Part shown: piece after piece, positions 1 to 64,000 of the stretch
Layout: each line of letters opens with the position of its first letter
Numbering within the stretch: the first letter of the stretch is position 1
Assembly (NCBI RefSeq): GCF_000708715.2
Contig: NZ_JENB01000012.1
Location: 1 to 64,000, forward strand
Direction of reading: 5' to 3'
Length of the DNA: 64,000 nt
From: Pseudomonas putida W15Oct28
Lineage (GTDB): Bacteria; Pseudomonadota; Gammaproteobacteria; Pseudomonadales; Pseudomonadaceae
Program-made: the position numbers and the translations under genes
The notes under the pieces: model-generated
Told to the model about the DNA's origin: nothing
Seen by the model: only the letters and a program-made list of their open reading frames with translations
The model's database searches: none

Positions 1-588
1 CCTCCCGCCCGCCCGCAATCGGGCCAAAGCAAGGGCCAGGGCCACCTGCGCATCATCGCCGGCGAGTGGCGCAGCCGCCGCCTGGCCGTACCGGAAGGCG
101 AAGGCTTGCGGCCAACGCCTGACCGCGTGCGCGAAACCGTGTTCAACTGGCTGGCACCGCACATCGAGGGCGCCCGCGTCCTGGATGCCTTCACCGGCAG
201 CGGTGCCCTGGTGCTCGAAGCCCTGTCTCGCGGCGCCAAGGATGCCGTGGCACTGGACAGCAACCCGGCGGCGATCGGCAACCTGAAGAACAACCTCGAG
301 ATCCTTCGTTGCCCGCGCGGGCAAATCCTGCAAACCGATGCCCTGCGTTACCTGCAAGGCCCGGCCAAGCAGCAGTTCGACGTGGTGTTTCTCGACCCTC
401 CGTTCCACCAGGACCTGCTGGCCAACACCTGCAACCTGCTGGAGCAGAACCAGTGGTTGGGCGAACGGGCGCTGATCTACACCGAAAGCGAAGCGGCGCC
501 GTCGACACTGCCGATGCCCGGCAACTGGCGCCTGCACCGCGAGAAGAAAACCGGCCAGGTGCATTACGCGCTCTGGCAGCGAGGATGA
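1..588 (+). CDS. rsmD: 16S rRNA (guanine-966-N2)-methyltransferase RsmD, 5' end cut by window
   Basis: RsmD methylates N2 of G966 in 16S rRNA on the 30S subunit using S-adenosylmethionine. The frame is open from base 1 and no start codon is in view. The visible part begins with a short basic linker and then LRIIAGEWRSRR, so probably only a few codons are missing. RPTPDRVRE, the SAM-binding loop VLDAFTGSGALVLEAL (near bases 178-225) and the catalytic DPPF motif (bases 394-405) are present. The C terminus KKTGQVHYALWQRG is typical of the family. It precedes the M16 peptidase pair by 94 bases. Confidence 0.93.
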   Translation, partial: PPARPQSGQSKGQGHLRIIAGEWRSRRLAVPEGEGLRPTPDRVRETVFNWLAPHIEGARVLDAFTGSGALVLEALSRGAKDAVALDSNPAAIGNLKNNLEILRCPRGQILQTDALRYLQGPAKQQFDVVFLDPPFHQDLLANTCNLLEQNQWLGERALIYTESEAAPSTLPMPGNWRLHREKKTGQVHYALWQRG

Positions 589-644
589 CTCCGTAACCTT
601 CGTTTGACGTACCTGGTTACCGCACTCCCGCCGCTTGCATGGCT

Positions 645-678
645 GAAGCTGCTCCTTCGTTTCTTGAAGGAGCACTTC
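645..678 (+). promoter_or_regulatory. Hairpin sequestering the Shine-Dalgarno of the first M16 peptidase
   Basis: GAAG (645-648) and TGCTCCTTC (650-658) pair with GAAGGAGCA (666-674) and CTTC (675-678). This gives about 13 base pairs with one bulged C (649) and a seven-base loop GTTTCTT. The AAGGAG ribosome binding site (667-672, 10 bases before the ATG at 683) is wholly inside the stem. No U-run follows, so it does not look like a terminator. A translational control role is inference. Confidence 0.55.
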
Positions 679-682
679 AACC

Positions 683-1984
683 ATGACCGAACGCCCCTCC
701 CCGCCCGCACCGGCTAGCCTGGTAAGTGCTTTTACCCTCGCCAATGGCCTGCGCGTCTGCCTGCGTGAAGACCACCGCGCGCCACTGGTCAGCGTGCAGC
801 TTTGGTATCACGTGGGTTCCAGCTACGAGCCCGAAGGCCATACCGGCCTTTCGCATGCCCTTGAACATTTGTTGTTCGAAGGCAGCAGCAAACTGGCTGG
901 GGGCCAATACTCCGCCCTCATGAGCCACTTGGGGGGTGAGGCAAATGCATTCACCCTCCCCGATGCCACGGCCTTTCCGCTGACGTTGCCAGCCAACCGC
1001 CTGGAGATCGCCCTGGAAGCCATGGCCGATATCATGGCCAGCGCCACCCTCAGCGATGCGCCTTTTGCCCGCGAACTGGCGGTGGTCATGGCCGAGCGAC
1101 GCGAGGATATCGATAACGACGCGTGGTCGCAGGCCCTGGAACATCACCTGCTGCTGGCCTATGACAACAGCGGCTATGGCACCCCCGTAATCGGCTACAA
1201 GACCGACCTCGGCCACATGACCCCCGCAGCGGCACGCACGTGGTACCAGACCTGGTACCACCCCAACAACGCGACGCTGGCAGTGGCCGGCGACATTACC
1301 GTAGGGCAACTGCAAACGCTGGTAACGCGACACTTTGCAGCGATCCCCGCTCATCGCCTGCCGGCCCGGCAAATACCTGTAGAGCCCTCCAGCCTGGTTC
1401 GGCGCGTTCAAACCTTGCGCCAGCACGGCCTGCGCACGGGCGTGATCATCAGTTTCAACCTACCCAGTCAATGCACCGCCCGGTCTGACTCACAAGCGTA
1501 TGCACTGCGTCTGCTGCCCCAGATTCTTGCCCAAGGCCACGCCAGCATCCTCCAGCGCCTGCTCGTGCGCGATGTACCAGTCTTGCAAGGTGTGTGGTCG
1601 GACTATGAGCCTTGGCAACGGGGTGACGGCCTGCTGACGTTTTACGCGTTCTGCAGCCCGCACGTTGCACCCGAGATGGCGGCAGAACGACTGCTGCTGG
1701 AAATCGAAGCGTTCCGCCAGTCAGCGCCCAGCATAGAAGACCTCCAGCGCGCCAAGGCACGGCTTCTGGCCGAGCAGTTATTCGACAGGGACGATATCAG
1801 CAAGCAGGCAGAAGCCATCGGCAAGCAGGCGGCCTGCGGCCTGGACCCGGTTGCACTGGAGGATGAACGGCTAGCCATCGAAGCCGTGACAGCCGAGCAG
1901 GTAGGCCTGGCGGCTTATGACTTCCTGACCGAATCCCGGACCACCATCACCTTTACGCATCACAAGGAAAGCGCTGATGAATGA
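683..1984 (+). CDS. M16 family zinc metallopeptidase, catalytic subunit
   Basis: This is a pitrilysin-type (M16B, mitochondrial-processing-peptidase-like) protease of 433 residues. The inverted zinc motif HxxEH is intact as H58-A-L-E61-H62, and the third zinc ligand is probably E138 in MAERRED, 76 residues after H62. The N-terminal half carries the catalytic fold and the C-terminal half the second M16 domain. No clear signal peptide is seen, so a cytoplasmic or periplasmic location is undecided. It overlaps the next gene by 8 bases, and that gene lacks the zinc site, so the two probably form an active/inactive heterodimer. The ATG at 683 has AAGGAG 10 bases upstream, inside a stable hairpin. 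Confidence 0.9.
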   Translation: MTERPSPPAPASLVSAFTLANGLRVCLREDHRAPLVSVQLWYHVGSSYEPEGHTGLSHALEHLLFEGSSKLAGGQYSALMSHLGGEANAFTLPDATAFPLTLPANRLEIALEAMADIMASATLSDAPFARELAVVMAERREDIDNDAWSQALEHHLLLAYDNSGYGTPVIGYKTDLGHMTPAAARTWYQTWYHPNNATLAVAGDITVGQLQTLVTRHFAAIPAHRLPARQIPVEPSSLVRRVQTLRQHGLRTGVIISFNLPSQCTARSDSQAYALRLLPQILAQGHASILQRLLVRDVPVLQGVWSDYEPWQRGDGLLTFYAFCSPHVAPEMAAERLLLEIEAFRQSAPSIEDLQRAKARLLAEQLFDRDDISKQAEAIGKQAACGLDPVALEDERLAIEAVTAEQVGLAAYDFLTESRTTITFTHHKESADE

Positions 1985-3341
1985 CTCGAATTCATACCCC
2001 GCTGCAGACAGCCCTGTTCATGGTGGCCTGGTGTCGGCCCAGGGGGTTGATCTGGACCTCTTCGAACCCATTGATACCCAGGTGCAGGCGTGGACAACGG
2101 ATAGCGGCACCGCCGTGAAGTTCGTCGAAGCCCGAGGGCTGCCAATAGTCGATATCGTGCTGCAATTCAGGGCCGGTACAACCCAGGACACCGTGCTCCC
2201 CGGCCTGGCATCCCTGGCGTTCTACATGCTCGACGAGGGCAGCCAGCAGCACACAGCCACCCAGCAAGCAGAGCAACTGGAGCGCCTGGGCGCTGTCATG
2301 GAAAAGCAGATCCGCCTGGAGCACGCGACCCTGAGCCTGCGAAGCCTGAGCACCGAAGCACTGTTCGACCCGGCACTGGCGCTTTTCATCGACCTTGTGG
2401 CACGCCCTGCCTTCACCGCTGACGCGCTAGCCAAGATAAAAAGCCAATTGCTGCGGCACAGTGCATCTCGCGAGCACCACCCCCGCTTGAGGGCGCGTAG
2501 CGAAGCCTTTCGTCATTTGTTCAGTGGTCATCCATATGGCAACCCCTCAGGCAGCACTCAGCAAGGGATAGACCAGGCTACCCCTGAGGACCTGAGGCGC
2601 TTCCACCAACGTGCCTACTGCGCCAGTAACCTGGACATCGTAGTAGTGGGGGACCTTTCCCTTGCACAGGCCCAGGCCGTTTCACAACAGATCAGTCAGG
2701 CACTGCCCCAAGGCTGGTCCGCAATCGAGCTGCCGGCCACTGCTCCAGCAGCCGGCACCACGCTCAATGTCGAACAGCCTGGCGCGAGCAGTGCCGTCCT
2801 GATTGCATTACCCATGAACATGCCAGCCAATCATCCGCAATATCCGGCCCTGGTGTTGGCCAGTGAAGTATTGGGGTCGGGAATCGCGTCACGCTTGATG
2901 AATGAACTGCGACACCGCCGCGGGCTGACGTACGGCATCTACACACGGGTAAATGCCTTGAGCGCAGGTGGCCTGTTCAGCGCCGAATGGGATATCGCGC
3001 CAGAGTACGTCGAAGGCTCTCAAGTACTGGTTGAAACCTTGCTGCGCGAGTTCATCGAACAAGGGCCAACCCAGGCGGAGCTGCAAGTGGCGCGCAAGCA
3101 ACTGGCAGGCCAGCTGCTGCGCGATGTGGCGCAGAACAAGAACCTGGCAGCCTTGCTCACGGAAATCACCTATCAACGCCAGCCCGCCGACTTTCTCGAC
3201 CGCTACATCGAGCGCCTCGCCAGGCTGACCCCGGCTGATGTCCGCGCCGTCATGCAGCGTCGGCTCGACCTGAGCCGCACAGTACGCGTCAGTGTCGGCC
3301 CACGCGCCGAGCAACAGCCACTGCCAGCCACCGACCAATAG
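1977..3341 (+). CDS. M16 family peptidase-like protein, non-catalytic partner
   Basis: This 454-residue M16 homologue has lost the zinc motif. Where HxxEH is expected the sequence reads LPGLASLAFYMLDEG (residues 74-88). It keeps the C-terminal substrate-clamping signature RRGLTYGIY (about residues 314-322), whose Arg and Tyr are conserved in the non-catalytic subunits of heterodimeric M16B proteases. Its start overlaps the end of the catalytic gene by 8 bases, which implies translational coupling and matched stoichiometry. Function is inferred from family and pairing; the substrate is unknown. Confidence 0.88.
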   Translation: MNDSNSYPAADSPVHGGLVSAQGVDLDLFEPIDTQVQAWTTDSGTAVKFVEARGLPIVDIVLQFRAGTTQDTVLPGLASLAFYMLDEGSQQHTATQQAEQLERLGAVMEKQIRLEHATLSLRSLSTEALFDPALALFIDLVARPAFTADALAKIKSQLLRHSASREHHPRLRARSEAFRHLFSGHPYGNPSGSTQQGIDQATPEDLRRFHQRAYCASNLDIVVVGDLSLAQAQAVSQQISQALPQGWSAIELPATAPAAGTTLNVEQPGASSAVLIALPMNMPANHPQYPALVLASEVLGSGIASRLMNELRHRRGLTYGIYTRVNALSAGGLFSAEWDIAPEYVEGSQVLVETLLREFIEQGPTQAELQVARKQLAGQLLRDVAQNKNLAALLTEITYQRQPADFLDRYIERLARLTPADVRAVMQRRLDLSRTVRVSVGPRAEQQPLPATDQ

Positions 3342-3401
3342 CGCAGGTACAGTGGCGCTTTTTCATGGCACTCTAGGCAGGCACATCACGAGTCGCCCAG
3401 C

Positions 3402-4394
3402 ATGCCCAGCCTCAGCGCCACCTTCCGTCCGGCCATCGGCCTGTCCAACCCCCACCTGCAAACGCTGTGGGGGCCGCTGTGGCGCAAACCGCCAGACCTG
3501 CAGCGCGACCGTGAGCGGCTATGGCTGGCCGACGGCGACTTCATCGACCTCGACTGGCATGGCCCGCATCAGGCCCATGCGCCGCTGGTACTTGTACTGC
3601 ATGGGCTGACCGGCTCGTCCCATTCGCCTTATGTCAAAGGGCTGCAGCAAGCGCTGCAAGCCCGCGGTTGGGCCAGCGTGGCGGTGAACTGGCGCGGATG
3701 CTCGGGGGAGCCGAACCTGTTGCCGCGCAGCTACCATTCCGGCGCCAGCGAAGACCTCGCCGAAATCGTCAGCCACCTGCGTGCCCAGCGCCCATTGGCG
3801 CCGCTGTATGCGGTGGGTTACTCGCTGGGTGGCAATGTGCTGTTGAAATACCTGGGCGAGAGCGGCGTCGCCAGCCAGCTGGAGGCGGCAGTTGCGGTGT
3901 CGGTGCCCTTTCGACTGGACCATTGTGCCGACCGTATCGGCCAGGGCTTTTCCAAGGTGTACCAGGCGCACTTCATGCGCGAGATGCTGGCGTATGTTCA
4001 GCTCAAGCAGCGGCACTTCCACGAGCAGGGCGAGCATGAACGGCTGGCGACGCTGGAGCGGCTGGGGCAACTGACCAACTTGCGCACGTTCTGGGACTTC
4101 GACGGCAAAGTCACGGCACCGCTCAACGGCTTTCGCGATGTGCACGACTACTATCGCCGCTCATCTAGCCACTTCTTCCTCGGCCAGAACCGCACGCCGA
4201 CGCTGATCATCCACTCCAGCGATGACCCGTTCGTGGCTGGCCAGAGCCTGCCTACGGCCCGTGAACTGGCACCCCAGACCCGCTTCGAACTGCACCGCCG
4301 CGGTGGCCATGTGGGGTTTGTCGATGGCAGCCTGCGCAACCCGGGGTATTACCTGGAGCGGCGGATTCCGCAGTGGCTGGTCGACGGCCAGTAA
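3402..4394 (+). CDS. YheT-family alpha/beta hydrolase
   Basis: This 330-residue hydrolase belongs to the YheT/ABHD1-3 group of esterase-like proteins (the family SNPHLQTLW motif is seen here as SNPHLQTLWGP, residues 15-25). The oxyanion region HGLTGSS (67-73), the nucleophile elbow GYSLGG with Ser141, the acid near D274/D275 in SSDDPF and His303 in RRGGHVGF make a complete triad. No signal peptide is seen. It follows the M16 pair by 60 bases on the same strand and ends in a REP palindrome. The physiological ester substrate is not known. Confidence 0.88.
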   Translation: MPSLSATFRPAIGLSNPHLQTLWGPLWRKPPDLQRDRERLWLADGDFIDLDWHGPHQAHAPLVLVLHGLTGSSHSPYVKGLQQALQARGWASVAVNWRGCSGEPNLLPRSYHSGASEDLAEIVSHLRAQRPLAPLYAVGYSLGGNVLLKYLGESGVASQLEAAVAVSVPFRLDHCADRIGQGFSKVYQAHFMREMLAYVQLKQRHFHEQGEHERLATLERLGQLTNLRTFWDFDGKVTAPLNGFRDVHDYYRRSSSHFFLGQNRTPTLIIHSSDDPFVAGQSLPTARELAPQTRFELHRRGGHVGFVDGSLRNPGYYLERRIPQWLVDGQ

Positions 4395-4421
4395 AGTACT
4401 GACCACCTGGATCGCGCTTTT

Positions 4422-4538
4422 TGTAGGAGCGGCCTTCTGTCGCGATCGGGCCGCATCGCGGCCCCAGCAATTTGTGCGGCGAAGCTGAGATCTTGGGGCC
4501 GCTTTGCGGCCCGATCGCGACACAAGGCCGCTCCTACA
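4422..4538. repeat. REP-type inverted repeat, GGAGCGGCC class
   Basis: The 117-base palindromic unit runs from TGTAGGAGCGGCC to GGCCGCTCCTACA. The inner arms carry TGTCGCGAT and ATCGCGACA, and there are two small GGCCGC..GCGGCC hairpins. It lies between convergent genes (the YheT hydrolase and the sulfurtransferase). The same class recurs at 54773 and 58467. Confidence 0.8.
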
Positions 4539-4552
4539 GGGATCCGAACTGC

Positions 4553-5407
4553 TTACTCCCCAGTGGCTACGCCACGCGAAGTATCATTGATCCACTCGCT
4601 CCACGACCCGGCATACAGCTTGCCCAGCGGGTACCCCGCCAGTGCCATCGCAAACAGGTTATGGCAAGCCGTCACCCCAGACCCGCAGTAAGACACCAGC
4701 TGCTCCGGCGCACGCCCGGCCAGTTTTTCAGCAAAGCGCTGCCTGAGTTGATCCACAGGCAAGAAGCGCCCATCTGCCCCCAGGTTGTCGGTAAACGCCG
4801 CGCACTGGGCGCCGGGAATATGCCCCGCCACCGGGTCGATCGGCTCCACTTCACCGCGAAAACGCGGCAAGGCACGCGCATCGATCAAGGTCAGGTCTGT
4901 GCTGCCCAGGCGCTTGCCCAGGTGCTCGGCATCGATCAGCAGCTTGGCATCCGGCTCACCACTGAAGGTGCCTTCGCGTTTGGACGGTGAGTCCAGGCTC
5001 AACGGCAGGTGCGCCGCATGCCAGGCCTTCAGGCCACCATCGAGGATCGCCACGCCGTTGCGCTTGCCCAGCCAGGCCAGCAGCCACCAGGCCCGGGCGG
5101 CAAAGGCGCCGGGGCCGTCGTCGTACAGCACCACCTCGCTGTCGTTGTCCAGGCCCCACTCGCGCAGGCGCTCGACCAGCCGGCGCGCATCGGGCAGCGG
5201 ATGGCGCCCGGTGTGCCCCTTGCTCACCGGCCCGCTGAGGTCGCGGTCCAGGTCGGCAAAATGCGCCCCGGCAATATGCCCCTGGGCATAGCTGCGTTGG
5301 CCATAGTCCACATCCTCGAGGGCAAAGCGACAGTCGAGGATCACCAACTTGGGCGAGTCCAGACGCTCGGCCAACTGCTGCGGGGTGATCAATTGCGCAA
5401 GGGGCAT
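4553..5407 (-). CDS. sseA: 3-mercaptopyruvate sulfurtransferase (rhodanese family)
   Basis: This is a two-domain rhodanese of 284 residues. The N-terminal inactive domain contains LVILDCRFAL and the C-terminal catalytic domain contains DARALPRFRGEVEP. The active-site loop is C241-GSGVT. CGSGVT loops are characteristic of mercaptopyruvate sulfurtransferases, whereas thiosulfate rhodaneses have CRKGVT-type loops, so it most likely moves sulfur from 3-mercaptopyruvate to a thiol or cyanide acceptor in the cytoplasm. The ATG at 5407 is preferred over upstream starts because AGGAG lies 8 bases before it and homology begins there. The TetR gene ends 35 bases upstream on the same strand. Confidence 0.9.
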   Translation of the reverse strand: MPLAQLITPQQLAERLDSPKLVILDCRFALEDVDYGQRSYAQGHIAGAHFADLDRDLSGPVSKGHTGRHPLPDARRLVERLREWGLDNDSEVVLYDDGPGAFAARAWWLLAWLGKRNGVAILDGGLKAWHAAHLPLSLDSPSKREGTFSGEPDAKLLIDAEHLGKRLGSTDLTLIDARALPRFRGEVEPIDPVAGHIPGAQCAAFTDNLGADGRFLPVDQLRQRFAEKLAGRAPEQLVSYCGSGVTACHNLFAMALAGYPLGKLYAGSWSEWINDTSRGVATGE

Positions 5408-5442
5408 GACAATCTCCTGATCGATGGCACTAGGGCCCTGGG

Positions 5443-6108
5443 TCAATGTTCCAGAGCCTGGTTGAACGGTACATGGAATTCCTGGCACAGGGCGTCTACA
5501 GTACTGCGCGCACGGTCGGTGACGTAGCCGAGTTCCAGCACCAATACCTGGTAGACGCCCCGCTTGAAGGCTTCTTCACCCAGGTGCGCGGAATGTTCAC
5601 GCGTGGTACTGAGAAAACGGACCCAGGACGTCAGCACGATCCAGGCATTGATAGTCAGCGATTCGATCTGCGCCGGCGCCATGGCCAGGATGCCCGCCTC
5701 GACAAAGCCGCGGTAAATCGCCTGGCCCTGGCGCAGGCAGCGCTCGGAAAAACGCCGGTAGCGGGCGGCCAGCTCCGCGTCGCTGTCCAGCAGGTGCTCC
5801 AGGTCGCGGTGCAGGAAGCGGTAGTTCCACATCGCCGCCAGCAGGGCCTTGAGGTAGAAGCGCTTGTCCTCCACGGTTGCCTGGCGGCCTTGCGGCGGGC
5901 GCAGGAAGCTGTCTACCAGCTCTTCATACTGGCTGAACAACAGGGCAATGATCGCCTGCTTGTTGGGGAAGTGGTAATACAGGTTGCCGGGCGAAATTTC
6001 CATGTGCGCGGCAATGTGGTTGGTACTGACGCTGCGTTCGCCCTGCTCGTTGAACAGCTCCAGGCTGTTCTGCACGATGCGCTCTCGGGTCTTCATGCGC
6101 GGGGCCAT
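5443..6108 (-). CDS. TetR family transcriptional regulator
   Basis: This 221-residue regulator has the usual N-terminal TetR helix-turn-helix (residues about 9-55, including MEISPGNLYYHFPNKQAIIALLF). A C-terminal all-helical ligand-binding domain with MWNYRFLHRDLEHLL and RYRRFSERCLRQG follows. It is transcribed away from the aldehyde dehydrogenase operon across a 151-base gap containing a dyad at 6215-6230. By the usual TetR layout it probably represses that operon and itself. The ligand is unknown. Confidence 0.88.
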   Translation of the reverse strand: MAPRMKTRERIVQNSLELFNEQGERSVSTNHIAAHMEISPGNLYYHFPNKQAIIALLFSQYEELVDSFLRPPQGRQATVEDKRFYLKALLAAMWNYRFLHRDLEHLLDSDAELAARYRRFSERCLRQGQAIYRGFVEAGILAMAPAQIESLTINAWIVLTSWVRFLSTTREHSAHLGEEAFKRGVYQVLVLELGYVTDRARSTVDALCQEFHVPFNQALEH

Positions 6109-6195
6109 GCTCAGCTCCCAGTCTGCGGGCTTTCATCAAAGGGTCATCTTACGGCGGATTACAGGTGGAATGCACCGTTCGGCGGCGCGGAAAAA

Positions 6196-6230
6196 TTCGC
6201 ACCATCGTCCCGATTAGAGTATAGGCTCTA
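6196..6230 (+). promoter_or_regulatory. Candidate promoter and operator of the aldehyde dehydrogenase operon
   Basis: A TTCGCA box (6196-6201) and TATAGG (6220-6225) are separated by 18 bases. The inverted repeat TAGAG-N6-CTCTA (6215-6230) straddles the putative -10 box, where a divergent TetR repressor would block transcription. Both calls are by eye. Confidence 0.35.
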
Positions 6231-6259
6231 GACATTTCCTGCCCGGATCAAACGTCGCC

Positions 6260-7690
6260 ATGAACGCGCCCAGTGCCTTGCCCCCTGTGCAATCCGACCT
6301 CGACCTTGCGGCGATGTTCGCTGCCCAGCGCCAGGCATTCACCGGCAACCCCCTGCCACCGGCTGCCCAGCGACTGCAATGGCTGAGAAGCCTGCGCGAA
6401 GCCTTGCTGGCCAACCAGGCTGGGTTGATCGAGGCCATCAGCGAGGATTTTTCCGGGCGTAGCGCCGACGAGACTTTGTTGGCCGAATTGCTGCCCTCGA
6501 TACAGGGCCTGCGCCACGCCGAAAGGCACCTGCGTCGCTGGATGCGCGCCAGCCGGCGACGGGTCGGCCTGGCCTTCCAGCCGGCCAGTGCGCAGGTGCG
6601 TTATCAGCCGCTGGGGGTGGTCGGCATCATCGTGCCGTGGAACTACCCGCTGTTCCTCGCCATCGGCCCGCTGACCTGCGCCCTGGCCGCCGGCAACCGG
6701 GTCATGCTCAAGCTCAGCGAAGCCACGCCCGCCAGTGCCCAGGCCTTGAAACAACTGCTGGAGCAGGTGTTTCCCACCGATCTGGTCAGCGTGGTGCTCG
6801 GCGAGGTTGAGGTGGGCCAGGCCTTCTCCCGTTTGCCATTCGACCATCTGCTGTTCACCGGTGCCACCAGCGTGGGCCGGCAGGTCATGCTGGCTGCGGC
6901 GCAGAACCTGACCCCGGTCACCCTGGAGCTGGGCGGCAAGTCACCGGCCATCGTCTCGGCCGGCGTGCCGCTGGACAGTGCCGCCGAGCGCATCGCCTTC
7001 GGCAAGACGCTCAACGCCGGCCAGACCTGCGTCGCCCCCGACTATGTGCTGGTGCCGCGCGACCGGCTGAACGCCTTCAGCGACGCCTACCAGCGCGCCG
7101 TGCGCCGCCTGTACCCGCGCATCGCCGACAACCCCGACTACACCGCCATCATCAACCCCCGCCAGCTGCAGCGCTTGCAGCACCTGCTGGACGATGCCCG
7201 CGACAAAGGTGCGCAAGTGCTTGACCTTTACCCGGGTGAGGCCCGCCAGGGCCGGCGCCTGCCACCGCACCTGCTGCTGGACGTGAACGACAGCATGCAG
7301 GTGATGCAGGACGAAATCTTCGGCCCGCTGCTGCCGCTGGTGCCCTACGACAGCCTCGACCAGGCGCTGTCCTACATCAACCAGCGCCCGCGCCCGCTGG
7401 CGCTGTACTACTTCGGTTATGACCGGGCCGGCCAGGAGCATGTGCTGCGCCACACTCACTCCGGCGGGGTATGCCTGAACGACACCCTGCTGCATGTAGC
7501 CCAGGACGACCTGCCCTTCGGCGGCATCGGCCCTTCGGGCATGGGCCACTACCATGGCCACGACGGTTTCCTGACCTTCAGCAAGGCCAAGGCCGTACTC
7601 GCCAAGCAACGCTTCAACGCCGCGCGGCTGATCTACCCGCCTTATGGCAAAGCCCTGCAGCGCCTGGTCTACAAGCTGTTCATCCGCTGA
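6260..7690 (+). CDS. calB: Coniferyl-aldehyde-type NAD(P)+ aldehyde dehydrogenase
   Basis: This is an ALDH-superfamily enzyme of 476 residues oxidising an aldehyde to the acid. The catalytic Cys257 lies in NAGQTCVAPDYV, the general base Glu223 in TLELGGKSP, and the oxyanion Asn128 in PWNYP. The short C terminus ends in a basic amphipathic stretch (ALQRLVYKLFIR). The sequence resembles the coniferyl aldehyde dehydrogenase branch (the APDYV after the Cys is typical), but the true substrate could be another aromatic, terpenoid or fatty aldehyde. It starts the operon with the Tat protein and GMC dehydrogenase, which probably supply the aldehyde. Confidence 0.85.
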   Translation: MNAPSALPPVQSDLDLAAMFAAQRQAFTGNPLPPAAQRLQWLRSLREALLANQAGLIEAISEDFSGRSADETLLAELLPSIQGLRHAERHLRRWMRASRRRVGLAFQPASAQVRYQPLGVVGIIVPWNYPLFLAIGPLTCALAAGNRVMLKLSEATPASAQALKQLLEQVFPTDLVSVVLGEVEVGQAFSRLPFDHLLFTGATSVGRQVMLAAAQNLTPVTLELGGKSPAIVSAGVPLDSAAERIAFGKTLNAGQTCVAPDYVLVPRDRLNAFSDAYQRAVRRLYPRIADNPDYTAIINPRQLQRLQHLLDDARDKGAQVLDLYPGEARQGRRLPPHLLLDVNDSMQVMQDEIFGPLLPLVPYDSLDQALSYINQRPRPLALYYFGYDRAGQEHVLRHTHSGGVCLNDTLLHVAQDDLPFGGIGPSGMGHYHGHDGFLTFSKAKAVLAKQRFNAARLIYPPYGKALQRLVYKLFIR

Positions 7691-7700
7691 GCGCCGGCCT

Positions 7701-8186
7701 GTGCACCGCCGCGACCTGCTGCGTTTCAGCCTTGGCGCCAGCGCCTTTCTGGCGGGCGCCAGCCTGGTTGGCTGCAGCGCACAAACAGCTGCAACGGGCT
7801 ATCAGGTTCTGCGCGACGACGACCTGCCGCTGCTGCGTGCGCTGATCCCGGTGGTACTGGCCGGTACGCAGGCCGCCGAGCACCTGGTGCTGCACAGCCT
7901 CGACCACAAGCTGGCGGCGTTGTCGCCGGAAATGCTCAAGCTCACCCGGCAACTGTTCGACGTGCTCAGCCTGCCATTCACCCGCGGCCCCCTGACCGGT
8001 GTCTGGGGCGCCTGGGCACAGGCCAGCCCTGCGCAAGTCACGGCCTTCCTGCAGCGTTGGCAGGGCAGTTCGCTGAACCTGCTGCGCATGGGCCACGCTT
8101 CGTTGCTGCAGTTGCTGCAGATGGCCTGGTACGAACGCCCCGAGTCCTGGGCCGCATGCGGCTACCCAGGGCCACCGAAAATCTGA
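7701..8186 (+). CDS. Tat-signal small subunit associated with GMC dehydrogenase
   Basis: This is a small protein of 161 residues starting at GTG 7701, ten bases after the dehydrogenase stop. The N terminus is a twin-arginine signal: RRDLLRF followed by a hydrophobic stretch ending LVGCSA, which could also serve as a lipobox. The rest is helical and resembles the small third subunits of membrane-bound gluconate/alcohol dehydrogenases that accompany FAD-dependent GMC enzymes. It is predicted to help export the folded flavoprotein or anchor it in the periplasm. Assignment rests on signal type and gene position more than on strong motifs. Confidence 0.75.
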   Translation: MHRRDLLRFSLGASAFLAGASLVGCSAQTAATGYQVLRDDDLPLLRALIPVVLAGTQAAEHLVLHSLDHKLAALSPEMLKLTRQLFDVLSLPFTRGPLTGVWGAWAQASPAQVTAFLQRWQGSSLNLLRMGHASLLQLLQMAWYERPESWAACGYPGPPKI

Positions 8187-8206
8187 ATACAACAAGAGCA
8201 TCGCCA

Positions 8207-9805
8207 ATGCCTGCCCCCGACCCGTTTCGCCAAGGCCTCGAACGTGGCTGGATCACCCATGACGCTTCGCGCCTGGCGCATGACCTTACCCTGGAGGCCG
8301 ACGTTGCAGTGATCGGCAGCGGCGCCGGCGGTGCCGCCAGCGCGCAGCTGCTCAGCGCCGCAGGCTTCAAGGTGCTGCTGATCGAAGAAGGCCCGCTCAA
8401 GACCAGCAGCGATTTCCACCTGCTGGAGAGCGAAGCCTACGCCAGCCTGTATCAGGAGGGCCTGGGGCGCATGAGCAAGGATGGCGCCATCACCATCCTG
8501 CAGGGCCGCGCCGTGGGCGGCACCACGCTGGTGAACTGGACTTCGAGCTTTCGCACCCCTCCCCAGACCCTGGCGCACTGGGCTTCAGCCCACGGCGTGA
8601 CTGGGCTGGGTGAGGATGAGCTACGGCCCTGGTTCGAACGCATGGAGCAGGAACTGGGCATTACCCCCTGGGCCCTGCCGCCAAATGCCAACAACGACGT
8701 GCTACGCCGGGGCTGCGAGCAGCTGGGCTACCGCTGGGCGGTGATCCCGCGCAACGTGCGCGGCTGCTGGAACCTTGGCTACTGCGGCATGGGCTGCCCG
8801 GTGAATGCCAAGCAATCGATGCTGGTGACGCGCATTCCCGCCACCCTCGAACAAGGCGGCGAACTGCTGTACCTGGCCCGGGCCGAGCGCTTCACGCACA
8901 ACGGCGAGCGCATCCAGGGCCTGATATGCCAGGCCCTGGATGCACAAGGCGTACATCCCACAGGCAGGCAGGTCAGCGTACGCGCGCGTCAGTACCTCCT
9001 GGCTGGCGGCGGCATCAACAGCCCGGCCCTGCTGTTGCGCTCCGCCGCGCCCGACCCGCATGGCCGCCTGGGCAAGCGCACGTTCCTGCACCTGGTAAAC
9101 TTCAGCGCAGCGCGGTTCAACGACCGTATCGACCCCTACTACGGCGCCCCGCAGTCCATCTACAGCGACCACTTCCAGTGGCAAGGCGGCACAGAGGGCC
9201 CGGTCGGCTACAAACTCGAAGTGCCACCGCTGCACCCGGCGCTGGCCAGCACCCTGCTGGGCGGGCACGGCCACGAAAATGCCTGGCGCATGGCCGAGCT
9301 GCCGCACACCCATGTGATGCTGGCGCTGCTGCGCGACGGTTTTCACCCCGAGAGCCAGGGTGGCGCCGTGGAGCTGCGTGGCGACGGTTCACCGGTGCTT
9401 GATTATCCGGTCACCGACTACCTGCGCGACGGATTGCGTCGCGCCTACCACAGCATGGCGCAGATCCAGTTCGCGGCCGGGGCCACGCAGGTGACACCCG
9501 TGCACAGCGATGCCAGCCCTGCTTCCAGCCTGGAACAGGCCCTCGGCATGATCGACGCCTTGCGCCTGGAGCCCTTCAGGACGCGCCTGGGCAGTGCCCA
9601 TGTGATGGGTGGCTGTGCGTTGGGCGACGACCCGCGCCAGGCCGTGTGCGACAGCCTGGGCCGCCATCACCAGCTGGAAAACCTGTCGGTCCACGACGGC
9701 TCGCTGTTCCCCACCAGCATCGGCGCCAACCCGCAACTGTCGGTGTATGCCATCAGCGCAAAGCTCACCGAAGCCCTGATTGGCCGCCTGGCACACAGCG
9801 CATGA
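8207..9805 (+). CDS. GMC family FAD-dependent alcohol dehydrogenase/oxidase
   Basis: This 532-residue flavoenzyme has the FAD dinucleotide motif GSGAGG at residues 37-42, the GMC signature region GRAVGGTTLVNW, and the C-terminal catalytic block with GSAHVMGGC and the closing SIGANPQLSVYAIS. A Cys-rich WNLGYCGMGCPVNAKQS segment is typical of long-chain alcohol oxidases and related membrane dehydrogenases. It has no signal of its own and sits 20 bases after the Tat-signal small subunit, so co-export as a complex is plausible. The ATG at 8207 was chosen over longer in-frame starts because family homology begins there. It would oxidise an alcohol to the aldehyde used by the first gene of the operon. 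Confidence 0.85.
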   Translation: MPAPDPFRQGLERGWITHDASRLAHDLTLEADVAVIGSGAGGAASAQLLSAAGFKVLLIEEGPLKTSSDFHLLESEAYASLYQEGLGRMSKDGAITILQGRAVGGTTLVNWTSSFRTPPQTLAHWASAHGVTGLGEDELRPWFERMEQELGITPWALPPNANNDVLRRGCEQLGYRWAVIPRNVRGCWNLGYCGMGCPVNAKQSMLVTRIPATLEQGGELLYLARAERFTHNGERIQGLICQALDAQGVHPTGRQVSVRARQYLLAGGGINSPALLLRSAAPDPHGRLGKRTFLHLVNFSAARFNDRIDPYYGAPQSIYSDHFQWQGGTEGPVGYKLEVPPLHPALASTLLGGHGHENAWRMAELPHTHVMLALLRDGFHPESQGGAVELRGDGSPVLDYPVTDYLRDGLRRAYHSMAQIQFAAGATQVTPVHSDASPASSLEQALGMIDALRLEPFRTRLGSAHVMGGCALGDDPRQAVCDSLGRHHQLENLSVHDGSLFPTSIGANPQLSVYAISAKLTEALIGRLAHSA

Positions 9806-10396
<591 letters not shown>

Positions 10397-10413
10397 GCCC
10401 GATCGCCTGATTA

Positions 10414-10440
10414 TCGCGCCCGCGTGCACTGCGGGCGCGA
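10414..10440 (+). terminator. Strong hairpin after coaD
   Basis: TCGCGCCCGC (10414-10423) pairs perfectly with GCGGGCGCGA (10431-10440) around a seven-base loop, 18 bases after the coaD stop. No U-tract follows, so it may protect the mRNA end or weakly terminate rather than act as a classic terminator. Confidence 0.4.
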
Positions 10441-10444
10441 ATGC

Positions 10445-10458
10445 GGCACAATTGTGCC
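10445..10458. promoter_or_regulatory. Perfect 14-base palindrome upstream of ferredoxin gene
   Basis: GGCACAATTGTGCC is a perfect dyad 46 bases before the ferredoxin start. It could be an operator or part of a structured leader. No known regulator motif is recognised with certainty. Confidence 0.3.
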
Positions 10459-10486
10459 CACTGCGTTGAACATGCCCGGGCCATGA

Positions 10487-10756
<270 letters not shown>

Positions 10757-10781
10757 GCCCTACCCGCCTCTGCACGGTCCT

Positions 10782-10866
10782 TGTGGGAGCGGGCATGCCC
10801 GCGAACACCGGCATAGCCGGTGCCATCCATCGCGTTGCTTGCTTCGCGGGCTTGCCCGCTCCCACA
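10782..10866. repeat. 85-base composite REP element
   Basis: Outer REP arms (TGTGGGAGCGGGC..GCCCGCTCCCACA) enclose an inner hairpin ACCGGC..GCCGGT and a conserved CCATCCATCGC stretch. Nearly the same 85 bases recur in inverted orientation at 61650-61734. It lies between the convergent ferredoxin and mutM genes. Confidence 0.8.
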
Positions 10867-10888
10867 GTGATCGAGCTAGCCTTAAGTT

Positions 10889-11701
10889 TTAGCGCTGGCA
10901 GCGCGGGCAGTAAACGCTCGCCCTTTGCCCCAGCTTCACCTCGCGCAACTCCGTGCCGCACACCTTGCACGGCTGCCCGCCTCGCCCGTAGACGAACAGT
11001 TCCTGCTGGAAGTACCCGGGCTGCCCATCGCCACCGATGAAGTCGCGCAGGGTCGTACCCCCCCGTTCGATCGCCGCCGCCAGCACCCGTTTGATCTCGA
11101 TCGCCAGCTTCAGGTAGCGCGCCCGGGAAATCCCGCCTGCCTCCCGACGTGGGTCGATGCCTGCGGCAAACAGCGCTTCAGTGGCGTAGATGTTGCCCAC
11201 CCCCACCACCACCGCGTTGTCCATGATGAACGGTTTGACCGCCATCGACCGCCCGCGGGACAGCTGGAACAGGCGCTCACCGTCGAACAGGTCCGTCAGC
11301 GGCTCAGGCCCGAGGCGCAACAGCAGCTCGTGGTTCAGCGGGTCCAGGCTCCACAGCATGGCACCAAAGCGGCGCGGGTCGGTGTAGCGCAGCATCAGCC
11401 CCGACTCCAGCTCGATGTCGACATGCTCATGCTTGGCCGCCGGCAAACCCAGCTCGACCAGCCGCAAGTTGCCCGACATGCCCAGGTGGCTGATCAGCGT
11501 ACCGACCTCGGCATTGATCAACAGGTACTTGGCCCGCCGCTCGACGCTGACAATGCGCTGCCCCGACAGGCGCACATCCAGGTCTTCCGGGATCGGCCAG
11601 CGCAAGCGCCGGTCACGCACCACCACGCGGCTGACGCGCTGGCCTTCGAGGTGGGGCGCAATACCGCGCCGGGTGGTTTCTACTTCTGGCAATTCCGGCA
11701 T
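10889..11701 (-). CDS. mutM: Formamidopyrimidine-DNA glycosylase MutM (Fpg)
   Basis: MutM excises 8-oxoguanine and formamidopyrimidines and nicks the DNA (beta/delta lyase). The 270-residue protein starts MPELPEVE with catalytic Pro2 and Glu3. It has the helix-two-turn-helix region ([18 protein letters not shown]) and ends with the zinc finger CKVC-X16-CPRC. The HDOD gene ends up against the other side, with its stop 3 bases before the mutM start on the same strand, so the two are probably cotranscribed. Confidence 0.97.
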
Positions 11702-11704
11702 GTG

Positions 11705-12577
11705 TCAGTGCCCGCTCAGCTCGCGAATGTTCTGCTTGAGGTTTTCGAAATCGTATTCCGACAAGCCAATGTAATCGAGCACCAGCGGGCCGACCACGTT
11801 CCATTCGTGGTCCACCGCCTGGTCGCCCAGCACCCGGTAGGACGCGCAGATGTGCTCGGCCATCTTCAGCACCGCCAGCAGGTTTTTCAGCTGGCTCTGG
11901 GTATTGCGCGCGCTCTCGTCGCGGAACACGGCCAAGGCGTTGTGGTGGTTGGCAATGGCCGCCGTGAGGTGCTCAGGCAGGCGCCAGGACTTGGCGGTGA
12001 AATAGCCAACCACCGAATGGTTGGTGTTGAACACGCGGTTTTCGGTGTCGACCACGCGCGTTTCTTCGTCGGCCTGGGCATAGGCCTGCACCAGCACATC
12101 CATGTAGTCCGGGAAGCGCTTGAGCATCAGCGGCACGCCACAGTCATGGAACAGGCCCAGGGTGTAAGCCTCGTCCGCGGCCTGGATACCGGTGCGCTTG
12201 GCCAGCATCAGGCAGGTGTTCGCCACGTCCTGGGCGGTATCCCAGAAGCGGTTGAGGGTGACGATGGTTTCGTCGCTCATCTCGCCCTTGATCGACTGGG
12301 CGTTGATCAGGTTGATGATCGAACGGCTGCCCAGCAAATTTACCGCGCGCTGGATCGAGCCGATCTTGTTGGAAAGGCCGAAGTGCGGGGAGTTGACCAG
12401 CTTGAGCAAGGCGCCCGAGAGGCCCGGGTCCTGGGAAATCAGCTTGGCGATGGTTTCCAGGTCCGGGTCAGGCATGTACTGCTCGAACTGCAGGTCGACC
12501 ATGATCTGCGGTTGCGGCGGGATTGTGATGCCTTGCAAGGCTTGCTGGATCTGTTCGGCGCTGAGTTCTTGGGACAT
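11705..12577 (-). CDS. HDOD domain signalling protein
   Basis: This 290-residue protein is almost entirely an HDOD domain (about residues 20-215: ISQDPGLSGALLKLVNSPHFG, VNLLGSRSIINLI, HDCGVPLML). HDOD proteins are degenerate HD-domain proteins thought to act as scaffolds or regulators in stress and virulence signalling rather than as phosphohydrolases. No REC, GGDEF or other output domain is attached. The ATG at 12577 fits the domain start; longer in-frame extensions read through the neighbouring methyltransferase region antisense. It probably forms an operon with mutM. Confidence 0.85.
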   Translation of the reverse strand: MSQELSAEQIQQALQGITIPPQPQIMVDLQFEQYMPDPDLETIAKLISQDPGLSGALLKLVNSPHFGLSNKIGSIQRAVNLLGSRSIINLINAQSIKGEMSDETIVTLNRFWDTAQDVANTCLMLAKRTGIQAADEAYTLGLFHDCGVPLMLKRFPDYMDVLVQAYAQADEETRVVDTENRVFNTNHSVVGYFTAKSWRLPEHLTAAIANHHNALAVFRDESARNTQSQLKNLLAVLKMAEHICASYRVLGDQAVDHEWNVVGPLVLDYIGLSEYDFENLKQNIRELSGH

Positions 12578-12614
12578 ACGTGCACACTCGTTTAGGACGG
12601 GGGATTCTAACCCG

Positions 12615-12705
12615 GTAGGAGCAGCCTTGCGCTGCGAAGAGGCCATCGCAGGCACAGAAAATCGTTGCATGTACCGACCCCTTCGCAGCACAAGGCTGCT
12701 CCTAC
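12615..12705. repeat. REP-like inverted repeat between divergent genes
   Basis: The arms GTAGGAGCAGCCTTGCGCTGCGAAG and CTTCGCAGCACAAGGCTGCTCCTAC face each other across about 40 bases. This variant class (GCAGCC instead of GCGGGC) sits in the divergent promoter region of the HDOD gene and rlmI. Confidence 0.75.
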
Positions 12706-12799
12706 AGCCTTGGTGCATGCCCTGCCCCCTCTGTCGAGGCCTGCACCGATTGAAGTGCAGACACGCTATACTCCCGCTCTTTTTTCCCGGAGCGACGTC

Positions 12800-13996
12800 A
12801 TGTCCCTGCCCAGCCTTCGCCTCAAAGCCAATGCCGACCGCCGCCTGCGCGCCGGCCACCTGTGGGTCTACAGCAACGAAGTCGACGTTACCGCGACCCC
12901 GCTGCAAGGCTTCCAGGCCGGTCAGCAGGCCGTTCTCGAGGCGGCCAACGGCAAGCCGCTGGGCATCGTCGCACTCAGCCCGAACAACCTGATCTGCGCC
13001 CGCCTGCTGTCGCGCGACATCAAGCTGCCGCTGGACAAGTCGCTGCTGGTACACCGCCTGAACGTCGCCCTGTCGCTGCGCGAGCGCCTGTTCGACAAGC
13101 CGTGCTATCGCCTGGTCTACGGCGATTCCGACCTGCTGCCGGGCCTGGTGGTCGACCGCTTCTTCGACATCCTCGTGGTGCAACTGGCCTCGGCCACCAT
13201 GGAAGCGCACAAGGACGACGTGATCGCTGCCCTGGTACAGGTGCTCAAGCCTAGCGGCATCCTGTTCAAGAACGACTCCGCCGCGCGTGACGCCGAAGGC
13301 CTGCAGCGCTATGTCGAGACCGTCTACGGCGAAGTGCCGGACTGGGTGGCGCTGGAAGAGAACGGCGTCAAGTTCGAAGCCCCGGTGCGTGAAGGCCAGA
13401 AGACCGGCTGGTTCTACGACCACCGCATGAACCGCGCGCGCCTGGCGCCGTACGTGAAGGGCAAGCGTGTACTCGACCTGTTCAGCTACATCGGTGGCTG
13501 GGGCGTGCAGGCCGGCGCGTTCGGCGCCAGCGAAGTGTTCTGCGTCGATGCCTCGGGCTTTGCCCTGGATGGCGTGGAGCGTAACGCTGCACTGAACGGC
13601 ATCAGCGAGAAACTGACCTGCATCGAAGGCGACGTGTTCGAAGCCCTGCGCGAGCTCAAGGCTGCCGAAGAACGCTTCGACGTGATCATTGCCGACCCAC
13701 CCGCCTTCATCAAGCGCAAGAAAGACCTGAAAAACGGCGAAGCGGCCTACCGCCGCCTGAACGAACAGGCCATGCGCATGCTGAACAAGGACGGCATCCT
13801 GGTCAGCGCCTCGTGCTCGATGCACCTGCCCGAGGACGACCTGAACAACATCCTGCTGACCAGCGCCCGCCACCTGGACCGCAACATGCAGCTGCTCGAG
13901 CGGGGCGGCCAGGGCCCGGACCACCCGGTACACCCGGCCATCGCCGAGACCCGTTACATCAAGAGCATCACCTGCCGGTTGCTGCCGAACAGCTGA
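12800..13996 (+). CDS. rlmI: 23S rRNA (cytosine-1962-C5)-methyltransferase RlmI
   Basis: This 398-residue class I rRNA methyltransferase has an N-terminal PUA domain (about 1-75; RLRAGHLWVYSNEV), a central RlmI-like linker and a SAM-binding Rossmann domain (VLDLFSYIGGWGVQAGAFGA). IADPPAFIK and the catalytic cysteine region SASCSMHL are present. It should methylate C1962 of 23S rRNA by analogy with E. coli RlmI (YccW). GGAG lies 7 bases before the ATG at 12800. Confidence 0.9.
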   Translation: MSLPSLRLKANADRRLRAGHLWVYSNEVDVTATPLQGFQAGQQAVLEAANGKPLGIVALSPNNLICARLLSRDIKLPLDKSLLVHRLNVALSLRERLFDKPCYRLVYGDSDLLPGLVVDRFFDILVVQLASATMEAHKDDVIAALVQVLKPSGILFKNDSAARDAEGLQRYVETVYGEVPDWVALEENGVKFEAPVREGQKTGWFYDHRMNRARLAPYVKGKRVLDLFSYIGGWGVQAGAFGASEVFCVDASGFALDGVERNAALNGISEKLTCIEGDVFEALRELKAAEERFDVIIADPPAFIKRKKDLKNGEAAYRRLNEQAMRMLNKDGILVSASCSMHLPEDDLNNILLTSARHLDRNMQLLERGGQGPDHPVHPAIAETRYIKSITCRLLPNS

Positions 13997-14002
13997 TCAG
14001 TG

Positions 14003-14035
14003 GACCCTTGGGGCTGCTGTGCAGCCCCAAGGGTC
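14003..14035. terminator. 15-bp stem-loop between convergent rlmI and mgtE
   Basis: GACCCTTGGGGCTGC (14003-14017) pairs perfectly with GCAGCCCCAAGGGTC (14021-14035) around a TGT loop. It is 6 bases after the rlmI stop and 3 bases from the mgtE stop, so it can serve both genes. A strong U-tract is missing on either side. Confidence 0.5.
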
Positions 14036-14038
14036 ATC

Positions 14039-15094
14039 TCAAATATCCAGCACGTACGAAGCGATCCCGAAGTACACCAGCACCCCCGCAGCATCGGCGA
14101 TTGAGGTTACCAGCGGCCCGCTGGCAGTTGCCGGGTCGAGCTTGAGCCTGGTAAACATGAACGGCAGGCTCATGCCGATAAGGCTGCCCAGCAACACGAT
14201 CACCAGCATGCTGCTGGCAACGATCAGCGCAATATCCGCCCCACCCCGCAACACACCCAGCGATGCCACCGCCAGCGCCATGGTGCCGCCCAGCGCCAGC
14301 GCCACACCGCACTCACGCCCCAACATGCGCAGCCAGTCGCCCATGACCACCTCGCCCGTCGCCAGGCCACGCACCATCAAGGTCGCCGACTGTGCCCCAG
14401 CGTTTCCGCCGCTATCCACCAGCAGCGGCAGGAAGAACACCAGCACGATGTGCGCGGCAATGGTCTCCTCGAACGCCGCAATCCCCGCCCCCGAGAACAA
14501 ATTGCCGAACACCAGCAGCACGAGCCACAGCACCCGCTTGCGGTACAGCAGGCTGACGGTGGCATCCCTGAGGTTGCCAACGTGGTTGGTAATGGATGCG
14601 CCTTTGTGGAAGTCCTCGGTCGCCTCTTCGACAACCACATCGAGCGCATCGTCGCAGGTCACCAGGCCCACCAGCCGCCCGGTTTCGTCCAGCACCGGCA
14701 CTGCCAGCAGGTCATGCTTGCGGATCAAGCGGGCCACTTCCTCCTGGCGGGTCGAGGTACAGACGCAGACGACCTTGCGCACCATGATCTGCTCGATCGG
14801 TTTATCCGGAGCGGCCAGGATCAGTTCCCGCAGGGACAGCGTACCCAGCAGGTTGCGCTGCTCGTCGAGCACGTAGGACTGATAGATGGTTTCGGCATCG
14901 GCGGCCTCGCGGCGCAGCATGTCGATGGCCTGGCTGGCACTTAGGCCGCCATCCAGGCACGAGTACTCGCTGGTCATCAGGTAACCCGCTGTACCTTCGG
15001 GGTAGCCTTCCGGGTGAAGAAAATCGTTGCGTCGGGCCTGGGCGGCCTGGCGCAGGTCGAGGGGGGAAGCGAGGGTGTCGGAAGTGTGTTGCAT
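14039..15094 (-). CDS. mgtE: MgtE-family magnesium transporter with short N-terminal domain
   Basis: This 351-residue protein has a CBS pair (about residues 33-160: LMTSEYSCLDGGLSASQAI, IMVRKVVCVCTSTRQEEVARL, VGLVTCDDALDV) followed by a five-helix membrane domain containing PLLVDSGGNAGAQS, the pore-lining signature of MgtE. Canonical MgtE is about 450 residues with an N-terminal MgtE-N helical superhelix. That domain is nearly absent here, so gating by cytoplasmic Mg2+ may differ. Transport of Mg2+ (or Co2+) is inferred from the pore motif. Confidence 0.88.
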   Translation of the reverse strand: MQHTSDTLASPLDLRQAAQARRNDFLHPEGYPEGTAGYLMTSEYSCLDGGLSASQAIDMLRREAADAETIYQSYVLDEQRNLLGTLSLRELILAAPDKPIEQIMVRKVVCVCTSTRQEEVARLIRKHDLLAVPVLDETGRLVGLVTCDDALDVVVEEATEDFHKGASITNHVGNLRDATVSLLYRKRVLWLVLLVFGNLFSGAGIAAFEETIAAHIVLVFFLPLLVDSGGNAGAQSATLMVRGLATGEVVMGDWLRMLGRECGVALALGGTMALAVASLGVLRGGADIALIVASSMLVIVLLGSLIGMSLPFMFTRLKLDPATASGPLVTSIADAAGVLVYFGIASYVLDI

Positions 15095-15571
15095 GAAGTT
15101 CTCCAGGCGCCGACGCAGGCACCCGCAAACCTCAGTCTCGCGGACTCAAGCCTTCGGAAGCCCTGGCGGCGGTGCGCTCAGTGCCAATTTGCGAGTTCGG
15201 TATGAACTGAAACTGGGAAGGTCCATTGAGGATGTATCTCGTGAAGCCGCACATGCGGCGGGCAGATCTTAGTCATCCTGGGCCCGCAGGTCAGCCCCTG
15301 ACACAGCGGTTCAGAAGCGTCCTACAAGCTACCGGCCAATCGGCTAAAGCCACCGCCCAGACACATCGCCATTCCCTCGCCGCGCCAGCGGTGTAGAATC
15401 GGCCTATTCATCGCCAGTCATCCCCGGCGGGTTTATGAGCTCTGGCCAAGCACGCGGCGATCCCGTGGTGTCTTCGCCCCATCCGTGCCAGTGGCAACAG
15501 GCCTGCGGCACAAAGGACAAGAGAAGCTCACTCCCCTTTATGTGACCTGATTAAGCCGCCAGGAGTGTTTC
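15095..15571. other. 477-base divergent intergenic region between mgtE and ilvD
   Basis: There is no credible gene here. On the mgtE side, about 170 bases upstream, lies the small hairpin GCCGCA-CA-TGCGGC (15247-15260). On the ilvD side TAGAAT (15394-15399) is a possible -10 box, which would give an ilvD leader of about 165 bases. Only GGAG at the usual distance from the ilvD ATG is otherwise recognised. I do not see an M-box, a leader peptide rich in Ile/Val/Leu codons, or another known riboswitch. Confidence 0.5.
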
Positions 15572-17413
15572 ATGCCTGATTATCGTTCCAAGACTTCCAC
15601 CCATGGCCGCAACATGGCCGGCGCACGTGCCCTGTGGCGCGCAACCGGGATGAAGGACGAAGATTTCAAGAAACCGATCATCGCCATCGCCAACTCGTTC
15701 ACCCAGTTCGTCCCGGGCCACGTGCACCTCAAGGACCTGGGCCAGCTGGTTGCCCGCGAGATCGAGCGCGCCGGTGGCGTGGCCAAGGAATTCAACACCA
15801 TCGCGGTCGATGACGGCATCGCCATGGGCCACGACGGCATGCTGTACTCGCTGCCAAGCCGCGAAATCATCGCCGACGCCGTGGAATACATGGTCAACGC
15901 CCACTGCGCCGACGCCATCGTGTGCATCTCCAACTGCGACAAGATCACCCCCGGCATGCTGATGGCCGCCCTGCGCCTGAACATCCCGGTGATCTTCGTT
16001 TCTGGCGGCCCGATGGAAGCCGGCAAGACCAAACTGGCCAGCCACGGCCTGGACCTGGTCGACGCCATGGTCATCGCCGCCGACTCCACGGCTTCCGACG
16101 AAAAAGTCGCCGAATACGAGCGCAGCGCCTGCCCGACCTGTGGTTCGTGCTCCGGCATGTTCACCGCCAACTCGATGAACTGCCTGACCGAGGCCCTGGG
16201 CCTGGCCCTGCCGGGCAACGGCTCGACCTTGGCCACCCACGCCGACCGCGAGCAGCTGTTCCTCACCGCCGGCCGCACCATCGTCGAGCTGTGCAAGCGC
16301 TACTACGGCGACAACGACGAGTCGGTACTGCCGCGCAACATCGCCAACTTCAAGGCGTTCGAAAACGCCATGATGCTCGACATCGCCATGGGCGGCTCGA
16401 CCAACACCATCCTGCACCTGCTGGCCGCAGCCCAGGAAGGCGAAGTAGCGTTCGACCTGCGTGACATCGACCGCCTGTCGCGTACAGTGCCGCAGCTGTG
16501 CAAAGTGGCGCCGAACATCCAGAAGTACCACATGGAAGACGTGCACCGCGCCGGCGGCATCTTCAGCATCCTCGGTTCGCTGGCCCGTGGCGGCCTGCTG
16601 CACACCGACCTGCCGACCGTGCACAGCGCCAGCATGGAAGAAGCCATCGCCAAATGGGACATCACCCAGACCGATGATGAAGCCGTGCACACCTTCTTCA
16701 AGGCCGGCCCTGCCGGTATCCCGACCCAGACTGCGTTCAGCCAGTCGACCCGTTGGGAAACCCTCGATGACGACCGTGAAAACGGCTGTATCCGCAGCTT
16801 CGAGCACGCCTACTCGCAAGAAGGCGGCCTGGCCGTGCTGTACGGCAACATCGCGCTCGACGGCTGCGTGGTGAAAACCGCCGGTGTCGACGAGTCGATC
16901 CACGTGTTCGAAGGCAATGCCAAGATCTTCGAAAGCCAGGACAGCGCCGTGCGCGGCATCCTCGCCGACGAAGTGAAGGCCGGCGACATCGTGATCATCC
17001 GCTACGAAGGCCCGAAAGGCGGCCCGGGCATGCAGGAAATGCTGTACCCGACCTCGTACCTGAAGTCCAAAGGCCTGGGCAAGGCTTGCGCCCTGCTCAC
17101 CGACGGCCGCTTCTCGGGCGGCACCTCGGGCCTGTCGATCGGCCATGCCTCGCCGGAAGCTGCGGCTGGCGGCGCCATCGGCCTGGTGCGCGACGGCGAC
17201 AAGGTATTGATCGACATCCCTAACCGTTCGATCAACCTGCTGGTCAGCGACGAAGAGCTGGCCGAGCGCCGCATCGAGCAGGACAAGAAGGGCTGGAAAC
17301 CGGTCGAAGTACGCCCACGCAAGGTGACCACCGCGCTGAAGGCCTACGCCCTGCTGGCGACCAGTGCCGACAAAGGTGCTGTGCGCAACAAAGCGATGCT
17401 TGAAGGGCTGTAA
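15572..17413 (+). CDS. ilvD: Dihydroxy-acid dehydratase IlvD
   Basis: IlvD dehydrates 2,3-dihydroxy-isovalerate and -methylvalerate to the 2-keto acids in valine, leucine, isoleucine and pantothenate synthesis. The 613-residue length is standard. Iron-sulfur ligands are in [11 protein letters not shown] and [19 protein letters not shown]. The C-terminal [20 protein letters not shown] signature is present. AGGAG lies 8 bases before the ATG. It is monocistronic, with a terminator 20 bases after the stop. IlvA, which makes 2-ketobutyrate for the same pathway, is encoded 26 kb away in this window. Confidence 0.98.
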
Positions 17414-17432
17414 GGGCTTTTCTGGCTGGCCA

Positions 17433-17461
17433 AACCGGCGCCTCGTGCGCCGGTTTTTTTA
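17433..17461 (+). terminator. Rho-independent terminator of ilvD
   Basis: AACCGGCGC (17433-17441) pairs with GCGCCGGTT (17447-17455) and is followed by a run of T to 17460. Confidence 0.9.
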
Positions 17462-17481
17462 TGCCTGTGGATAAGGCCGGA

Positions 17482-18369
17482 TCAGAGCTCTCCCCGCGAA
17501 ACACATTGGCGCAACTGCTCCAGCAGCAGGGCAGCCGAACGCTTCGGCGACGCCGTCGAGGTCAGCACGAATTGCGCTTGCGGCAGGGCTGGCAACGTCG
17601 TCACTTCCACAAGGCCGGCGGCCAGGGCCGATGATCGGGTGACCGGTGTTACCCCAAGCCCACCGCTTACGGCGGTCATCAGCCCTCCGGCACTTGGGCT
17701 CTGACAAACGATTCGCCATTGCCGCCCTGCACGCGCCAAGGCCTCGATAGCTGCGGCACGGTAAGGGCACTGATCAGAAAACACCGCCAAAGGCACAGTG
17801 GTTGCCTCGTCGGTGGCCAGCCCAATCGGCCCTCTGGCCCACACCAACGGCTCGGACCAAAGCACTTCTCCACGCTCTTCATCGCTGCAGCGGCTGCCCA
17901 ACACAATATCGAGCCCACCCGACTGGACGAGCGCAAGCAGCTCCCCGGTCAGGCCAACTGTCAGGGACACCTCTGCATCGGGGTGAGTCACCGAAAAACG
18001 ACGCAGGCAGTCGATGATCGGAGCTTTAACCATCTCCTCGCTCAACCCGACGAACACAGTGCCTGAAACCCGCCGGCCTGCGCCAAGGCTTGCGCGGGCA
18101 TCATCGTGCAGCGCCAGGATCGTGCGGGCATAGCCTGCCAACCGGGCGCCTGCTGGCGTCAGGCTGACCGAGCGGGTCGTGCGCTCCAGCAACCTGTGCC
18201 CGGCTTCGCTTTCAAGCCGCCGAATGTGAGCACTGATCGCCGACTGCGTCAGGTGCAGCTGCTGCGCAGCACGGGTGAAACCACCGCTGTCGGCGACGGC
18301 AAGCAAGCTACGCAAAAGGACCGTATCGAACACAGATTCATCACCGATCTCACTGAATATGGCGAGCAT
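17482..18369 (-). CDS. LysR family transcriptional regulator
   Basis: This 295-residue regulator has the LysR winged helix-turn-helix near residues 16-75 (LLAVADSGGFTRAAQQLHLTQSAISAHIRRLE) and a periplasmic-binding-protein-like effector domain. It faces a quinone reductase/azoreductase gene, the classical LysR target arrangement, so that gene is its probable target. A GTG at 18333 (FDTVLLRSLL) is an alternative start nearer to the family consensus; the ATG at 18369 has GGAAA upstream. Confidence 0.87.
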   Translation of the reverse strand: MLAIFSEIGDESVFDTVLLRSLLAVADSGGFTRAAQQLHLTQSAISAHIRRLESEAGHRLLERTTRSVSLTPAGARLAGYARTILALHDDARASLGAGRRVSGTVFVGLSEEMVKAPIIDCLRRFSVTHPDAEVSLTVGLTGELLALVQSGGLDIVLGSRCSDEERGEVLWSEPLVWARGPIGLATDEATTVPLAVFSDQCPYRAAAIEALARAGRQWRIVCQSPSAGGLMTAVSGGLGVTPVTRSSALAAGLVEVTTLPALPQAQFVLTSTASPKRSAALLLEQLRQCVSRGEL

Positions 18370-18473
18370 ACGTCATTTCCATGATGAACCTCCCTGAATC
18401 AGACTGTGCGCCGAACGCCCGTGCAGTCGAGCACCCGGGCCAGGTTCATCGACGCTGCCAAGGAGAAGCCCCC

Positions 18474-19142
18474 GTGGTTGAACGTATCTTGTATGTGTGC
18501 GCCTCACCCAGAGCAGAGCGGTCCGTTTCCGCTCAGATTGCCGACGTGTTCCTGGCGGCGTTGGCCGAGCGCAAAGCGGTGGAGATTGACCGCCTCAACC
18601 CTTGGGAATACGAACTTCCCGAAGTAGATGGTGCCTTGCTTGCAGCGAAATACGCAGGGCTTGACGATGCGCCGCTGTCAACCGCACAGGCTGCAGCATG
18701 GCAACAGATCAGGACGCTCGCCGAACGGTTCCACAGGGCAGATACCTTGGTGTTCAGCACACCGCTGTGGAATTTCGGCATCCCGTACAAGCTCAAGCAC
18801 CTGATCGACGCAATATCGCACAAAGGCGTGTTGTTCACCTTCGACGAGCAAGGGTTGAACGGCATGCTGGACGGCCGCCGGGCAATTGCCATCTACACCC
18901 GTGGTCTGGGGTATGGGCCCGATTCCCAGACACCCGACCAGGCTTTTGGCCTGGAGAAACCCTTCTTCGATACGTGGTTGCGCTTCGTCGGGATCAACCA
19001 GGTACACAGCGTCGTGGTCGAACACACGCTTGGCCCTGCGGGCGCCAGCATCCGTGCAAGCGCGATTGAAGAAGTGACCTTGCTGGCGCAGAGCATCGAT
19101 CAGCAAGCGGCCCGGACCATCATCGTGGGCCGCAGTGGCTGA
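18474..19142 (+). CDS. FMN-dependent NADH:quinone oxidoreductase / azoreductase family protein
   Basis: This 222-residue flavodoxin-2 fold protein resembles AzoR-type NAD(P)H dehydrogenases. The FMN phosphate loop is CASPRAERSVSAQI, the PLWNFGIP segment contacts flavin, and YTRGLGYG is the second flavin loop. It would reduce quinones or azo compounds by two-electron transfer in the cytoplasm. The start is taken as GTG 18474, because AAGGAG lies about 9 bases upstream and the fold begins there; an in-frame ATG at 18381 would add 31 residues without homology. It is divergent from a LysR regulator. Confidence 0.82.
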   Translation: MVERILYVCASPRAERSVSAQIADVFLAALAERKAVEIDRLNPWEYELPEVDGALLAAKYAGLDDAPLSTAQAAAWQQIRTLAERFHRADTLVFSTPLWNFGIPYKLKHLIDAISHKGVLFTFDEQGLNGMLDGRRAIAIYTRGLGYGPDSQTPDQAFGLEKPFFDTWLRFVGINQVHSVVVEHTLGPAGASIRASAIEEVTLLAQSIDQQAARTIIVGRSG

Positions 19143-19151
19143 CAGGCCTCG

Positions 19152-20207
19152 TTACTGGATCTGCTCCGGCGTCACGATCACCCAGTTCTTGTCCGCCGTC
19201 ACCGGCAACCCTTCCTTGGCCTGCGCCGCTGCATTCCTGGTAATCATCCCGTTGAGCTGGTCCATGTACTTGGCCTTGCGGTTTATCCACAGGTGGATGC
19301 CACCTTTGCCCACATCCACCCCGTGGAACTGCATGTAGCCATCGCTGGTCGGCGTGTCGCCGCCCACCAGCACCGGCTTCTTCCATTCATCGATGTAAGT
19401 CAGTATCGCCGCCTGCTTGCCGGCCATCCAGGTAGCCGGGGTCCACAGGTACGGGGTCAGCTCCAGCCCTTCATTGGCCTTGGCATCATAGTGCCCGGCA
19501 CTGATCTGCTTGCGTGCCGTGGTCAGTTGCCCATTGCTGCGGTCCTTTAGCAGCAGGCTCACGCCAATCACGTTCTGCGGCTTCACGTTGTAGCCGTACC
19601 TGGGGTCCGAAGCGACCATGCGCACCAGCTCTTCGGAGGCCGCCGAAATCACGTACACCTCGATGCCATTCTCCATCAGCTTGTTGTACAGCTCGGCCTG
19701 GCCCTGGAAGACCTTGGGCGGCTGTACCTCGATGGTCTTGACCTGCTCGCCTTCGTAATACGTACTGGGGATCGGCTTGGTAGAAGCCATCAGCTCATCC
19801 ACCTGCACCTTCAACTCCTTCAGGGTAAAACCCGAGAACACCTGGGCCACCCACGGGTAGCAGACCATGTCGTCGACTTCGCACAACCGGTAGTAGTAGC
19901 TGAACAGGCTTTCCTTGTGCTCGGCAGTGTCCTTGAACGGCATCAGCTTCAGCGAAGGGTCAAGCTTGTCGCGGCTCAGCAGGCCCTTGTTTTCCATGAA
20001 CGGCAGCAGGGCTTCTTCCAGGTCATAGCGGTAGCTGGTGTTGTCCATGTCGAACACCGCGTAGTTACCCTTGTTGGCATTGGCAGCGATCATGCTGTCG
20101 AGCTGCCTGGCGGCCTCGGCGGGCCAATGTTTAAGCTCGGTGGCGAAGGTTTCGATACTGAACAGCAGGGACAGGCCGATGGCGGCGGCTTTCACAGCGA
20201 CTTTCAT
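19152..20207 (-). CDS. pchP: Periplasmic phosphorylcholine phosphatase PchP
   Basis: PchP releases phosphate from phosphorylcholine outside the cytoplasm, working with phospholipase C to obtain choline. The 351-residue HAD-fold protein has a signal peptide ending after Ala22. Counting from there, all catalytic residues described for P. aeruginosa PchP fall in the same place: D31/D33 (here D53-M-D55-NT), S166 (S188-AA), K242 (K264) and G261-D262 (G283-D284-TP) with D267 (D289). That register match makes the assignment strong. The enzyme is Mg2+ or Zn2+ dependent in the studied orthologue. It is transcribed alone, tail to tail with the azoreductase gene. Confidence 0.93.
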
Positions 20208-20324
20208 GTACGAATCTCCTGAAATGACCCAGAAACGCTAGTGCAACAATCCCCACTGCCAACCCTCGATAACGACCTCCATGCAGCCGCAAACGCCGCG
20301 TTCATTGCAATCTGCGACACTTCG

Positions 20325-20365
20325 TTATTCCATAAACGACTATGCAAATTCCATTTGGGTATAAA
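20325..20365 (+). promoter_or_regulatory. Promoter region of cystine symporter with TTATTCCATAA motif
   Basis: TTATTCCATAA (20325-20335) sits just upstream of where a -35 box would fall, and TATAAA (20360-20365) is a good -10 box. A poor -35 plus an upstream box suggests an activator-dependent promoter. A close copy of the box (TTATTCCGTAA) occurs upstream of the metQ-like gene (62685-62695). CysB or another sulfur regulator is an inference. Confidence 0.45.
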
Positions 20366-20451
20366 TTCGTTTGTTTTCAGGCTGTTAGCATTTCCGTTCG
20401 CAATCGCTCACAGAGGCGATGCCACTTCTGCTTTTTTCTGCTGGAGCTTCA

Positions 20452-21843
20452 ATGAACCTGCCGCTGTCTCTTAACCTGCTGGCGTTCCTGGCCCTGTTGC
20501 TGGGCCTGGCACAAACCCGCCGCACTGACTGGAGCCTGGCCAAGAAGGTACTGCTGGGCCTGGTGCTTGGCGTCGTCTTCGGCCTGGCCCTGCACACGAT
20601 CTACGGCGCTGGCCACCCCGTGCTCAAGGCCACCATCGCCTGGCTCGACCTGGTCGGCAACGGCTATGTCGGCCTGCTGCAGATGATCGTCATGCCGCTG
20701 ATCTTCGCCTCGATCCTCAGTGCCGTGGCGCGCCTGCACAATGCCTCGTCGCTGGGCCGCATCAGCGTGCTGAGCATCGGCACCCTGCTGCTGACCACCG
20801 CCATTGCCGCGCTGATCGGCATCGTGCTGACCAACCTGTTCGGCCTGAGTGCCGAAGGCCTGGTCGCCGGTGTGCAGGAAAGCGCCCGCATGCAGGTTAT
20901 CCACAGCGACTACGCCGGCAAGGTCGCCGACCTCAACATCCCGCAGCTGCTGCTGTCGTTCATCCCCAGCAACCCGGTGGGTGACCTGGCGCGGGCCAAG
21001 CCGACGTCGATCATCAGCGTGGTGATCTTCGCCGTGTTCGTCGGCCTGGCCGCACTGCAGCTGATCAAGGACGATGCCGAGAAAGGCGAGCGCGCCCTGT
21101 CGGCCATCGACACCCTGCAAGCCTGGGTGATGCGCCTGGTACGTGTGGTGATGAAACTGACCCCGTATGGCGTGCTGGCGTTGATGACCAAGGTGGTTGC
21201 CAGTTCGAACATGGAAGACATCCTCAAGCTGGGCAGCTTCGTGGTGGTGTCGTACCTGGGCCTGGGGCTGATGTTCGTGGTACATGCCCTCATCCTGGCT
21301 GCGACCGGTGTGAGCCCGCTGCGTTTCTTCCGCAAGGTGTGGCCGGTGCTGACCTTCGCCTTCACCAGCCGTTCCAGCGCCGCCAGCATTCCGCTGAACA
21401 TCGAAGCGCAAACCCGCCGCCTGGGTGTGCCGCAGTCGATTGCCAGCTTCAGCGCATCGTTCGGCACCACCATTGGCCAGAACGGCTGCGCCGGGCTCTA
21501 TCCCGCCATGCTGGCGGTGATGGTGGCACCGGCGGTGGGCATCGACACCTTCGACCCGCTGTGGATCGCTACCCTGGTGGCCATCGTCACCTTGAGTTCG
21601 GCAGGGGTTGCCGGCGTGGGCGGCGGTGCCACCTTTGCCGCGCTGATCGTGCTGCCGGCCATGGGCTTGCCGGTGGAGCTGGTGGCGTTGCTGATTTCGG
21701 TGGAGCCGCTGATCGACATGGGGCGTACGGCGCTGAACGTGAACGGTTCGATGACCGCGGGCGTGGTGACCAGCCAGTTGTTGAAAGAGACTGACAAGGA
21801 TGTGCTGGCTGGCGATGAACATGCCGAATTGAGCCATACCTGA
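20452..21843 (+). CDS. tcyP: L-cystine symporter (dicarboxylate/amino acid:cation symporter family)
   Basis: This 463-residue, multi-helix DAACS-family carrier resembles TcyP/YdjN, the sodium-coupled L-cystine importers. Signatures include the [19 protein letters not shown] hairpin, the cation-site region [20 protein letters not shown] and [20 protein letters not shown]. It would import L-cystine as a sulfur source across the inner membrane. The ATG at 20452 has GGAG 8 bases upstream and is preferred over the upstream in-frame start. The upstream motif shared with metQ supports a sulfur role. Confidence 0.88.
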
Positions 21844-21892
21844 CGGATTGCCGGGGGCGCTTCGCGCCCCATTCCGACCGGTCCGGCGCCCC

Positions 21893-21950
21893 GGCAAGGC
21901 CGCTCCCACAATGGTCCTGCGTATGCCGATCAATGTGGGAGCGGCCTTGC
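21893..21950. repeat. Short REP doublet, GGAGCGGCC class
   Basis: GCAAGGCCGCTCCCACA (21894-21910) faces TGTGGGAGCGGCCTTGC (21934-21950) across 23 bases, after the cystine symporter stop. A CGCTTCGCG hairpin lies just before it at 21857-21870. Confidence 0.7.
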
Positions 21951-22074
21951 GTCGCGATGGGCTGCAACAAGGATTCAATATCCGGTAACGCAAAGGCACG
22001 GCAACCCACGCGTGGCCGACGTGGGCTTCGCTATAATGCTGGGCGGTCCTTGTAATGCGCCCGAAGGATACACC

Positions 22075-22296
22075 ATGCCCCAGTACGACATGACTCAGGC
22101 CGAAGCCGAAAAACTCCGCATTGAGGTGGCCAAGATCCGCGTCGAGGTCGACAAACTGATTGCCGAGACGCGCAAGCTGAATGCCGAAGCCGTAAAGATG
22201 ACCCGCGAAACCTTCTGGTACCCAGTTGCCATCGCCGTCGGTTTCGTCACCACAGTAGCGACGGTCACCGCACTGATCATCAAGCTGCTCACCTGA
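22075..22296 (+). CDS. Small single-span membrane protein
   Basis: This is a 73-residue protein of unknown function. Residues about 5-48 form a charged amphipathic helix or coiled coil with repeating EAEKLRIEVAKIRVEVDKL heptads. One C-terminal transmembrane helix follows (YPVAIAVGFVTTVATVTALIIKLL). GAAGGA lies 7 bases before the ATG at 22075. The layout (cytoplasmic coiled coil, C-terminal anchor) suggests an oligomeric membrane adaptor, but no function can be assigned. It stands between two REP elements. Confidence 0.75.
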   Translation: MPQYDMTQAEAEKLRIEVAKIRVEVDKLIAETRKLNAEAVKMTRETFWYPVAIAVGFVTTVATVTALIIKLLT

Positions 22297-22341
22297 GCAC
22301 CACCGCACATGTGGGACCAACTGCCTTGCGCTGCTTGCGCT

Positions 22342-22434
22342 GGCCCTATCGCCGGCAAGCCAGCTCCCACAAGATCACCACAAGCCTTGAGACCTGCGCA
22401 TTACCTGTGGGAGCTGGCTTGCCGGCGAAAGGGC
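22342..22434. repeat. REP doublet, GGAGCTGGC variant
   Basis: GCCCTATCGCCGGCAAGCCAGCTCCCACA faces TGTGGGAGCTGGCTTGCCGGCGAAAGGGC. It lies between the small membrane protein and the convergent folA gene. Confidence 0.78.
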
Positions 22435-22455
22435 TGCAAAGCAGCCCCGGCAATC

Positions 22456-22971
22456 TCAAACCTTGTCCCAAACCTCGAAGTGATAAACAGGCTTGCCTTC
22501 CTCAGCCTGCGCCTCACTCGACTCCAGCTTCCAATGCCCCTCATCAAACGCAGGGAACCAGGCATCCCCTTCCGGCGCCATTTCCACCCGCGTCAGGTAC
22601 ATACGGCTGACCAGCCCTTTCTCCAGCGCCTGCCCATACAGCTGCGCCCCGCCAATCAGCATCAGCTCTTCAACGCCCTGCTCGCGCGCCCACTGCTCGG
22701 CCCGCACCAGCGCTTCTTCAAGCGACGCGAACACCTCGGCACCCGCCAGTTCAAGCCCCGGTTGGCGGCTGACGACGAGATTCAACCGCCCAGGCAGCGG
22801 CCGCCCCAGCGAGTCCCAGGTCTTGCGCCCCATGATGATCGGCTTGCCCAGGGTGGTGGCCTTGAAGTACTTGAAATCCCCCGGCAAGTGCCAGGGCATG
22901 GAATTGTCGATGCCGATCACGCGGTTCTCGGCGTAAGCCGCGATCAGGCTGAGGGGGAGTGATGTATTCAT
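22456..22971 (-). CDS. folA: Dihydrofolate reductase FolA
   Basis: FolA reduces dihydrofolate to tetrahydrofolate with NADPH. The 171-residue protein has ENRVIGIDNSMPWHLPGDFK with the catalytic acid at D32, the NADPH loop IMGRKTWDSLGRPLPGR and the LMLIGGAQLYGQAL motif. The start at 22971 (MNTSLPLSLIAAYAENRVIG) fits the family. ThyA, which generates dihydrofolate, is 12 kb away in this window. Confidence 0.96.
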   Translation of the reverse strand: MNTSLPLSLIAAYAENRVIGIDNSMPWHLPGDFKYFKATTLGKPIIMGRKTWDSLGRPLPGRLNLVVSRQPGLELAGAEVFASLEEALVRAEQWAREQGVEELMLIGGAQLYGQALEKGLVSRMYLTRVEMAPEGDAWFPAFDEGHWKLESSEAQAEEGKPVYHFEVWDKV

Positions 22972-23037
22972 GCCAGCGAGGATAGCACCGGGCGTGTGGG
23001 TTATGCTTCTGCCCTGACCTGTGCAATGGAAGACCTT

Positions 23038-24417
23038 GTGACTGGACCGACTCCACTGGACAAGCGCTGGCTCACCGAAGCGGTACGCCTGCGCGAGGAA
23101 CATGCCGGCCCCCTGGAAGACCAGGAAGCCAACCGTCGCGCCCGCCAGTCGGGCGGCGACCTGACGGCCCGCATCGAAACCCGTGCGCTGTTCCTGGCCG
23201 AACGCGATGGCATGAGCACCGCCCTGCGCCACTGGAAGCAGGGCGCACGCCTGGCGCTGCTGGCCTTGCTGCTGATAGCCGTGCTCAGCGGCGCAGGCCT
23301 GGCCCTGGCCGCCCTGGGCGACGGGCAGCGGCCGGTTAACGTGTTCTGGGCCCTGGGCAGCCTGCTCGGGCTGAACCTGCTGATGCTGCTGGGCTGGGCC
23401 ATCGGTTTTGCCGTAAGCGGCGAGCATGGCGCGGGGCTGGGCCGGCTGTGGCTATGGCTTAGCGAACGCTTTGCCCGCGATGCCAAGGCCGCACACCTGG
23501 CACCTGCGCTGCTGGTGCTGCTGCAACGCCAGCGCCTCAACCGCTGGCTGCTCGGGCTTCTGGTGCATGGCCTGTGGCTGCTGGCGATGCTCACCGCCCT
23601 GGGCATGCTGCTGGCCTTGCTGGCGACCCGGCGCTATGGCTTTGTCTGGGAAACCACGCTGCTTGCCGCCGACCCGTTCATCCACCTGACCCAAGCCCTG
23701 GGCGCCCTGCCTTCGCTACTGGGCTTTGCCGTGCCTGACGAAGCCATGATCCGCGCCAGCGGCGACACCCTGCCGGCCCTGGAGCAAGCCCGGCAGGCCT
23801 GGGCCAGCTGGTTGCTCGGGGTGGTGCTGGTGTATGGCCTGTTACCCCGCTTGCTGCTGGCCGCACTGTGCCTGTGGCGCTGGCGCCAGGGCCGCGAGCG
23901 CCTGGCACTGGACCTGAGCCTGCCCGGCTACGCGCAACTGCGTGAGGCACTGATGCCACGCAGCGAACGCATCGGCGTGCAGGACGTCGCCCCCGAGGCC
24001 CTGCCGCAGTTTGCCGCCGGCCAGCTGGAAAGCGGCAGCAGCGGTGCCCTGCTGGTCGGCCTGGAGCTGGACGACCAGCGCCCCTGGCCACCCGCCCTGC
24101 CGAAAAGCGTGATCGATGCCGGCGTGCTCGACAGCCGCGAATCGCGCAACCGGCTGCTCGAACAACTCAACCGCTTCCCGCCGGCACGCCTGGCCATCGC
24201 CTGCGACCCCCGGCGCTCGCCCGACCGCGGCAGCCTGGCACTGCTCGCCGAACTGGCGCGCAATGCCGGCGCAACCCGTATCTGGCTACTGCAGGCCGCA
24301 CCCGGCCAGGCCCTCGATGCCCAGCGCCTGGGCGATTGGCACGAAGCCCTTGACCGCCTTGGCCTGCAGCATGCCGACACCTCACCGCTGACCTGGCTGG
24401 AGCATGGCCATGACTGA
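23038..24417 (+). CDS. DUF2868 membrane protein
   Basis: This is a protein of 459 residues with a DUF2868-type layout: a charged N terminus (PLDKRWLTEAVRLREEHAGPL), about five hydrophobic helices between residues 70 and 300, and a soluble C-terminal domain rich in Arg, Leu and Ala. Function is unknown. GTG 23038 is chosen because TGGAAG precedes it; ATG 23026 adds four residues. Its end overlaps the GTPase start by 14 bases. DUF2868 and DUF3482 genes are found as pairs, so the two probably form a membrane-GTPase module. Confidence 0.78.
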   Translation: MTGPTPLDKRWLTEAVRLREEHAGPLEDQEANRRARQSGGDLTARIETRALFLAERDGMSTALRHWKQGARLALLALLLIAVLSGAGLALAALGDGQRPVNVFWALGSLLGLNLLMLLGWAIGFAVSGEHGAGLGRLWLWLSERFARDAKAAHLAPALLVLLQRQRLNRWLLGLLVHGLWLLAMLTALGMLLALLATRRYGFVWETTLLAADPFIHLTQALGALPSLLGFAVPDEAMIRASGDTLPALEQARQAWASWLLGVVLVYGLLPRLLLAALCLWRWRQGRERLALDLSLPGYAQLREALMPRSERIGVQDVAPEALPQFAAGQLESGSSGALLVGLELDDQRPWPPALPKSVIDAGVLDSRESRNRLLEQLNRFPPARLAIACDPRRSPDRGSLALLAELARNAGATRIWLLQAAPGQALDAQRLGDWHEALDRLGLQHADTSPLTWLEHGHD

Positions 24418-25774
24418 GCCACTGAAACTGGCCGTGGTCGGCCATACCAACGTCGGCAAGACCTCGCTGCTGCGCACGCTGACCCGAGACGTCGGCTTTG
24501 GCGAAGTGTCCCACCGCCCCAGCACTACCCGCCATGTAGAAGGTGCGCGCTTGTCGGTGGACGGCGAACCCTTGCTGGAGCTGTACGACACCCCGGGCCT
24601 GGAAGACGCCATCGCCCTGCTCGACTACCTCGAACGCCTGGAGCGCCCGGGCGAGCGCCTGGACGGCCCGGCCCGCCTGGAGCGCTTTCTGCAGGGCAGC
24701 GAAGCGCGCCAGCGGTTCGAGCAGGAGGCCAAGGTGCTGCGCCAGTTGCTGGCCAGCAATGCCGGCCTGTACGTGATCGACGCGCGCGAGCCGGTGCTGG
24801 CCAAATACCGCGATGAACTGGAGGTGCTGGCCAGCTGTGGCAAGCCGTTGCTGCCGGTGCTCAACTTCGTCGCCAGCCACCAGCACCGCGAGCCGCAATG
24901 GCGTGAAGCCCTTGCCCGGCTTGGGCTTCACGCGTTGGTGCGGTTCGACAGCGTGGCCCCGCCCGAGGATGGCGAGCGCCGTTTATACGAGAGCCTGGCC
25001 CTGCTGCTTGAGGATGCCCGCCCGGCCCTGCAGCGGCTGATCGACGACCAGCAGGCACAGCGCCTGGCCCGCCAGCACAGTGGCAAACGGCTGATTGCCG
25101 AGTTGCTGCTGGACTGCGCCGCCTGCCGGCGTAGCGTCGAGGCCGAGCCAGCGGCCGAAGCCAAGGCCATAGAGGCGCTGCGCCAGGACATACGCCAACG
25201 TGAACAGCGTTGCGTCGAAGCCTTGCTCAAGCTGTATGCCTTCCGCCGTGAAGATGCCCATGCCAGCGACCTGCCGTTGCTCAATGGCCGCTGGGGTGAT
25301 GACCTGTTCAATCCTGAAACCTTGAAGCTTTTGGGCGTGCGCCTGGGCAGCGGCGTGGCGGCGGGGGCCGCAGCCGGGGCCGGGGTCGACTTACTGGTCG
25401 GCGGGCTTACCCTCGGCGCAGCGGCGCTGGCCGGGGCGATTGCCGGCGGTGCGCTGCAAACGGCGCGTAACTATGGCTCGCGGTTGATGGGCAAGCTCAA
25501 GGGCAAGCGCGAGCTGACCGTAGACGACACGGTATTGCGCCTGCTGGCTTTGCGTCAGCAGCAATTGATGGTGGCGCTGGATAACCGCGGGCATGCGGCG
25601 CAAGACAGCATCAGGCTGGGTGAGCTGGATGAGAAGGCCTGGCGAGAGGGCAAGTTGCCAGAAGCACTGGTCAAGGCGCGGGCGCACCCGCAGTGGTCCA
25701 CGCTCAACCCAGGGGCGAAGCTGAATCAGGCTGAGCGGCAGGAGCAGCTGGAGGCGCTGGTTTCACAATTTTGA
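24404..25774 (+). CDS. DUF3482 family GTPase
   Basis: This 456-residue P-loop GTPase has G1 as GHTNVGKTS (residues 13-21), a likely G2 threonine in PSTTRHVEG and G3 as LYDTPGLED. The usual G4 NKxD is replaced by VLNFVASH, so guanine recognition is atypical. The C-terminal half carries a glycine- and alanine-rich hydrophobic hairpin (GSGVAAGAAAGAGVDLLVGG and AALAGAIAGGAL) that may insert in the membrane, then a DUF3482 helical end. Translation is coupled to the DUF2868 gene by a 14-base overlap. The cellular role is unknown. Confidence 0.82.
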   Translation: MAMTEPLKLAVVGHTNVGKTSLLRTLTRDVGFGEVSHRPSTTRHVEGARLSVDGEPLLELYDTPGLEDAIALLDYLERLERPGERLDGPARLERFLQGSEARQRFEQEAKVLRQLLASNAGLYVIDAREPVLAKYRDELEVLASCGKPLLPVLNFVASHQHREPQWREALARLGLHALVRFDSVAPPEDGERRLYESLALLLEDARPALQRLIDDQQAQRLARQHSGKRLIAELLLDCAACRRSVEAEPAAEAKAIEALRQDIRQREQRCVEALLKLYAFRREDAHASDLPLLNGRWGDDLFNPETLKLLGVRLGSGVAAGAAAGAGVDLLVGGLTLGAAALAGAIAGGALQTARNYGSRLMGKLKGKRELTVDDTVLRLLALRQQQLMVALDNRGHAAQDSIRLGELDEKAWREGKLPEALVKARAHPQWSTLNPGAKLNQAERQEQLEALVSQF

Positions 25775-25786
25775 GTTAGCAGGTCT

Positions 25787-25880
25787 GGCCTCTTCGCGGG
25801 CTCGCCCGCTCCCACAGAGATTGCGCACATTTCAGGAACTGCGCGGTTCCTGTGGGAGCGGGCGAGCCCGCGAAGAGGCC
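25787..25880. repeat. REPIN (REP doublet, TTCGCGGGC class)
   Basis: GGCCTCTTCGCGGGCTCG and its inverted copy enclose a 30-base spacer; 94 bases in all. It lies between the convergent DUF3482 and PhnZ-like genes. Confidence 0.85.
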
Positions 25881-25899
25881 GGCAGAGGCAGCCCATATC

Positions 25900-26448
25900 T
25901 CAAAGCAGTGCCAATGCCCTCTGCTTCAACCCATCCAGATCAACCACCGGCACCCCGACCTCCTTGGCCCTCTCATCCCATTCCCGCATCCGCAAGCTCA
26001 CCTCGAACAGCGGATCCCGCTCGAACGCATCCGCTTCAGCCTCGCTCATCACCCCGCCCTGATATTCCAGGGTCCGCCGGCTCGCCTCACTCAACCGCTG
26101 GTAATACCCTGGCTGGCGCAACGTCAGGTAGCGCTTGGCCTCCACGTGATACTGCACCAGCCGCGCCATGCGCTCACCAAAGCCGCAACGGCGCAAATAC
26201 TCGGCGCCGATGCGTTCATGGCTGACCACGCCGTAACCGCCCATGCTGGCGTCACCGCCACACAGGTGACCGATGTCGTGGAAGAACGCCGCCAGTACCA
26301 CCTCATCGTCGAAGCCTTCGTCCATGGCCAGTTGCGCGGCCTGGGACATGTGTTCGAGCTGGGTGATGGCTTCGCCGATGTAGTCGTCGCTGCCATGGCG
26401 CACGTACAGGGCGAAGGTGCTGTCGATGATCTGTTCTGGATCAGGCAT
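25900..26448 (-). CDS. PhnZ-like HD-domain mixed-valent di-iron oxygenase
   Basis: PhnZ cleaves the C-P bond of 2-amino-1-hydroxyethylphosphonate to glycine and phosphate using O2. This 182-residue protein keeps the active-site set with constant offsets to PhnZ. Tyr23 and Glu26 correspond to Y24/E27. Iron ligands H33, H57-D58, H77, H101 and D158 correspond to H34, H58-D59, H80, H104 and D161, and K105 to K108. It follows an aminoethylphosphonate-type transporter on the same strand, separated by a REPIN. AGGAG lies 10 bases before the ATG. The usual partner PhnY is not in the window. The exact substrate (hydroxy-AEP or another hydroxylated phosphonate) is inference. Confidence 0.83.
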   Translation of the reverse strand: MPDPEQIIDSTFALYVRHGSDDYIGEAITQLEHMSQAAQLAMDEGFDDEVVLAAFFHDIGHLCGGDASMGGYGVVSHERIGAEYLRRCGFGERMARLVQYHVEAKRYLTLRQPGYYQRLSEASRRTLEYQGGVMSEAEADAFERDPLFEVSLRMREWDERAKEVGVPVVDLDGLKQRALALL

Positions 26449-26479
26449 CGGTATCTACTCCTGGCTTGGTAGCGGCGGT

Positions 26480-26573
26480 GGCCCCTTCGCGGGCTCGCCC
26501 GCTCCCACAGGAGCTGCGCACATTTCAGGAACTGCGCTATCCCTGTGGGAGCGGGCATGCCCGCGAAGAGGCC
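26480..26573. repeat. REPIN inside the phosphonate gene cluster
   Basis: GGCCCCTTCGCGGGCTCG faces an inverted copy ending GAAGAGGCC, 94 bases long. It separates the substrate-binding protein gene from the PhnZ-like gene, which are transcribed in the same direction, so it could reduce read-through or stabilise the upstream mRNA. Confidence 0.85.
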
Positions 26574-26581
26574 GGTACAGG

Positions 26582-27607
26582 TTACTGCTGGGCCACCTTC
26601 TCCGACTTGCCGTCATAGCGCTTGCGCCACTCGGCCAGGATCTGGTCACGGTTTTTCGAAGCCCAGGCAAAGTCGTTCTTGATCAGGCGCTGCTCATAGT
26701 CCGCCGGCAGCTCGGTCTGTGGCTTGGCAATGCCCGGCGCGGCCAGCACGGCGAAGTTTTCCTTGTACAGCTCCATGGCCGCCGGGCTGGCCGAGAAATC
26801 AGCCAGGCGCTTGGCCGCATCCGCCTTGGGCGAGCCTTTGATCACAGCAGTCGCCTCGATCTCCCAGCCCAGGCCTTCCTTCGGCAGCACGATGTCCAGC
26901 GGCGCGCCCTGGCGCTTGAGCTGTACGGCCGGGTATTCGAACGAGATACCGATCGGGAACTCCCCCGCTGCCGCCAGCTTGCAAGGCTTGGAGCCTGAAT
27001 GCACATACTGGCCGATGTTCTGGTGCAGCGCGTCCATGTAGGCCCAGCCTTGCGGCTCGCCAAAGGTCTGCAGCCAGGCACTCACGTCAAGAAAGCCAGT
27101 GCCCGACGAGGCCGGGTTCGGCATGACGATCTTGCCCTTGTACTCAGGCTTGGTCAGGTCCTGCCAGCTCACCGGCTTGCTCAGGCCCTGCTTCTCGGCC
27201 TCGATGGTATTGAAGCAGATGGTCGCGGCCCACACGTCCATGCCCACCCAGGCCGGTGGGTTGGCCGCGTCCCGGTAGTTGCCGGAGATCTTGCCCAGGT
27301 CCTTGGGTGCATAGGCTTCGAGCATGCCGTTCTGGTCGAGGATGGCCAGGCTGGACGCCGCCAGGCCCCATACCGCGTCGGCTTGCGGGCGGTCTTTCTC
27401 GGCCAGGAGCTTGGCAGTGATGATGCCGGTGGAATCGCGTACCCACTTGATCTCGATGTCCGGGTTGGCCTTCTCGAAGGCCTGCTTGTAGCTCTTCAGT
27501 TGCTCGGCTTCCAGCGCGGTGTAGACCGTCAGCTGGGTACCCGCGGCCGAAGCCTGCAGGCTGAATACGGCAGAAACGGCAGCGGCAAGTGCAAGGTGCT
27601 TGTACAT
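26582..27607 (-). CDS. ABC transporter substrate-binding protein, 2-aminoethylphosphonate type
   Basis: This is a periplasmic binding protein of 341 residues with a cleavable signal (MYKHLALAAAVSAVFSLQASA). LTVYTALEAEQLKSYKQAFE and WVRDSTGIITAKLLAEKDRPQAD place it in the iron(III)/aminoethylphosphonate-binding family (cluster D). The combination with a single two-domain permease, an ATPase, an AEP-type LysR and a PhnZ-like enzyme favours an aminophosphonate ligand over iron. AAGGAA lies 8 bases before the start. It is last of the three transporter genes, 18 bases after the permease. Confidence 0.85.
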   Translation of the reverse strand: MYKHLALAAAVSAVFSLQASAAGTQLTVYTALEAEQLKSYKQAFEKANPDIEIKWVRDSTGIITAKLLAEKDRPQADAVWGLAASSLAILDQNGMLEAYAPKDLGKISGNYRDAANPPAWVGMDVWAATICFNTIEAEKQGLSKPVSWQDLTKPEYKGKIVMPNPASSGTGFLDVSAWLQTFGEPQGWAYMDALHQNIGQYVHSGSKPCKLAAAGEFPIGISFEYPAVQLKRQGAPLDIVLPKEGLGWEIEATAVIKGSPKADAAKRLADFSASPAAMELYKENFAVLAAPGIAKPQTELPADYEQRLIKNDFAWASKNRDQILAEWRKRYDGKSEKVAQQ

Positions 27608-27625
27608 GGGTAGGTTCCTTACAGG

Positions 27626-29350
27626 TCAGACGGTCGCGGCGCGTTGGCGCCAGGCTTGGGAGCGGCGCAGCAGGCCGCGTGAGGCTGCGGCCAGCAGCAG
27701 TGAAGCGCCGGCACTGGTCAGCAGAATCAGGGTGGACATGGCAGCAGCACCGCCAACGTTGCCGGCATCGTCCATGTTCAGCACGGCCACGGCAGCCAGG
27801 ATGGTGTCGGGGCTGTACAGGAAGATCGCCGCCGACACGGTGGTCATCGCCGAAACGAACAGGTAGCGGATGATGTCCAGCAGCGCCGGCAGGCAGATCG
27901 GTACGGTCACCCGCAGGAAGTGCTTGTACAGCGGCGCCTTCAGCGACAGCGCGGCGGCCTCGAACTCGCCATCCAGCTGGCGCAGCGCGGTGGTTGCGGT
28001 CATCTGCGCGGTGGTCAGGTAATGGGCGATGGTGCACACCACCAACAGCCCCATGCTGCCGTACAGCACATGCAGCGGGTTGCCGTTCAGGTTGAAGAAG
28101 AAGACGTAGCCCAGGCCCAGCACCAGGCCCGGCACGGCCATGGGGATGAAGCTGAGCAGGCGCAGCACCTGGTTGAGCAGGCGTTGGCCCTGGGTTTTCT
28201 CCATCAGGTAGGCACCGCTGAAGATCACGATGCTGCCGATCAGCGCGGTGCCGATGGCCATGGTCACGCTGTTGCGGTAGGCCAGCCAGCCGCCACCGGC
28301 GGTGTCTTCGAACATGTAGTGACGCAGCGACAACGACAGGTTGTACGGCCAGAAAGTGACCAGCGACGAATACACCGCCATGCCGATCACCAGCAGCAAC
28401 GCCGCGCACACCAGCAGCACGATGGCCAGGAAGCAGGCATCGCGGCCACGCGATGGCTTGGGCTCGAACACCTGGGCACGACCGCTCATGGCCTCGCCCT
28501 GGCGCCGGCGCAGCCAGGCATCGACGCTGAAGCTGAACAGGGCTGGCAACAGCAGCACCATGCCGATCAGTGCACCCCGGCCGAACTGTTGCTGGCCGAC
28601 CACCGCCTTGTAGGCCTCCAGCGCCAGCACCTGATAGTCGCCACCAACCACCACCGGCACACCGAAGTCGGTGATGGTCAGGGTGAACACCAGGCAGAAC
28701 GCTGCAAACACCGCCTGGCGCGTGGCCGGCCAGGTGATGCTGGTGAACGCCCGACCTGGGCCTGCGCCCATGCTGGAGGCGGCATCGAACAGGCGAGCAT
28801 CGGCCAGCGACAGCGCCGACAGCAGGATCATCAGTGCATGCGGGAAGGTGTAGATGGCCTCGCCCAGCACGATGCCCCAGAAGCCGTAGATGTTGTCGCT
28901 GAGCAACCCGCGCAGCAGCCCCTGATTACCGAACAGGTAGACCAGGGCGATGGCCGGCAGCATCGACGGCGCCAGCAGCGGCAGCAGCGAAATCCCCCGC
29001 CACAGGCCCTTGGCCGGGATCAGCGTACGTTGCAGGGCGTAGGCAAACAGGTAGGCCAGCGGCACCACGATGGCCGCGACGGTGAAGGCCACCGACAGGC
29101 TGTTGCCCAGCAACCAGTGAAAGCTCTCGCTGGCGAACAGTTCGCGGGCGGCCAGCAAGCCGCCACCCTGGCCCGCATCAGCGCTGAAGCCACGCCAGAA
29201 GATCGCCAGCAGCGGCATCAGCACGGCCAGTACCAACAGGATCAGCAGCAGGCTCTTGCCACCGACGACGAACAACCGGTCACCCAGGGCGACGCCAGCA
29301 CGCGGCGCGGCTTTGGCCTGGCTCAGCGGCAGGGACATTGGCGCGGCCAT
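27626..29350 (-). CDS. ABC transporter permease with two fused membrane domains, 2-aminoethylphosphonate type
   Basis: This 574-residue inner-membrane protein has about twelve helices and carries two BPD_transp_1 permease domains in one chain, like ThiP and FbpB. The first EAA-type coupling loop is near LFDAASSMGAGPGRAFTSIT and the second near FEAAALSLKAPLYKHFLRVT. It would pass the substrate from the periplasmic binding protein into the cell. The ATG at 29350 begins one base after the ATPase stop, which decides the start and implies coupled translation. Confidence 0.86.
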   Translation of the reverse strand: MAAPMSLPLSQAKAAPRAGVALGDRLFVVGGKSLLLILLVLAVLMPLLAIFWRGFSADAGQGGGLLAARELFASESFHWLLGNSLSVAFTVAAIVVPLAYLFAYALQRTLIPAKGLWRGISLLPLLAPSMLPAIALVYLFGNQGLLRGLLSDNIYGFWGIVLGEAIYTFPHALMILLSALSLADARLFDAASSMGAGPGRAFTSITWPATRQAVFAAFCLVFTLTITDFGVPVVVGGDYQVLALEAYKAVVGQQQFGRGALIGMVLLLPALFSFSVDAWLRRRQGEAMSGRAQVFEPKPSRGRDACFLAIVLLVCAALLLVIGMAVYSSLVTFWPYNLSLSLRHYMFEDTAGGGWLAYRNSVTMAIGTALIGSIVIFSGAYLMEKTQGQRLLNQVLRLLSFIPMAVPGLVLGLGYVFFFNLNGNPLHVLYGSMGLLVVCTIAHYLTTAQMTATTALRQLDGEFEAAALSLKAPLYKHFLRVTVPICLPALLDIIRYLFVSAMTTVSAAIFLYSPDTILAAVAVLNMDDAGNVGGAAAMSTLILLTSAGASLLLAAASRGLLRRSQAWRQRAATV

Positions 29351-29351
29351 C

Positions 29352-30410
29352 TCAGGCAAACACCTGCAGGCTCTGCGGCGGCAATGCCACCCAGATGTCC
29401 TGCGAACCCAGGCGCGGCATGGCCTCGGGGGCCACCTCGGCCAGCAGGGCATGGCCTGGCAGGTCCTTGAGTTCAAAGCTCATGCGGCAGCGGTTACCGA
29501 GGAAGGTGATCTCGCGGACCTTGGCCGGGAACAGGTTTTCTTCGTGTACTACCGGGTTGACCGTGATCGCCTCCGGGCGACAGAACAGCCGGCCGCTGCT
29601 GGCCTGGGCCGAACCCGGCGCCAGGCGCATGTTCATGCCGCCAACCTGGGCATGGCTGTCGCCGCTGCGCTGGAACGGCAGCCAGTTGCCCTGGCCGACG
29701 AACTCGGCAACGAACGGTGTGGCCGGCTGGTCGTAGATTTCCTGCGGGGTGGCGTACTGCTCGACCTGGCCGTTGTTCATCACCGCAATACGGTCGGCCA
29801 TCAGCATGGCCTCGTCCTGGTTGTGGGTCACCATCAAAGTGGTGATGCCCAGCTGGCGTTGCAGCTGGCGCAGCTCGGTGCACAGGTGCTCGCGCACCCG
29901 GGCGTCCAGCGCCGACATCGGCTCGTCGAGCAGTAGCAGGGATGGCGACGGCGCCAGCGCGCGGGCCAGGGCCACACGTTGCTGCTGGCCACCGGAGAGC
30001 TGGCCGGGGTACTTCTTTTCGCTGCCAGACAGGCCTACCAGTTCGAGCATTTCGGCCACCCGCAGGCGGGCCTGCTCGCGGCCACTGCCGGTCAGGCCGT
30101 AAGCAATGTTGGCTTCGACGGTAAGGTTGGGGAACAGCGCGTAGGACTGGAACAGGATGCCGTAGTCACGGGCCTGGGGCGGCAGCTCGGAGATATCGCG
30201 CTCGCCGATGTACAGCGTGCCGCGGTCCTGGCGCTCCAGGCCGGCGATGCAGCGCAGCAGCGTGGTCTTGCCACAGCCGGACGGGCCGAGCAGGCACACC
30301 AGTTCGCCGGCGGCGATGTCCAGCGAGACATCGTTGAGCGCCGTAAAGGCACCGAAGCGCTTGTGGATGTTGCGCACTTTCATCTGTGCGCCGGGGGTGG
30401 TGTGGTTCAT
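29352..30410 (-). CDS. ABC transporter ATP-binding protein, 2-aminoethylphosphonate type
   Basis: This 352-residue ATPase has Walker A GPSGCGKTT (residues 42-50), Q-loop FQSYALFPNL, signature LSGGQQQRVALARAL, Walker B LLLLDEPMSALD and H-switch VTHNQDEA. A C-terminal TOBE-type domain follows (FCRPEAITVNP). It energises the adjacent fused permease and is first in the ATPase-permease-binding protein operon. GAGG lies upstream of the ATG. Specificity is inferred from the cluster. Confidence 0.88.
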   Translation of the reverse strand: MNHTTPGAQMKVRNIHKRFGAFTALNDVSLDIAAGELVCLLGPSGCGKTTLLRCIAGLERQDRGTLYIGERDISELPPQARDYGILFQSYALFPNLTVEANIAYGLTGSGREQARLRVAEMLELVGLSGSEKKYPGQLSGGQQQRVALARALAPSPSLLLLDEPMSALDARVREHLCTELRQLQRQLGITTLMVTHNQDEAMLMADRIAVMNNGQVEQYATPQEIYDQPATPFVAEFVGQGNWLPFQRSGDSHAQVGGMNMRLAPGSAQASSGRLFCRPEAITVNPVVHEENLFPAKVREITFLGNRCRMSFELKDLPGHALLAEVAPEAMPRLGSQDIWVALPPQSLQVFA

Positions 30411-30525
30411 GGCAGGGCCTCATCGAAGAGATGGGGGCCATGCTAGGGAGGCTGTGCGAAGGTTCTGTGGCGTTAAGGCAAAAGCGGGTGATAGTGGTAT
30501 AGGCAGATTTTGTAATGGCTGTGAG

Positions 30526-30618
30526 GGCCTCTTCGCGGGCTTGCCCGCTCCCACAGGATCTCTACACATCTCAAAACCTGCGCGGTACCTGTGGGAGCGG
30601 GCGAGCCCGCGAAGAAGC
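30526..30618. repeat. REPIN between LysR and phosphonate transporter genes
   Basis: GGCCTCTTCGCGGGCTTGCC and GGCGAGCCCGCGAAGAAGCC surround a 30-base spacer, about 93 bases overall. It lies upstream of the ATPase promoter region and downstream of the LysR stop, all on the minus strand. Confidence 0.82.
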
Positions 30619-30628
30619 CAACACAGGC

Positions 30629-31498
30629 CTAGAAATGCGAACCGGCCACTTCCTGCGCCACCCCCAGGAATGCTGCTGGCAGCCTGGCCTGGCGCCGTTC
30701 CTTCAGGCAATACAGGTACTCATGCATCACCGGCGCATTCTCCAGCGCCAGCACCCGCAGCTCTGGGTTGTGCGGCACCTCATGGCGGGCAATCACACTG
30801 ATGCCGATGTTGCGCAGCACCGCCTCGCGGATCGACTCGCGGCTGCCGATTTCCAGCAAGGCCCCAGCCGTCACCCCGGCCTCCTGCATCATGTGCTCGG
30901 TCAGCTTGCGCGTGGTCGAGCCCTTTTCGCGCATCAGCAGGCAATGCCCGGCCACCACGTCGATGGACACCGTCTGGCGATGGGCCAAAGGGTGGTTGCG
31001 GTGCACCGCCACCACCAGCGGATCGGTGCCCAGCACCCGCCGCACCAACCGGGCGTCCTCCACCAGTTGCGACGAGGCGGCAATATCCACCCGGTAGTCT
31101 TCGAGCATTTCCAGCACCTGCTGCGAGTTGCCGATCTCCACCGCCACATCCACCTGCGGCAAGCGTTCGCGGTAGATCTTCACCAGGTCGAGAATGTAGT
31201 AAGGCGCCGTGGCGGCAATGCGCAAGCTGCCTTGGGCCTGGCCGCTGTTGCGCAGTTCGAATTCGATGTCGGCCTCCTGCTGCAGCAGCGCCTTGACCAT
31301 CGGCAGCAGGCGCACGCCCTCTTCGCTCAGCACCAGGCGCCGCCCGCCGCGGTAGAACAGCTCGACCGCGTACTGGCTTTCCAGGTTGCGGATCTGCGTG
31401 GTCACCGTGGGCTGGCTGAGCCCGAGCTTCTTCGCCGCCAGGGTGATGCTGCCCAGGCGGGCCACCATGTAAAAGGCTTTAAGCTCCGAACTCAGCAT
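30629..31498 (-). CDS. LysR family regulator, aminoethylphosphonate-type
   Basis: This 289-residue LysR protein has a helix-turn-helix at about residues 18-37 (TLAAKKLGLSQPTVTTQIRNL) and an effector domain with YYILDLVKIYRERLPQ. It resembles the LysR subgroup found beside 2-aminoethylphosphonate catabolic genes and probably activates the transporter operon immediately downstream. It begins 9 bases after the cadA stop with AGAGGA before its ATG, so it could also be read from the cadmium-inducible cadA promoter, which is unusual. Confidence 0.83.
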   Translation of the reverse strand: MLSSELKAFYMVARLGSITLAAKKLGLSQPTVTTQIRNLESQYAVELFYRGGRRLVLSEEGVRLLPMVKALLQQEADIEFELRNSGQAQGSLRIAATAPYYILDLVKIYRERLPQVDVAVEIGNSQQVLEMLEDYRVDIAASSQLVEDARLVRRVLGTDPLVVAVHRNHPLAHRQTVSIDVVAGHCLLMREKGSTTRKLTEHMMQEAGVTAGALLEIGSRESIREAVLRNIGISVIARHEVPHNPELRVLALENAPVMHEYLYCLKERRQARLPAAFLGVAQEVAGSHF

Positions 31499-31507
31499 GC
31501 ACGTCCT

Positions 31508-33760
31508 CTATTTGCGCAAAAGGCGCAAGCCGTTTAACACCACCAGCAGGCTCACGCCCATGTCGGCGAACACTGCCATCCACAGGGTGGCCATGCCGGC
31601 AAAGGTAATCGCCAGGAATATCGCCTTGACGCCCAACGCCAGAACGATGTTCTGCATGAGGATCGCCGCACTTTGGCGCGACAGCCTGACGAAGGCCGGG
31701 ATTTTCCGCAAGTCGTCGTCCATCAGCGCCACATCGGCGGTTTCGATGGCGGTGTCAGTGCCGGCAGCGGCCATGGCAAAACCGATTTCGGCCCGGGCCA
31801 GGGCCGGGGCGTCGTTTATGCCGTCACCGACCATGCCCACCCGATGGCCCTGTGCGTACAGGGCTTCGATGGTTTTCAGCTTGTCGGCAGGCAGCAGGTT
31901 GCCTTCGGCGCGGTCGATACCCACCACGGCGGCGATGGCCTGCGCGGTATGCGGATTGTCACCGGTCAGCATGACAGTCTTGATGCCCAGCTCATGCAGT
32001 TCGGCGATGGCCTGGCGGCTGCTGTCCTTGACCGTATCCGCCACAGCGAACAAGGCCAGTGGGCCAGTGCGGTCGAGCAGCAGGACCACGGTCTTGCCCT
32101 GGCGCTCCAGCGCATCCAGCTGGGCTTCCAGCTCGGGTGAGCACAGCCCCAGTTCCTCCACCAGGCGGTGGTTGCCCAAGTGGTAGACCTCGCCAGCGAT
32201 GGTGCCACGCACGCCGCGCCCGGCCAGTGCGGCGAAGTCATCGACCTCGCTCAAGGCCAGGCCTTGCGCCTTGCCGAACTGGGCAATGGCGCGGGAAACC
32301 GGGTGGTCCGAGCGTTCGCCCAGGCTGGCAGCCAGGGCTTGCGCGCGGCCTTCGAACACCGGCTCCAGCACTTTGGCGTCGGTCTGTACCGGCTTGCCGT
32401 GGGTAATGGTGCCGGTCTTGTCCAGGGCCAGGTAGTCCAGGTGGCGGCCGCCTTCCAGGTACACACCGCCCTTGATCAGGATGCCTTTGCGCGCCGCCGC
32501 GGCCAGGCCGCTGACGATGGTCACCGGGGTCGAGATCACCAGCGCGCACGGGCACGCGACCACCAGCAGCACCAGGGCGCGATAGACCCAGTCGAACCAG
32601 CCTGCGGCCATGAACAGCGGTGGAATCACCGCCACAGCCAGGGCGATGGCAAACACCACCGGGGTATAGATACGCGAAAACTGGTCGACGAAGCGCTGGG
32701 TAGGCGCCCGCGCGCCTTGCGCTTCCTCCACGGCCTTGATGATCCGCGCCAGGGTCGATTGCCCGGCGCCGGCGGTAACGCGAAACTCCAGCGCACCCGC
32801 CTGGTTGATGGTACCGGCGAACAGCTTGTCGCCTACGGCCTTCTCCACAGGCAGGCTTTCGCCGGTGATCGGCGCCTGATCGACGCTGGATTGCCCATTG
32901 GTCACTTCACCGTCCAGGCCGATGCGTTCGCCGGGGCGCAGCCGCACCAAGGCGCCAATGGCCACCTCGCGCACCTCCACCTCGCGCCATTGGCCATCTG
33001 CCTGCTGTACGGTGGCCATGTCCGGGGTCAACTGCATCAGCCCGCTGATGGCATTGCGTGCGCGGTCCAGCGAGCGGGCTTCGATCAGCTCGGCAACGGT
33101 AAACAGCACCATCACCATGGCCGCTTCCGGCCACTGGCCGATCAGCACGGCGCCGGTCACGGCGATGCTCATCAGCGCGTTGATGTTGAGGTTGCGGTTT
33201 TTCAGGGCAATCCAGCCCTTCTTGTAGGTGCCCAGGCCGCACCCAAGAATGGCTGCCAGCGCCAATGCCGCCACCAGCCATTCCGGGGCCAGCGCGGCAA
33301 AGTGCACGATTTCGGCGGCGATGGCGGCCACACCCGACAATGCCAGCGGCCACCAGCGGGTCTTGGGCGGTTGTGGCGCAGCGGCAGTAGCGTCGCCTTC
33401 GGCACCCAGCGGCTCGGCCTTCATGCCCAGGCTGTCGATGGCCCGCTCGATATCGCCAGTGCCGTCCAAGGTGTGGCGCACGCCAAGCACGCGGTTGATC
33501 AGGTTGAATTCCAGCTGCTCGATACCGGCCAGCTTGCCCAGCTTGTCCTGGATCAGGGTCTGCTCGGTCGGGCAGTCCATGGCGTCGATGCGGAAGCGGC
33601 TTAGCTGTGCCTGGGCACTGGCCGTTTCAGTCAGTTGCACCAGCGCCGGCGCGGCTTTTGAGCCGCAGCAGCTGTGACCGTGGGCGGCATGGCCATGGTC
33701 GTCATCGCCATGGGCGTGATCGTGCGGGTGCTTGTGGTCGTGGCTGACAGGCTGGTTCAT
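31508..33760 (-). CDS. cadA: Cd2+/Zn2+/Pb2+-exporting P1B-type ATPase CadA
   Basis: This 750-residue heavy-metal efflux pump extrudes Cd2+, Zn2+ and Pb2+ from the cytoplasm. The N-terminal tail (residues 7-32) is very rich in His and ends HSCCGS. A metal-binding domain with MDCPTEQ (C63) follows. The transport motif is ACPCALVIS, the phosphorylation motif DKTGTIT, and the nucleotide/hinge motifs are SDHPVSRAI and GDGINDAPAL. The ATG at 33760 (MNQPVSHD) has AAGGA upstream. It is divergent from cadR with the MerR-type operator between them, so it should be induced by cadmium. Confidence 0.94.
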   Translation of the reverse strand: MNQPVSHDHKHPHDHAHGDDDHGHAAHGHSCCGSKAAPALVQLTETASAQAQLSRFRIDAMDCPTEQTLIQDKLGKLAGIEQLEFNLINRVLGVRHTLDGTGDIERAIDSLGMKAEPLGAEGDATAAAPQPPKTRWWPLALSGVAAIAAEIVHFAALAPEWLVAALALAAILGCGLGTYKKGWIALKNRNLNINALMSIAVTGAVLIGQWPEAAMVMVLFTVAELIEARSLDRARNAISGLMQLTPDMATVQQADGQWREVEVREVAIGALVRLRPGERIGLDGEVTNGQSSVDQAPITGESLPVEKAVGDKLFAGTINQAGALEFRVTAGAGQSTLARIIKAVEEAQGARAPTQRFVDQFSRIYTPVVFAIALAVAVIPPLFMAAGWFDWVYRALVLLVVACPCALVISTPVTIVSGLAAAARKGILIKGGVYLEGGRHLDYLALDKTGTITHGKPVQTDAKVLEPVFEGRAQALAASLGERSDHPVSRAIAQFGKAQGLALSEVDDFAALAGRGVRGTIAGEVYHLGNHRLVEELGLCSPELEAQLDALERQGKTVVLLLDRTGPLALFAVADTVKDSSRQAIAELHELGIKTVMLTGDNPHTAQAIAAVVGIDRAEGNLLPADKLKTIEALYAQGHRVGMVGDGINDAPALARAEIGFAMAAAGTDTAIETADVALMDDDLRKIPAFVRLSRQSAAILMQNIVLALGVKAIFLAITFAGMATLWMAVFADMGVSLLVVLNGLRLLRK

Positions 33761-33797
33761 GGGGTCGTCCTTAAAGTGAGCCTGTTGCCAAGTGAAC

Positions 33798-33818
33798 ACC
33801 CTGTAGCCACTATAGGGT
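33798..33818. promoter_or_regulatory. CadR operator in the divergent cadA/cadR promoter
   Basis: The imperfect dyad starts ACCCTGTAG and ends CTATAGGGT (21 bases), as expected for CadR. On the minus strand TTGACC (33816-33821) is a cadA -35 box overlapping the dyad, with a long 19-20 base spacer before the -10 region. That matches the MerR-family mechanism, in which CadR bends an overlong promoter when it binds metal. Confidence 0.8.
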
Positions 33819-33843
33819 CAAGCCACTTGCTGGAGATTTCGTG

Positions 33844-34287
33844 ATGAAGATCGGAGAACTGGCCAAAGCCACCGACTGCGCGGTGGAGACCATCCGCTAC
33901 TACGAGCGTGAAAACCTGTTGCCCGAGCCTGCACGTACGGAAGGCAACTACCGGTTGTACACCCAGGCCCACGTGGAGCGGCTGACCTTCATCCGCAACT
34001 GCCGCACCCTGGACATGACCCTGGAAGAAATCCGCAGCCTGTTACGCCTGCGCGACAGCCCCGACGACTCGTGCGGCAGCGTCAATGCGCTGATCGACGA
34101 GCACATTGAGCATGTGCAGGCGCGGATCGATGGCTTGGTGGCGTTGCAGGAGCAGCTGGTGGAGCTGCGGCGGCGCTGCAATGCGCAGGGGAGTGAATGC
34201 GCGATCTTGCAGCAACTGGAGACGAACGGGGCGGTATCGGTGCCGGATACCGAGCATTCGCATGTGGGGCGAAGTCACGGGCATTGA
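33844..34287 (+). CDS. cadR: MerR-family cadmium-responsive regulator CadR
   Basis: CadR represses and, with Cd2+ bound, activates the divergent cadA promoter. The 147-residue protein has the MerR helix-turn-helix (MKIGELAKATDCAVETIRYYERENLL), a dimerisation coiled coil (HIEHVQARIDGLVALQEQLVEL), the metal-binding cysteines C77, C112 and C119, and the C-terminal histidine tail HSHVGRSHGH described as a second Cd site in P. putida CadR. The sequence matches that protein nearly throughout. The ATG at 33844 follows GGAGATTTCGTG. Confidence 0.95.
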   Translation: MKIGELAKATDCAVETIRYYERENLLPEPARTEGNYRLYTQAHVERLTFIRNCRTLDMTLEEIRSLLRLRDSPDDSCGSVNALIDEHIEHVQARIDGLVALQEQLVELRRRCNAQGSECAILQQLETNGAVSVPDTEHSHVGRSHGH

Positions 34288-34294
34288 TTCAAAT

Positions 34295-34383
34295 GCTTCG
34301 CGGGCACGCCCGCTCCCACAGGGACCGCACAAGGCTTGGCCTTGAGTGATACCTGTGGGAGCGGGCGTGCCCGCGAATAGGCC
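34295..34383. repeat. REPIN between cadR and thyA
   Basis: GCTTCGCGGGCACGCCCGC and GCGGGCGTGCCCGCGAATAGGC are inverted around about 35 bases. The flanking genes are convergent. Confidence 0.82.
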
Positions 34384-34404
34384 AGTTCAGGCAGTAGAGA
34401 TCTG

Positions 34405-35376
34405 TCAGACCGCCATCGGTGCTGTCATCGGCGCATGGTGCTCATAGCCTTCCAGCCAGAAATCACTCGGCTCGATCTTCTCCAGCCACTCCGGCTCGTA
34501 CTTGCCCGTCTCGGCAAACGCCGGCACGCGGTCGCTGATCACCAGCTTCGGTGCTTCCAGCGGCTCGCGCTTGAGCTGTTCGTTCAGCATGTCCAGGTGG
34601 TTTTCATACACATGGGCATCGCCGATGAAGTAGGTGAACCAGCGTGGGGTGTAACCGGTCAGGCGGCCGAACAGCGACAGCAGCGCCGCGCCTTCGGTGA
34701 GGTTGAACGGTGTGCCCAGGCCCAGGTCGTTGGAGCGGATGTAAAGGGTCAGGGAAATTTCCTTGGTCTCTACATTCGGGTGGAACTGGTACAGCAGGTG
34801 GCACGGCGGCAGGGCCATCTCGTCCAGCTGGGCGCAGTTCCAGCCGTGGAACAGGATGCGGCGGCTGCCCGGGTCGTTGGCGATGGTGTCCAGGCACTGG
34901 CGCACCTGGTCGATAGCCTTGTACAGCACCACGAACGCCTGGCCGTCTTCTTCGTCCTGGGCAATACGGCGGAAGCCGGCCTTCTCGGCCATTTCGATGG
35001 CAGCCGGGTTGCTCAGCGGGATGCGCTTGTAGCCTGGCCACTGGCGCCATTGCACGCCGTAGATCTCGCCCAGGTCGTCATGGCCCTGGCGGAACGGGTT
35101 GGCCAGCCACTGGGCGTTTTCATTGGCGTTCTGGTCCCAGACCTTGCAGCCCAGCTCGCGGAATTCACCGGCGTTTTTCACGCCCCGCAGGAAGCCGACC
35201 ATCTCGCCGATCGCCGACTTGAACGCCAGCTTGCGCGTGGTGATGGCCGGGAAGCCCTTCTGCAGGTCGAAACGCAGCATGGCGCCCGGCATGCTGATGG
35301 TACGGATGCCGGTGCGATTGCCTTGCAACGTACCGTTCTCGATGACTTCACGGACCAGATCTAGATACTGTTTCAT
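34405..35376 (-). CDS. thyA: Thymidylate synthase ThyA
   Basis: ThyA makes dTMP from dUMP with methylene-tetrahydrofolate. The catalytic Cys192 lies in [13 protein letters not shown], the phosphate-binding Arg in GNRTGIRT, and [16 protein letters not shown] is the C-terminal core. At 323 residues it is about 60 longer than the 264-residue E. coli enzyme. The extra length is mostly the segment around residues 113-160 ([22 protein letters not shown]), as in other long bacterial ThyA proteins. It follows lgt on the same strand, with a hairpin between. Confidence 0.96.
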
Positions 35377-35394
35377 GACGTTCCTGTAACAAGA

Positions 35395-35419
35395 ACGGCA
35401 GGGGGATCACCCCTGCCGT
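35395..35419 (-). terminator. Perfect 10-bp hairpin between lgt and thyA
   Basis: ACGGCAGGGG (35395-35404) pairs with CCCCTGCCGT (35410-35419). On the minus strand it follows the lgt stop and is trailed by TCTTGTT, a weak U-rich tract. The thyA ribosome binding site follows within 20 bases, so it could be a partial terminator or an mRNA processing site. Confidence 0.45.
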
Positions 35420-35424
35420 GAAAA

Positions 35425-36234
35425 TCATACGGCTGGTTTTGCCGTAGGTTTGCGGTTGTAGGCCAACCAGATCAAGAAGATGCCGCCGACGATCATCGGC
35501 ACGCAGAGCAACTGACCCATGGTCAACCAGCCGAAGGCAATGTAGCCAAGCTGGGCATCAGGCACCCGCACAAACTCCACGATAAAGCGGAAAATGCCGT
35601 AGAACAGCGCGAACATGCCGGAAACGGCCATGGTCGGGCGCGGCTTGCGCGAGTACAACCAGAGAATCACGAATAATGCCACACCTTCCAGGGCAAACTG
35701 GTACAGCTGCGACGGATGACGGGGCAACTGGGCTGGGTCGCTGAACGGCGGGAACACCATCGCCCACGGCACGTCGGTCGCCTTGCCCCACAGCTCGGCG
35801 TTGATGAAGTTGCCGATCCGCCCGGCACCCAGGCCAATCGGTACCAGCGGCGCAACGAAGTCCATCAGCTCGAAGAACGACTTGTTGTTGCGCTTGCCGA
35901 ACCACAAGGCCGCCAGCATCACGCCAATGAAGCCGCCGTGGAACGACATGCCGCCCTTCCACACCTCGAAGATCAGCGTCGGGTTGGCCAGGTAGGCATG
36001 CAGGTCGTAGAACAGCACGTAACCCAGCCGGCCACCGACGATCACCCCCATCGACAGCCAGAACACCAGGTCGGAAAGCTTTTCGCGCGACCAGGTGGGG
36101 TCGAAACGGTTCAGCCGGCGCGAAGCCAACAGCCAGGCGCCGCCGATGCCGATCAGGTACATCAGCCCGTACCAATGGATTTTCAACGGCCCGATGGCCA
36201 GGGCCACGGGGTCTATCTGCGGGTAAGGCAGCAT
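35425..36234 (-). CDS. lgt: Prolipoprotein diacylglyceryl transferase Lgt
   Basis: Lgt attaches diacylglycerol to the lipobox cysteine of prolipoproteins in the inner membrane. The 269-residue protein has seven hydrophobic helices, the R-containing [13 protein letters not shown] segment, [11 protein letters not shown] and the signature [15 protein letters not shown]. The gene is between the TauE-type permease and thyA on the same strand, the usual order in Pseudomonas. Confidence 0.96.
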
Positions 36235-36250
36235 GGAACTTCCTCTCGAT

Positions 36251-37033
36251 TCAAATCAAAAAGCTGAGGCCGACACAGAACAGCAGCGCTGCGAACAGGC
36301 GTTTCAACAAACGGGGCGACAGCTTGTGCGCCAGACGCGCGCCAAAGCGGGCGAAAAACATGCTGGTCACGGCAATGCCGACCATCGCCGGCAGGTAGAC
36401 GTAACCCAGACTATGGGCCGGCAGGTGCTCCTCGTGCCAGCCCAGCAGCATGAAGCTCAGGGCACTGGCCACGGCAATCGGCAGGCCACAGGCCGAGGAC
36501 GTGGCCACCGCCTGCTGCATGGGCAGGCTGCGCCAGGTCAGGAACGGCACGGTCAGCGAACCACCGCCGATACCGAAAATGGCCGAGGCCCAGCCAATCA
36601 CCCCACCGGCCCCGATCAATGCGGGTTTGCCGGGGATGCCGCGGCTGGCCTTGGGTTTGATATCGAGGGCCATCTGCGCAGCGATGACCAGGGCGAACAC
36701 GCCGATGATCTTTTGCAGCAACGGGCCCTGGATCAGCGAGGCGGTCTTGGCACCGACACCGGCCCCCAGGAGGATGCCGAGGGTCATCCAGGCAAAGATC
36801 GGCCATTGCACCGCGCCCTTGCGGTGGTGCTCAAGCACGGCGTTGATCGACGTGAACACGATGGTTGCCAGCGATGTGCCGACCGCCAGGTGGGTCAGCA
36901 CCGAGGCGTCGAAGCCCTGCAAGGTGAAGCTGAACACCAGCACCGGCACGATGATGATGCCACCGCCCACGCCGAACAGCCCGGCCAGCACACCGGCACA
37001 GGCGCCCAACAGCAGATAGAGCACGAATTCCAT
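36251..37033 (-). CDS. TauE/SafE family inner-membrane permease
   Basis: This 260-residue protein of the DUF81 (TauE/SafE) family has eight predicted helices and two copies of the glycine-rich signature, [15 protein letters not shown] near residue 20 and [15 protein letters not shown] near residue 152. Members export or import small organic or inorganic anions, including sulfite and sulfoacetate; the substrate here is unknown. The start MEFVLYL at 37033 is preferred to the upstream ATG because the first helix begins there. It lies 16 bases upstream of lgt, probably in one operon. Confidence 0.85.
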
Positions 37034-37162
37034 TCGGCTTCCCCAGGAAAACAATCCGGCATGGTAACGGAAGCCGGGCTCGGGGCTCTAGTGAACTCTG
37101 TGTCAGGATGGATCGGCCACGCCGCTGTGGGTACAGTGGCAGAAAACACAGAGGCCAAACCG

Positions 37163-37909
37163 ATGTGCCTGATCGTATTTGCCTGGCGGCCGGGGCATGC
37201 CCTGCCGCTGATCGTCGCGGCCAACCGCGACGAGTTCTATGCCCGCCCCACTCAACCCTTGGCGGCCTGGGAGGATGCGCCCGGGGTGCATGCCGGGCGT
37301 GACCTGGAGGCCGGTGGCACGTGGCTGGGCGTGGGGCCGCAGGGGCGGTTTGCGGCGCTGACCAATATCCGCGACCCGGGCCAGGCACTGGGGCCGCGCT
37401 CGCGGGGTGAACTGGTGGCGGCGTACCTGCAGGGTGAGCTTGGGGTCGAGGCTTACCTGGACCAGGTGGCCAGCCGCAGTGGACAGTATTCGGGGTTCAA
37501 CCTGCTGGTGGGTGATGGGCGGCAGCTGGGTTACCTGCATGCCCGTGACGCCACGCCGTGCCTGCTGGACGCCGGGGTGTACGGGTTGTCCAACGCCGGG
37601 CTGGACACGCCGTGGCCGAAGCTGGTGAAGGCACGTAGCGGGTTGGAGGGGTTGCTGGAAACGCCAGAACCGCGCCGGTTGCTGGATTTGCTGGCGGATA
37701 ACGAGCCGGCGGCTGATGGAGACCTGCCCGAGACGGGTGTGGGGCTAGCGACCGAGAAACTGCTGTCGAGCGTGTTCATCGCCAGCCAGAATTACGGGAC
37801 CCGGGCGAGTACGGTGCTGATTGTGGATGATCAGGGCAGAAGACAGGTGATTGAGCGCAGTTTCGGGCCCTTTGGCGGGCATCTTGGGGAAGTTGAGTTG
37901 CTGGTCTGA
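37163..37909 (+). CDS. NRDE (TANGO2-like) family protein
   Basis: This 248-residue protein begins MCLIVFAW and has the family motif AANRDEFYARPT near residue 19. GGTWLGVGPQGRFAALTNIR and the terminal RSFGPFGGH are also conserved. The N-terminal Cys2 and NRDE motif are shared with Ntn-hydrolase-like TANGO2 proteins, which have been linked to heme transfer. The function in bacteria is not settled. The ATG at 37163 fits the invariant N terminus. Confidence 0.88.
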   Translation: MCLIVFAWRPGHALPLIVAANRDEFYARPTQPLAAWEDAPGVHAGRDLEAGGTWLGVGPQGRFAALTNIRDPGQALGPRSRGELVAAYLQGELGVEAYLDQVASRSGQYSGFNLLVGDGRQLGYLHARDATPCLLDAGVYGLSNAGLDTPWPKLVKARSGLEGLLETPEPRRLLDLLADNEPAADGDLPETGVGLATEKLLSSVFIASQNYGTRASTVLIVDDQGRRQVIERSFGPFGGHLGEVELLV

Positions 37910-37930
37910 ATATTTGATGCTGCCTGTGCG

Positions 37931-38024
37931 GGCCTCTTCGCGGGCTTGCCCGCTCCCACAGGAAGTCCACAGGTCTCAGGCCTTGTGCAATCCCTGTGGG
38001 AGCGGGCAAGCCCGCGAAGAGGCC
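37931..38024. repeat. REPIN between NRDE gene and ptsP
   Basis: GGCCTCTTCGCGGGCTTGCC and its exact inverted copy flank a 30-base spacer, 94 bases in total. The flanking genes are convergent. Confidence 0.87.
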
Positions 38025-38043
38025 GGAACAGGCAACCTCATAT

Positions 38044-40323
38044 TCAGAGGGTTTTATTGGCCCCAGGCCCGATCATCCGTGCCAACCCAAGGTTTTTAAG
38101 GGCCAGCTGCAGCGAGCTGTGGATAACCTGCGGGTTGTCATGGCTCAGGGCCTCGGCCAGCAGGTCCTTGGCCTTGCTCATGTTCACCTGACGCAGCATC
38201 CACTTCACCTTCGGCAGGTTGGTGGCGTTCATCGACAGGCTGTCGAAGCCCATGGCCATCAGCAGGATCGCCGCCGCCGGATCACCGGCCATCTCACCGC
38301 AGATGCTCACCGGCTTGCCTTCGCCATGGGCATCGCGCACCACCGTGCTCAACGCTTGCAGCACCGCCGGGTGCAGGTAGTCGTAAAGGTCGGCGACCCG
38401 CGGGTTGTTGCGGTCCACCGCCAGCAGGTACTGGGTCAGGTCGTTGGAACCGACCGACAGGAAGTCCACCTGCCGCGCCAGCTCCTTGGTCTGGTACACC
38501 GCCGCAGGGATTTCCACCATCACGCCCACCGGCGGCATCGGCACGTCGGTGCCTTCGTCCCGCACCTCGCCCCAGGCGCGGTGGATCAGGTGCAGCGCTT
38601 CTTCCAGTTCGTGGATGCCAGAAATCATCGGCAGCAGGATGCGCAGGTTGTTCAGGCCCTCGCTGGCCTTGAGCATGGCGCGGGTCTGCACCAGGAAGAT
38701 TTCCGGGTGGTCGAGGGTGACACGGATGCCGCGCCAACCCAGGAAGGGGTTTTCTTCCTTGATCGGGAAGTACGAAAGCGCCTTGTCACCCCCGATATCG
38801 AGGGTACGCATGGTCACCGGCAGCGGGTGGAACGCCGCCAGTTGCTCGCGGTAGATGGCCAGCTGCTCTTTCTCGCTGGGGAAGCGCTGGTTGATCATGA
38901 ACGGCACTTCGGTGCGGTACAGGCCTACCCCTTCGGCGCCGCGCTGCTGGGCACGGGCCACGTCGGCCAGCAAGCCGGTGTTGACCCACAGCGGCATGCG
39001 GTGGCCGTCAGGGGTGACGCACGGCAGTTCGCGCAGGGCATCAAGGCCCTGAGCCAGCTGACGCTCTTCCTCGACCACTTCGCTGTACTGCTTGCGCAAC
39101 ACATCGCTAGGGTTGGTGAACACCTCACCCTTGTAGCCGTCGACGATCAGTTCGATACCGTCGACCTTGGAGTACGGCAGGTCGACCAGGCCCATCACCG
39201 TCGGGATGCCCATGGCGCGAGCGAGAATGGCAACGTGGGAGTTGCCCGAACCCAGTACCGAGACCAGGCCCACCAGCTTGCCTTCCGGCACTTCGCCGAG
39301 CATGGCCGGGGTCAGTTCTTCACTGACCAGGATGGTGTTGTCGGCATACACCAGCGACTGCGACCGGGCTTCCTGCAGGTAGGCCAGCAGGCGCCGGCCC
39401 AGGTCCTTGACGTCGGAGGCGCGCTCGCGCAGGTAGTCATCGTCCATCAACTCGAAGCGGTTGACGTGCTCGCCAACCACCTGGCGCAGGGCGCCCTGCG
39501 CCCACTGGCCGGTCTTGATGACTTCGGTCACCTCGCCGCCCAGGGCTGCGTCTTCGAGCATCATCAGGTACACATCGAACAGCGCGCGCTCTTCCGGGCG
39601 CAGCTGGGTGGCCAGCTTGGCCGACAGCTTGCGCATGTCATCGCGCACGCCTTCAAGAGCGTTCTGGAACAGCTTGAGTTCAGCGTCGATGTCATCGACG
39701 GTTTTGTCCGGCACCACTTCCAGGTCGGCCGGCGGCAACATCACCACCGCGCGCCCCACGGCAGCGCCAGGCGAGCCAGGCACACCGACGAAGCGCGCCT
39801 CCTGGATACCCTTGCCCTGGCGGCCCAGGCCACGGATCGAGCCCGTAGCTTCGGCGTGGGCGATTACCCCGGCGAGCTGGGCGCTCATGGTGACCAGGAA
39901 GGCTTCTTCGCCCTCGTCGAACTGGCGGCGCTCCTTTTGCTGGATGACCAACACCCCGACCACGCGGCGGTGGTGAATGATCGGCGCACCCAGGAAGGAG
40001 GCGAATTTCTCTTCACCGGTTTCGGCAAAGTAGCGGTACCGAGGGTGGTCAGCGGCGTTTTCCAGGTTCAGCGGCTCTTCCCGGGTACCTACCAGGCCAA
40101 CCAGGCCTTCGTTGGGGGCCATGCTGACCTTGCCGATGGAGCGCTTGTTCAGGCCTTCGGAAGCCATCAGCACGAAGCGGTTGGTTTCCGGGTCGAGCAG
40201 GTAGACGGAGCAGACCTGGCTGCCCATGGCCTCCTTGACGCGCAAGACAATGATCCCCAACGCCGACTTGAGATCTTTGGCGGAGTTTACTTCCTGGACG
40301 ATCTTGCGCAGCGTATTGAGCAT
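38044..40323 (-). CDS. ptsP: PEP-protein phosphotransferase PtsP (EI-Ntr) with GAF domain
   Basis: PtsP takes phosphate from PEP and passes it to NPr, starting the nitrogen PTS cascade. The 759-residue protein has an N-terminal GAF sensor domain (about 1-165), the PEP-utiliser N-terminal domain, the phosphoryl-accepting His363 in SGNSHVAILAR, and the PEP-binding C-terminal barrel (GVGLYRTEVPFM, MVEIPAAVY, SVGSNDLTQYLLAVDR with the active Cys region SICGEMAGD). It is preceded by rppH 22 bases upstream on the same strand, the order seen across gammaproteobacteria. Confidence 0.96.
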   Translation of the reverse strand: MLNTLRKIVQEVNSAKDLKSALGIIVLRVKEAMGSQVCSVYLLDPETNRFVLMASEGLNKRSIGKVSMAPNEGLVGLVGTREEPLNLENAADHPRYRYFAETGEEKFASFLGAPIIHHRRVVGVLVIQQKERRQFDEGEEAFLVTMSAQLAGVIAHAEATGSIRGLGRQGKGIQEARFVGVPGSPGAAVGRAVVMLPPADLEVVPDKTVDDIDAELKLFQNALEGVRDDMRKLSAKLATQLRPEERALFDVYLMMLEDAALGGEVTEVIKTGQWAQGALRQVVGEHVNRFELMDDDYLRERASDVKDLGRRLLAYLQEARSQSLVYADNTILVSEELTPAMLGEVPEGKLVGLVSVLGSGNSHVAILARAMGIPTVMGLVDLPYSKVDGIELIVDGYKGEVFTNPSDVLRKQYSEVVEEERQLAQGLDALRELPCVTPDGHRMPLWVNTGLLADVARAQQRGAEGVGLYRTEVPFMINQRFPSEKEQLAIYREQLAAFHPLPVTMRTLDIGGDKALSYFPIKEENPFLGWRGIRVTLDHPEIFLVQTRAMLKASEGLNNLRILLPMISGIHELEEALHLIHRAWGEVRDEGTDVPMPPVGVMVEIPAAVYQTKELARQVDFLSVGSNDLTQYLLAVDRNNPRVADLYDYLHPAVLQALSTVVRDAHGEGKPVSICGEMAGDPAAAILLMAMGFDSLSMNATNLPKVKWMLRQVNMSKAKDLLAEALSHDNPQVIHSSLQLALKNLGLARMIGPGANKTL

Positions 40324-40345
40324 GGCTCGGGGTCGAACTCCGTCG

Positions 40346-40825
40346 TCAGTCGCGCGTCAGCAGACGCGGTGCTAGCTCTTTCAGGGCGCGTCGGTACACC
40401 TCGCGCTTGAATGTCACAACCTGGCCCAGCGGATACCAATAGCTCACCCAACGCCAGCCGTCGAATTCCGGCTTGCCGGTCAGGTCCATCCGCACCCGCT
40501 GTTCATTGCTGACCAGCCGTAGCAGGAACCACTTCTGCTTCTGGCCGATGCACAGCGGCTGGCTGTGGGTACGTACCAGTCGCTGGGGTAAACGATAACG
40601 CAACCAACCGCGGGTGCAGGCAAGAATTTCCACATCATCGCGTTCAAGGCCAACTTCTTCGTTCAGCTCGCGGTACAGGGCATCTTCCGGCGTCTCGTCA
40701 GGGTTGATACCCCCCTGGGGAAACTGCCAGGCATCCTGGTTGATCCGGCGAGCCCATAGCACCTGCCCGGCATCATTCGTGAGAATGATCCCGACATTGG
40801 GGCGAAAACCATCCGGGTCGATCAC
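40346..40825 (-). CDS. rppH: RNA pyrophosphohydrolase RppH
   Basis: RppH removes pyrophosphate from the 5' end of mRNAs and so triggers RNase E decay. The 159-residue Nudix hydrolase has the box [23 protein letters not shown] with both catalytic glutamates. The usual start is [13 protein letters not shown]; here it is GTG at 40825, with GAGG upstream. Frames running further upstream have no homology. It is cotranscribed with ptsP. Confidence 0.95.
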
Positions 40826-40965
40826 GGCAGCAACCTCGCAAACGCATGTCACCGCATTGTTCCACAAAGCTTGCGAGCGCAGCAACGCGCCCGCCAAGCT
40901 TATGTGCAGCCGGGTGAAAACTCCGTATTCTGCGGGCCACCCTGTAGCTGATGCGAGTGACTGCA

Positions 40966-41622
40966 ATGCGCCTGGCTTTATTCGACCTGGACAATACCCT
41001 CCTCGGTGGCGACAGCGACCATGCCTGGGGTGACTACCTTTGCGAGCGCGGCATTCTCGACCCGGTCGCCTACAAGCAACGCAACGATGGCTTCTACCAG
41101 GACTACCTCAACGGCACCCTGGACCTGCAGGCCTACCTGGCCTTTTCCATGGAGATCCTGGCGGCAACGCCTGCGGCCCAGCTCGACGAATGGCACCGCG
41201 ACTTCATGCGCGACTGCATCGAGCCGATCATCCTGCCCAAGGCCCTGGCCTTGCTGCAGCAGCACCGCGAGGCGGGCGACCAGCTGGTGATCATCACCGC
41301 CACCAACCGTTTCGTTACCGCACCGATTGCCCGACGCCTTGGGGTTCGCGTACTGCTGGCAACCGAATGCGAGATGCGCGACGGCCGCTACACCGGGCGC
41401 AGTACCGATATACCGTGTTTCCGTGAAGGCAAAGTGACGCGGCTGGAGCGGTGGATGCTGGAGAACGGCTTCGACCTGGAAGACAGCTACTTCTATAGCG
41501 ACTCGATGAACGATTTGCCGCTGTTGCAGCAGGTGACGCATGCGGTGGCGGTGGACCCGGACCCGAACCTGCGGGCTGAGGCCGAGAAGCGTGGGTGGCC
41601 GGTGGTTTCGCTCAGGGATTGA
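40966..41622 (+). CDS. HAD-superfamily phosphatase (HAD-IB, SerB-like)
   Basis: This 218-residue cytoplasmic HAD hydrolase has motif [13 protein letters not shown] (D8 nucleophile, D10), a Thr/Ser motif II (IITATNR), lysine motif III ([11 protein letters not shown]) and motif [11 protein letters not shown]. It belongs to the HAD-IB subfamily with phosphoserine phosphatase-like enzymes, often annotated as histidinol-phosphatase. The true substrate is unproven. The start MRLALFDL at 40966 fits the first strand of the fold. It is divergent from rppH. Confidence 0.87.
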
Positions 41623-41636
41623 GGTGTTCCTGTGCC

Positions 41637-41731
41637 GGCCTCTTCGCGGGCATGCCCGCTCCCACAGGGATCACCACAGGCCTTGAGGGCTTCGCTGTAC
41701 CTGTGGGAGCGGGCGCGCCCGCGAAGAGGCC
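41637..41731. repeat. REPIN after the HAD phosphatase
   Basis: GGCCTCTTCGCGGGCATGCCC and GGGCGCGCCCGCGAAGAGGCC are inverted around about 31 bases. It lies between convergent genes. Confidence 0.85.
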
Positions 41732-41752
41732 GGTACAGGCAACCCTGAACTG

Positions 41753-42178
41753 TCAGACTGGTTTGGCGCCCATCAGCCCGGCAATGGACAGGAAGCAGAC
41801 CCCGCTGAACACCGCCAGCGCCAGGGTAAACCGCAGCCCCACCACTTCAGCCTTGCGCAGCCGGTTCAGCCGCACCAGCAGCCACCACACGGCAAAGGCG
41901 CCGAAGGTATAGATGACGCCGGACGCCAGCACCCAGGTCTGCCCCAGCGGCCAGCCCACCAGGTGCACCAGCCACCAGCCGGTGAACGGCATGCTCACCA
42001 GGCACAGGCCCATCACCAGCCAGATGAACACCAGCGGCCGGCGCAACAGCTTGGCGTAGGCCTCGGCATCGCCTTGTCGGCGGGCCCGCACGGTCCAGAC
42101 CGCCAGGCCCAGGGCTCCCAGAAGCAGCAATACGGTGGCGATGATGTGCAGGGTCTTGAGGGTGGTCAGGTGTTCCAT
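41753..42178 (-). CDS. DUF2269 family membrane protein
   Basis: This 141-residue protein has four predicted transmembrane helices (LHIIATVLLLLGALGLAVW, PLVFIWLVMGLCLVSMPF, TWVLASGVIYTFGAFAVWW and LALAVFSGVCFLSIAGLM), consistent with the DUF2269 integral membrane family. Function is unknown. The ATG at 42178 (MEHLTTLKTLH) starts right before the first helix and has GGA upstream. It stands alone between two REPINs. Confidence 0.78.
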   Translation of the reverse strand: MEHLTTLKTLHIIATVLLLLGALGLAVWTVRARRQGDAEAYAKLLRRPLVFIWLVMGLCLVSMPFTGWWLVHLVGWPLGQTWVLASGVIYTFGAFAVWWLLVRLNRLRKAEVVGLRFTLALAVFSGVCFLSIAGLMGAKPV

Positions 42179-42213
42179 GTCTCGGTTGTCCTTTAGCAGG
42201 CCATTTTGCGCTG

Positions 42214-42306
42214 GCGCCTTCGCGGGCTTGCCCGCTCCCACAGGTAAATCACAGGCCTGGGTGCCTGCGCAGTACCTGTGGGAGCGGGCAAGCCCGCGAA
42301 AGGGCC
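42214..42306. repeat. REPIN between the DUF2269 gene and ilvA
   Basis: GCGCCTTCGCGGGCTTGCCCGC faces GCGGGCAAGCCCGCGAAAGGGC. Both flanking genes are on the minus strand, so it lies downstream of ilvA and upstream of the DUF2269 gene. Confidence 0.83.
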
Positions 42307-42326
42307 ATCAGCCCTAGCTTAGCCGC

Positions 42327-43841
42327 TCAGCCCAGGAACAGCTTGTAGGCCGGGTTTTCGGTCTCGTCCCAGTAGGGGTAGCCGATCTTGGCCAGCGCCG
42401 CCGGCACCAGGTGGCGCTCGTCCTCCGGCACCTGCAAGCCCGCCACCACGCGCCCGTCAGCCGCGCCATGGTTGCGGTAATGGAACATCGAGATGTTCCA
42501 GCGCCCGCCCAGCTTGTTGAGGAAGTTGAACAATGCCCCCGGCCGCTCGGGGAATTCGAAGCGCAGCACCATTTCGTCGCTGGCACCGGCCGAATGGCCG
42601 CCGACCATGTGGCGAATGTGCAGCTTGGCCAGTTCGTTGTCGGTCAGGTCGGTAACCGGGAAGCCCTGCTCGGTCAGATGCTGCACCAGCGCCGCACGCG
42701 GGTCGTTTTCCGGGTGGGTCTGCACGCCAACGAAGATGTGCGCCTCGTCGGAGGTGTGCTTGCGGTAGTTGAATTCGGTGATCTGGCGTTTGCCGATAGC
42801 CTCGCAGAACGCCTTGAAGCTGCCTGGGCGCTCGGGGATGGTCACGGCGATGATCGCTTCGCGTTTCTCACCCAGCTCGGCACGCTCGGCCACATGACGC
42901 AGGCGGTCGAAGTTGACATTGGCACCAGAGTCGATAGCCACCAGGGTTTGCCCGGTCACGCCGTATAGCTCGACGTACTTCTTGATGCCCGCCACGCCCA
43001 AGGCGCCGGCAGGCTCGGTGATCGAGCGGGTATCGTCGTAGATATCCTTGATAGCCGCACAGATCTCGTCGGTGCTGACCGTCACCACTTCATCCACATG
43101 GTGGCGGCAGATATCGAAGGTGTGCTGGCCAATCTGCGCCACCGCCACGCCGTCGGCGAACAACCCGACCTGTGGCAGCACCACGCGCTCACCGGCAGCC
43201 ATGGCCGCCTGCAGGCAGTTGGAATCGTCCGGCTCGACACCGATCACCTTGATTTCCGGGCGCAGGTACTTCACATAGGCGGCAATGCCGGCGATCAGGC
43301 CACCACCGCCCACGGGCACAAAGATCGCGTCCAGCTGGCCAGGGTGCTGGCGCAGGATTTCCATGGCCACGGTGCCCTGCCCGGCAATGGTGTGCGGGTC
43401 GTCGTAAGGGTGGACGTAGACAAAGCCCTTTTCATCGACCAGTTTCAGCGAGTAGGCCAGCGCCTCGGGGAACGAGTCGCCATGCAGCACTACCTTGCCA
43501 CCGCGCGAGCGCACGCCTTCGATCTTGATCTCCGGGGTGGTCTTGGGCATCACGATAGTGGCCTTGATGCCCATCTCGCGCGCGGCCAGGGCCAGGCCCT
43601 GGGCGTGGTTGCCGGCGGAAGCGGTGACCACGCCACGGGCCAGCTCTTCCGGGGTCAGCTGGGCCAGTTTGTTGTACGCCCCTCGAATCTTGAACGAGAA
43701 CACCGGCTGCAGGTCTTCACGCTTGAGCAAAATCTGGTTGCCCAGGCGCTTGCTCAGCTGCCCGGCGCTCTGCAGCGGGGTTTCGACGGCAACGTCATAG
43801 ACGCGCGAGGTGAGGATCTTCTTGACGTACTGTTCGAGCAT
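42327..43841 (-). CDS. ilvA: Biosynthetic threonine ammonia-lyase IlvA
   Basis: IlvA deaminates threonine to 2-ketobutyrate, the first step to isoleucine. The 504-residue protein has the PLP lysine in SFKIRGAYNKL (near residue 51), the phosphate-binding loop VGGGGLIAG and two C-terminal ACT-like regulatory domains (about 330-504). The long regulatory end marks the isoleucine-inhibited biosynthetic form rather than the short catabolic form. It is divergent from rpiA over 135 bases. Confidence 0.96.
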   Translation of the reverse strand: MLEQYVKKILTSRVYDVAVETPLQSAGQLSKRLGNQILLKREDLQPVFSFKIRGAYNKLAQLTPEELARGVVTASAGNHAQGLALAAREMGIKATIVMPKTTPEIKIEGVRSRGGKVVLHGDSFPEALAYSLKLVDEKGFVYVHPYDDPHTIAGQGTVAMEILRQHPGQLDAIFVPVGGGGLIAGIAAYVKYLRPEIKVIGVEPDDSNCLQAAMAAGERVVLPQVGLFADGVAVAQIGQHTFDICRHHVDEVVTVSTDEICAAIKDIYDDTRSITEPAGALGVAGIKKYVELYGVTGQTLVAIDSGANVNFDRLRHVAERAELGEKREAIIAVTIPERPGSFKAFCEAIGKRQITEFNYRKHTSDEAHIFVGVQTHPENDPRAALVQHLTEQGFPVTDLTDNELAKLHIRHMVGGHSAGASDEMVLRFEFPERPGALFNFLNKLGGRWNISMFHYRNHGAADGRVVAGLQVPEDERHLVPAALAKIGYPYWDETENPAYKLFLG

Positions 43842-43929
43842 CGGGAAAGCATCACTGGGCCGCGGGACGAGGGCTGCGAGTCTACCCCAGCGCTACGTCG
43901 GGCGACCACAGCAAAGCCGCCCGAGCCGT

Positions 43930-43935
43930 TATACT
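43930..43935 (+). promoter_or_regulatory. Candidate -10 box of rpiA
   Basis: TATACT is 42 bases before the rpiA start in the divergent ilvA/rpiA gap. No convincing -35 box is seen 17 bases upstream. Confidence 0.3.
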
Positions 43936-43976
43936 AGGCAACTTTGAAAACCGCCCTGCCCCTTTTCGGAGCCCGC

Positions 43977-44651
43977 ATGACCCAGGACCAACTCAAACAG
44001 GCCGTCGCCCAGGCCGCTGTCGACTTCATTCTGCCCAAGCTGGATGAAAAGAGCGTCGTCGGCGTCGGTACCGGTTCGACTGCCAACTTCTTCATCGACG
44101 CCCTGGCTCAGCACAAGACCGCCTTCGACGGCGCGGTTGCCAGCTCCGAAGCCACCGCCCAGCGTCTGAAGGGCCATGGCATCCCGGTGTACGAGCTGAA
44201 CAGCGTCAGCGAGCTGGAATTCTACGTGGACGGCGCCGACGAGAGCGACGCGCACCTGAACCTGATCAAGGGCGGCGGCGCGGCCCTGACCCGCGAGAAG
44301 ATCGTCGCCGCCGTGGCCAAGACCTTCATCTGCATCGCCGACGGCAGCAAACTGGTGCCGGTGCTGGGCGCCTTCCCGCTGCCGGTCGAAGTGATCCCGA
44401 TGGCGCGCAGCCATGTGGCCCGTCAACTGGTGAAGCTGGGCGGCGACCCGGTGTACCGCGAAGGCGTGGTCACCGACAACGGCAACGTGATCCTCGATGT
44501 GCACAACCTGCAGATCACCAACCCGGTGGAGCTGGAAGCGCAGATCAACGCCATCGTTGGCGTGGTGACCAATGGCCTGTTCGCGGCGCGTCCGGCGGAT
44601 TTGCTGCTGCTGGGTACCGCTGAAGGTGTGAAGAGCCTGAAGGCCGAGTAA
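43977..44651 (+). CDS. rpiA: Ribose-5-phosphate isomerase A
   Basis: RpiA interconverts ribose-5-phosphate and ribulose-5-phosphate in the pentose phosphate pathway. The 224-residue protein has [16 protein letters not shown], the catalytic DGADESD (with Asp/Glu near residues 83-86), [12 protein letters not shown] and the conserved [12 protein letters not shown]. The ATG at 43977 has GGAG 7 bases upstream. Divergent from ilvA. Confidence 0.97.
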
Positions 44652-44682
44652 CCCTCTGCGAGGGCAAAGCAGCCCCAACCGC

Positions 44683-45585
44683 TCACTCAGCCGGCTGCTT
44701 GAACACATAGAACAGGTTCGGCTCGCTGACCAGGTAAATGGTCCCCGCCTCATCCATCGCAATCCCCTCCGCCTGCGGCACCGTTGCCTGCAACCCCTGG
44801 AAGCCCTTGCGCAACGACAAGGTACTCAGCGGCCTGCCCTCCACATCCAGCTCCAGCACCAGCCGCGACTCGTCCGACAGCGCCAGCAAATGCCCACTGC
44901 GCTCATCGAACTGCAAACTCGACAAGTCCCGCACAAACAGCCGTGAATCGCGCTTGCGGTCCTGCACCACATGCACGGCGTAGGGCTTTTCCGGGTTGTC
45001 ATGGGGGAAGCCATGCACCTCGTAGATCAGCATCGGGTCACGTTCTTTGGCCACGAACAGGCGCTTGCCTGCCGAATCGTAGGCCAGCCCTTCGAAACCC
45101 TTGTTGCCGTTCAGGCCGATGCCCAGGCTGAGCTGCTCGGCGTCACCGGCATCGAGGAACATCGTGTCGTCTTCCAGGCGCACGCGAATCAGCCGCTGCT
45201 GACGTTCGTCAGTGATCACGTAGCTGTTGGGCCCCACGTATTCAACGGCTTCCGGATCGCCGAAGCCCGTCAGCGGCACCCGGCGCAGGATGCGGCCGTC
45301 CAGCGACAATTCGATCAACTCCGAACGGGCGTTGGTGACGGTGAACAGGGTTTTGCGGTCGGGGTCGTAGGTCAGCGCCGAGATGTCGTCATCCAGCCCT
45401 TCGACCGGCTGCGCTTCCACCACCACCCGGTAGCGGTCCAGGCCGATGCTCTGCTCGGCAGGCTGCCACCAGGTCTTCAGGTTGAACCAGCCACGCTCGA
45501 ACAGGCGAAACTCCTGCCCGGCCAAGCCAAGCAGGAGCAGGCCGAGGGCGGCCAGGACAAGAAGCAGGCGAACAAAACGGCGCAT
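44683..45585 (-). CDS. SdiA-regulated domain (YjiK-like) protein, copy 1
   Basis: This 300-residue protein has an N-terminal membrane anchor or signal (VRLLLVLAALGLLLLGLAG) and a six-bladed beta-propeller of the SdiA-regulated/YjiK family. Signatures include ISALTYDPDRKTLFTVTNARSELIELSLDG, LPLTGFGDPEAVEYVG-like blades and QAEGIAMDEAGTIYLVSEPNLFY. It is presumably in the periplasm. No enzymatic residues are known for the family. A paralogue lies 90 bases upstream on the same strand; the two look like a tandem duplication. Confidence 0.83.
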   Translation of the reverse strand: MRRFVRLLLVLAALGLLLLGLAGQEFRLFERGWFNLKTWWQPAEQSIGLDRYRVVVEAQPVEGLDDDISALTYDPDRKTLFTVTNARSELIELSLDGRILRRVPLTGFGDPEAVEYVGPNSYVITDERQQRLIRVRLEDDTMFLDAGDAEQLSLGIGLNGNKGFEGLAYDSAGKRLFVAKERDPMLIYEVHGFPHDNPEKPYAVHVVQDRKRDSRLFVRDLSSLQFDERSGHLLALSDESRLVLELDVEGRPLSTLSLRKGFQGLQATVPQAEGIAMDEAGTIYLVSEPNLFYVFKQPAE

Positions 45586-45675
45586 AAGGGCAGACTCGAC
45601 ACAGGGATGGCGAATCTAACCATTAACGGCTGAAGCAAAGCTTAATGCCAGCGTCAGGATAATCTGATGATGCTG

Positions 45676-46596
45676 TCAGTGCTTCTTGAAGCGGTAGAAC
45701 AGCGCCGGCTCGCTGACCATGTACAGGTTGCCTTTGTCGTCCATGGCGACCCCTTCGGCGCGCGGGATGGTGTCTTCAAGCCCGTTGAAGCCGCCCAGCA
45801 AGGTCATGAAGCTGACTTGCTGGCCCTGCTCGTCCAGCTCCAGCAGCATGTTGGAATCGGCCGAGAGCACCAGCAGGTGGCCGGTACGCGGGTCGACACC
45901 CAGTGCAGACAGGTTGCGCAGGTCGAGTTCTTCGCTAGGCAACGGCTGCTTCTGGCCCTTTAGCGGGCTGCGGCCATCGGTGTTCCAGGTATACAGCTTG
46001 GGCGGGCGCTCCTCGCCGATGACCAGGCGCTGACGCAGCGGGTCCCAGGCCACCGCCTCGAAGCCCTTGTTACTCTTCACCGACGGGCCCAGGTCGTGGC
46101 TCTGGAAGTCGTCATGGTTCAACACCGTGGTCTGCGCATCCACCTTGACCACGGTCAGGTCATGCAGGCGCTCGTCGGTAATGGCCAGGTAGCCATCTTC
46201 CAGCACGGCGACCCCTTCCGGATTGTTCCAGCCGTTGAGCGGGATCTTGCGCAGTACATCGCCCTCCAGGCTCAGCTCGACAAGGATCGGGTTCTTGCCC
46301 ATGACCGCGAACAGGGTGCGGGTATGCGGGTTGAAGGCCAGGTCCGAGGCTTCGTCGTCGTCCATGCCCGGTAGCGGCTTGGCATCGATGTCCACCTGGT
46401 AATCCGGCAGCCACACGCTTTCGCTGCGTTCAGCGGTGCTTTCGAAGCTTTCCTTTACCCACAGCGCGCCGCGGTCATCCCAGTGCATGGCCACCGCCAC
46501 GCCATAGCCGATCACCGCCGCCACGGCCAGGCCGAAGGGCCAGCGCAGGTAAAAGCGACGCTTGGGAGTTGCCGGGGCGCTGGAGGGTGATGGCAT
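45676..46596 (-). CDS. SdiA-regulated domain (YjiK-like) protein, copy 2
   Basis: This 306-residue paralogue of the next gene has the same plan: a membrane anchor (WPFGLAVAAVIGYGVAVAMH), then propeller blades such as ASDLAFNPHTRTLFAVMGKNPILVELSLEG, WNNPEGVAVLEDGYLAITDE and RAEGVAMDDKGNLYMVSEPALFYRF. Its divergence from copy 1 is large in the central blades, so the duplication is old. Function is unknown; the propeller and location suggest ligand binding in the periplasm. Confidence 0.83.
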   Translation of the reverse strand: MPSPSSAPATPKRRFYLRWPFGLAVAAVIGYGVAVAMHWDDRGALWVKESFESTAERSESVWLPDYQVDIDAKPLPGMDDDEASDLAFNPHTRTLFAVMGKNPILVELSLEGDVLRKIPLNGWNNPEGVAVLEDGYLAITDERLHDLTVVKVDAQTTVLNHDDFQSHDLGPSVKSNKGFEAVAWDPLRQRLVIGEERPPKLYTWNTDGRSPLKGQKQPLPSEELDLRNLSALGVDPRTGHLLVLSADSNMLLELDEQGQQVSFMTLLGGFNGLEDTIPRAEGVAMDDKGNLYMVSEPALFYRFKKH

Positions 46597-46670
46597 GCGG
46601 GTTTCCTGGGGGAATGGGCGTAGGTCCGCGCATTATCCGGATGGGGTGTGAAAAATCAGTAAACAGGTCC

Positions 46671-46763
46671 GGCCCCTTCGCGGGCTTGCCCGCTCCCACA
46701 GGGTTCTCCATAGGCCTGAAGCTTGTGAGATTCCTGTGGGAGCGGGCGCGCCCGCGAAGAAGG
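46671..46763. repeat. REPIN between SdiA-regulated and FAH-family genes
   Basis: GGCCCCTTCGCGGGCTTGCC and GGCGCGCCCGCGAAGAAGGC are inverted around a 31-base spacer. Both neighbours are on the minus strand. Confidence 0.82.
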
Positions 46764-46779
46764 CGACGCGATTCTAGCG

Positions 46780-47445
46780 TCAGAGCACCCGGCTTTCGAA
46801 GCGGCTGACGCCCGGCAGCTCCAGCACCAGCTCATCACCAACATTGAACGGCCCCACGCCCGCCGGGGTGCCGGTGAGGATCACATCCCCCGCCTGCAGC
46901 GAGAACTGCGCCGCCATGTACTGGATCATCGGCACGATGGGGTTCAGCATCATCGCGCTGTTGCCGTCCTGGCGCACTTCGCCGTTGACGGTCAGGCGCA
47001 GCGGGATGTCGGTCACGTCCTCGAAGCTGGCAGCGGAGACGAACGGCGGCAGTACGCAAGCACCGTCAAAACACTTGGCCAGCTCCCACGGCAGGCCCTT
47101 CTCTTTCAGCTTGGCCTGCACATCACGCAGGGTCAGGTCCAACGCCGGGGCGTAACCGGAAATGGCGTCCAGCACCTCTTCCTCGCTCGGATGGGTCGAC
47201 AGCGGCTTGCCCAGCAGCACGGCAATTTCAGCCTCGTAGTGCACCGAACCACGCTCGGCCGGGATCTTGAAGCCGCCCTCGGCCGGCACCACGCAGCTGC
47301 CCGGCTTGATGAACAGCAGCGGTTCGGTGGGGATCGGGTTGTCCAGCTCCTTGGCATGCTCGGCATAGTTACGGCCAATACACACCACTTTGCCCAGCGG
47401 GAAGTGAATGCGCGTGCCGTCTACGTACTGGTGCTGGTAACTCAT
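46780..47445 (-). CDS. Fumarylacetoacetate hydrolase family protein
   Basis: This 221-residue FAH-fold enzyme has VVCIGRNYAEHAKEL, the metal-binding HYEAEIAVLLGK (E-x-E-type ligands), DLTLRDVQ and the closing VILTGTPAGVGPFNVGDE. Short FAH members of this size include acylpyruvases and oxaloacetate decarboxylases (FAHD1-like), which fits better than true fumarylacetoacetase. It is 25 bases downstream of the D-2-hydroxyglutarate dehydrogenase gene on the same strand, so it may be cotranscribed and act on a related keto acid. Confidence 0.85.
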   Translation of the reverse strand: MSYQHQYVDGTRIHFPLGKVVCIGRNYAEHAKELDNPIPTEPLLFIKPGSCVVPAEGGFKIPAERGSVHYEAEIAVLLGKPLSTHPSEEEVLDAISGYAPALDLTLRDVQAKLKEKGLPWELAKCFDGACVLPPFVSAASFEDVTDIPLRLTVNGEVRQDGNSAMMLNPIVPMIQYMAAQFSLQAGDVILTGTPAGVGPFNVGDELVLELPGVSRFESRVL

Positions 47446-47470
47446 GGCCGACTCCTCTGGATACTGCTTT

Positions 47471-48868
47471 TTATTCAGGTGCGAAGATCTTACCCGGATT
47501 CATGATGCCGCTAGGGTCGAAGACGGCCTTTATTGCCTTCATGCAGGCGATTTCTTCAGGCGAGCGGCTGTAGCCTAAATAGTCGCGCTTGGTCATGCCC
47601 ACGCCGTGCTCGGCCGAGATCGAGCCGTTGTAGTGCTTGACGATATCGAACACCCACTTGTTGACCTTGGTGCACGAGGCAAAGAAGTCGTCCTTGCTCA
47701 TGTGTTCGGGTTTGAGGATGTTCAGGTGCAGGTTGCCGTCGCCGATGTGGCCGTACCACACGACTTCGTAATCCGGGTAGTGCTCTGCGACGATGGTGTC
47801 GATATCACGCAGGAACGCGGGCACTTTCGACACTGTGACCGAAATGTCGTTCTTGTAAGGCGTCCAGTGCGAGATGGTTTCCGACAGGTACTCGCGCAGC
47901 TTCCACAGGTTTTTAAGCTGGGTGTCGCTCTGGCTCATCACCCCGTCCAGCACCCAGCCCTGCTCGACACAGTGCTCGAAGGTGGCCAACGCTTCGTTGG
48001 CGACCTCTTCAGTACTGGCCTCGAACTCCAGCAGTGCATAGAACGGGCAGTCGGTATCGAACGGCGCCGGCACATCACCGCGTGCAAGGATCTTGGCCAG
48101 GCCTTTATCGGAAAAGAACTCGAAGGCGGTCAGGTCCAGCTTGCCTTGGAAGGCGTGCAATACCGGCATGATCGAGTCGAAGTCCGGCGTGCCCAGCACC
48201 ATGGCGGTGAGGTTGCGCGGGGCACGGTCCAGGCGCATGGTGGCCTCGACCACGAAGCCCAGCGTGCCTTCGGCGCCAATGAACAGCTGGCGCAGGTCAT
48301 AGCCGGTGGCGTTCTTGATCAGGTCCTTGTTCAGTTCCAGCAACTCGCCCTTGCCGGTGACCACTTTCAGCCCGGCCACCCAGTTGCGGGTCATGCCGTA
48401 GCGAATCACCTTGATGCCGCCAGCGTTGGTGCCGATGTTGCCGCCAATCTGGCTGGAGCCGCTGGAAGCGAAGTCCACCGGGTAATACAGGCCCTGCTCT
48501 TCGGCGTAGGTTTGCAGTTGGCGAGTGATAACCCCCGGCTGGCAGACCACGGTGCGATCGAAAGCATTGAAGCCGAGAATCTGGTTCATGTAGTCGAAGG
48601 AAACGACCACCTCGCCATTGGCCGCCACGGCGCCGGCAGAAAGCCCGGTGCGCCCGCCAGACGGCACCAGCGCCACCTTGTGCGCATTGGCCCAGCGCAC
48701 AATGGCCTGCACCTGTTCTACGGTCTTGGGGAAGACGATGGCACTGGGTGCCGGCGGGTAATGCTTGGTCCAATCCTTGCCATACGCTTCGAGGGAAGCC
48801 GCGTCGGTCAGGACCTTGCCAGGGTCGACAAGGGTCATCAGTTCTTCAATAACAGCGGGGTGGGTCAT
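47471..48868 (-). CDS. FAD-dependent D-2-hydroxyglutarate dehydrogenase (FAD-binding oxidase/GlcD-like)
   Basis: This 465-residue FAD_binding_4 enzyme has VPSGGRTGLSAGAV and IGGNIGTNAGGIKVIRYGMT for FAD, and WYGHIGDGNLHLN and EHGVGMTKRDYL at the C-terminal active site. In P. stutzeri the enzyme encoded next to serA oxidises D-2-hydroxyglutarate made by SerA back to 2-ketoglutarate, pulling serine synthesis forward. The divergent placement with serA here fits that role. The ATG at 48868 (MTHPAVIEEL) is favoured; an in-frame ATG at 48892 adds eight residues. Confidence 0.87.
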   Translation of the reverse strand: MTHPAVIEELMTLVDPGKVLTDAASLEAYGKDWTKHYPPAPSAIVFPKTVEQVQAIVRWANAHKVALVPSGGRTGLSAGAVAANGEVVVSFDYMNQILGFNAFDRTVVCQPGVITRQLQTYAEEQGLYYPVDFASSGSSQIGGNIGTNAGGIKVIRYGMTRNWVAGLKVVTGKGELLELNKDLIKNATGYDLRQLFIGAEGTLGFVVEATMRLDRAPRNLTAMVLGTPDFDSIMPVLHAFQGKLDLTAFEFFSDKGLAKILARGDVPAPFDTDCPFYALLEFEASTEEVANEALATFEHCVEQGWVLDGVMSQSDTQLKNLWKLREYLSETISHWTPYKNDISVTVSKVPAFLRDIDTIVAEHYPDYEVVWYGHIGDGNLHLNILKPEHMSKDDFFASCTKVNKWVFDIVKHYNGSISAEHGVGMTKRDYLGYSRSPEEIACMKAIKAVFDPSGIMNPGKIFAPE

Positions 48869-48943
48869 CGCTGGAACTCTCGACTTATTCATAGTCACCC
48901 TGAGCACTCTTCACCTGTCGGGATAAGCTCAGATTGTGTCGCG

Positions 48944-48955
48944 TATGCTAGCATA
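48944..48955. promoter_or_regulatory. Perfect 12-base palindrome between D2HGDH gene and serA
   Basis: TATGCTAGCATA lies in the 171-base divergent gap. A symmetric site midway between coupled metabolic genes is a plausible operator. The regulator is not identifiable from sequence. Confidence 0.3.
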
Positions 48956-49039
48956 GCCCTCCCGCTGTTCATGCTAAGGCTGCCCTTCGCGCCTGGCATC
49001 ACCCTCGCCATTTTTTCTCCGGGATACAGGTTTACGCAG

Positions 49040-50269
49040 ATGAGCAAGACTTCTCTCGACAAGAGCAAGATCCGGTTCCTTCTTCTTGAAGGTGTGCACC
49101 AGAACGCGGTCGATACCCTCAAGTCCGCCGGCTACACCAACATCGAATACCTCACTGGTTCGTTGCCGGAAGCCGAGCTGAAGGAAAAGATCGCCGATGC
49201 CCACTTCATCGGCATCCGTTCGCGCACCCAGCTCACCGAAGAGATCTTCGACTGCGCCAAGAAACTGGTCGCTGTTGGCTGCTTCTGCATCGGCACCAAC
49301 CAGGTTGACCTGCAGGCTGCCCGCGAGCGCGGTATCGCCGTGTTCAACGCACCGTACTCCAACACCCGTTCGGTGGCCGAGCTGGTGCTGGCCGAGGCCA
49401 TCCTGCTGCTGCGCGGCATCCCTGAGAAGAACGCATCCTGCCACCGTGGCGGCTGGATCAAGAGCGCGGCCAACTCGTTCGAAATCCGCGGCAAGAAACT
49501 GGGCATCGTCGGCTACGGCTCGATCGGCACCCAGCTGTCGGTACTGGCCGAAAACCTGGGCATGCAGGTGTACTTCTACGACCCACTGACCAAGCTGCCA
49601 CTGGGCAACGCCGTGCAGGTCACCAGCCTGAACGAGCTGCTGGGCCTGGCCGACATCGTCTCGCTGCACGTGCCTGAGCTGCCGTCCACCCAGTGGATGA
49701 TCGGCGAGAAGGAAATCCGCGCGATGAAGAAGGGCGCGATCCTGATCAACGCCGCCCGTGGCACCGTGGTCGAGCTGGACCACCTGGCCGCCGCCATCAA
49801 GGACAAGCACCTGATCGGCGCCGCCATCGACGTGTTCCCGGTAGAGCCGCGCTCCAACGACGAAGAGTTCGAAAGCCCGCTGCGTGGCCTGGACAACGTG
49901 ATCCTGACCCCGCACATCGGCGGCTCCACCGCCGAAGCCCAGGCCAACATCGGCCTGGAAGTGGCCGAGAAGCTGGTCAAGTACAGCGACAACGGTACTT
50001 CGGTGTCCTCGGTCAACTTCCCGGAAGTGGCCCTGCCGGCCCACCCAGGCAAGCACCGTCTGCTGCACATCCACGAAAACATCCCAGGCGTGCTCAGCGA
50101 GATCAACAAGGTCTTCGCCGAGAACGGCATCAACATCTCCGGTCAGTTCCTGCAGACCAACGAGAAAGTCGGTTACGTGGTGATCGACGTCGACGCCGAG
50201 TACTCGGACCTGGCGCAAGAGAAACTGCAACAGGTCAAGGGCACCATCCGTTCCCGCGTCCTGTTCTAA
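49040..50269 (+). CDS. serA: D-3-phosphoglycerate dehydrogenase SerA
   Basis: SerA oxidises 3-phosphoglycerate in the first step of serine synthesis and, in studied Pseudomonas, also reduces 2-ketoglutarate to D-2-hydroxyglutarate. The 409-residue protein has the NAD motif LGIVGYGSIGTQLS, the catalytic Arg in INAARGTVVE, the catalytic His in LTPHIGGSTAEAQ and a C-terminal ACT domain (about 335-409: HENIPGVLSEINKVFAENGIN) for serine feedback. The ATG at 49040 fits the family. A terminator follows 22 bases after the stop. Confidence 0.97.
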   Translation: MSKTSLDKSKIRFLLLEGVHQNAVDTLKSAGYTNIEYLTGSLPEAELKEKIADAHFIGIRSRTQLTEEIFDCAKKLVAVGCFCIGTNQVDLQAARERGIAVFNAPYSNTRSVAELVLAEAILLLRGIPEKNASCHRGGWIKSAANSFEIRGKKLGIVGYGSIGTQLSVLAENLGMQVYFYDPLTKLPLGNAVQVTSLNELLGLADIVSLHVPELPSTQWMIGEKEIRAMKKGAILINAARGTVVELDHLAAAIKDKHLIGAAIDVFPVEPRSNDEEFESPLRGLDNVILTPHIGGSTAEAQANIGLEVAEKLVKYSDNGTSVSSVNFPEVALPAHPGKHRLLHIHENIPGVLSEINKVFAENGINISGQFLQTNEKVGYVVIDVDAEYSDLAQEKLQQVKGTIRSRVLF

Positions 50270-50290
50270 GTTTGCTTGCAGCATGAAAAA

Positions 50291-50319
50291 GGGAGGCCCT
50301 GGTGGCCTCCCTTTTTTTT
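50291..50319 (+). terminator. Rho-independent terminator of serA
   Basis: GGGAGGCC (50291-50298) pairs with GGCCTCCC (50304-50311), followed by eight T (50312-50319). Confidence 0.92.
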
Positions 50320-50341
50320 GCCTGTGAAATTGGCGTCGCCT

Positions 50342-50429
50342 GCCTCGCGGGCTTGCCCGCTCCCACAGGGACCCCACAAGCCTGAAACCTACGGTGATCC
50401 TGTGGGAGCGGGCATGCCCGCGAAGGGCC
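50342..50429. repeat. REPIN between serA and the DUF4399 gene
   Basis: GCCTCGCGGGCTTGCCCGC and GCGGGCATGCCCGCGAAGGGCC are inverted around about 31 bases. The flanking genes are convergent. Confidence 0.82.
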
Positions 50430-50435
50430 CGGCGC

Positions 50436-50912
50436 TTATTTCACTTCGACAGTGATCTTCTTCGACTCTACGCTCGGCTTGAACGGCACGTGATACTGGT
50501 CACCCAGGATCAGTTGCAGGGTGTGCTTGCCCGGCGTCAGGGTGATGCTGGTTTCGGTCTGCGCCTTGCCGAAGTGCAGCACCTGCGGGCCCGCCGGCAG
50601 TGCGGTGCCAGCTTCTGGCATCAGGCTGGTCGGCAGCGGCATGTCGGCCACGGGTTCTTTATCCACATCCACCAGCAGGTGGTGGTGCCCGGTGTGCGGG
50701 GTCTGGTCACCCGCTGGCTTGAGCGCCATACCCTCGATGCCGAACTTGACGGTGAAGGTCTTGTCGACCGTTGCGCCATCGGCGGGGGAAACGATGAAGA
50801 CCTTGGCATCCTTGGGCGGCTCCTGGCTCTTCAGGGCGTCCGCAGCACTGGCGAAAACCGACGCTCCCATCAGCAGACCGGCAACGGCAGCACGCGAAAA
50901 TAGGCTGTTCAT
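50436..50912 (-). CDS. DUF4399 periplasmic protein
   Basis: This 158-residue protein has a cleavable signal peptide (LFSRAAVAGLLMGASVFASA) and one DUF4399 beta-sandwich (KVFIVSPADGATVDKTFTVKFGIEGM, HTGHHHLLVD, GKHTLQLILGDQYHVPF). The HTGHHH cluster could bind metal. Such proteins are often described as ATPase-associated or rod-shape-associated in error; function is unknown. AGGAG lies 6 bases before the start. Confidence 0.85.
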   Translation of the reverse strand: MNSLFSRAAVAGLLMGASVFASAADALKSQEPPKDAKVFIVSPADGATVDKTFTVKFGIEGMALKPAGDQTPHTGHHHLLVDVDKEPVADMPLPTSLMPEAGTALPAGPQVLHFGKAQTETSITLTPGKHTLQLILGDQYHVPFKPSVESKKITVEVK

Positions 50913-51074
50913 TCACTTCTCCTGTGATTCACTTATTGACCGCAGCCTGTCATCCAGCGGCGGCGGTAGTTCACCTTAGTTGAAATATTCGCCAAGGTGT
51001 TCCCATTGTCTGACAGAAATATTTCAGTCAGGGTTAAACAATGCCGAGGCTTCAAGGTCATAGGCTGCGCTCGA

Positions 51075-51098
51075 TCACGGCGAGGAAGAAAGCCGTGA
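51075..51098 (+). promoter_or_regulatory. Leader hairpin exposing AGGA ahead of the mini binding protein
   Basis: TCACGGC (51075-51081) pairs with GCCGTGA (51092-51098) around GAGGAAGAAA. An AGGA in a hairpin loop about 50 bases before the start resembles a CsrA/RsmA site. This is an inference from shape only; the transcript start is unknown. Confidence 0.3.
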
Positions 51099-51135
51099 CG
51101 AAAGTTATTCATCTGCTAAAAGAAAAGGGGCATTC

Positions 51136-51624
51136 ATGCGTTCGACCATAGGGGTACTGCTGGCAGTACTGATCAGTCCATTGGCCCAGGCGGAGCTGAT
51201 AGACGAAATCGCCGACCGGGGCGAACTGCGCATTGCCGTACAGGCCGACAATTCGCCGTACGCTTTCAAACAAGATGACCACCTGACGGGTTTCGACATC
51301 GAATTTGGCCAGGATCTGGCCAGGGAACTGGACTTGCGCGCCGAGTTCGTCGAGGCCCCGGCTGCCGAAGTGTTAAGCGGTGTCGAAAGTGGCAAATATG
51401 ACGTCGCACTCACGCCATCAAGTGATGCGCCCAAGGGCGACGGCCCGCTCGATGTGAGCCTGCCGTTTGGCGAGAAGAAGCTGGTGATCCCGTTCCAGAA
51501 GGACAACCCGGCGTTCGAAAGTGCGGTGAACAATGCGCTGCAGCGCTTGAAAGACAGCGGGCGCACGGCCGAGCTTGAGCAGAAGTGGTTCAAGGGTGTG
51601 CAGGAGACTGCGGCCGGGCAGTAA
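51136..51624 (+). CDS. Single-lobe solute-binding-like protein (SBP_bac_3 with one lobe missing)
   Basis: This is a secreted protein of 162 residues with a signal peptide (STIGVLLAVLISPLAQA). The first part matches lobe 1 of polar amino-acid binding proteins (GELRIAVQADNSPYAFK, TGFDIEFGQDLARELDLRAEFV, SGVESGKYDVALTP). The last part matches the end of the family (PFQKDNPAFESAVNNALQRL, AELEQKWFKG). The roughly 90-residue lobe 2 that should lie between them is missing, with the frame intact. A lone lobe cannot close on a ligand in the usual way. The role is unknown. GGGG lies before the ATG. Confidence 0.82.
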   Translation: MRSTIGVLLAVLISPLAQAELIDEIADRGELRIAVQADNSPYAFKQDDHLTGFDIEFGQDLARELDLRAEFVEAPAAEVLSGVESGKYDVALTPSSDAPKGDGPLDVSLPFGEKKLVIPFQKDNPAFESAVNNALQRLKDSGRTAELEQKWFKGVQETAAGQ

Positions 51625-51643
51625 GGTTTTTATTGCCTGTACC

Positions 51644-51736
51644 GGCCTCTTCGCGGGCACGCCCGCTCCCACAGGTCAATCACAGGCCCAGGGCGGGTGC
51701 TATCCCTGTGGGAGCGGGCGTGCCCGCGAAAGGGCC
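51644..51736. repeat. REPIN after the mini binding protein
   Basis: GGCCTCTTCGCGGGCACGCCC and GGGCGTGCCCGCGAAAGGGCC are inverted around a 31-base spacer, between convergent genes. Confidence 0.85.
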
Positions 51737-51745
51737 GGTACAGGC

Positions 51746-52249
51746 TTAAGCAGAAAGCCCAGCCAGCACAGCCTGCGCTTGCGCCAGCTCCAGCTCGCTG
51801 AACACCTGCACCCCCGCCCGCCGCAACAGCGCCGTGGTCACCCCTTCCCCTGCCACCTTCACCCCACTGAACGTGCCGTCATAGGTCAACCGGTTGCCAC
51901 ACGAGGGGCTGCCAGACTTCAGCACTGCCACGCGAATGCCATGCCGACGTACCAACTCCAGCGCCAGCTGCGCCCCGGCCAGAAACGCGGCACTGACATC
52001 TTCGCCCGTCACCGTCAGCACCTGCGCGCTGCCATCGAGCACTGCACCGCCCTGCCCGCCCGGGATCTCCGCGGGCGGGCGCGGGGTCGGCAAGCCACCG
52101 GCTACCTCCGGGCACAACGGCACCACGCGCCCTTCGGCCTGCCACTGCTGCAACAGGTCGGGATGCCCGCTGGCCCGGCCGTCATAGCGCACCGGCTGCC
52201 CCAGCAGGCAGGCGCTGACCAGCACCTTGGGCAAATCAGAACGGGTCAT
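51746..52249 (-). CDS. DUF523 family protein
   Basis: This 167-residue protein matches DUF523: KVLVSACLLGQPVRYDG at the start, VVPLCPEVAGGLPTPRPPAEI in the middle and VAVLKSGSPSCGNRLTYDGTF later. The conserved cysteines (near 13, 46 and 117) suggest a metal or iron-sulfur site; the family overlaps with 2-thiouracil desulfurase (TudS)-like proteins. The ATG at 52249 is preferred to a GTG two codons upstream. Its start overlaps the end of the oxygenase gene by 14 bases, so the two are translationally coupled. Confidence 0.85.
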   Translation of the reverse strand: MTRSDLPKVLVSACLLGQPVRYDGRASGHPDLLQQWQAEGRVVPLCPEVAGGLPTPRPPAEIPGGQGGAVLDGSAQVLTVTGEDVSAAFLAGAQLALELVRRHGIRVAVLKSGSPSCGNRLTYDGTFSGVKVAGEGVTTALLRRAGVQVFSELELAQAQAVLAGLSA

Positions 52250-52859
52250 TGCCACGGCGCCTGAACCAACCGGTCAACGACAGCCGCTCACGGCCGGCCG
52301 GCAGCACTTCGTGGGGCACTTCACCCGACAGAAACACCACCAGGCAGCCCGCCACAGGCTCGACGTCAAGCTCCACGTCGTCTGCCAGGAACATGCGCAA
52401 CTGGCCACCGTCCTGCGGCTGCCAGCCTTCATTCAGATACAGCACGGCCGAGACCATGCGCCGGTCATCGTCGCGAAAGCGGTCCAGGTGCCGGCGATAG
52501 AACGCCCCCGGTGGGTACAGGGCAAAATGGCATTCAAAGTCTTCCAGGCCCAGGAACAGGCCCTGGTTGATGGCCAGGCGCAGCTGGTCCATGGCCGACA
52601 GGTACTGGTCGCAGGCCTCGGCCTGCCCCGGATCGATCCACTGGATCTGGTCGCCGCGAATGGCTTCGCGCACCTCCTGGGTAACACCGCGCCCAACCCC
52701 CGCAGGGTTGAGTTCGCCCTCGGCATCACGCCGCCGGCATTCGGCCGCCAGCGCGCGCACCAGTTCGCCAGGCAAAAAGAGCGCCTGCCGGGACCAGCCA
52801 TGGGTGGCCAGATCGTCGACGACGGCCGCAAGCATCGGGTGTTCAGGGGAGATGTGCAT
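52236..52859 (-). CDS. SM-20-like 2-oxoglutarate/Fe(II) oxygenase
   Basis: This 207-residue member of the 2OG-Fe(II) oxygenase superfamily resembles EGLN/SM-20 prolyl hydroxylases. The iron triad is H124-x-D126 (FYRRHLDRF) and H183 (EVPHEVL), and 2-oxoglutarate is probably held by R192 (RERLSLTGWF). The substrate is unknown; a protein (prolyl) substrate is possible. The start MHISPEHP at 52859 fits the family; an ATG at 52868 has GGAT upstream and adds three residues. It overlaps the DUF523 gene by 14 bases. Confidence 0.85.
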   Translation of the reverse strand: MHISPEHPMLAAVVDDLATHGWSRQALFLPGELVRALAAECRRRDAEGELNPAGVGRGVTQEVREAIRGDQIQWIDPGQAEACDQYLSAMDQLRLAINQGLFLGLEDFECHFALYPPGAFYRRHLDRFRDDDRRMVSAVLYLNEGWQPQDGGQLRMFLADDVELDVEPVAGCLVVFLSGEVPHEVLPAGRERLSLTGWFRRRGNDPF

Positions 52860-52981
52860 GGCGCGCATCATATCCATTAGCCATGCCGGCGCACAGCGCC
52901 ACTTGGCCGAGAAACACGCGGATAACTCGACAAACCGGCGCCGGGCCAAGGACAATAGCCACCTGCCGACAGGAGTCCTGA

Positions 52982-53734
52982 ATGCGCCGTCTGTTTTCCC
53001 TGATTCTGCTGATGATCTGCACCATGCCTGTCTGGGCAGACAACCTGGATCAACTGTACAAGGCCGCCGGCTGGCCCGACCAGCGCGCCCACTTCAACGA
53101 TGCCCTGAGCGCCGCCCAGGAACGCTATCGCAACAGTTTGCCACCCGCCGTGTACCAGGCGCTGGTCAACAACAGCAACCAGCGCTTCCAGGCCCAGGCG
53201 GTGGACCGTCGTGCCCAGGCGCAACTGCGCGCCACCTTGGCCAACCCCTCGCCGGCCCTGGCCTTCTTCCAGTCGCCGCTGGGGCGCAAGGTGGTGGCCG
53301 CGGAGCTCAAGGCCACCCGCAAGGACGAGCTGGCCAAGCATGCCAAAGGCCTGCCGAAGGTCCAGGCCAGCGACGACCGCCTGCTGGTCATCGGCCACCT
53401 TGCCCAGGCCCTGCCAGCGCGTGAAGCCGGCGCCGAAGTCAGCCTGGCCATTGCCGGCGTGGCCGCCGACAGCCTCAGTTCGATGATCCCCGGCCTGTTC
53501 GGCGGTGGCCAGGCCCAAGGCCTGCTCGACGGCCAGCGTCAGCGTCTGATGAGCCAGATCGGCGAAGACCTCAACAACACCCTGCTGTACGTCTACCGCG
53601 AGCTGTCTGACGCCGAGCTGGAAGAGTTCGCCACCTTTGCCGAGTCACCCGACGGCAAGGCCTACTACCAGGCGGCCCTGGCCGCTGTCCGCGCGGGCCT
53701 GGCGGTTGGCCAGAGCACCAACGACCTGAAGTGA
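52982..53734 (+). CDS. DUF2059-like secreted protein
   Basis: This 250-residue protein has a signal peptide (RRLFSLILLMICTMPVWA) and an all-helical mature part. FATFAESPDGKAYYQAALAAVRAGL near the end and ALAFFQSPLGRKVVAAE in the middle are two copies of a DUF2059-like helical repeat. Function is unknown. AGGAG lies 7 bases before the ATG. It ends base to base against the convergent lipase-like gene (TGATCA at 53732-53737 contains both stops). Confidence 0.8.
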   Translation: MRRLFSLILLMICTMPVWADNLDQLYKAAGWPDQRAHFNDALSAAQERYRNSLPPAVYQALVNNSNQRFQAQAVDRRAQAQLRATLANPSPALAFFQSPLGRKVVAAELKATRKDELAKHAKGLPKVQASDDRLLVIGHLAQALPAREAGAEVSLAIAGVAADSLSSMIPGLFGGGQAQGLLDGQRQRLMSQIGEDLNNTLLYVYRELSDAELEEFATFAESPDGKAYYQAALAAVRAGLAVGQSTNDLK

Positions 53735-54661
53735 TCAGCCCAGGCGCTGGTCGATGAAGTCGAAGTAGCGCTGGCGAATGCCCGGCAGCTCGTTGGCCAG
53801 GTGGTGACGGGCCTCGGGCAGCATCAGTATTTGCGGCTCGGCAAACTTGGCCTTGAGCACTTCGAGGTTGTAGGGCCAGTCCACCGTGCCATCGGCCTCC
53901 CCCTGCACGATCAACGGCCGCCGCGAGCTGCGCGGCGCGGCCTCGATGCGTTTGACCCAGGCGATCAATGCACCCACCCAGGCGGTGGGCAGACGACGCG
54001 GTTGCAGCGGGTCGGCCTCCAGAAACGGCAGGAAGGCCGGGTCGTTGGTGTTCTCGCTGAAGCGCCGTTCAATGCCGTTGACGAAATGCCGTAGCACCCG
54101 GTAGCTGAACTTCGACCAACGCCAGGAACACGGCCGCACCAGCGGTGCCAACAGGATGACCTGGCCATCGATGGGGCTGCGCGCGCCTTGGTGCAGCAAG
54201 TGATCCACCGCGATGGCGCCGCCCGTGCTCTGCCCGCACAGGTGCCACGGGCGCGGCAGTTGCAGCGTGCGCACCTGTTCGAACAGCGCCTCCAGCACCT
54301 GCTGGTACACCGCGAAATCACTGATGCTGGCCCGCTCGCCGCTGGACAGGCCGTGGCCTGGCAGGTCGCAGCTGATCACGGCGAAACCCTGCTTGAGTGC
54401 CCATTCGATCACATGCCGATAGAGGCCCATATGGTCGTAATAACCGTGCAACAGGAACAACGTCCCGGTGGGCTGCTCGGGTAACCATGCCTGCCCGACC
54501 AGGTCGAACCCTGCCGCCTGGAAGCCGCCCAGCCAGGTTTGTACCGGCAAGTTCAGGCCGTAGAAGCGCTGGTAGTCCTGCGCCTCGACCGACAACGGCT
54601 GGCGAGCGGTCAACGGCAAAAGGCTGTGGCGCAGGTGGTCGGGGTGAAAAGCAGCGGGCAT
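53735..54661 (-). CDS. Serine aminopeptidase S33 / monoacylglycerol-lipase-like alpha/beta hydrolase
   Basis: This 308-residue hydrolase has the HGYYDHMGLYRHVIEWAL oxyanion segment, the CDLPGHGLSSGER motif and the nucleophile elbow HLCGQSTGGAIA. The triad acid lies in QGEADGTVDWPYN and the His in LPEARHHLANE. The architecture is that of Hydrolase_4 lipases/lysophospholipases. No signal peptide is seen. The ATG at 54661 has GGAT 8 bases upstream; longer starts exist at 54670 and 54676. The substrate is probably a monoacyl lipid by family. Confidence 0.84.
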   Translation of the reverse strand: MPAAFHPDHLRHSLLPLTARQPLSVEAQDYQRFYGLNLPVQTWLGGFQAAGFDLVGQAWLPEQPTGTLFLLHGYYDHMGLYRHVIEWALKQGFAVISCDLPGHGLSSGERASISDFAVYQQVLEALFEQVRTLQLPRPWHLCGQSTGGAIAVDHLLHQGARSPIDGQVILLAPLVRPCSWRWSKFSYRVLRHFVNGIERRFSENTNDPAFLPFLEADPLQPRRLPTAWVGALIAWVKRIEAAPRSSRRPLIVQGEADGTVDWPYNLEVLKAKFAEPQILMLPEARHHLANELPGIRQRYFDFIDQRLG

Positions 54662-54772
54662 CGAGCACATCCACATTGATGCAATGTATTGATCTGGAAT
54701 CTTCAGCTCTGGCCGGCGTCATGGCAAGCTTGCTCACCTCGAACAACCAGCATCGCTCCCTTTGTAGGAGCG

Positions 54773-54878
54773 GCCTTGTGTCGCGATAGGGGTGCGAAGC
54801 GCCCCCGGGATTTGTGCATCACGCTGATAATGCCGGGGCCGCTTTGCGGCCCTATCGCGACACAAGGCCGCTCCTACA
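54773..54878. repeat. REP-type inverted repeat, GGAGCGGCC class, in a divergent promoter
   Basis: TGTAGGAGCGGCCTTGTGTC faces GACACAAGGCCGCTCCTACA, with GCGAAGCGCCCC and GGCCGCTTTGCGGCC hairpins inside. It ends 18 bases before the thioredoxin-like gene start. Confidence 0.82.
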
Positions 54879-54896
54879 GGGGATCGCGGAAACTTC

Positions 54897-55466
54897 ATGG
54901 ATACTCGAATCATCAAACCGCTGTGCACGGTAATCGCCTTTTTGGTCGGCGCCGTCATCCTCTGGCAGGCCTACACCACCTTCCAGGCCCGCTACCTGCG
55001 CCCGTTCGACAACCAGACCACGCTGTTCGACGGCAGCCAGCTGCAACTGCCTGCCGAGCTGGCCGGCCCGGGCCCGGTCCGCGTGGTGCATTTCTGGGAC
55101 CCGGCGTGCCCGTGTAATGTCGGCAACCAGCAGCACCTGGGCGACCTTGTCAGCCAGTTCACAGGCCACGGCGTTACCTTTCACGTGCTGCAAAAGCCCG
55201 GTAGCCATGGCCAGCTACCGGCCAATCTCGGCAGCTTGCAACCCATCACCCATCTGCCCGGCAGCGAGCACCTGCCCGCCTCCCCGGCCGTGGCCATCTG
55301 GGACCGGCAAGGCCGCCTGGCCTACTTTGGCCCGTACAGCGAAGGCGCCGTGTGCAACGCCAGCAACAGCTTCATCGAGCCAATCCTCAAGGCCTTGCTC
55401 GACGGCCGCCAGGTCAGCGCCTCCAATACCCTGGCGGTGGGCTGCTACTGCCCTTGGGCGGGCTGA
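54897..55466 (+). CDS. Thioredoxin-fold membrane-anchored protein (DUF6436-like)
   Basis: This 189-residue protein has an uncleaved N-terminal helix (LCTVIAFLVGAVILWQAYTTF) and a periplasmic thioredoxin-like domain. VRVVHFWDPACPCN carries a CPC motif where thioredoxins have CxxC, and GRLAYFGPYSEGAVCN is the second half. A CXC pair has a higher redox potential and is found in some isomerase-like or metal-handling thiol proteins, but the activity here is unknown. Its last 22 bases overlap the convergent acetyltransferase gene. Confidence 0.8.
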   Translation: MDTRIIKPLCTVIAFLVGAVILWQAYTTFQARYLRPFDNQTTLFDGSQLQLPAELAGPGPVRVVHFWDPACPCNVGNQQHLGDLVSQFTGHGVTFHVLQKPGSHGQLPANLGSLQPITHLPGSEHLPASPAVAIWDRQGRLAYFGPYSEGAVCNASNSFIEPILKALLDGRQVSASNTLAVGCYCPWAG

Positions 55467-56011
55467 CGCACCCGCGCCGGGTTACCCACCACCGTCGCCC
55501 CCGCCGGTACATCCCGGGTCACCACACTGCCGGCACCCACCACGGCGTTGTCGCCAATGGTCACCCCCGGCAGGATGATCGCCGCACCGCCGATCCACAC
55601 GTTGTTGCCGATGGTCACCGGGCGCCCACTCTCCAACCCGCTGCGCCGTACTTCTGGGTCGAGCGGGTGATCGGCGGTGTAGATCTGCACATTGGGGCCG
55701 ATCTGGCAGTCGTCGCCGATGCGCACCTGTACCACGTCAAGGATCACGCAGTTGAAGTTCATGAAGGTATTGCGGCCGACGCTGATGTTGTAGCCGTAGT
55801 CGCAATAGAACGGCGGGCGAATCACCGCACCTTCGCCAACCTGGCCGAAGTGCTCCAGCAGCAGCCCGTGGCGTGCGTCGTTGAGCAGTTCGGCACTGGT
55901 GTTGTAGGTGTGCATCCAGTGCTTGTTGGCGATCTGCTCGGCCTGTAGTTCGGGGCAACCAGCATGGTAGAGCTGGCCGGCAAGCATTTTCTGTTTTTCG
56001 CTGAGGGACAT
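55445..56011 (-). CDS. Maltose/galactoside O-acetyltransferase (left-handed beta-helix)
   Basis: This 188-residue hexapeptide acetyltransferase of the Maa/LacA type has FYCDYGYNISVGRNTFMNFN, catalytic His115 in YTADHPLDPEVR, and hexapeptide coils VWIGGAAIILPGVTIGDNAVVGAGSVV. Acetyl-CoA is the donor and a sugar hydroxyl the likely acceptor. AGGAG lies 5-6 bases before the start. The 3' end overlaps the opposite-strand thioredoxin-like gene by 22 bases. Confidence 0.9.
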   Translation of the reverse strand: MSLSEKQKMLAGQLYHAGCPELQAEQIANKHWMHTYNTSAELLNDARHGLLLEHFGQVGEGAVIRPPFYCDYGYNISVGRNTFMNFNCVILDVVQVRIGDDCQIGPNVQIYTADHPLDPEVRRSGLESGRPVTIGNNVWIGGAAIILPGVTIGDNAVVGAGSVVTRDVPAGATVVGNPARVRQPAQGQ

Positions 56012-56097
56012 GGAAACTCCTTCCGGGGGCTATGCTCTGTTCGCGAATCCGCCGATGATCGGACCATATTTTTCGCTTGAACGCACAAGGAGTCTGC

Positions 56098-58461
56098 ATG
56101 AAGCGCAGCCTGACCCTGTTAGCCGTGGTCGTTGCCGTGGCCACCGGTGCCGGTTACTGGTACGTGCAGGGCAAGCTGCCGCAGCGCGACGGCGAGGTGG
56201 CCGTTGCCGGCCTGCAAGCGCAGGTCAGCGTGCGCTACGACGCCCGTGGCGTGCCGCACCTGCAGGCGCAGAGCGAGCCGGACCTGTACCGTGCACTGGG
56301 CTACGTGCATGCCCAGGACCGGCTGTTCCAGATGGAGATCCTGCGCCGCCTGGCCCGGGGTGAGCTGGCCGAGGTGCTGGGCGACAAGCTGCTGCCCACC
56401 GACACCCTGTTCCGCAGCCTGCGCATTCGCGAGCAGGCCGCGTTGATGGCCAAGCGTCAGGACCCGCAGTCACCTGCCTGGCAGGCCCTGCAAGCCTACC
56501 TCGACGGGGTCAACAGCTGGCAGGCCAGCCACCCCAAGCCCATGGAGTTCGACCTGCTCGGCATCACCCCGCGCCCGTTCACCGCCGAGGACACCCTCAG
56601 CATCGCAGGCTACCTGGCCTACAGCTTCGCCGCAGCGTTTCGTACCGAGCCCGCACTCACCTACATCCGCGACCAGCTGGGCCCCGAATACCTGCGCATC
56701 TTCGACCTCGGCTGGCAGCCCGAAGGCGCGCTGGGCACGCCGCTGGCCGCTGCCGACTGGAAAAACCTGGAAGCCCTCGCCCGGCTCAGCCATGAAGCAC
56801 TGGGTGACGCTGGTATTCCGCAGTTCGAAGGCAGTAACGCCTGGGCGGTGGCCGGCAGCCATACCCGCAGCGGCAAGCCGCTGCTGGCCGGCGACCCGCA
56901 TATCGGCTTCGCGGTGCCGGCAGTGTGGTACGAGGCCGAACTGTCGGCGCCCGGCTTCAACCTGTATGGCTACTTCCAGGCGCTCAACCCGTTCGCCTTG
57001 CTGGGCCACAACCGCGACTTCGGCTGGAGCCTGACCATGTTCCAGAACGACGACGTCGACCTGATCGCCGAACGCACCAACCCGGCCGACGCCAACCAGG
57101 TCATGGTCGATGGCAAATGGCAGGCGCTGGAAAAGACCGAACAGCAGATCGCGGTGAAAGGCGAAACGCCGGTCACCCTCAGCCTGCGCCGCTCGCCCCA
57201 TGGCCCGATCGTCAACGACGTGCTGGGCGCCACGGCCGGGCCTACGCCAATCGCCATGTGGTGGGCGTTTCTGGAAACCGAAAACCCGATCCTCGAAGGT
57301 TTCTACCAGCTCAACCGTGCCGACACCCTGGGCAAGATGCGCGAAGCCGCTGCCAAGGTTCACGCGCCGGGGCTGAATTTTGTCTGGGCCAATGCCCGTG
57401 GCGATATCGGCTGGTGGGCGGCGGCAAAGCTGCCGATCCGCCCCGACGGCGTCGACCCCGCGTTCATCCTCGACGGCGCCAGCGTGCAGGCCGACAAGCT
57501 CGGTTTCTACCCCTTCAACGTCAACCCGCAGCAGGAGAACCCGGCGCGCGGCTATATCGTCTCGGCCAACTATCAGCCCCCGGCAGTGGTGCCGGTACCG
57601 GGCTACTACAACCTGCCCGACCGTGGCCGCCAGCTCGACCGCCAGCTGGCCAACCCTGAGGTGAAATGGGACACGCAGAACAGCCAGGCACTGCAGCTGG
57701 ACACCGCCAGCGACCATGGCCCGCGCACCCTTGCCCCGCTGCTGGCAACGCTGCGCAGCGTGGCCGAAGGTGACGAAGAGAAGGAACTGGTCGAGCAACT
57801 GGCTGCCTGGCGCGGCGACTACCCGCTGGACTCGACCAGCGCCACGCTGTTCAACCAGTTCCTCTACGAACTGGCATTTTCTGCCCTGCATGACGAACTG
57901 GGCGACACGTGGTTCCCGGTGCTGATCAACACCCGCGCCATCGATGCCGCCTTGCCGCGCCTGGCGGCGGACGCCGACTCACCCTGGTGGAACACCCGCG
58001 GCGGCAACCTGCGTACCGACCGTACGGCCATCGTGCGCCAGGCCTGGCAGCACAGCTTGAAGCACCTGCGCGACACCCTGGGCAGCGACCCGGCCAGCTG
58101 GCAATGGGGCAAGGCGCATACCCTCACCCACAACCACCCGCTGGGGGTGAAAAAGCCGCTTAACCTGCTGTTCAACGTCGGGCCGTTCGCTGCACCAGGG
58201 ACCCATGAAGTGCCGAACAACCTCTCGGCGAAGATCGGCCCGGCGCCCTGGCCGGTGACCTATGGGCCGTCGACGCGGCGCCTGATCGACTTTGCCGATG
58301 CCGGGCAGGCACTGACCATCAACCCGGTCGGGCAGAGTGGCGTGCCGTTCGACAGACATTATGCGGACCAGGCCGAGGGGTATGTGCAGGGGCAGTACCA
58401 GCGGGCACAGATGGGGGTGATTCCGGCGCGGAGTACGCTGAGATTAGTGCCCGCCAGATAA
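56098..58461 (+). CDS. Penicillin acylase family (S45) Ntn hydrolase, possible acyl-homoserine-lactone acylase
   Basis: This 787-residue precursor has an N-terminal signal (TLLAVVVAVATGAGYW). It should self-cleave before Ser246 in EGSNAWAVAG, the N-terminal nucleophile of the beta chain. GDPHIGF and NPFALLGHNRDFGWSLTMFQNDD are typical of S45 acylases. Pseudomonads have several such enzymes (PvdQ, QuiP, HacB) that cleave acyl-homoserine lactones; the length of this one is closest to HacB. The exact substrate is unproven. AAGGAG lies before the ATG at 56098. Confidence 0.88.
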   Translation: MKRSLTLLAVVVAVATGAGYWYVQGKLPQRDGEVAVAGLQAQVSVRYDARGVPHLQAQSEPDLYRALGYVHAQDRLFQMEILRRLARGELAEVLGDKLLPTDTLFRSLRIREQAALMAKRQDPQSPAWQALQAYLDGVNSWQASHPKPMEFDLLGITPRPFTAEDTLSIAGYLAYSFAAAFRTEPALTYIRDQLGPEYLRIFDLGWQPEGALGTPLAAADWKNLEALARLSHEALGDAGIPQFEGSNAWAVAGSHTRSGKPLLAGDPHIGFAVPAVWYEAELSAPGFNLYGYFQALNPFALLGHNRDFGWSLTMFQNDDVDLIAERTNPADANQVMVDGKWQALEKTEQQIAVKGETPVTLSLRRSPHGPIVNDVLGATAGPTPIAMWWAFLETENPILEGFYQLNRADTLGKMREAAAKVHAPGLNFVWANARGDIGWWAAAKLPIRPDGVDPAFILDGASVQADKLGFYPFNVNPQQENPARGYIVSANYQPPAVVPVPGYYNLPDRGRQLDRQLANPEVKWDTQNSQALQLDTASDHGPRTLAPLLATLRSVAEGDEEKELVEQLAAWRGDYPLDSTSATLFNQFLYELAFSALHDELGDTWFPVLINTRAIDAALPRLAADADSPWWNTRGGNLRTDRTAIVRQAWQHSLKHLRDTLGSDPASWQWGKAHTLTHNHPLGVKKPLNLLFNVGPFAAPGTHEVPNNLSAKIGPAPWPVTYGPSTRRLIDFADAGQALTINPVGQSGVPFDRHYADQAEGYVQGQYQRAQMGVIPARSTLRLVPAR

Positions 58462-58466
58462 CCGAG

Positions 58467-58577
58467 GGGGGCTGCTTTGCAGCCCAATCGCGACACAAGG
58501 CCGCTCCCACATTGGCCGGTGTATGCAGGACCTTGTGGGAGCGGCCTTGTGTCGCGATTGGGCCGCAAAGCGGCCCC
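58467..58577. repeat. REP-type doublet, GGAGCGGCC class
   Basis: GGGGCTGCTTTGCAGCCC and CACAAGGCCGCTCCCACA are mirrored by TGTGGGAGCGGCCTTGTG and GGGCCGCAAAGCGGCCCC, about 111 bases. It lies between convergent genes. Confidence 0.83.
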
Positions 58578-58587
58578 GTTTACATGG

Positions 58588-59460
58588 TCAGCCCTGCCAC
58601 TTGCCCCCTTCGACGATCACGCTTTCCGGCTTGGTGTCATCGCTCAGTTCCTTGCGCACATACTGGTCATACAGCTTCAGCAAGAACTTCTCTTCCCCAA
58701 GCTTGGCCAGCTCGGCGTTCACCCAGTCACGCAGTTCGGTATTGCCCTTCTTCACCGCTGGCGCAATCGGTGCTTCTTCACCCAGCAACTCAGGCAGCAC
58801 GCGGAAGCCCGGGTTCTGCTTGGCCCAGCTGAACAGGATCAGGTTGTCCTGGGCATAGGCATCGCCACGGCCGGTGGCCAGGGCTTGCAGCGATTCGCTG
58901 TTCTTCTCGAACTTGAGCAGTTTCCAGTCTGGGTGATTTTTGGTCAGCCAGATATCGGCCGTGGTGCCGGTGGTGACGATGATGGTCTTGTCGGCCAGGT
59001 CGTCGAGCTTCTGCACCGGGCTGCCGTCCGCCACGATGGCCTGCACGGCAACGCGCAGGTTGGGGTTGGTGAAGTCCACCGCTTCCTTGCGCTCCGGGGT
59101 TACGGTCATGTTGGCGAGGATCAGGTCTACCTTGTCGCTCTGCAGGAACGGAATACGGCTGGCCGGTTCCACGGCAACGAACTCGACCTTGTTTTCATCA
59201 CCCAGCAGGTCCTTGGCCAGGCGCCGGCCAATGTCGGTGTCAAAGCCCACATAGCGGCCCTTCTCATCGACGAAGCCGAACGGCGGCTTGTCGGTGAACA
59301 CCCCGACAATCAGCTTGTCGCGGGCCTTGATGGTTTCCAGGTAGCTGGTGGCTGGCGATGCCGCTGCCGGCTTGGGTGGCTCTTCAGCCTTGTTGCAGCC
59401 GGCCAGCAGGGCCAGGCCGAACAACGGCGCCAGCAGTTTGGTGAGGTTGGCAGTTTTCAT
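58588..59460 (-). CDS. Polar amino-acid ABC transporter substrate-binding lipoprotein
   Basis: This 290-residue lipoprotein has lipobox LLAGC near residue 22 and an SBP_bac_3 fold: DKLIVGVFTDKPPFGFVDEKG, YVGFDTDIGRRLAKDLLGD and VDLILANMTVTPERK with the ligand-binding Arg. It belongs to the glutamate/cystine-type subfamily. The start overlaps the ATPase stop by 4 bases. It is the last gene of a four-gene operon (permease, permease, ATPase, binding protein). The ligand is not identifiable; the neighbouring MetQ-like gene hints at sulfur amino acids. Confidence 0.88.
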   Translation of the reverse strand: MKTANLTKLLAPLFGLALLAGCNKAEEPPKPAAASPATSYLETIKARDKLIVGVFTDKPPFGFVDEKGRYVGFDTDIGRRLAKDLLGDENKVEFVAVEPASRIPFLQSDKVDLILANMTVTPERKEAVDFTNPNLRVAVQAIVADGSPVQKLDDLADKTIIVTTGTTADIWLTKNHPDWKLLKFEKNSESLQALATGRGDAYAQDNLILFSWAKQNPGFRVLPELLGEEAPIAPAVKKGNTELRDWVNAELAKLGEEKFLLKLYDQYVRKELSDDTKPESVIVEGGKWQG

Positions 59461-60230
59461 GACAGTTCCTTGTGCAGTTTCTTAGGCAGGCTTTCTACGA
59501 AGGAGAATTTCTCCAGGAACTGCTGCGCGCGTGCGGTCTGCGGTCGGGTGAAGAAGCTCTCGGGGTCGCCCTGTTCAAGGATCCTGCCGGCCTCCATGAA
59601 CACGATGCGGTCGGCCACCGCGCGAGCGAAGGCCATTTCGTGGGTAACGATGAGCAAAGTCATGCCGTCGCGGGCCAGGCCCTGGATCACCTGCAGCACC
59701 TCCTTGACCATTTCCGGGTCGAGGGCGGCGGTAACCTCGTCGAACAGCATCACCTCGGGGTTCATGCACAGCGAGCGCACGATGGCGATGCGCTGTTGCT
59801 GGCCCCCGGACAATTGCCGGGGGAAGGCGTCGCGCTTGTCCAGCAGGCCGACCCGCGCCAGCAGCGCCTCGGCCTGGGCCTGCGCTTCGGCACGTTCGCG
59901 TTTTTGCACCTTGAGCGGGCCGAGCAGCAGGTTGTCGATCACGCTCATGTGGCCGAACAGGTGATAGCTCTGAAACACCATGCCCACCCGCTGACGAACG
60001 TCGCGCCAGTCGGTGCGCGGGGCCAGCAGCTCTTGCCCGGCCAGGCGCAGGTGGCCGCTGTGGGCCTGCTCCAGGCCGTTGAGACAGCGCAGCAGCGTGC
60101 TCTTGCCGCAACCGCTGGGGCCGAGGATGACCACCACTTCGCCGGCCGTCACCTTGAGGTCGACGTCCTTGAGCACCTGGTGCTCGCCAAAAAACTTGTT
60201 GAAACCCTGGAATTCGATCAATGCGCTCAT
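59457..60230 (-). CDS. Polar amino-acid ABC transporter ATP-binding protein
   Basis: This 257-residue ATPase has Walker A GPSGCGKST, Q-loop VFQSYHLFGHMSV, signature LSGGQQQRIAIVRSL, Walker B VMLFDEVTAALD and switch VTHEMAFARA. It matches GlnQ/ArtP-type polar amino-acid ATPases. It overlaps both neighbours by 4 bases (ATGA junctions), so the operon is tightly coupled. Confidence 0.92.
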   Translation of the reverse strand: MSALIEFQGFNKFFGEHQVLKDVDLKVTAGEVVVILGPSGCGKSTLLRCLNGLEQAHSGHLRLAGQELLAPRTDWRDVRQRVGMVFQSYHLFGHMSVIDNLLLGPLKVQKRERAEAQAQAEALLARVGLLDKRDAFPRQLSGGQQQRIAIVRSLCMNPEVMLFDEVTAALDPEMVKEVLQVIQGLARDGMTLLIVTHEMAFARAVADRIVFMEAGRILEQGDPESFFTRPQTARAQQFLEKFSFVESLPKKLHKELS

Positions 60231-60886
60231 GAGTGTGCCCAGCGGCGTTCCAGCACGCGCGAAGCGGCGGACAGCGGATAACAGACGATGAAGAAGAACA
60301 GGAACAAGGCGCCGTAGATCAGCACCGATTCATAGGTGCGTTCGATGATTTGCTGGCCGGCCTTGATCACCTCGACCACGCCGATCAGCACTGACAGCGA
60401 GCTGGTCTTGATGATCCGCGTGTAGATATTGATGGTCGGTGGGGTCATGCGCTTGAGTGCCTGTGGCAGCAGCACGTAGCCATACAGCTGCCAGCCGGCC
60501 AGGCCGATCGACAACCCGGCCTCGCGCTGGCCCCGCGGCAGCGAAGCCAGTGCACCGCGGACCACCTCGCCCACCTCGCTGGCGCCCCACAGGGCCAGTA
60601 CCAGCACCGCGCACCAGAAGCTGGGGATGCTCAGCGCAAAGAAGATCGGCAGGCCAAAGAACACCAGGTACAGCCAGACCAGCACCGGGATGGCGCGGAA
60701 CAGCTCCAGGTACACCTGCAAGGCGATGTTCAAGGCACGGTTGCCCAGGGTTGCCAGCACGCCGTACAGCACGCCACCCAGCGTCGCGAACAGGATGCCC
60801 AGCGCCGAGATGGCCAAGGTCTGCGCGGCGCCGCCGGCCAGCTGCGGCAACGCCTGCAGCAACAGGTCAAATCCCGAACTGGCCAT
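60227..60886 (-). CDS. Polar amino-acid ABC transporter permease, second subunit
   Basis: This 219-residue HisM/QM-type permease has about five helices and the EAA loop REAGLSIGLAGWQLYGYVLLPQA, with the preceding GASEVGEVVRGALASLP segment. MASSGFDLL at 60886 is the most likely start because AAGGAGACTGCAAC precedes it. It overlaps the first permease by 20 bases and the ATPase by 4 bases. It should form a heterodimer with that permease. Confidence 0.88.
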   Translation of the reverse strand: MASSGFDLLLQALPQLAGGAAQTLAISALGILFATLGGVLYGVLATLGNRALNIALQVYLELFRAIPVLVWLYLVFFGLPIFFALSIPSFWCAVLVLALWGASEVGEVVRGALASLPRGQREAGLSIGLAGWQLYGYVLLPQALKRMTPPTINIYTRIIKTSSLSVLIGVVEVIKAGQQIIERTYESVLIYGALFLFFFIVCYPLSAASRVLERRWAHS

Positions 60887-61532
60887 GTTGCAGTCTCCTT
60901 TCCACATAGCGCAGCAGCAACGACAGCGGCAGGAACAGCAGCACGCAGAGCAGGGTCAGCACGGTGAGCATTTCGTAGGTTTTGTAGTACAGCGCGATGT
61001 AGTTCTTGGTGGTGTAGAGGATTTCCGGCACGGCCACCGCCGACACCACGGTGGTTTCCTTGAGCAGGAAGATGAAATTGGCGAACAGTGCCGGCAGGCT
61101 GAGGATACCGGCCTGGGGCAGCACCACATGGCGCAGCAGTTGCCCCTCGGACAGGCCGATGGAACGCCCGGACTCAAGCTGGGCACGCGGCACGGCCTCG
61201 ATGCCGGCCCGCAACACTTCGGTGAGGTAGGCACCGCCCATAAAGGTCATGGTGATGATCGCGGCGGAAAAACCGGAAATCTTCAGGCCCAGGCTGGGCA
61301 AGGCGAAGTAGACGAAGAACAGCTGGATAAGCAGCGGCGTGTTGCGGGCCAGCTCCACGTACGCTTTGACCAGGCGCCACAGGTAGGGCGTGCGTAGTAC
61401 CAGCAGGGTGGCATTGACCAAGGCGACCAGCAGCGAGGTGGCGATGGCGATCAGGCCTACCTGCAAGGTCACGCCCACGGCCTTGAGAAAGGCGGGTAGC
61501 GTGCTGAGGATGAATGCGATGTCGAGGGTCAT
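60867..61532 (-). CDS. Polar amino-acid ABC transporter permease, first subunit
   Basis: This 221-residue permease is a homologue of the next gene with RAQLESGRSIGLSEGQLLRHVVLPQA as its EAA loop and the ARNTPLLIQLFFVYFALP signature. The ATG at 61532 (MTLDIAFILSTLP) is preferred to a start 12 codons upstream because the membrane helices begin there. It is the first gene of the operon, preceded by a very AT-rich stretch. Confidence 0.88.
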   Translation of the reverse strand: MTLDIAFILSTLPAFLKAVGVTLQVGLIAIATSLLVALVNATLLVLRTPYLWRLVKAYVELARNTPLLIQLFFVYFALPSLGLKISGFSAAIITMTFMGGAYLTEVLRAGIEAVPRAQLESGRSIGLSEGQLLRHVVLPQAGILSLPALFANFIFLLKETTVVSAVAVPEILYTTKNYIALYYKTYEMLTVLTLLCVLLFLPLSLLLRYVERRLQHGQFGI

Positions 61533-61579
61533 GGGTAGAGCAAGTCTGCAGGGTGCGCGGGGGCACAATAACTAGACTC

Positions 61580-61625
61580 TAATGATCTAAAAACTTTTTA
61601 ATAAATAACATTAATGAATATACAT
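61580..61625 (-). promoter_or_regulatory. AT-rich upstream region of the amino-acid transporter operon
   Basis: About 46 bases of more than 80 percent A+T stand out in a GC-rich genome and include TTAATAAATAACA (61598-61610). Such tracts commonly hold UP elements or sites for CysB-like activators. Specific boxes are not assigned. Confidence 0.35.
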
Positions 61626-61649
61626 ATCACCGGTTGGCGAGTAGGACCC

Positions 61650-61734
61650 TGTGGGAGCGGGCGTGCCCGCGAAGCAGGCGCCGCGGTGGATGGCACCGGC
61701 TCTGCCGGTGTTCGCGGGCACGCCCGCTCCCACA
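61650..61734. repeat. 85-base composite REP element, second copy
   Basis: The reverse complement of this unit matches the element at 10782-10866 in length, arms, inner ACCGGC..GCCGGT hairpin and CCATCC stretch, with about ten differences. Confidence 0.8.
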
Positions 61735-61753
61735 GGTACCTGCGGCCAGATAC

Positions 61754-61785
61754 AAAAACGCCGGCACAAATGCGCCGGCGTTTTT
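61754..61785 (-). terminator. Rho-independent terminator of the metQ-like gene
   Basis: AAAAACGCCGGC (61754-61765) and GCCGGCGTTTTT (61774-61785) form a perfect stem with a U-run on both strands. On the minus strand it follows the metQ-like stop by about 20 bases. Confidence 0.88.
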
Positions 61786-61803
61786 CCTGTCACTGCAAGC
61801 GCA

Positions 61804-62589
61804 TCAGAACGCCGGCAGCACAGCACCTTGGTACTTCTTGGCGATGAATTCTTTCACTTCCGGGCTGGTCAGGGCCTTGGCCAGTTTCTGGATGGCTTCG
61901 CTGTTCTTGTTGTCCGGGCGGGCAACCAGGAAGTTCACATATGGCGAGTCGGCGCCTTCGATCACCAGTGCATCCTTGGCCGGGTTCAGGCCGGCTTCCA
62001 GGGCGTAGTTGGTGTTGATCATGTCCAGGTCGACCTGGTCCAGTACACGCGCCAGCATGGCCGACTCAAGCTCCTTGAACTTCAGGTTCTTCGGGTTCTC
62101 GGCGATGTCCTTCGGGGTGGCCAGGGCATTCTTCGGGTCTTTCAGCTTAATCAGGCCAGCATTCTGCAGCAGGATCAGGGCGCGGCCGCTGTTGCTGCCT
62201 TCGTTAGGGATGGCAACCGTGGCGCCGTCCTTCAGCTCCGACAGGTTCTTGATCTTCTTGGAGTAGCCACCGAAGGGTTCGACGTGTACGCCAATGACCG
62301 TTTCCAGGTGGGTGCCTTTACCTTCGTTGAAGCTCTTCAGGTAGGGCAGGGTCTGGAAGTAGTTGGCGTCCAGACGCTTCTGGTCCACCTGCACGTTCGG
62401 CTGCACGTAGTCGGTGAAGACCTTGATCTGCAGGTCCACGCCCTCTTTGGCCAAGGTCGGCTTGATCAGCTCAAGGATTTCGGCGTGCGGTACCGGGGTA
62501 GCGGCAACCACCAGTTTTTCGGCGGCGGCGGCCAGGCCAGAGAACGACAGGGCGGCGGCCAGGGCGGTGGTCAGCAGGGTCTTCTTCAT
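61804..62589 (-). CDS. metQ: MetQ/NlpA family substrate-binding protein without lipobox
   Basis: This 261-residue periplasmic binding protein of the NlpA (MetQ, methionine-type) family has KLVVAATPVPHAEILELIKP, PNVQVDQKRLDANYFQT, IGVHVEPFGGYSKKIKNLSELKDG and IPNEGSNSGRALILLQNAGLIKL. The signal peptide ends LAAAAEKL with no lipobox Cys, so it is probably soluble rather than a lipoprotein. No metN or metI gene is nearby, which makes it an orphan that must share a distant transporter. It lies downstream of the AAA+ gene and is ended by its own terminator. Confidence 0.86.
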   Translation of the reverse strand: MKKTLLTTALAAALSFSGLAAAAEKLVVAATPVPHAEILELIKPTLAKEGVDLQIKVFTDYVQPNVQVDQKRLDANYFQTLPYLKSFNEGKGTHLETVIGVHVEPFGGYSKKIKNLSELKDGATVAIPNEGSNSGRALILLQNAGLIKLKDPKNALATPKDIAENPKNLKFKELESAMLARVLDQVDLDMINTNYALEAGLNPAKDALVIEGADSPYVNFLVARPDNKNSEAIQKLAKALTSPEVKEFIAKKYQGAVLPAF

Positions 62590-62668
62590 GGTGGTCCTTG
62601 TTCTGAATCTGGGCCATCGGCGATGGCGAATCGGTTGCCCAACCGGTTCACCAGCGGGCATGAGGCGG

Positions 62669-62727
62669 ACAATACCTAGATTTTTTATTCCGTAACAATA
62701 TCTTTTACTTAGCTGCTTATTCCAAAA
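62669..62727 (-). promoter_or_regulatory. Promoter and twin TTATTCC boxes of the metQ-like gene
   Basis: On the minus strand TTGTTA (62693-62698) and TATTGT (62669-62674) form -35 and -10 boxes 18 bases apart. On the plus strand TTATTCCGTAA (62685-62695) overlaps the -35 box, and a second copy TTATTCCAAAA (62717-62727) is 32 bases away, about three helical turns. The first matches the box at 20325 upstream of the cystine symporter. A sulfur regulator is inferred. Confidence 0.42.
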
Positions 62728-62764
62728 ACAAACTGCCACCAGCCACTTTGCTTATGAGCGATGT

Positions 62765-63595
62765 CTAGCGTGCGGTGTTGAGCAAGTCGAGGTCTTCTGG
62801 CTGGATCTCTTCGCCGTCATTCACCAGCAAGGCAAAGTGGATGACGTTCTCCAGTTCGCGGGTATTGCCAGGCCAGAAATGCGCTTCCAGCACCTGCTGC
62901 GCCGCCTCGCTTACCAACGGCACAGGCCGCTGCAGGCGCACGCTGTAGATGCCCACGAAGTACTCCGCCAGCGGCAGGATATCGCCCGGGCGCTCGCGCA
63001 GCGGCGGCAGTTCCAGCGCGCCCTCGCGCAAGTACTGGTACAGGCGCTCGTTGAAGCGCCCCGCACGTACCACCCGCGCCAGGTCGATGCTGGTGGCGGC
63101 GACCAGGCGCACATCCACCGGCTGTGGCTGCTGTGCGCCCACCCGGGTGACCTCGCGGTTTTCCAGGGCCGCCAGCAGCTTGCCCTGGATGGCCAGCGGC
63201 AAGTCGGCAATTTCGTCCAGGTACAGCGTGCCGCCGTTGGCCGAACCGAACCAGCCGGCGCGGCTACTGGCCGTACCGCCATGGCTGCCGGCGCTATAGC
63301 CGAACAGCTCGGCATCGGCGTAAGTGGGGCTGATGGCCGCGCAGTTGACCGACACGAACAGCCCTCCACGGTCGCTGGCACGGTGGATCTGCCTAGCCAG
63401 CAGCTCCTTGCCGGTGCCGGTTTCGCCACGGATCAGCACCGGCAAAGGTTGCGGCGCCAGGCGCTCGAGGTCTTCGCGCAACTGCTGCGAACGCGGGTCG
63501 ATGAACACCAGGGCCTTGGCACGGATGCTCAGCGGGCTCTTGTCCAGCTCGGGGAAGGTCAGCAGTGGCTGGCCAAACGGGTTTTGAAACGTCAT
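62765..63595 (-). CDS. Degenerate sigma-54 activator AAA+ protein lacking DNA-binding domain
   Basis: This 276-residue protein is only the AAA+ domain of a sigma-54 activator. Walker A G57-ETGTGKE, Walker B GGTLYLDEI (D127/E128) and sensor II WPGNTRELEN are intact. The sigma-54-contacting GAFTGA loop is replaced by G103-SHGGT. The arginine fingers (PspF R162 and R168) are replaced by N182 and Y188 in FNERLYQYL. There is no receiver domain and no C-terminal Fis helix-turn-helix. It may hydrolyse ATP but is unlikely to activate sigma-54 directly. It lies between the RBBP9-like hydrolase and the metQ-like gene on one strand. Confidence 0.82.
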   Translation of the reverse strand: MTFQNPFGQPLLTFPELDKSPLSIRAKALVFIDPRSQQLREDLERLAPQPLPVLIRGETGTGKELLARQIHRASDRGGLFVSVNCAAISPTYADAELFGYSAGSHGGTASSRAGWFGSANGGTLYLDEIADLPLAIQGKLLAALENREVTRVGAQQPQPVDVRLVAATSIDLARVVRAGRFNERLYQYLREGALELPPLRERPGDILPLAEYFVGIYSVRLQRPVPLVSEAAQQVLEAHFWPGNTRELENVIHFALLVNDGEEIQPEDLDLLNTAR

Positions 63596-63659
63596 GACGA
63601 ACTCCCGCCCCAGGCCTTCATTGGCCGGGCGTCAGGTAAACGGAAAACGGTATGGGCTA

Positions 63660-64000
63660 TCAGGCGCGACGCAGTGCGCGCTGCTCGACCCGGCTCTGCA
63701 AGCGATACAAGTAGGCGAAGCCTTGTTCCCAGCGCTCATGGCCGGACTTGACGTTGATGTGCCCGGCATTGCTCAGCAACCCCGCTTCGGCACCCCAGGC
63801 CTGGGCCAGGTACAGCGCCCGCGGCACGCTCACGGCCGGGTCGTTGTCCGAGCTGACGACCTGGCTGGGGAACGGCAAGGCTTCGGTCGGAATCGGCGCA
63901 AAGTTGCGCAGGGCCGGCGCGCAGGTCGGCCGTTCGACGTCTGCCGGCGCCACCAGCAGTGCACCACGCACCCGCCGCCGCAATGCGGGGCTGGCCTGTG
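63660..64000 (-). CDS. RBBP9/YdeN-family serine hydrolase, 5' end cut by window
   Basis: The final 113 or so residues of an alpha/beta hydrolase are visible: RGALLVAPADVERP, LPFPSQVVSSDNDPAVSV and AGLLSNAGHINVKSGHERWEQG. The acid Asp in SSDNDPAV and the His in NAGHIN belong to the RBBP9/YdeN catalytic triad. The nucleophile lies beyond base 64000. It is cotranscribed with the AAA+ gene 64 bases downstream. The substrate is unknown. Confidence 0.82.
   Translation of the reverse strand, partial: QASPALRRRVRGALLVAPADVERPTCAPALRNFAPIPTEALPFPSQVVSSDNDPAVSVPRALYLAQAWGAEAGLLSNAGHINVKSGHERWEQGFAYLYRLQSRVEQRALRRA

Follow-up and report, generated by a model that had tools for sequence, protein, structure and literature searches.

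The window, which is the whole stretch of 64,000 nucleotides from Pseudomonas putida W15Oct28 that was analysed, ends in a series of genes on the reverse strand (Table 1). One of them encodes a stand-alone AAA+ domain of the sigma-54 activator type, here called the AAA protein. Directly upstream lies the gene of a serine hydrolase, which is cut by the window edge and was missing from the preliminary description of this DNA; in full (G000:C12:63660-64241) it encodes 193 amino acids and ends 64 nt before the AAA start. Downstream, genes of a sulfur type had been proposed, and the family search bears this out with a MetQ/NlpA-type lipoprotein and a polar-amino-acid/cystine-type ABC set. Neighbouring genes were located by tblastn, and those of the window's own genome were named by family search: the order there, all on one strand, is oscA (DUF2292), sbp, cysT, cysW, cysA, a tonB-exbB-exbD type set, hydrolase, AAA, metQ and ABC transporter. 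A search for a -24/-12 promoter signal over this 19.5-kb locus gave 30 matches with at most two mismatches against 33.6 expected, that is, no signal. An inverted GC-rich repeat pair, by eye of the REP kind, lies at 61646-61739 of the window, between metQ and the next transporter gene.

Table 1. Features in and around the AAA gene; positions and strand refer to the window, and orthologue counts to the 93-sequence alignment.
Feature	Position	Strand	Basis or remark
Polar-amino-acid/cystine-type ABC transporter: two permeases, ATPase, binding protein	58588..61529	-	Family search
MetQ/NlpA-type binding lipoprotein, downstream of AAA gene	61804..62589	-	Family search
AAA gene, 276 aa, stand-alone sigma-54-type AAA+ domain and lid	62765..63595	-	ORF and Pfam; no sensor domain, no HTH
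Sensor II WPGNTRELEN, residues 241-250, with R246	62846..62875	-	R246 in 93/93
Arginine-finger segment FNERLYQYL, residues 181-189	63029..63055	-	Fingers N182, Y188; inter-finger Asp replaced by R184
Sensor I position, Ser169 replacing Asn/His	63089..63091	-	Ser in 93/93
Walker B GGTLYLDEI, residues 121-129	63209..63235	-	D127 and E128 in 93/93
L1 loop GSHGGT replacing GAFTGA, residues 103-108	63272..63289	-	Exact GAFTGA in 0/93
Walker A GETGTGKE, residues 57-64	63404..63427	-	G57, E58, G60, G62, K63, E64 identical in 93/93
PF06821 serine hydrolase gene, 3' part, directly upstream of AAA gene	63660..64000	-	Pfam and orthologue loci

The AAA protein matches the Pfam families Sigma54_activat (3.8e-54) and AAA_lid_14 together with further AAA families, and its end is the end of the lid. 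A DNA-binding helix-turn-helix (HTH) is usual in sigma-54 activators, FleT, CtcC and FlgR being rare exceptions. The Pfam scan found no HTH or other DNA-binding family in the window protein and no HTH family in six further members of its clade; since the HTH controls in two proteins of the SfnR class, the sigma-54 activators of sulfur starvation in Pseudomonas, themselves fell below the Pfam cut-offs, this is a weak test, and the absence rests on protein length as much as on the profile. Read in this way, domains and length confirm the early statement that there is neither a sensor domain nor an HTH. All 25 NCBIfam models shown for the window protein match below their cut-offs. Most orthologues outside the putida group (L135-L193) have some 20-48 residues beyond the lid, where the HTH region would be; these tails gave no Pfam match in the four such orthologues scanned, and the window protein, a member of the putida group, does not have them. 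An AF2 model, built from an alignment of 20 rows (the window protein and related loci), has a mean pLDDT of 88.5 and finds its best Foldseek match in 1ny5_B (TMq 0.84), followed by FlrC, FleQ and PspF entries. With sigma-54 activator ATPase domains as its closest solved structures, the predicted fold is ordinary for the domain.

What sets the protein apart are its motifs. Both Walker motifs (Walker B with LYLDEI at 124-129) and sensor II are intact, as the preliminary description had it, and it was equally right that the GAFTGA loop has become GSHGGT and that Asn and Tyr occupy the two arginine-finger positions. Two changes can be added to its list, R184 in place of the inter-finger Asp and Ser169 at sensor I, where the SfnR-class rows of the alignment carry N in nine of ten cases and H in one. 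In ordinary activators the finger segment reads FREDLYYRL, against FNERLYQYL here. The two closest paralogues in the same genome, with 53% identity to the window protein, retain GAFTGA and both fingers, their finger segments being FREDLYYRL (L003) and FREDLFYRL (L002). The window protein therefore has the Sigma54_activat AAA+ fold with Walker A, Walker B and sensor II, and lacks the loop, both fingers and the HTH of sigma-54 activators; as judged from these motifs it is not expected to be an ordinary sigma-54 activator, in agreement with the first assessment.

The same changes run through the orthologues. We aligned 93 Pseudomonadaceae sequences of 56-100% identity from 94 extracted loci; L208, whose translation reads through a stop, was left out. 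The loop and the first finger are lost in all 93 and the second finger in 92: position 182 is never Arg, and position 188 is Tyr in 91 sequences, the exceptions being one Leu and one Arg (L207). Position 184 is Arg in 89/93, and position 105 is Phe in only two. S169, G117, S118, Y125 and T245 are each found in every sequence. Residues 104-106, the former loop tip, rank at the 87th-99th percentile of variability in the alignment, while residues 112-129 are nearly frozen, with a mean entropy of 0.12 against 0.80 for the core. A loop tip that changes fast next to an ATP site that is kept implies that the contact with sigma-54 was released from selection and the ATP site retained. Ten pairs, each with the window gene as one member, gave dN/dS values of 0.03-0.16. 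On this evidence the AAA gene is under purifying selection, and the motif losses are old, fixed and family-wide. Recent decay, which normal motifs in close relatives would have indicated, is ruled out by the motif conservation together with the dN/dS values; no such relatives appeared among the 93 orthologues.

Across the genus the gene is widespread. In a sample of 398 genomes, a match at 1e-60 or better was found in 387, and 369 of these, as we read the table, score 1e-100 or better, the score class that we call AAA-bearing (a class of scores, not of individually inspected sequences); G096, in which the AAA gene is cut by a contig end, comes on top of these and brings the number to about 370. 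The gene is absent from 28/398 genomes. In one genome, G380, remnant pieces of the AAA gene lie behind an open hydrolase gene (L233, 2137-2363), which is evidently an AAA loss in progress.

In a midpoint-rooted tree of 68 rows, the degenerate proteins cluster with two proteins from genus g6 in a single clade (100/100), which lies on the SfnR-class side, set apart from 22 other activators of the window's own genome (99/97); the g6 proteins lie inside it with weak support. The clade's nearest neighbours (96/79) are a pair of SfnR-like g9 proteins that read GAFSGA. Walker A reads GEWGTGRE in the two g6 members (L209:8533-9387, forward strand; L210:8025-8870, reverse strand), and this change of Lys to Arg suggests an altered or dead ATP site. 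Outside the family, no clade members were found in 194 genomes of the order (at 1e-85) or 369 of the class (at 1e-80), thresholds too strict for members that have diverged as far as the g6 proteins (about 1e-77 to 1e-81); the sole class-level match outside the family, in G850, is SfnR-like and has GAFTGA and both fingers. Most simply, the AAA+ domain would have left sigma-54 transcription once, in an ancestor of the Pseudomonadaceae.

The constant companion of the AAA gene is the hydrolase gene. Its product belongs to the PF06821 family of serine hydrolases (7.2e-72), with weaker matches to 3bdv (DUF1234; 5.5e-30) and YdeN (1uxo; 0.00038); we know of no member of this family that works with an AAA+ partner. 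The hydrolase gene lies upstream of the AAA gene on the same strand in 94/94 loci, with gaps of 10-266 nt and one of 606 nt, and the catalytic Ser70 and His161 of the hydrolase are conserved in all of them; these loci were picked either for diversity or because they resemble the window protein, and only one (G518) comes from g9. A hydrolase-AAA fusion is rejected, as in every locus the hydrolase frame is closed by a stop ahead of the AAA start used. In other genera, all 61 AAA-bearing genomes, 22 of which overlap with the 94 loci, also have the hydrolase; by coordinates the two are adjacent in 45 and unlinked in 16, and all 16 belong to g9. That the AAA gene always adjoins the hydrolase gene is thus not the case: they are unlinked in 16 of 17 genomes of g9, which are aeruginosa-like, and in the two g6 loci read (L209, L210) the hydrolase is not near the AAA gene and lies elsewhere in the genome. 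All ten g6 genomes have the hydrolase, and a short AAA frame is listed for three.

Within the genus sample the hydrolase was found at 1e-60 in 380/398 genomes, and four of the 18 without such a match are AAA-bearing. In all four the hydrolase gene is in fact beside the AAA gene: in G201 and G223 a contig end truncates it, and in G302 and G381 (L274 and L275, respectively) it reads frameshifted next to an open AAA gene. Those frameshifts may be either sequence error or real loss. The hydrolase is retained in 14 of the 28 AAA-less genomes of the genus and missing from the other 14. One genome of the family, G409, has an AAA match at 5.6e-79, left unclassified, and no hydrolase. A gyrB tree covered 70 of 76 genomes (four had no gyrB match, three of these AAA-less, and two others were unplaced); counting losses only on it gave 15 losses of the AAA gene and nine of the hydrolase gene, all nine in AAA-less lineages. 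The hydrolase absences do not cluster on this tree beyond shuffles (nine changes; shuffled mean 10.3, least 8). Such asymmetric losses fit an AAA protein that needs the hydrolase. The argument is weakened on two counts: deleting neighbouring genes together can explain the joint loss, and co-occurrence is partly expected because the hydrolase is nearly universal.

The sulfur neighbourhood is less constant. Downstream of the AAA gene, metQ was found in 48 of the 94 orthologue loci, most of which include flanks of some 1.5 kb. Of 19 large loci, 14 have sulfate-transport genes (oscA and/or sbp-cys) close to the pair, namely 13 of 18 non-g6 loci and L055, and two more large loci have metQ without them. 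Where the AAA gene is missing, sbp lies beside the hydrolase in ten of 13 genus genomes whose hydrolase locus was read, and oscA-sbp in four of six hydrolase-bearing genomes of other genera. In g9 the AAA gene follows metQ and a PLP enzyme of Cys/Met metabolism, and the hydrolase has a ChaC-family gene and a tonB set in its neighbourhood. Examples are the PLP enzyme gene (PF01053) between metQ and the AAA gene at L256:3367-4620 (forward strand), and the ChaC-family gene (PF04752) that adjoins the hydrolase, with the tonB set near, at L268:4130-4858 (reverse strand). In the window's own genome, by contrast with g9, the tonB-exbB-exbD type set (L194:9093-11046, reverse strand) sits between cysA and the hydrolase, on the strand shared with the sulfate transporter genes.

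Published data on model strains touch these genes in passing. We take PA3932 to be the probable PAO1 counterpart of the AAA gene, from the gene order beside cioA and PA3931, and PA0201, on the same kind of ground, to be the PAO1 hydrolase; in KT2440 the counterpart is presumably PP_5166, by gene order and annotation rather than by sequence. PP_0229 had been considered for this role and led nowhere, and PP_5165/PP_5166 fit instead. In published work, cioA/PA3931 are named together (PMC6588701), and deletion of PA2504 lowers PA3932 and PA3931 along with oscA, sbp and cysAWT (PMC8466066), a paper in which PA0201 does not occur. PA0201 is found in lists alongside sbp and PA3931 (PMC5150637 and PMC6546240), and one of these sources, a P. 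aeruginosa microarray study, groups PA3932 apart from PA3931, PA0201 and the cys genes (PMC6546240). In a PAO1 sulfur-starvation study (PMC12581299) none of PA3932, PA3931 and PA0201 is named in the main text, and PA3932 does not occur in the main text of PMC8041468. For KT2440, PP5166 appears among tabulated transposon insertion sites under the label 'Fis family transcriptional regulator' (PMC4211546), and PP_5165, next to PP_5166, is given as an NlpA lipoprotein (PMC6066579). In the passages covered, PP_0228-0230, PP_5165-5167, PA0278/0279/0284, PA3931/PA3932 and PA0201 appear as table or list entries.

We propose, tentatively and with confidence a little short of even, that the AAA protein is a sigma-54-independent ATP-binding module that works with the hydrolase in sulfur limitation. 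An AAA+ domain of the enhancer-binding-protein type would have left sigma-54 transcription and become an ATP-binding module of the sulfur-limitation response. The protein would bind ATP, and binding rather than brisk hydrolysis would be what counts; its ATP-dependent shape or assembly may then control, stabilise or activate the hydrolase, or a complex holding it, when sulfur is short. In this scheme we infer the contact between the two proteins, the direction of control and sulfur limitation as the condition. The hydrolase is preferred as the partner because it is the gene found wherever the AAA gene is clearly found; counted against it is g9, where the AAA gene is not linked to the hydrolase gene and sits with metQ and the PLP enzyme. 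R184 could be a displaced finger, and ATP hydrolysis could thus be possible. A more specific form of the proposal, which we consider doubtful, is that a sigma-54 activator ATPase was turned into a dedicated ATP-gated regulator of the serine hydrolase, R184 being either a substitute finger or the mark of a switch that binds without turnover. AAA+ activases of the MoxR/RavA/CbbQ type, which are encoded beside a fixed partner that they remodel, offer a possible model of action, although they belong to a different AAA+ branch, have partners of other kinds and are homologous only as AAA+ proteins.

The preliminary description had offered two readings, a dominant antagonist or heterohexamer modulator of another activator and a repurposed ATPase tied to the sulfur genes. 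Of these, the repurposed ATPase fits better, with the correction that its constant companion is the upstream hydrolase gene. As a modulator, the protein would insert into the rings of ordinary sigma-54 activators, SfnR or others, receive their arginine fingers at its own preserved ATP site and tune or poison the ring. In fold and in closest relatives it belongs with the sigma-54 activators, such activators are always at hand in the host, and intact Walker motifs combined with absent fingers would suit a mixed ring. The nearest candidates are the SfnR-class proteins, which are closest by sequence (53%, two copies in the own genome) and in the tree and also lack a sensor domain; they differ from the AAA clade in having GAFTGA, both fingers, the inter-finger Asp and about 100 post-lid residues with weak HTH matches, so that the window protein groups with them in the tree and lacks their activator motifs and post-lid HTH region. 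SfnR-class matches accompany the AAA gene in many genus genomes (at least two at 1e-60 in most) and are common in the wider sample, but of 46 AAA-bearing genomes, selected as divergent by their weaker orthologue scores, 33 have none at 1e-70, and SfnR as an obligate or general partner was discarded. FleT of Rhodobacter sphaeroides, for which we know of no hydrolase partner, provides the precedent; the window protein shares its make-up of an AAA+ domain alone, with neither sensor nor HTH, the two being compared here by domain make-up. FleT is a sigma-54-type activator domain without signal and DNA-binding domains (PMC3162934) that acts with FleQ at flagellar promoters (PMC9542535, PMC7277832). 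An isolated AAA domain that acts with a full activator in this way keeps such a modulator in play; yet the AAA gene tracks the hydrolase and not a given activator, and Walker A has lost its Lys in both g6 sequences read, and we consider this explanation unlikely.

It is similarly improbable, in our view, that the protein is an ATPase or chaperone of the sulfur regulon for another client, such as the transporter, a monooxygenase or the PLP enzyme, with the hydrolase as a mere neighbour in the regulon. The metQ gene next to about half of the orthologues and the g9 arrangement behind metQ and the PLP enzyme speak for it; metQ was not found beside the other half, however, while every clearly AAA-bearing genome tested has the hydrolase gene. 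A further possibility is a regulator that acts on sigma-70 transcription independently of sigma-54, in the manner of TyrR, DhaR, HupR and VpsR. These proteins keep their DNA-binding domains and act bound to DNA, unlike the AAA clade, whose member here, having no HTH, would need a DNA-binding partner. In TyrR, DhaR, HupR and VpsR the GAFTGA motif is changed or deleted and they are sigma-54 independent or thought to be so (PMC3162934); this parallel and the 'Fis family' label of PP5166 favour such a regulator, and the lack of an HTH family in the window protein and six clade members tells against it, weak as that test is, so that we give it little credence. That the gene is a decaying SfnR copy without function is scarcely tenable: several activator motifs are lost, some genus genomes have no copy and G380 holds a remnant, but the low dN/dS of all ten pairs, the invariant ATP-site residues and the retention across the family contradict it.

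The loss of GAFTGA and the lack of sensor and HTH domains are each already known singly. Their combination with finger loss, fixation across a family and a constant hydrolase companion did not turn up in the passages searched of the open-licence literature, supplements aside. The name of sigma-54 or 'Fis family' transcriptional regulator is routinely given to proteins with this domain, and here a family-wide group is, by its motifs, no such regulator. If the pairing with the hydrolase is functional, it would reveal a route by which an AAA+ motor that activates transcription came to serve an enzyme partner, and an uncharacterised hydrolase would gain a companion in the sulfur response. The group would then also serve as a natural experiment, showing which functions require the GAFTGA loop and the arginine fingers.
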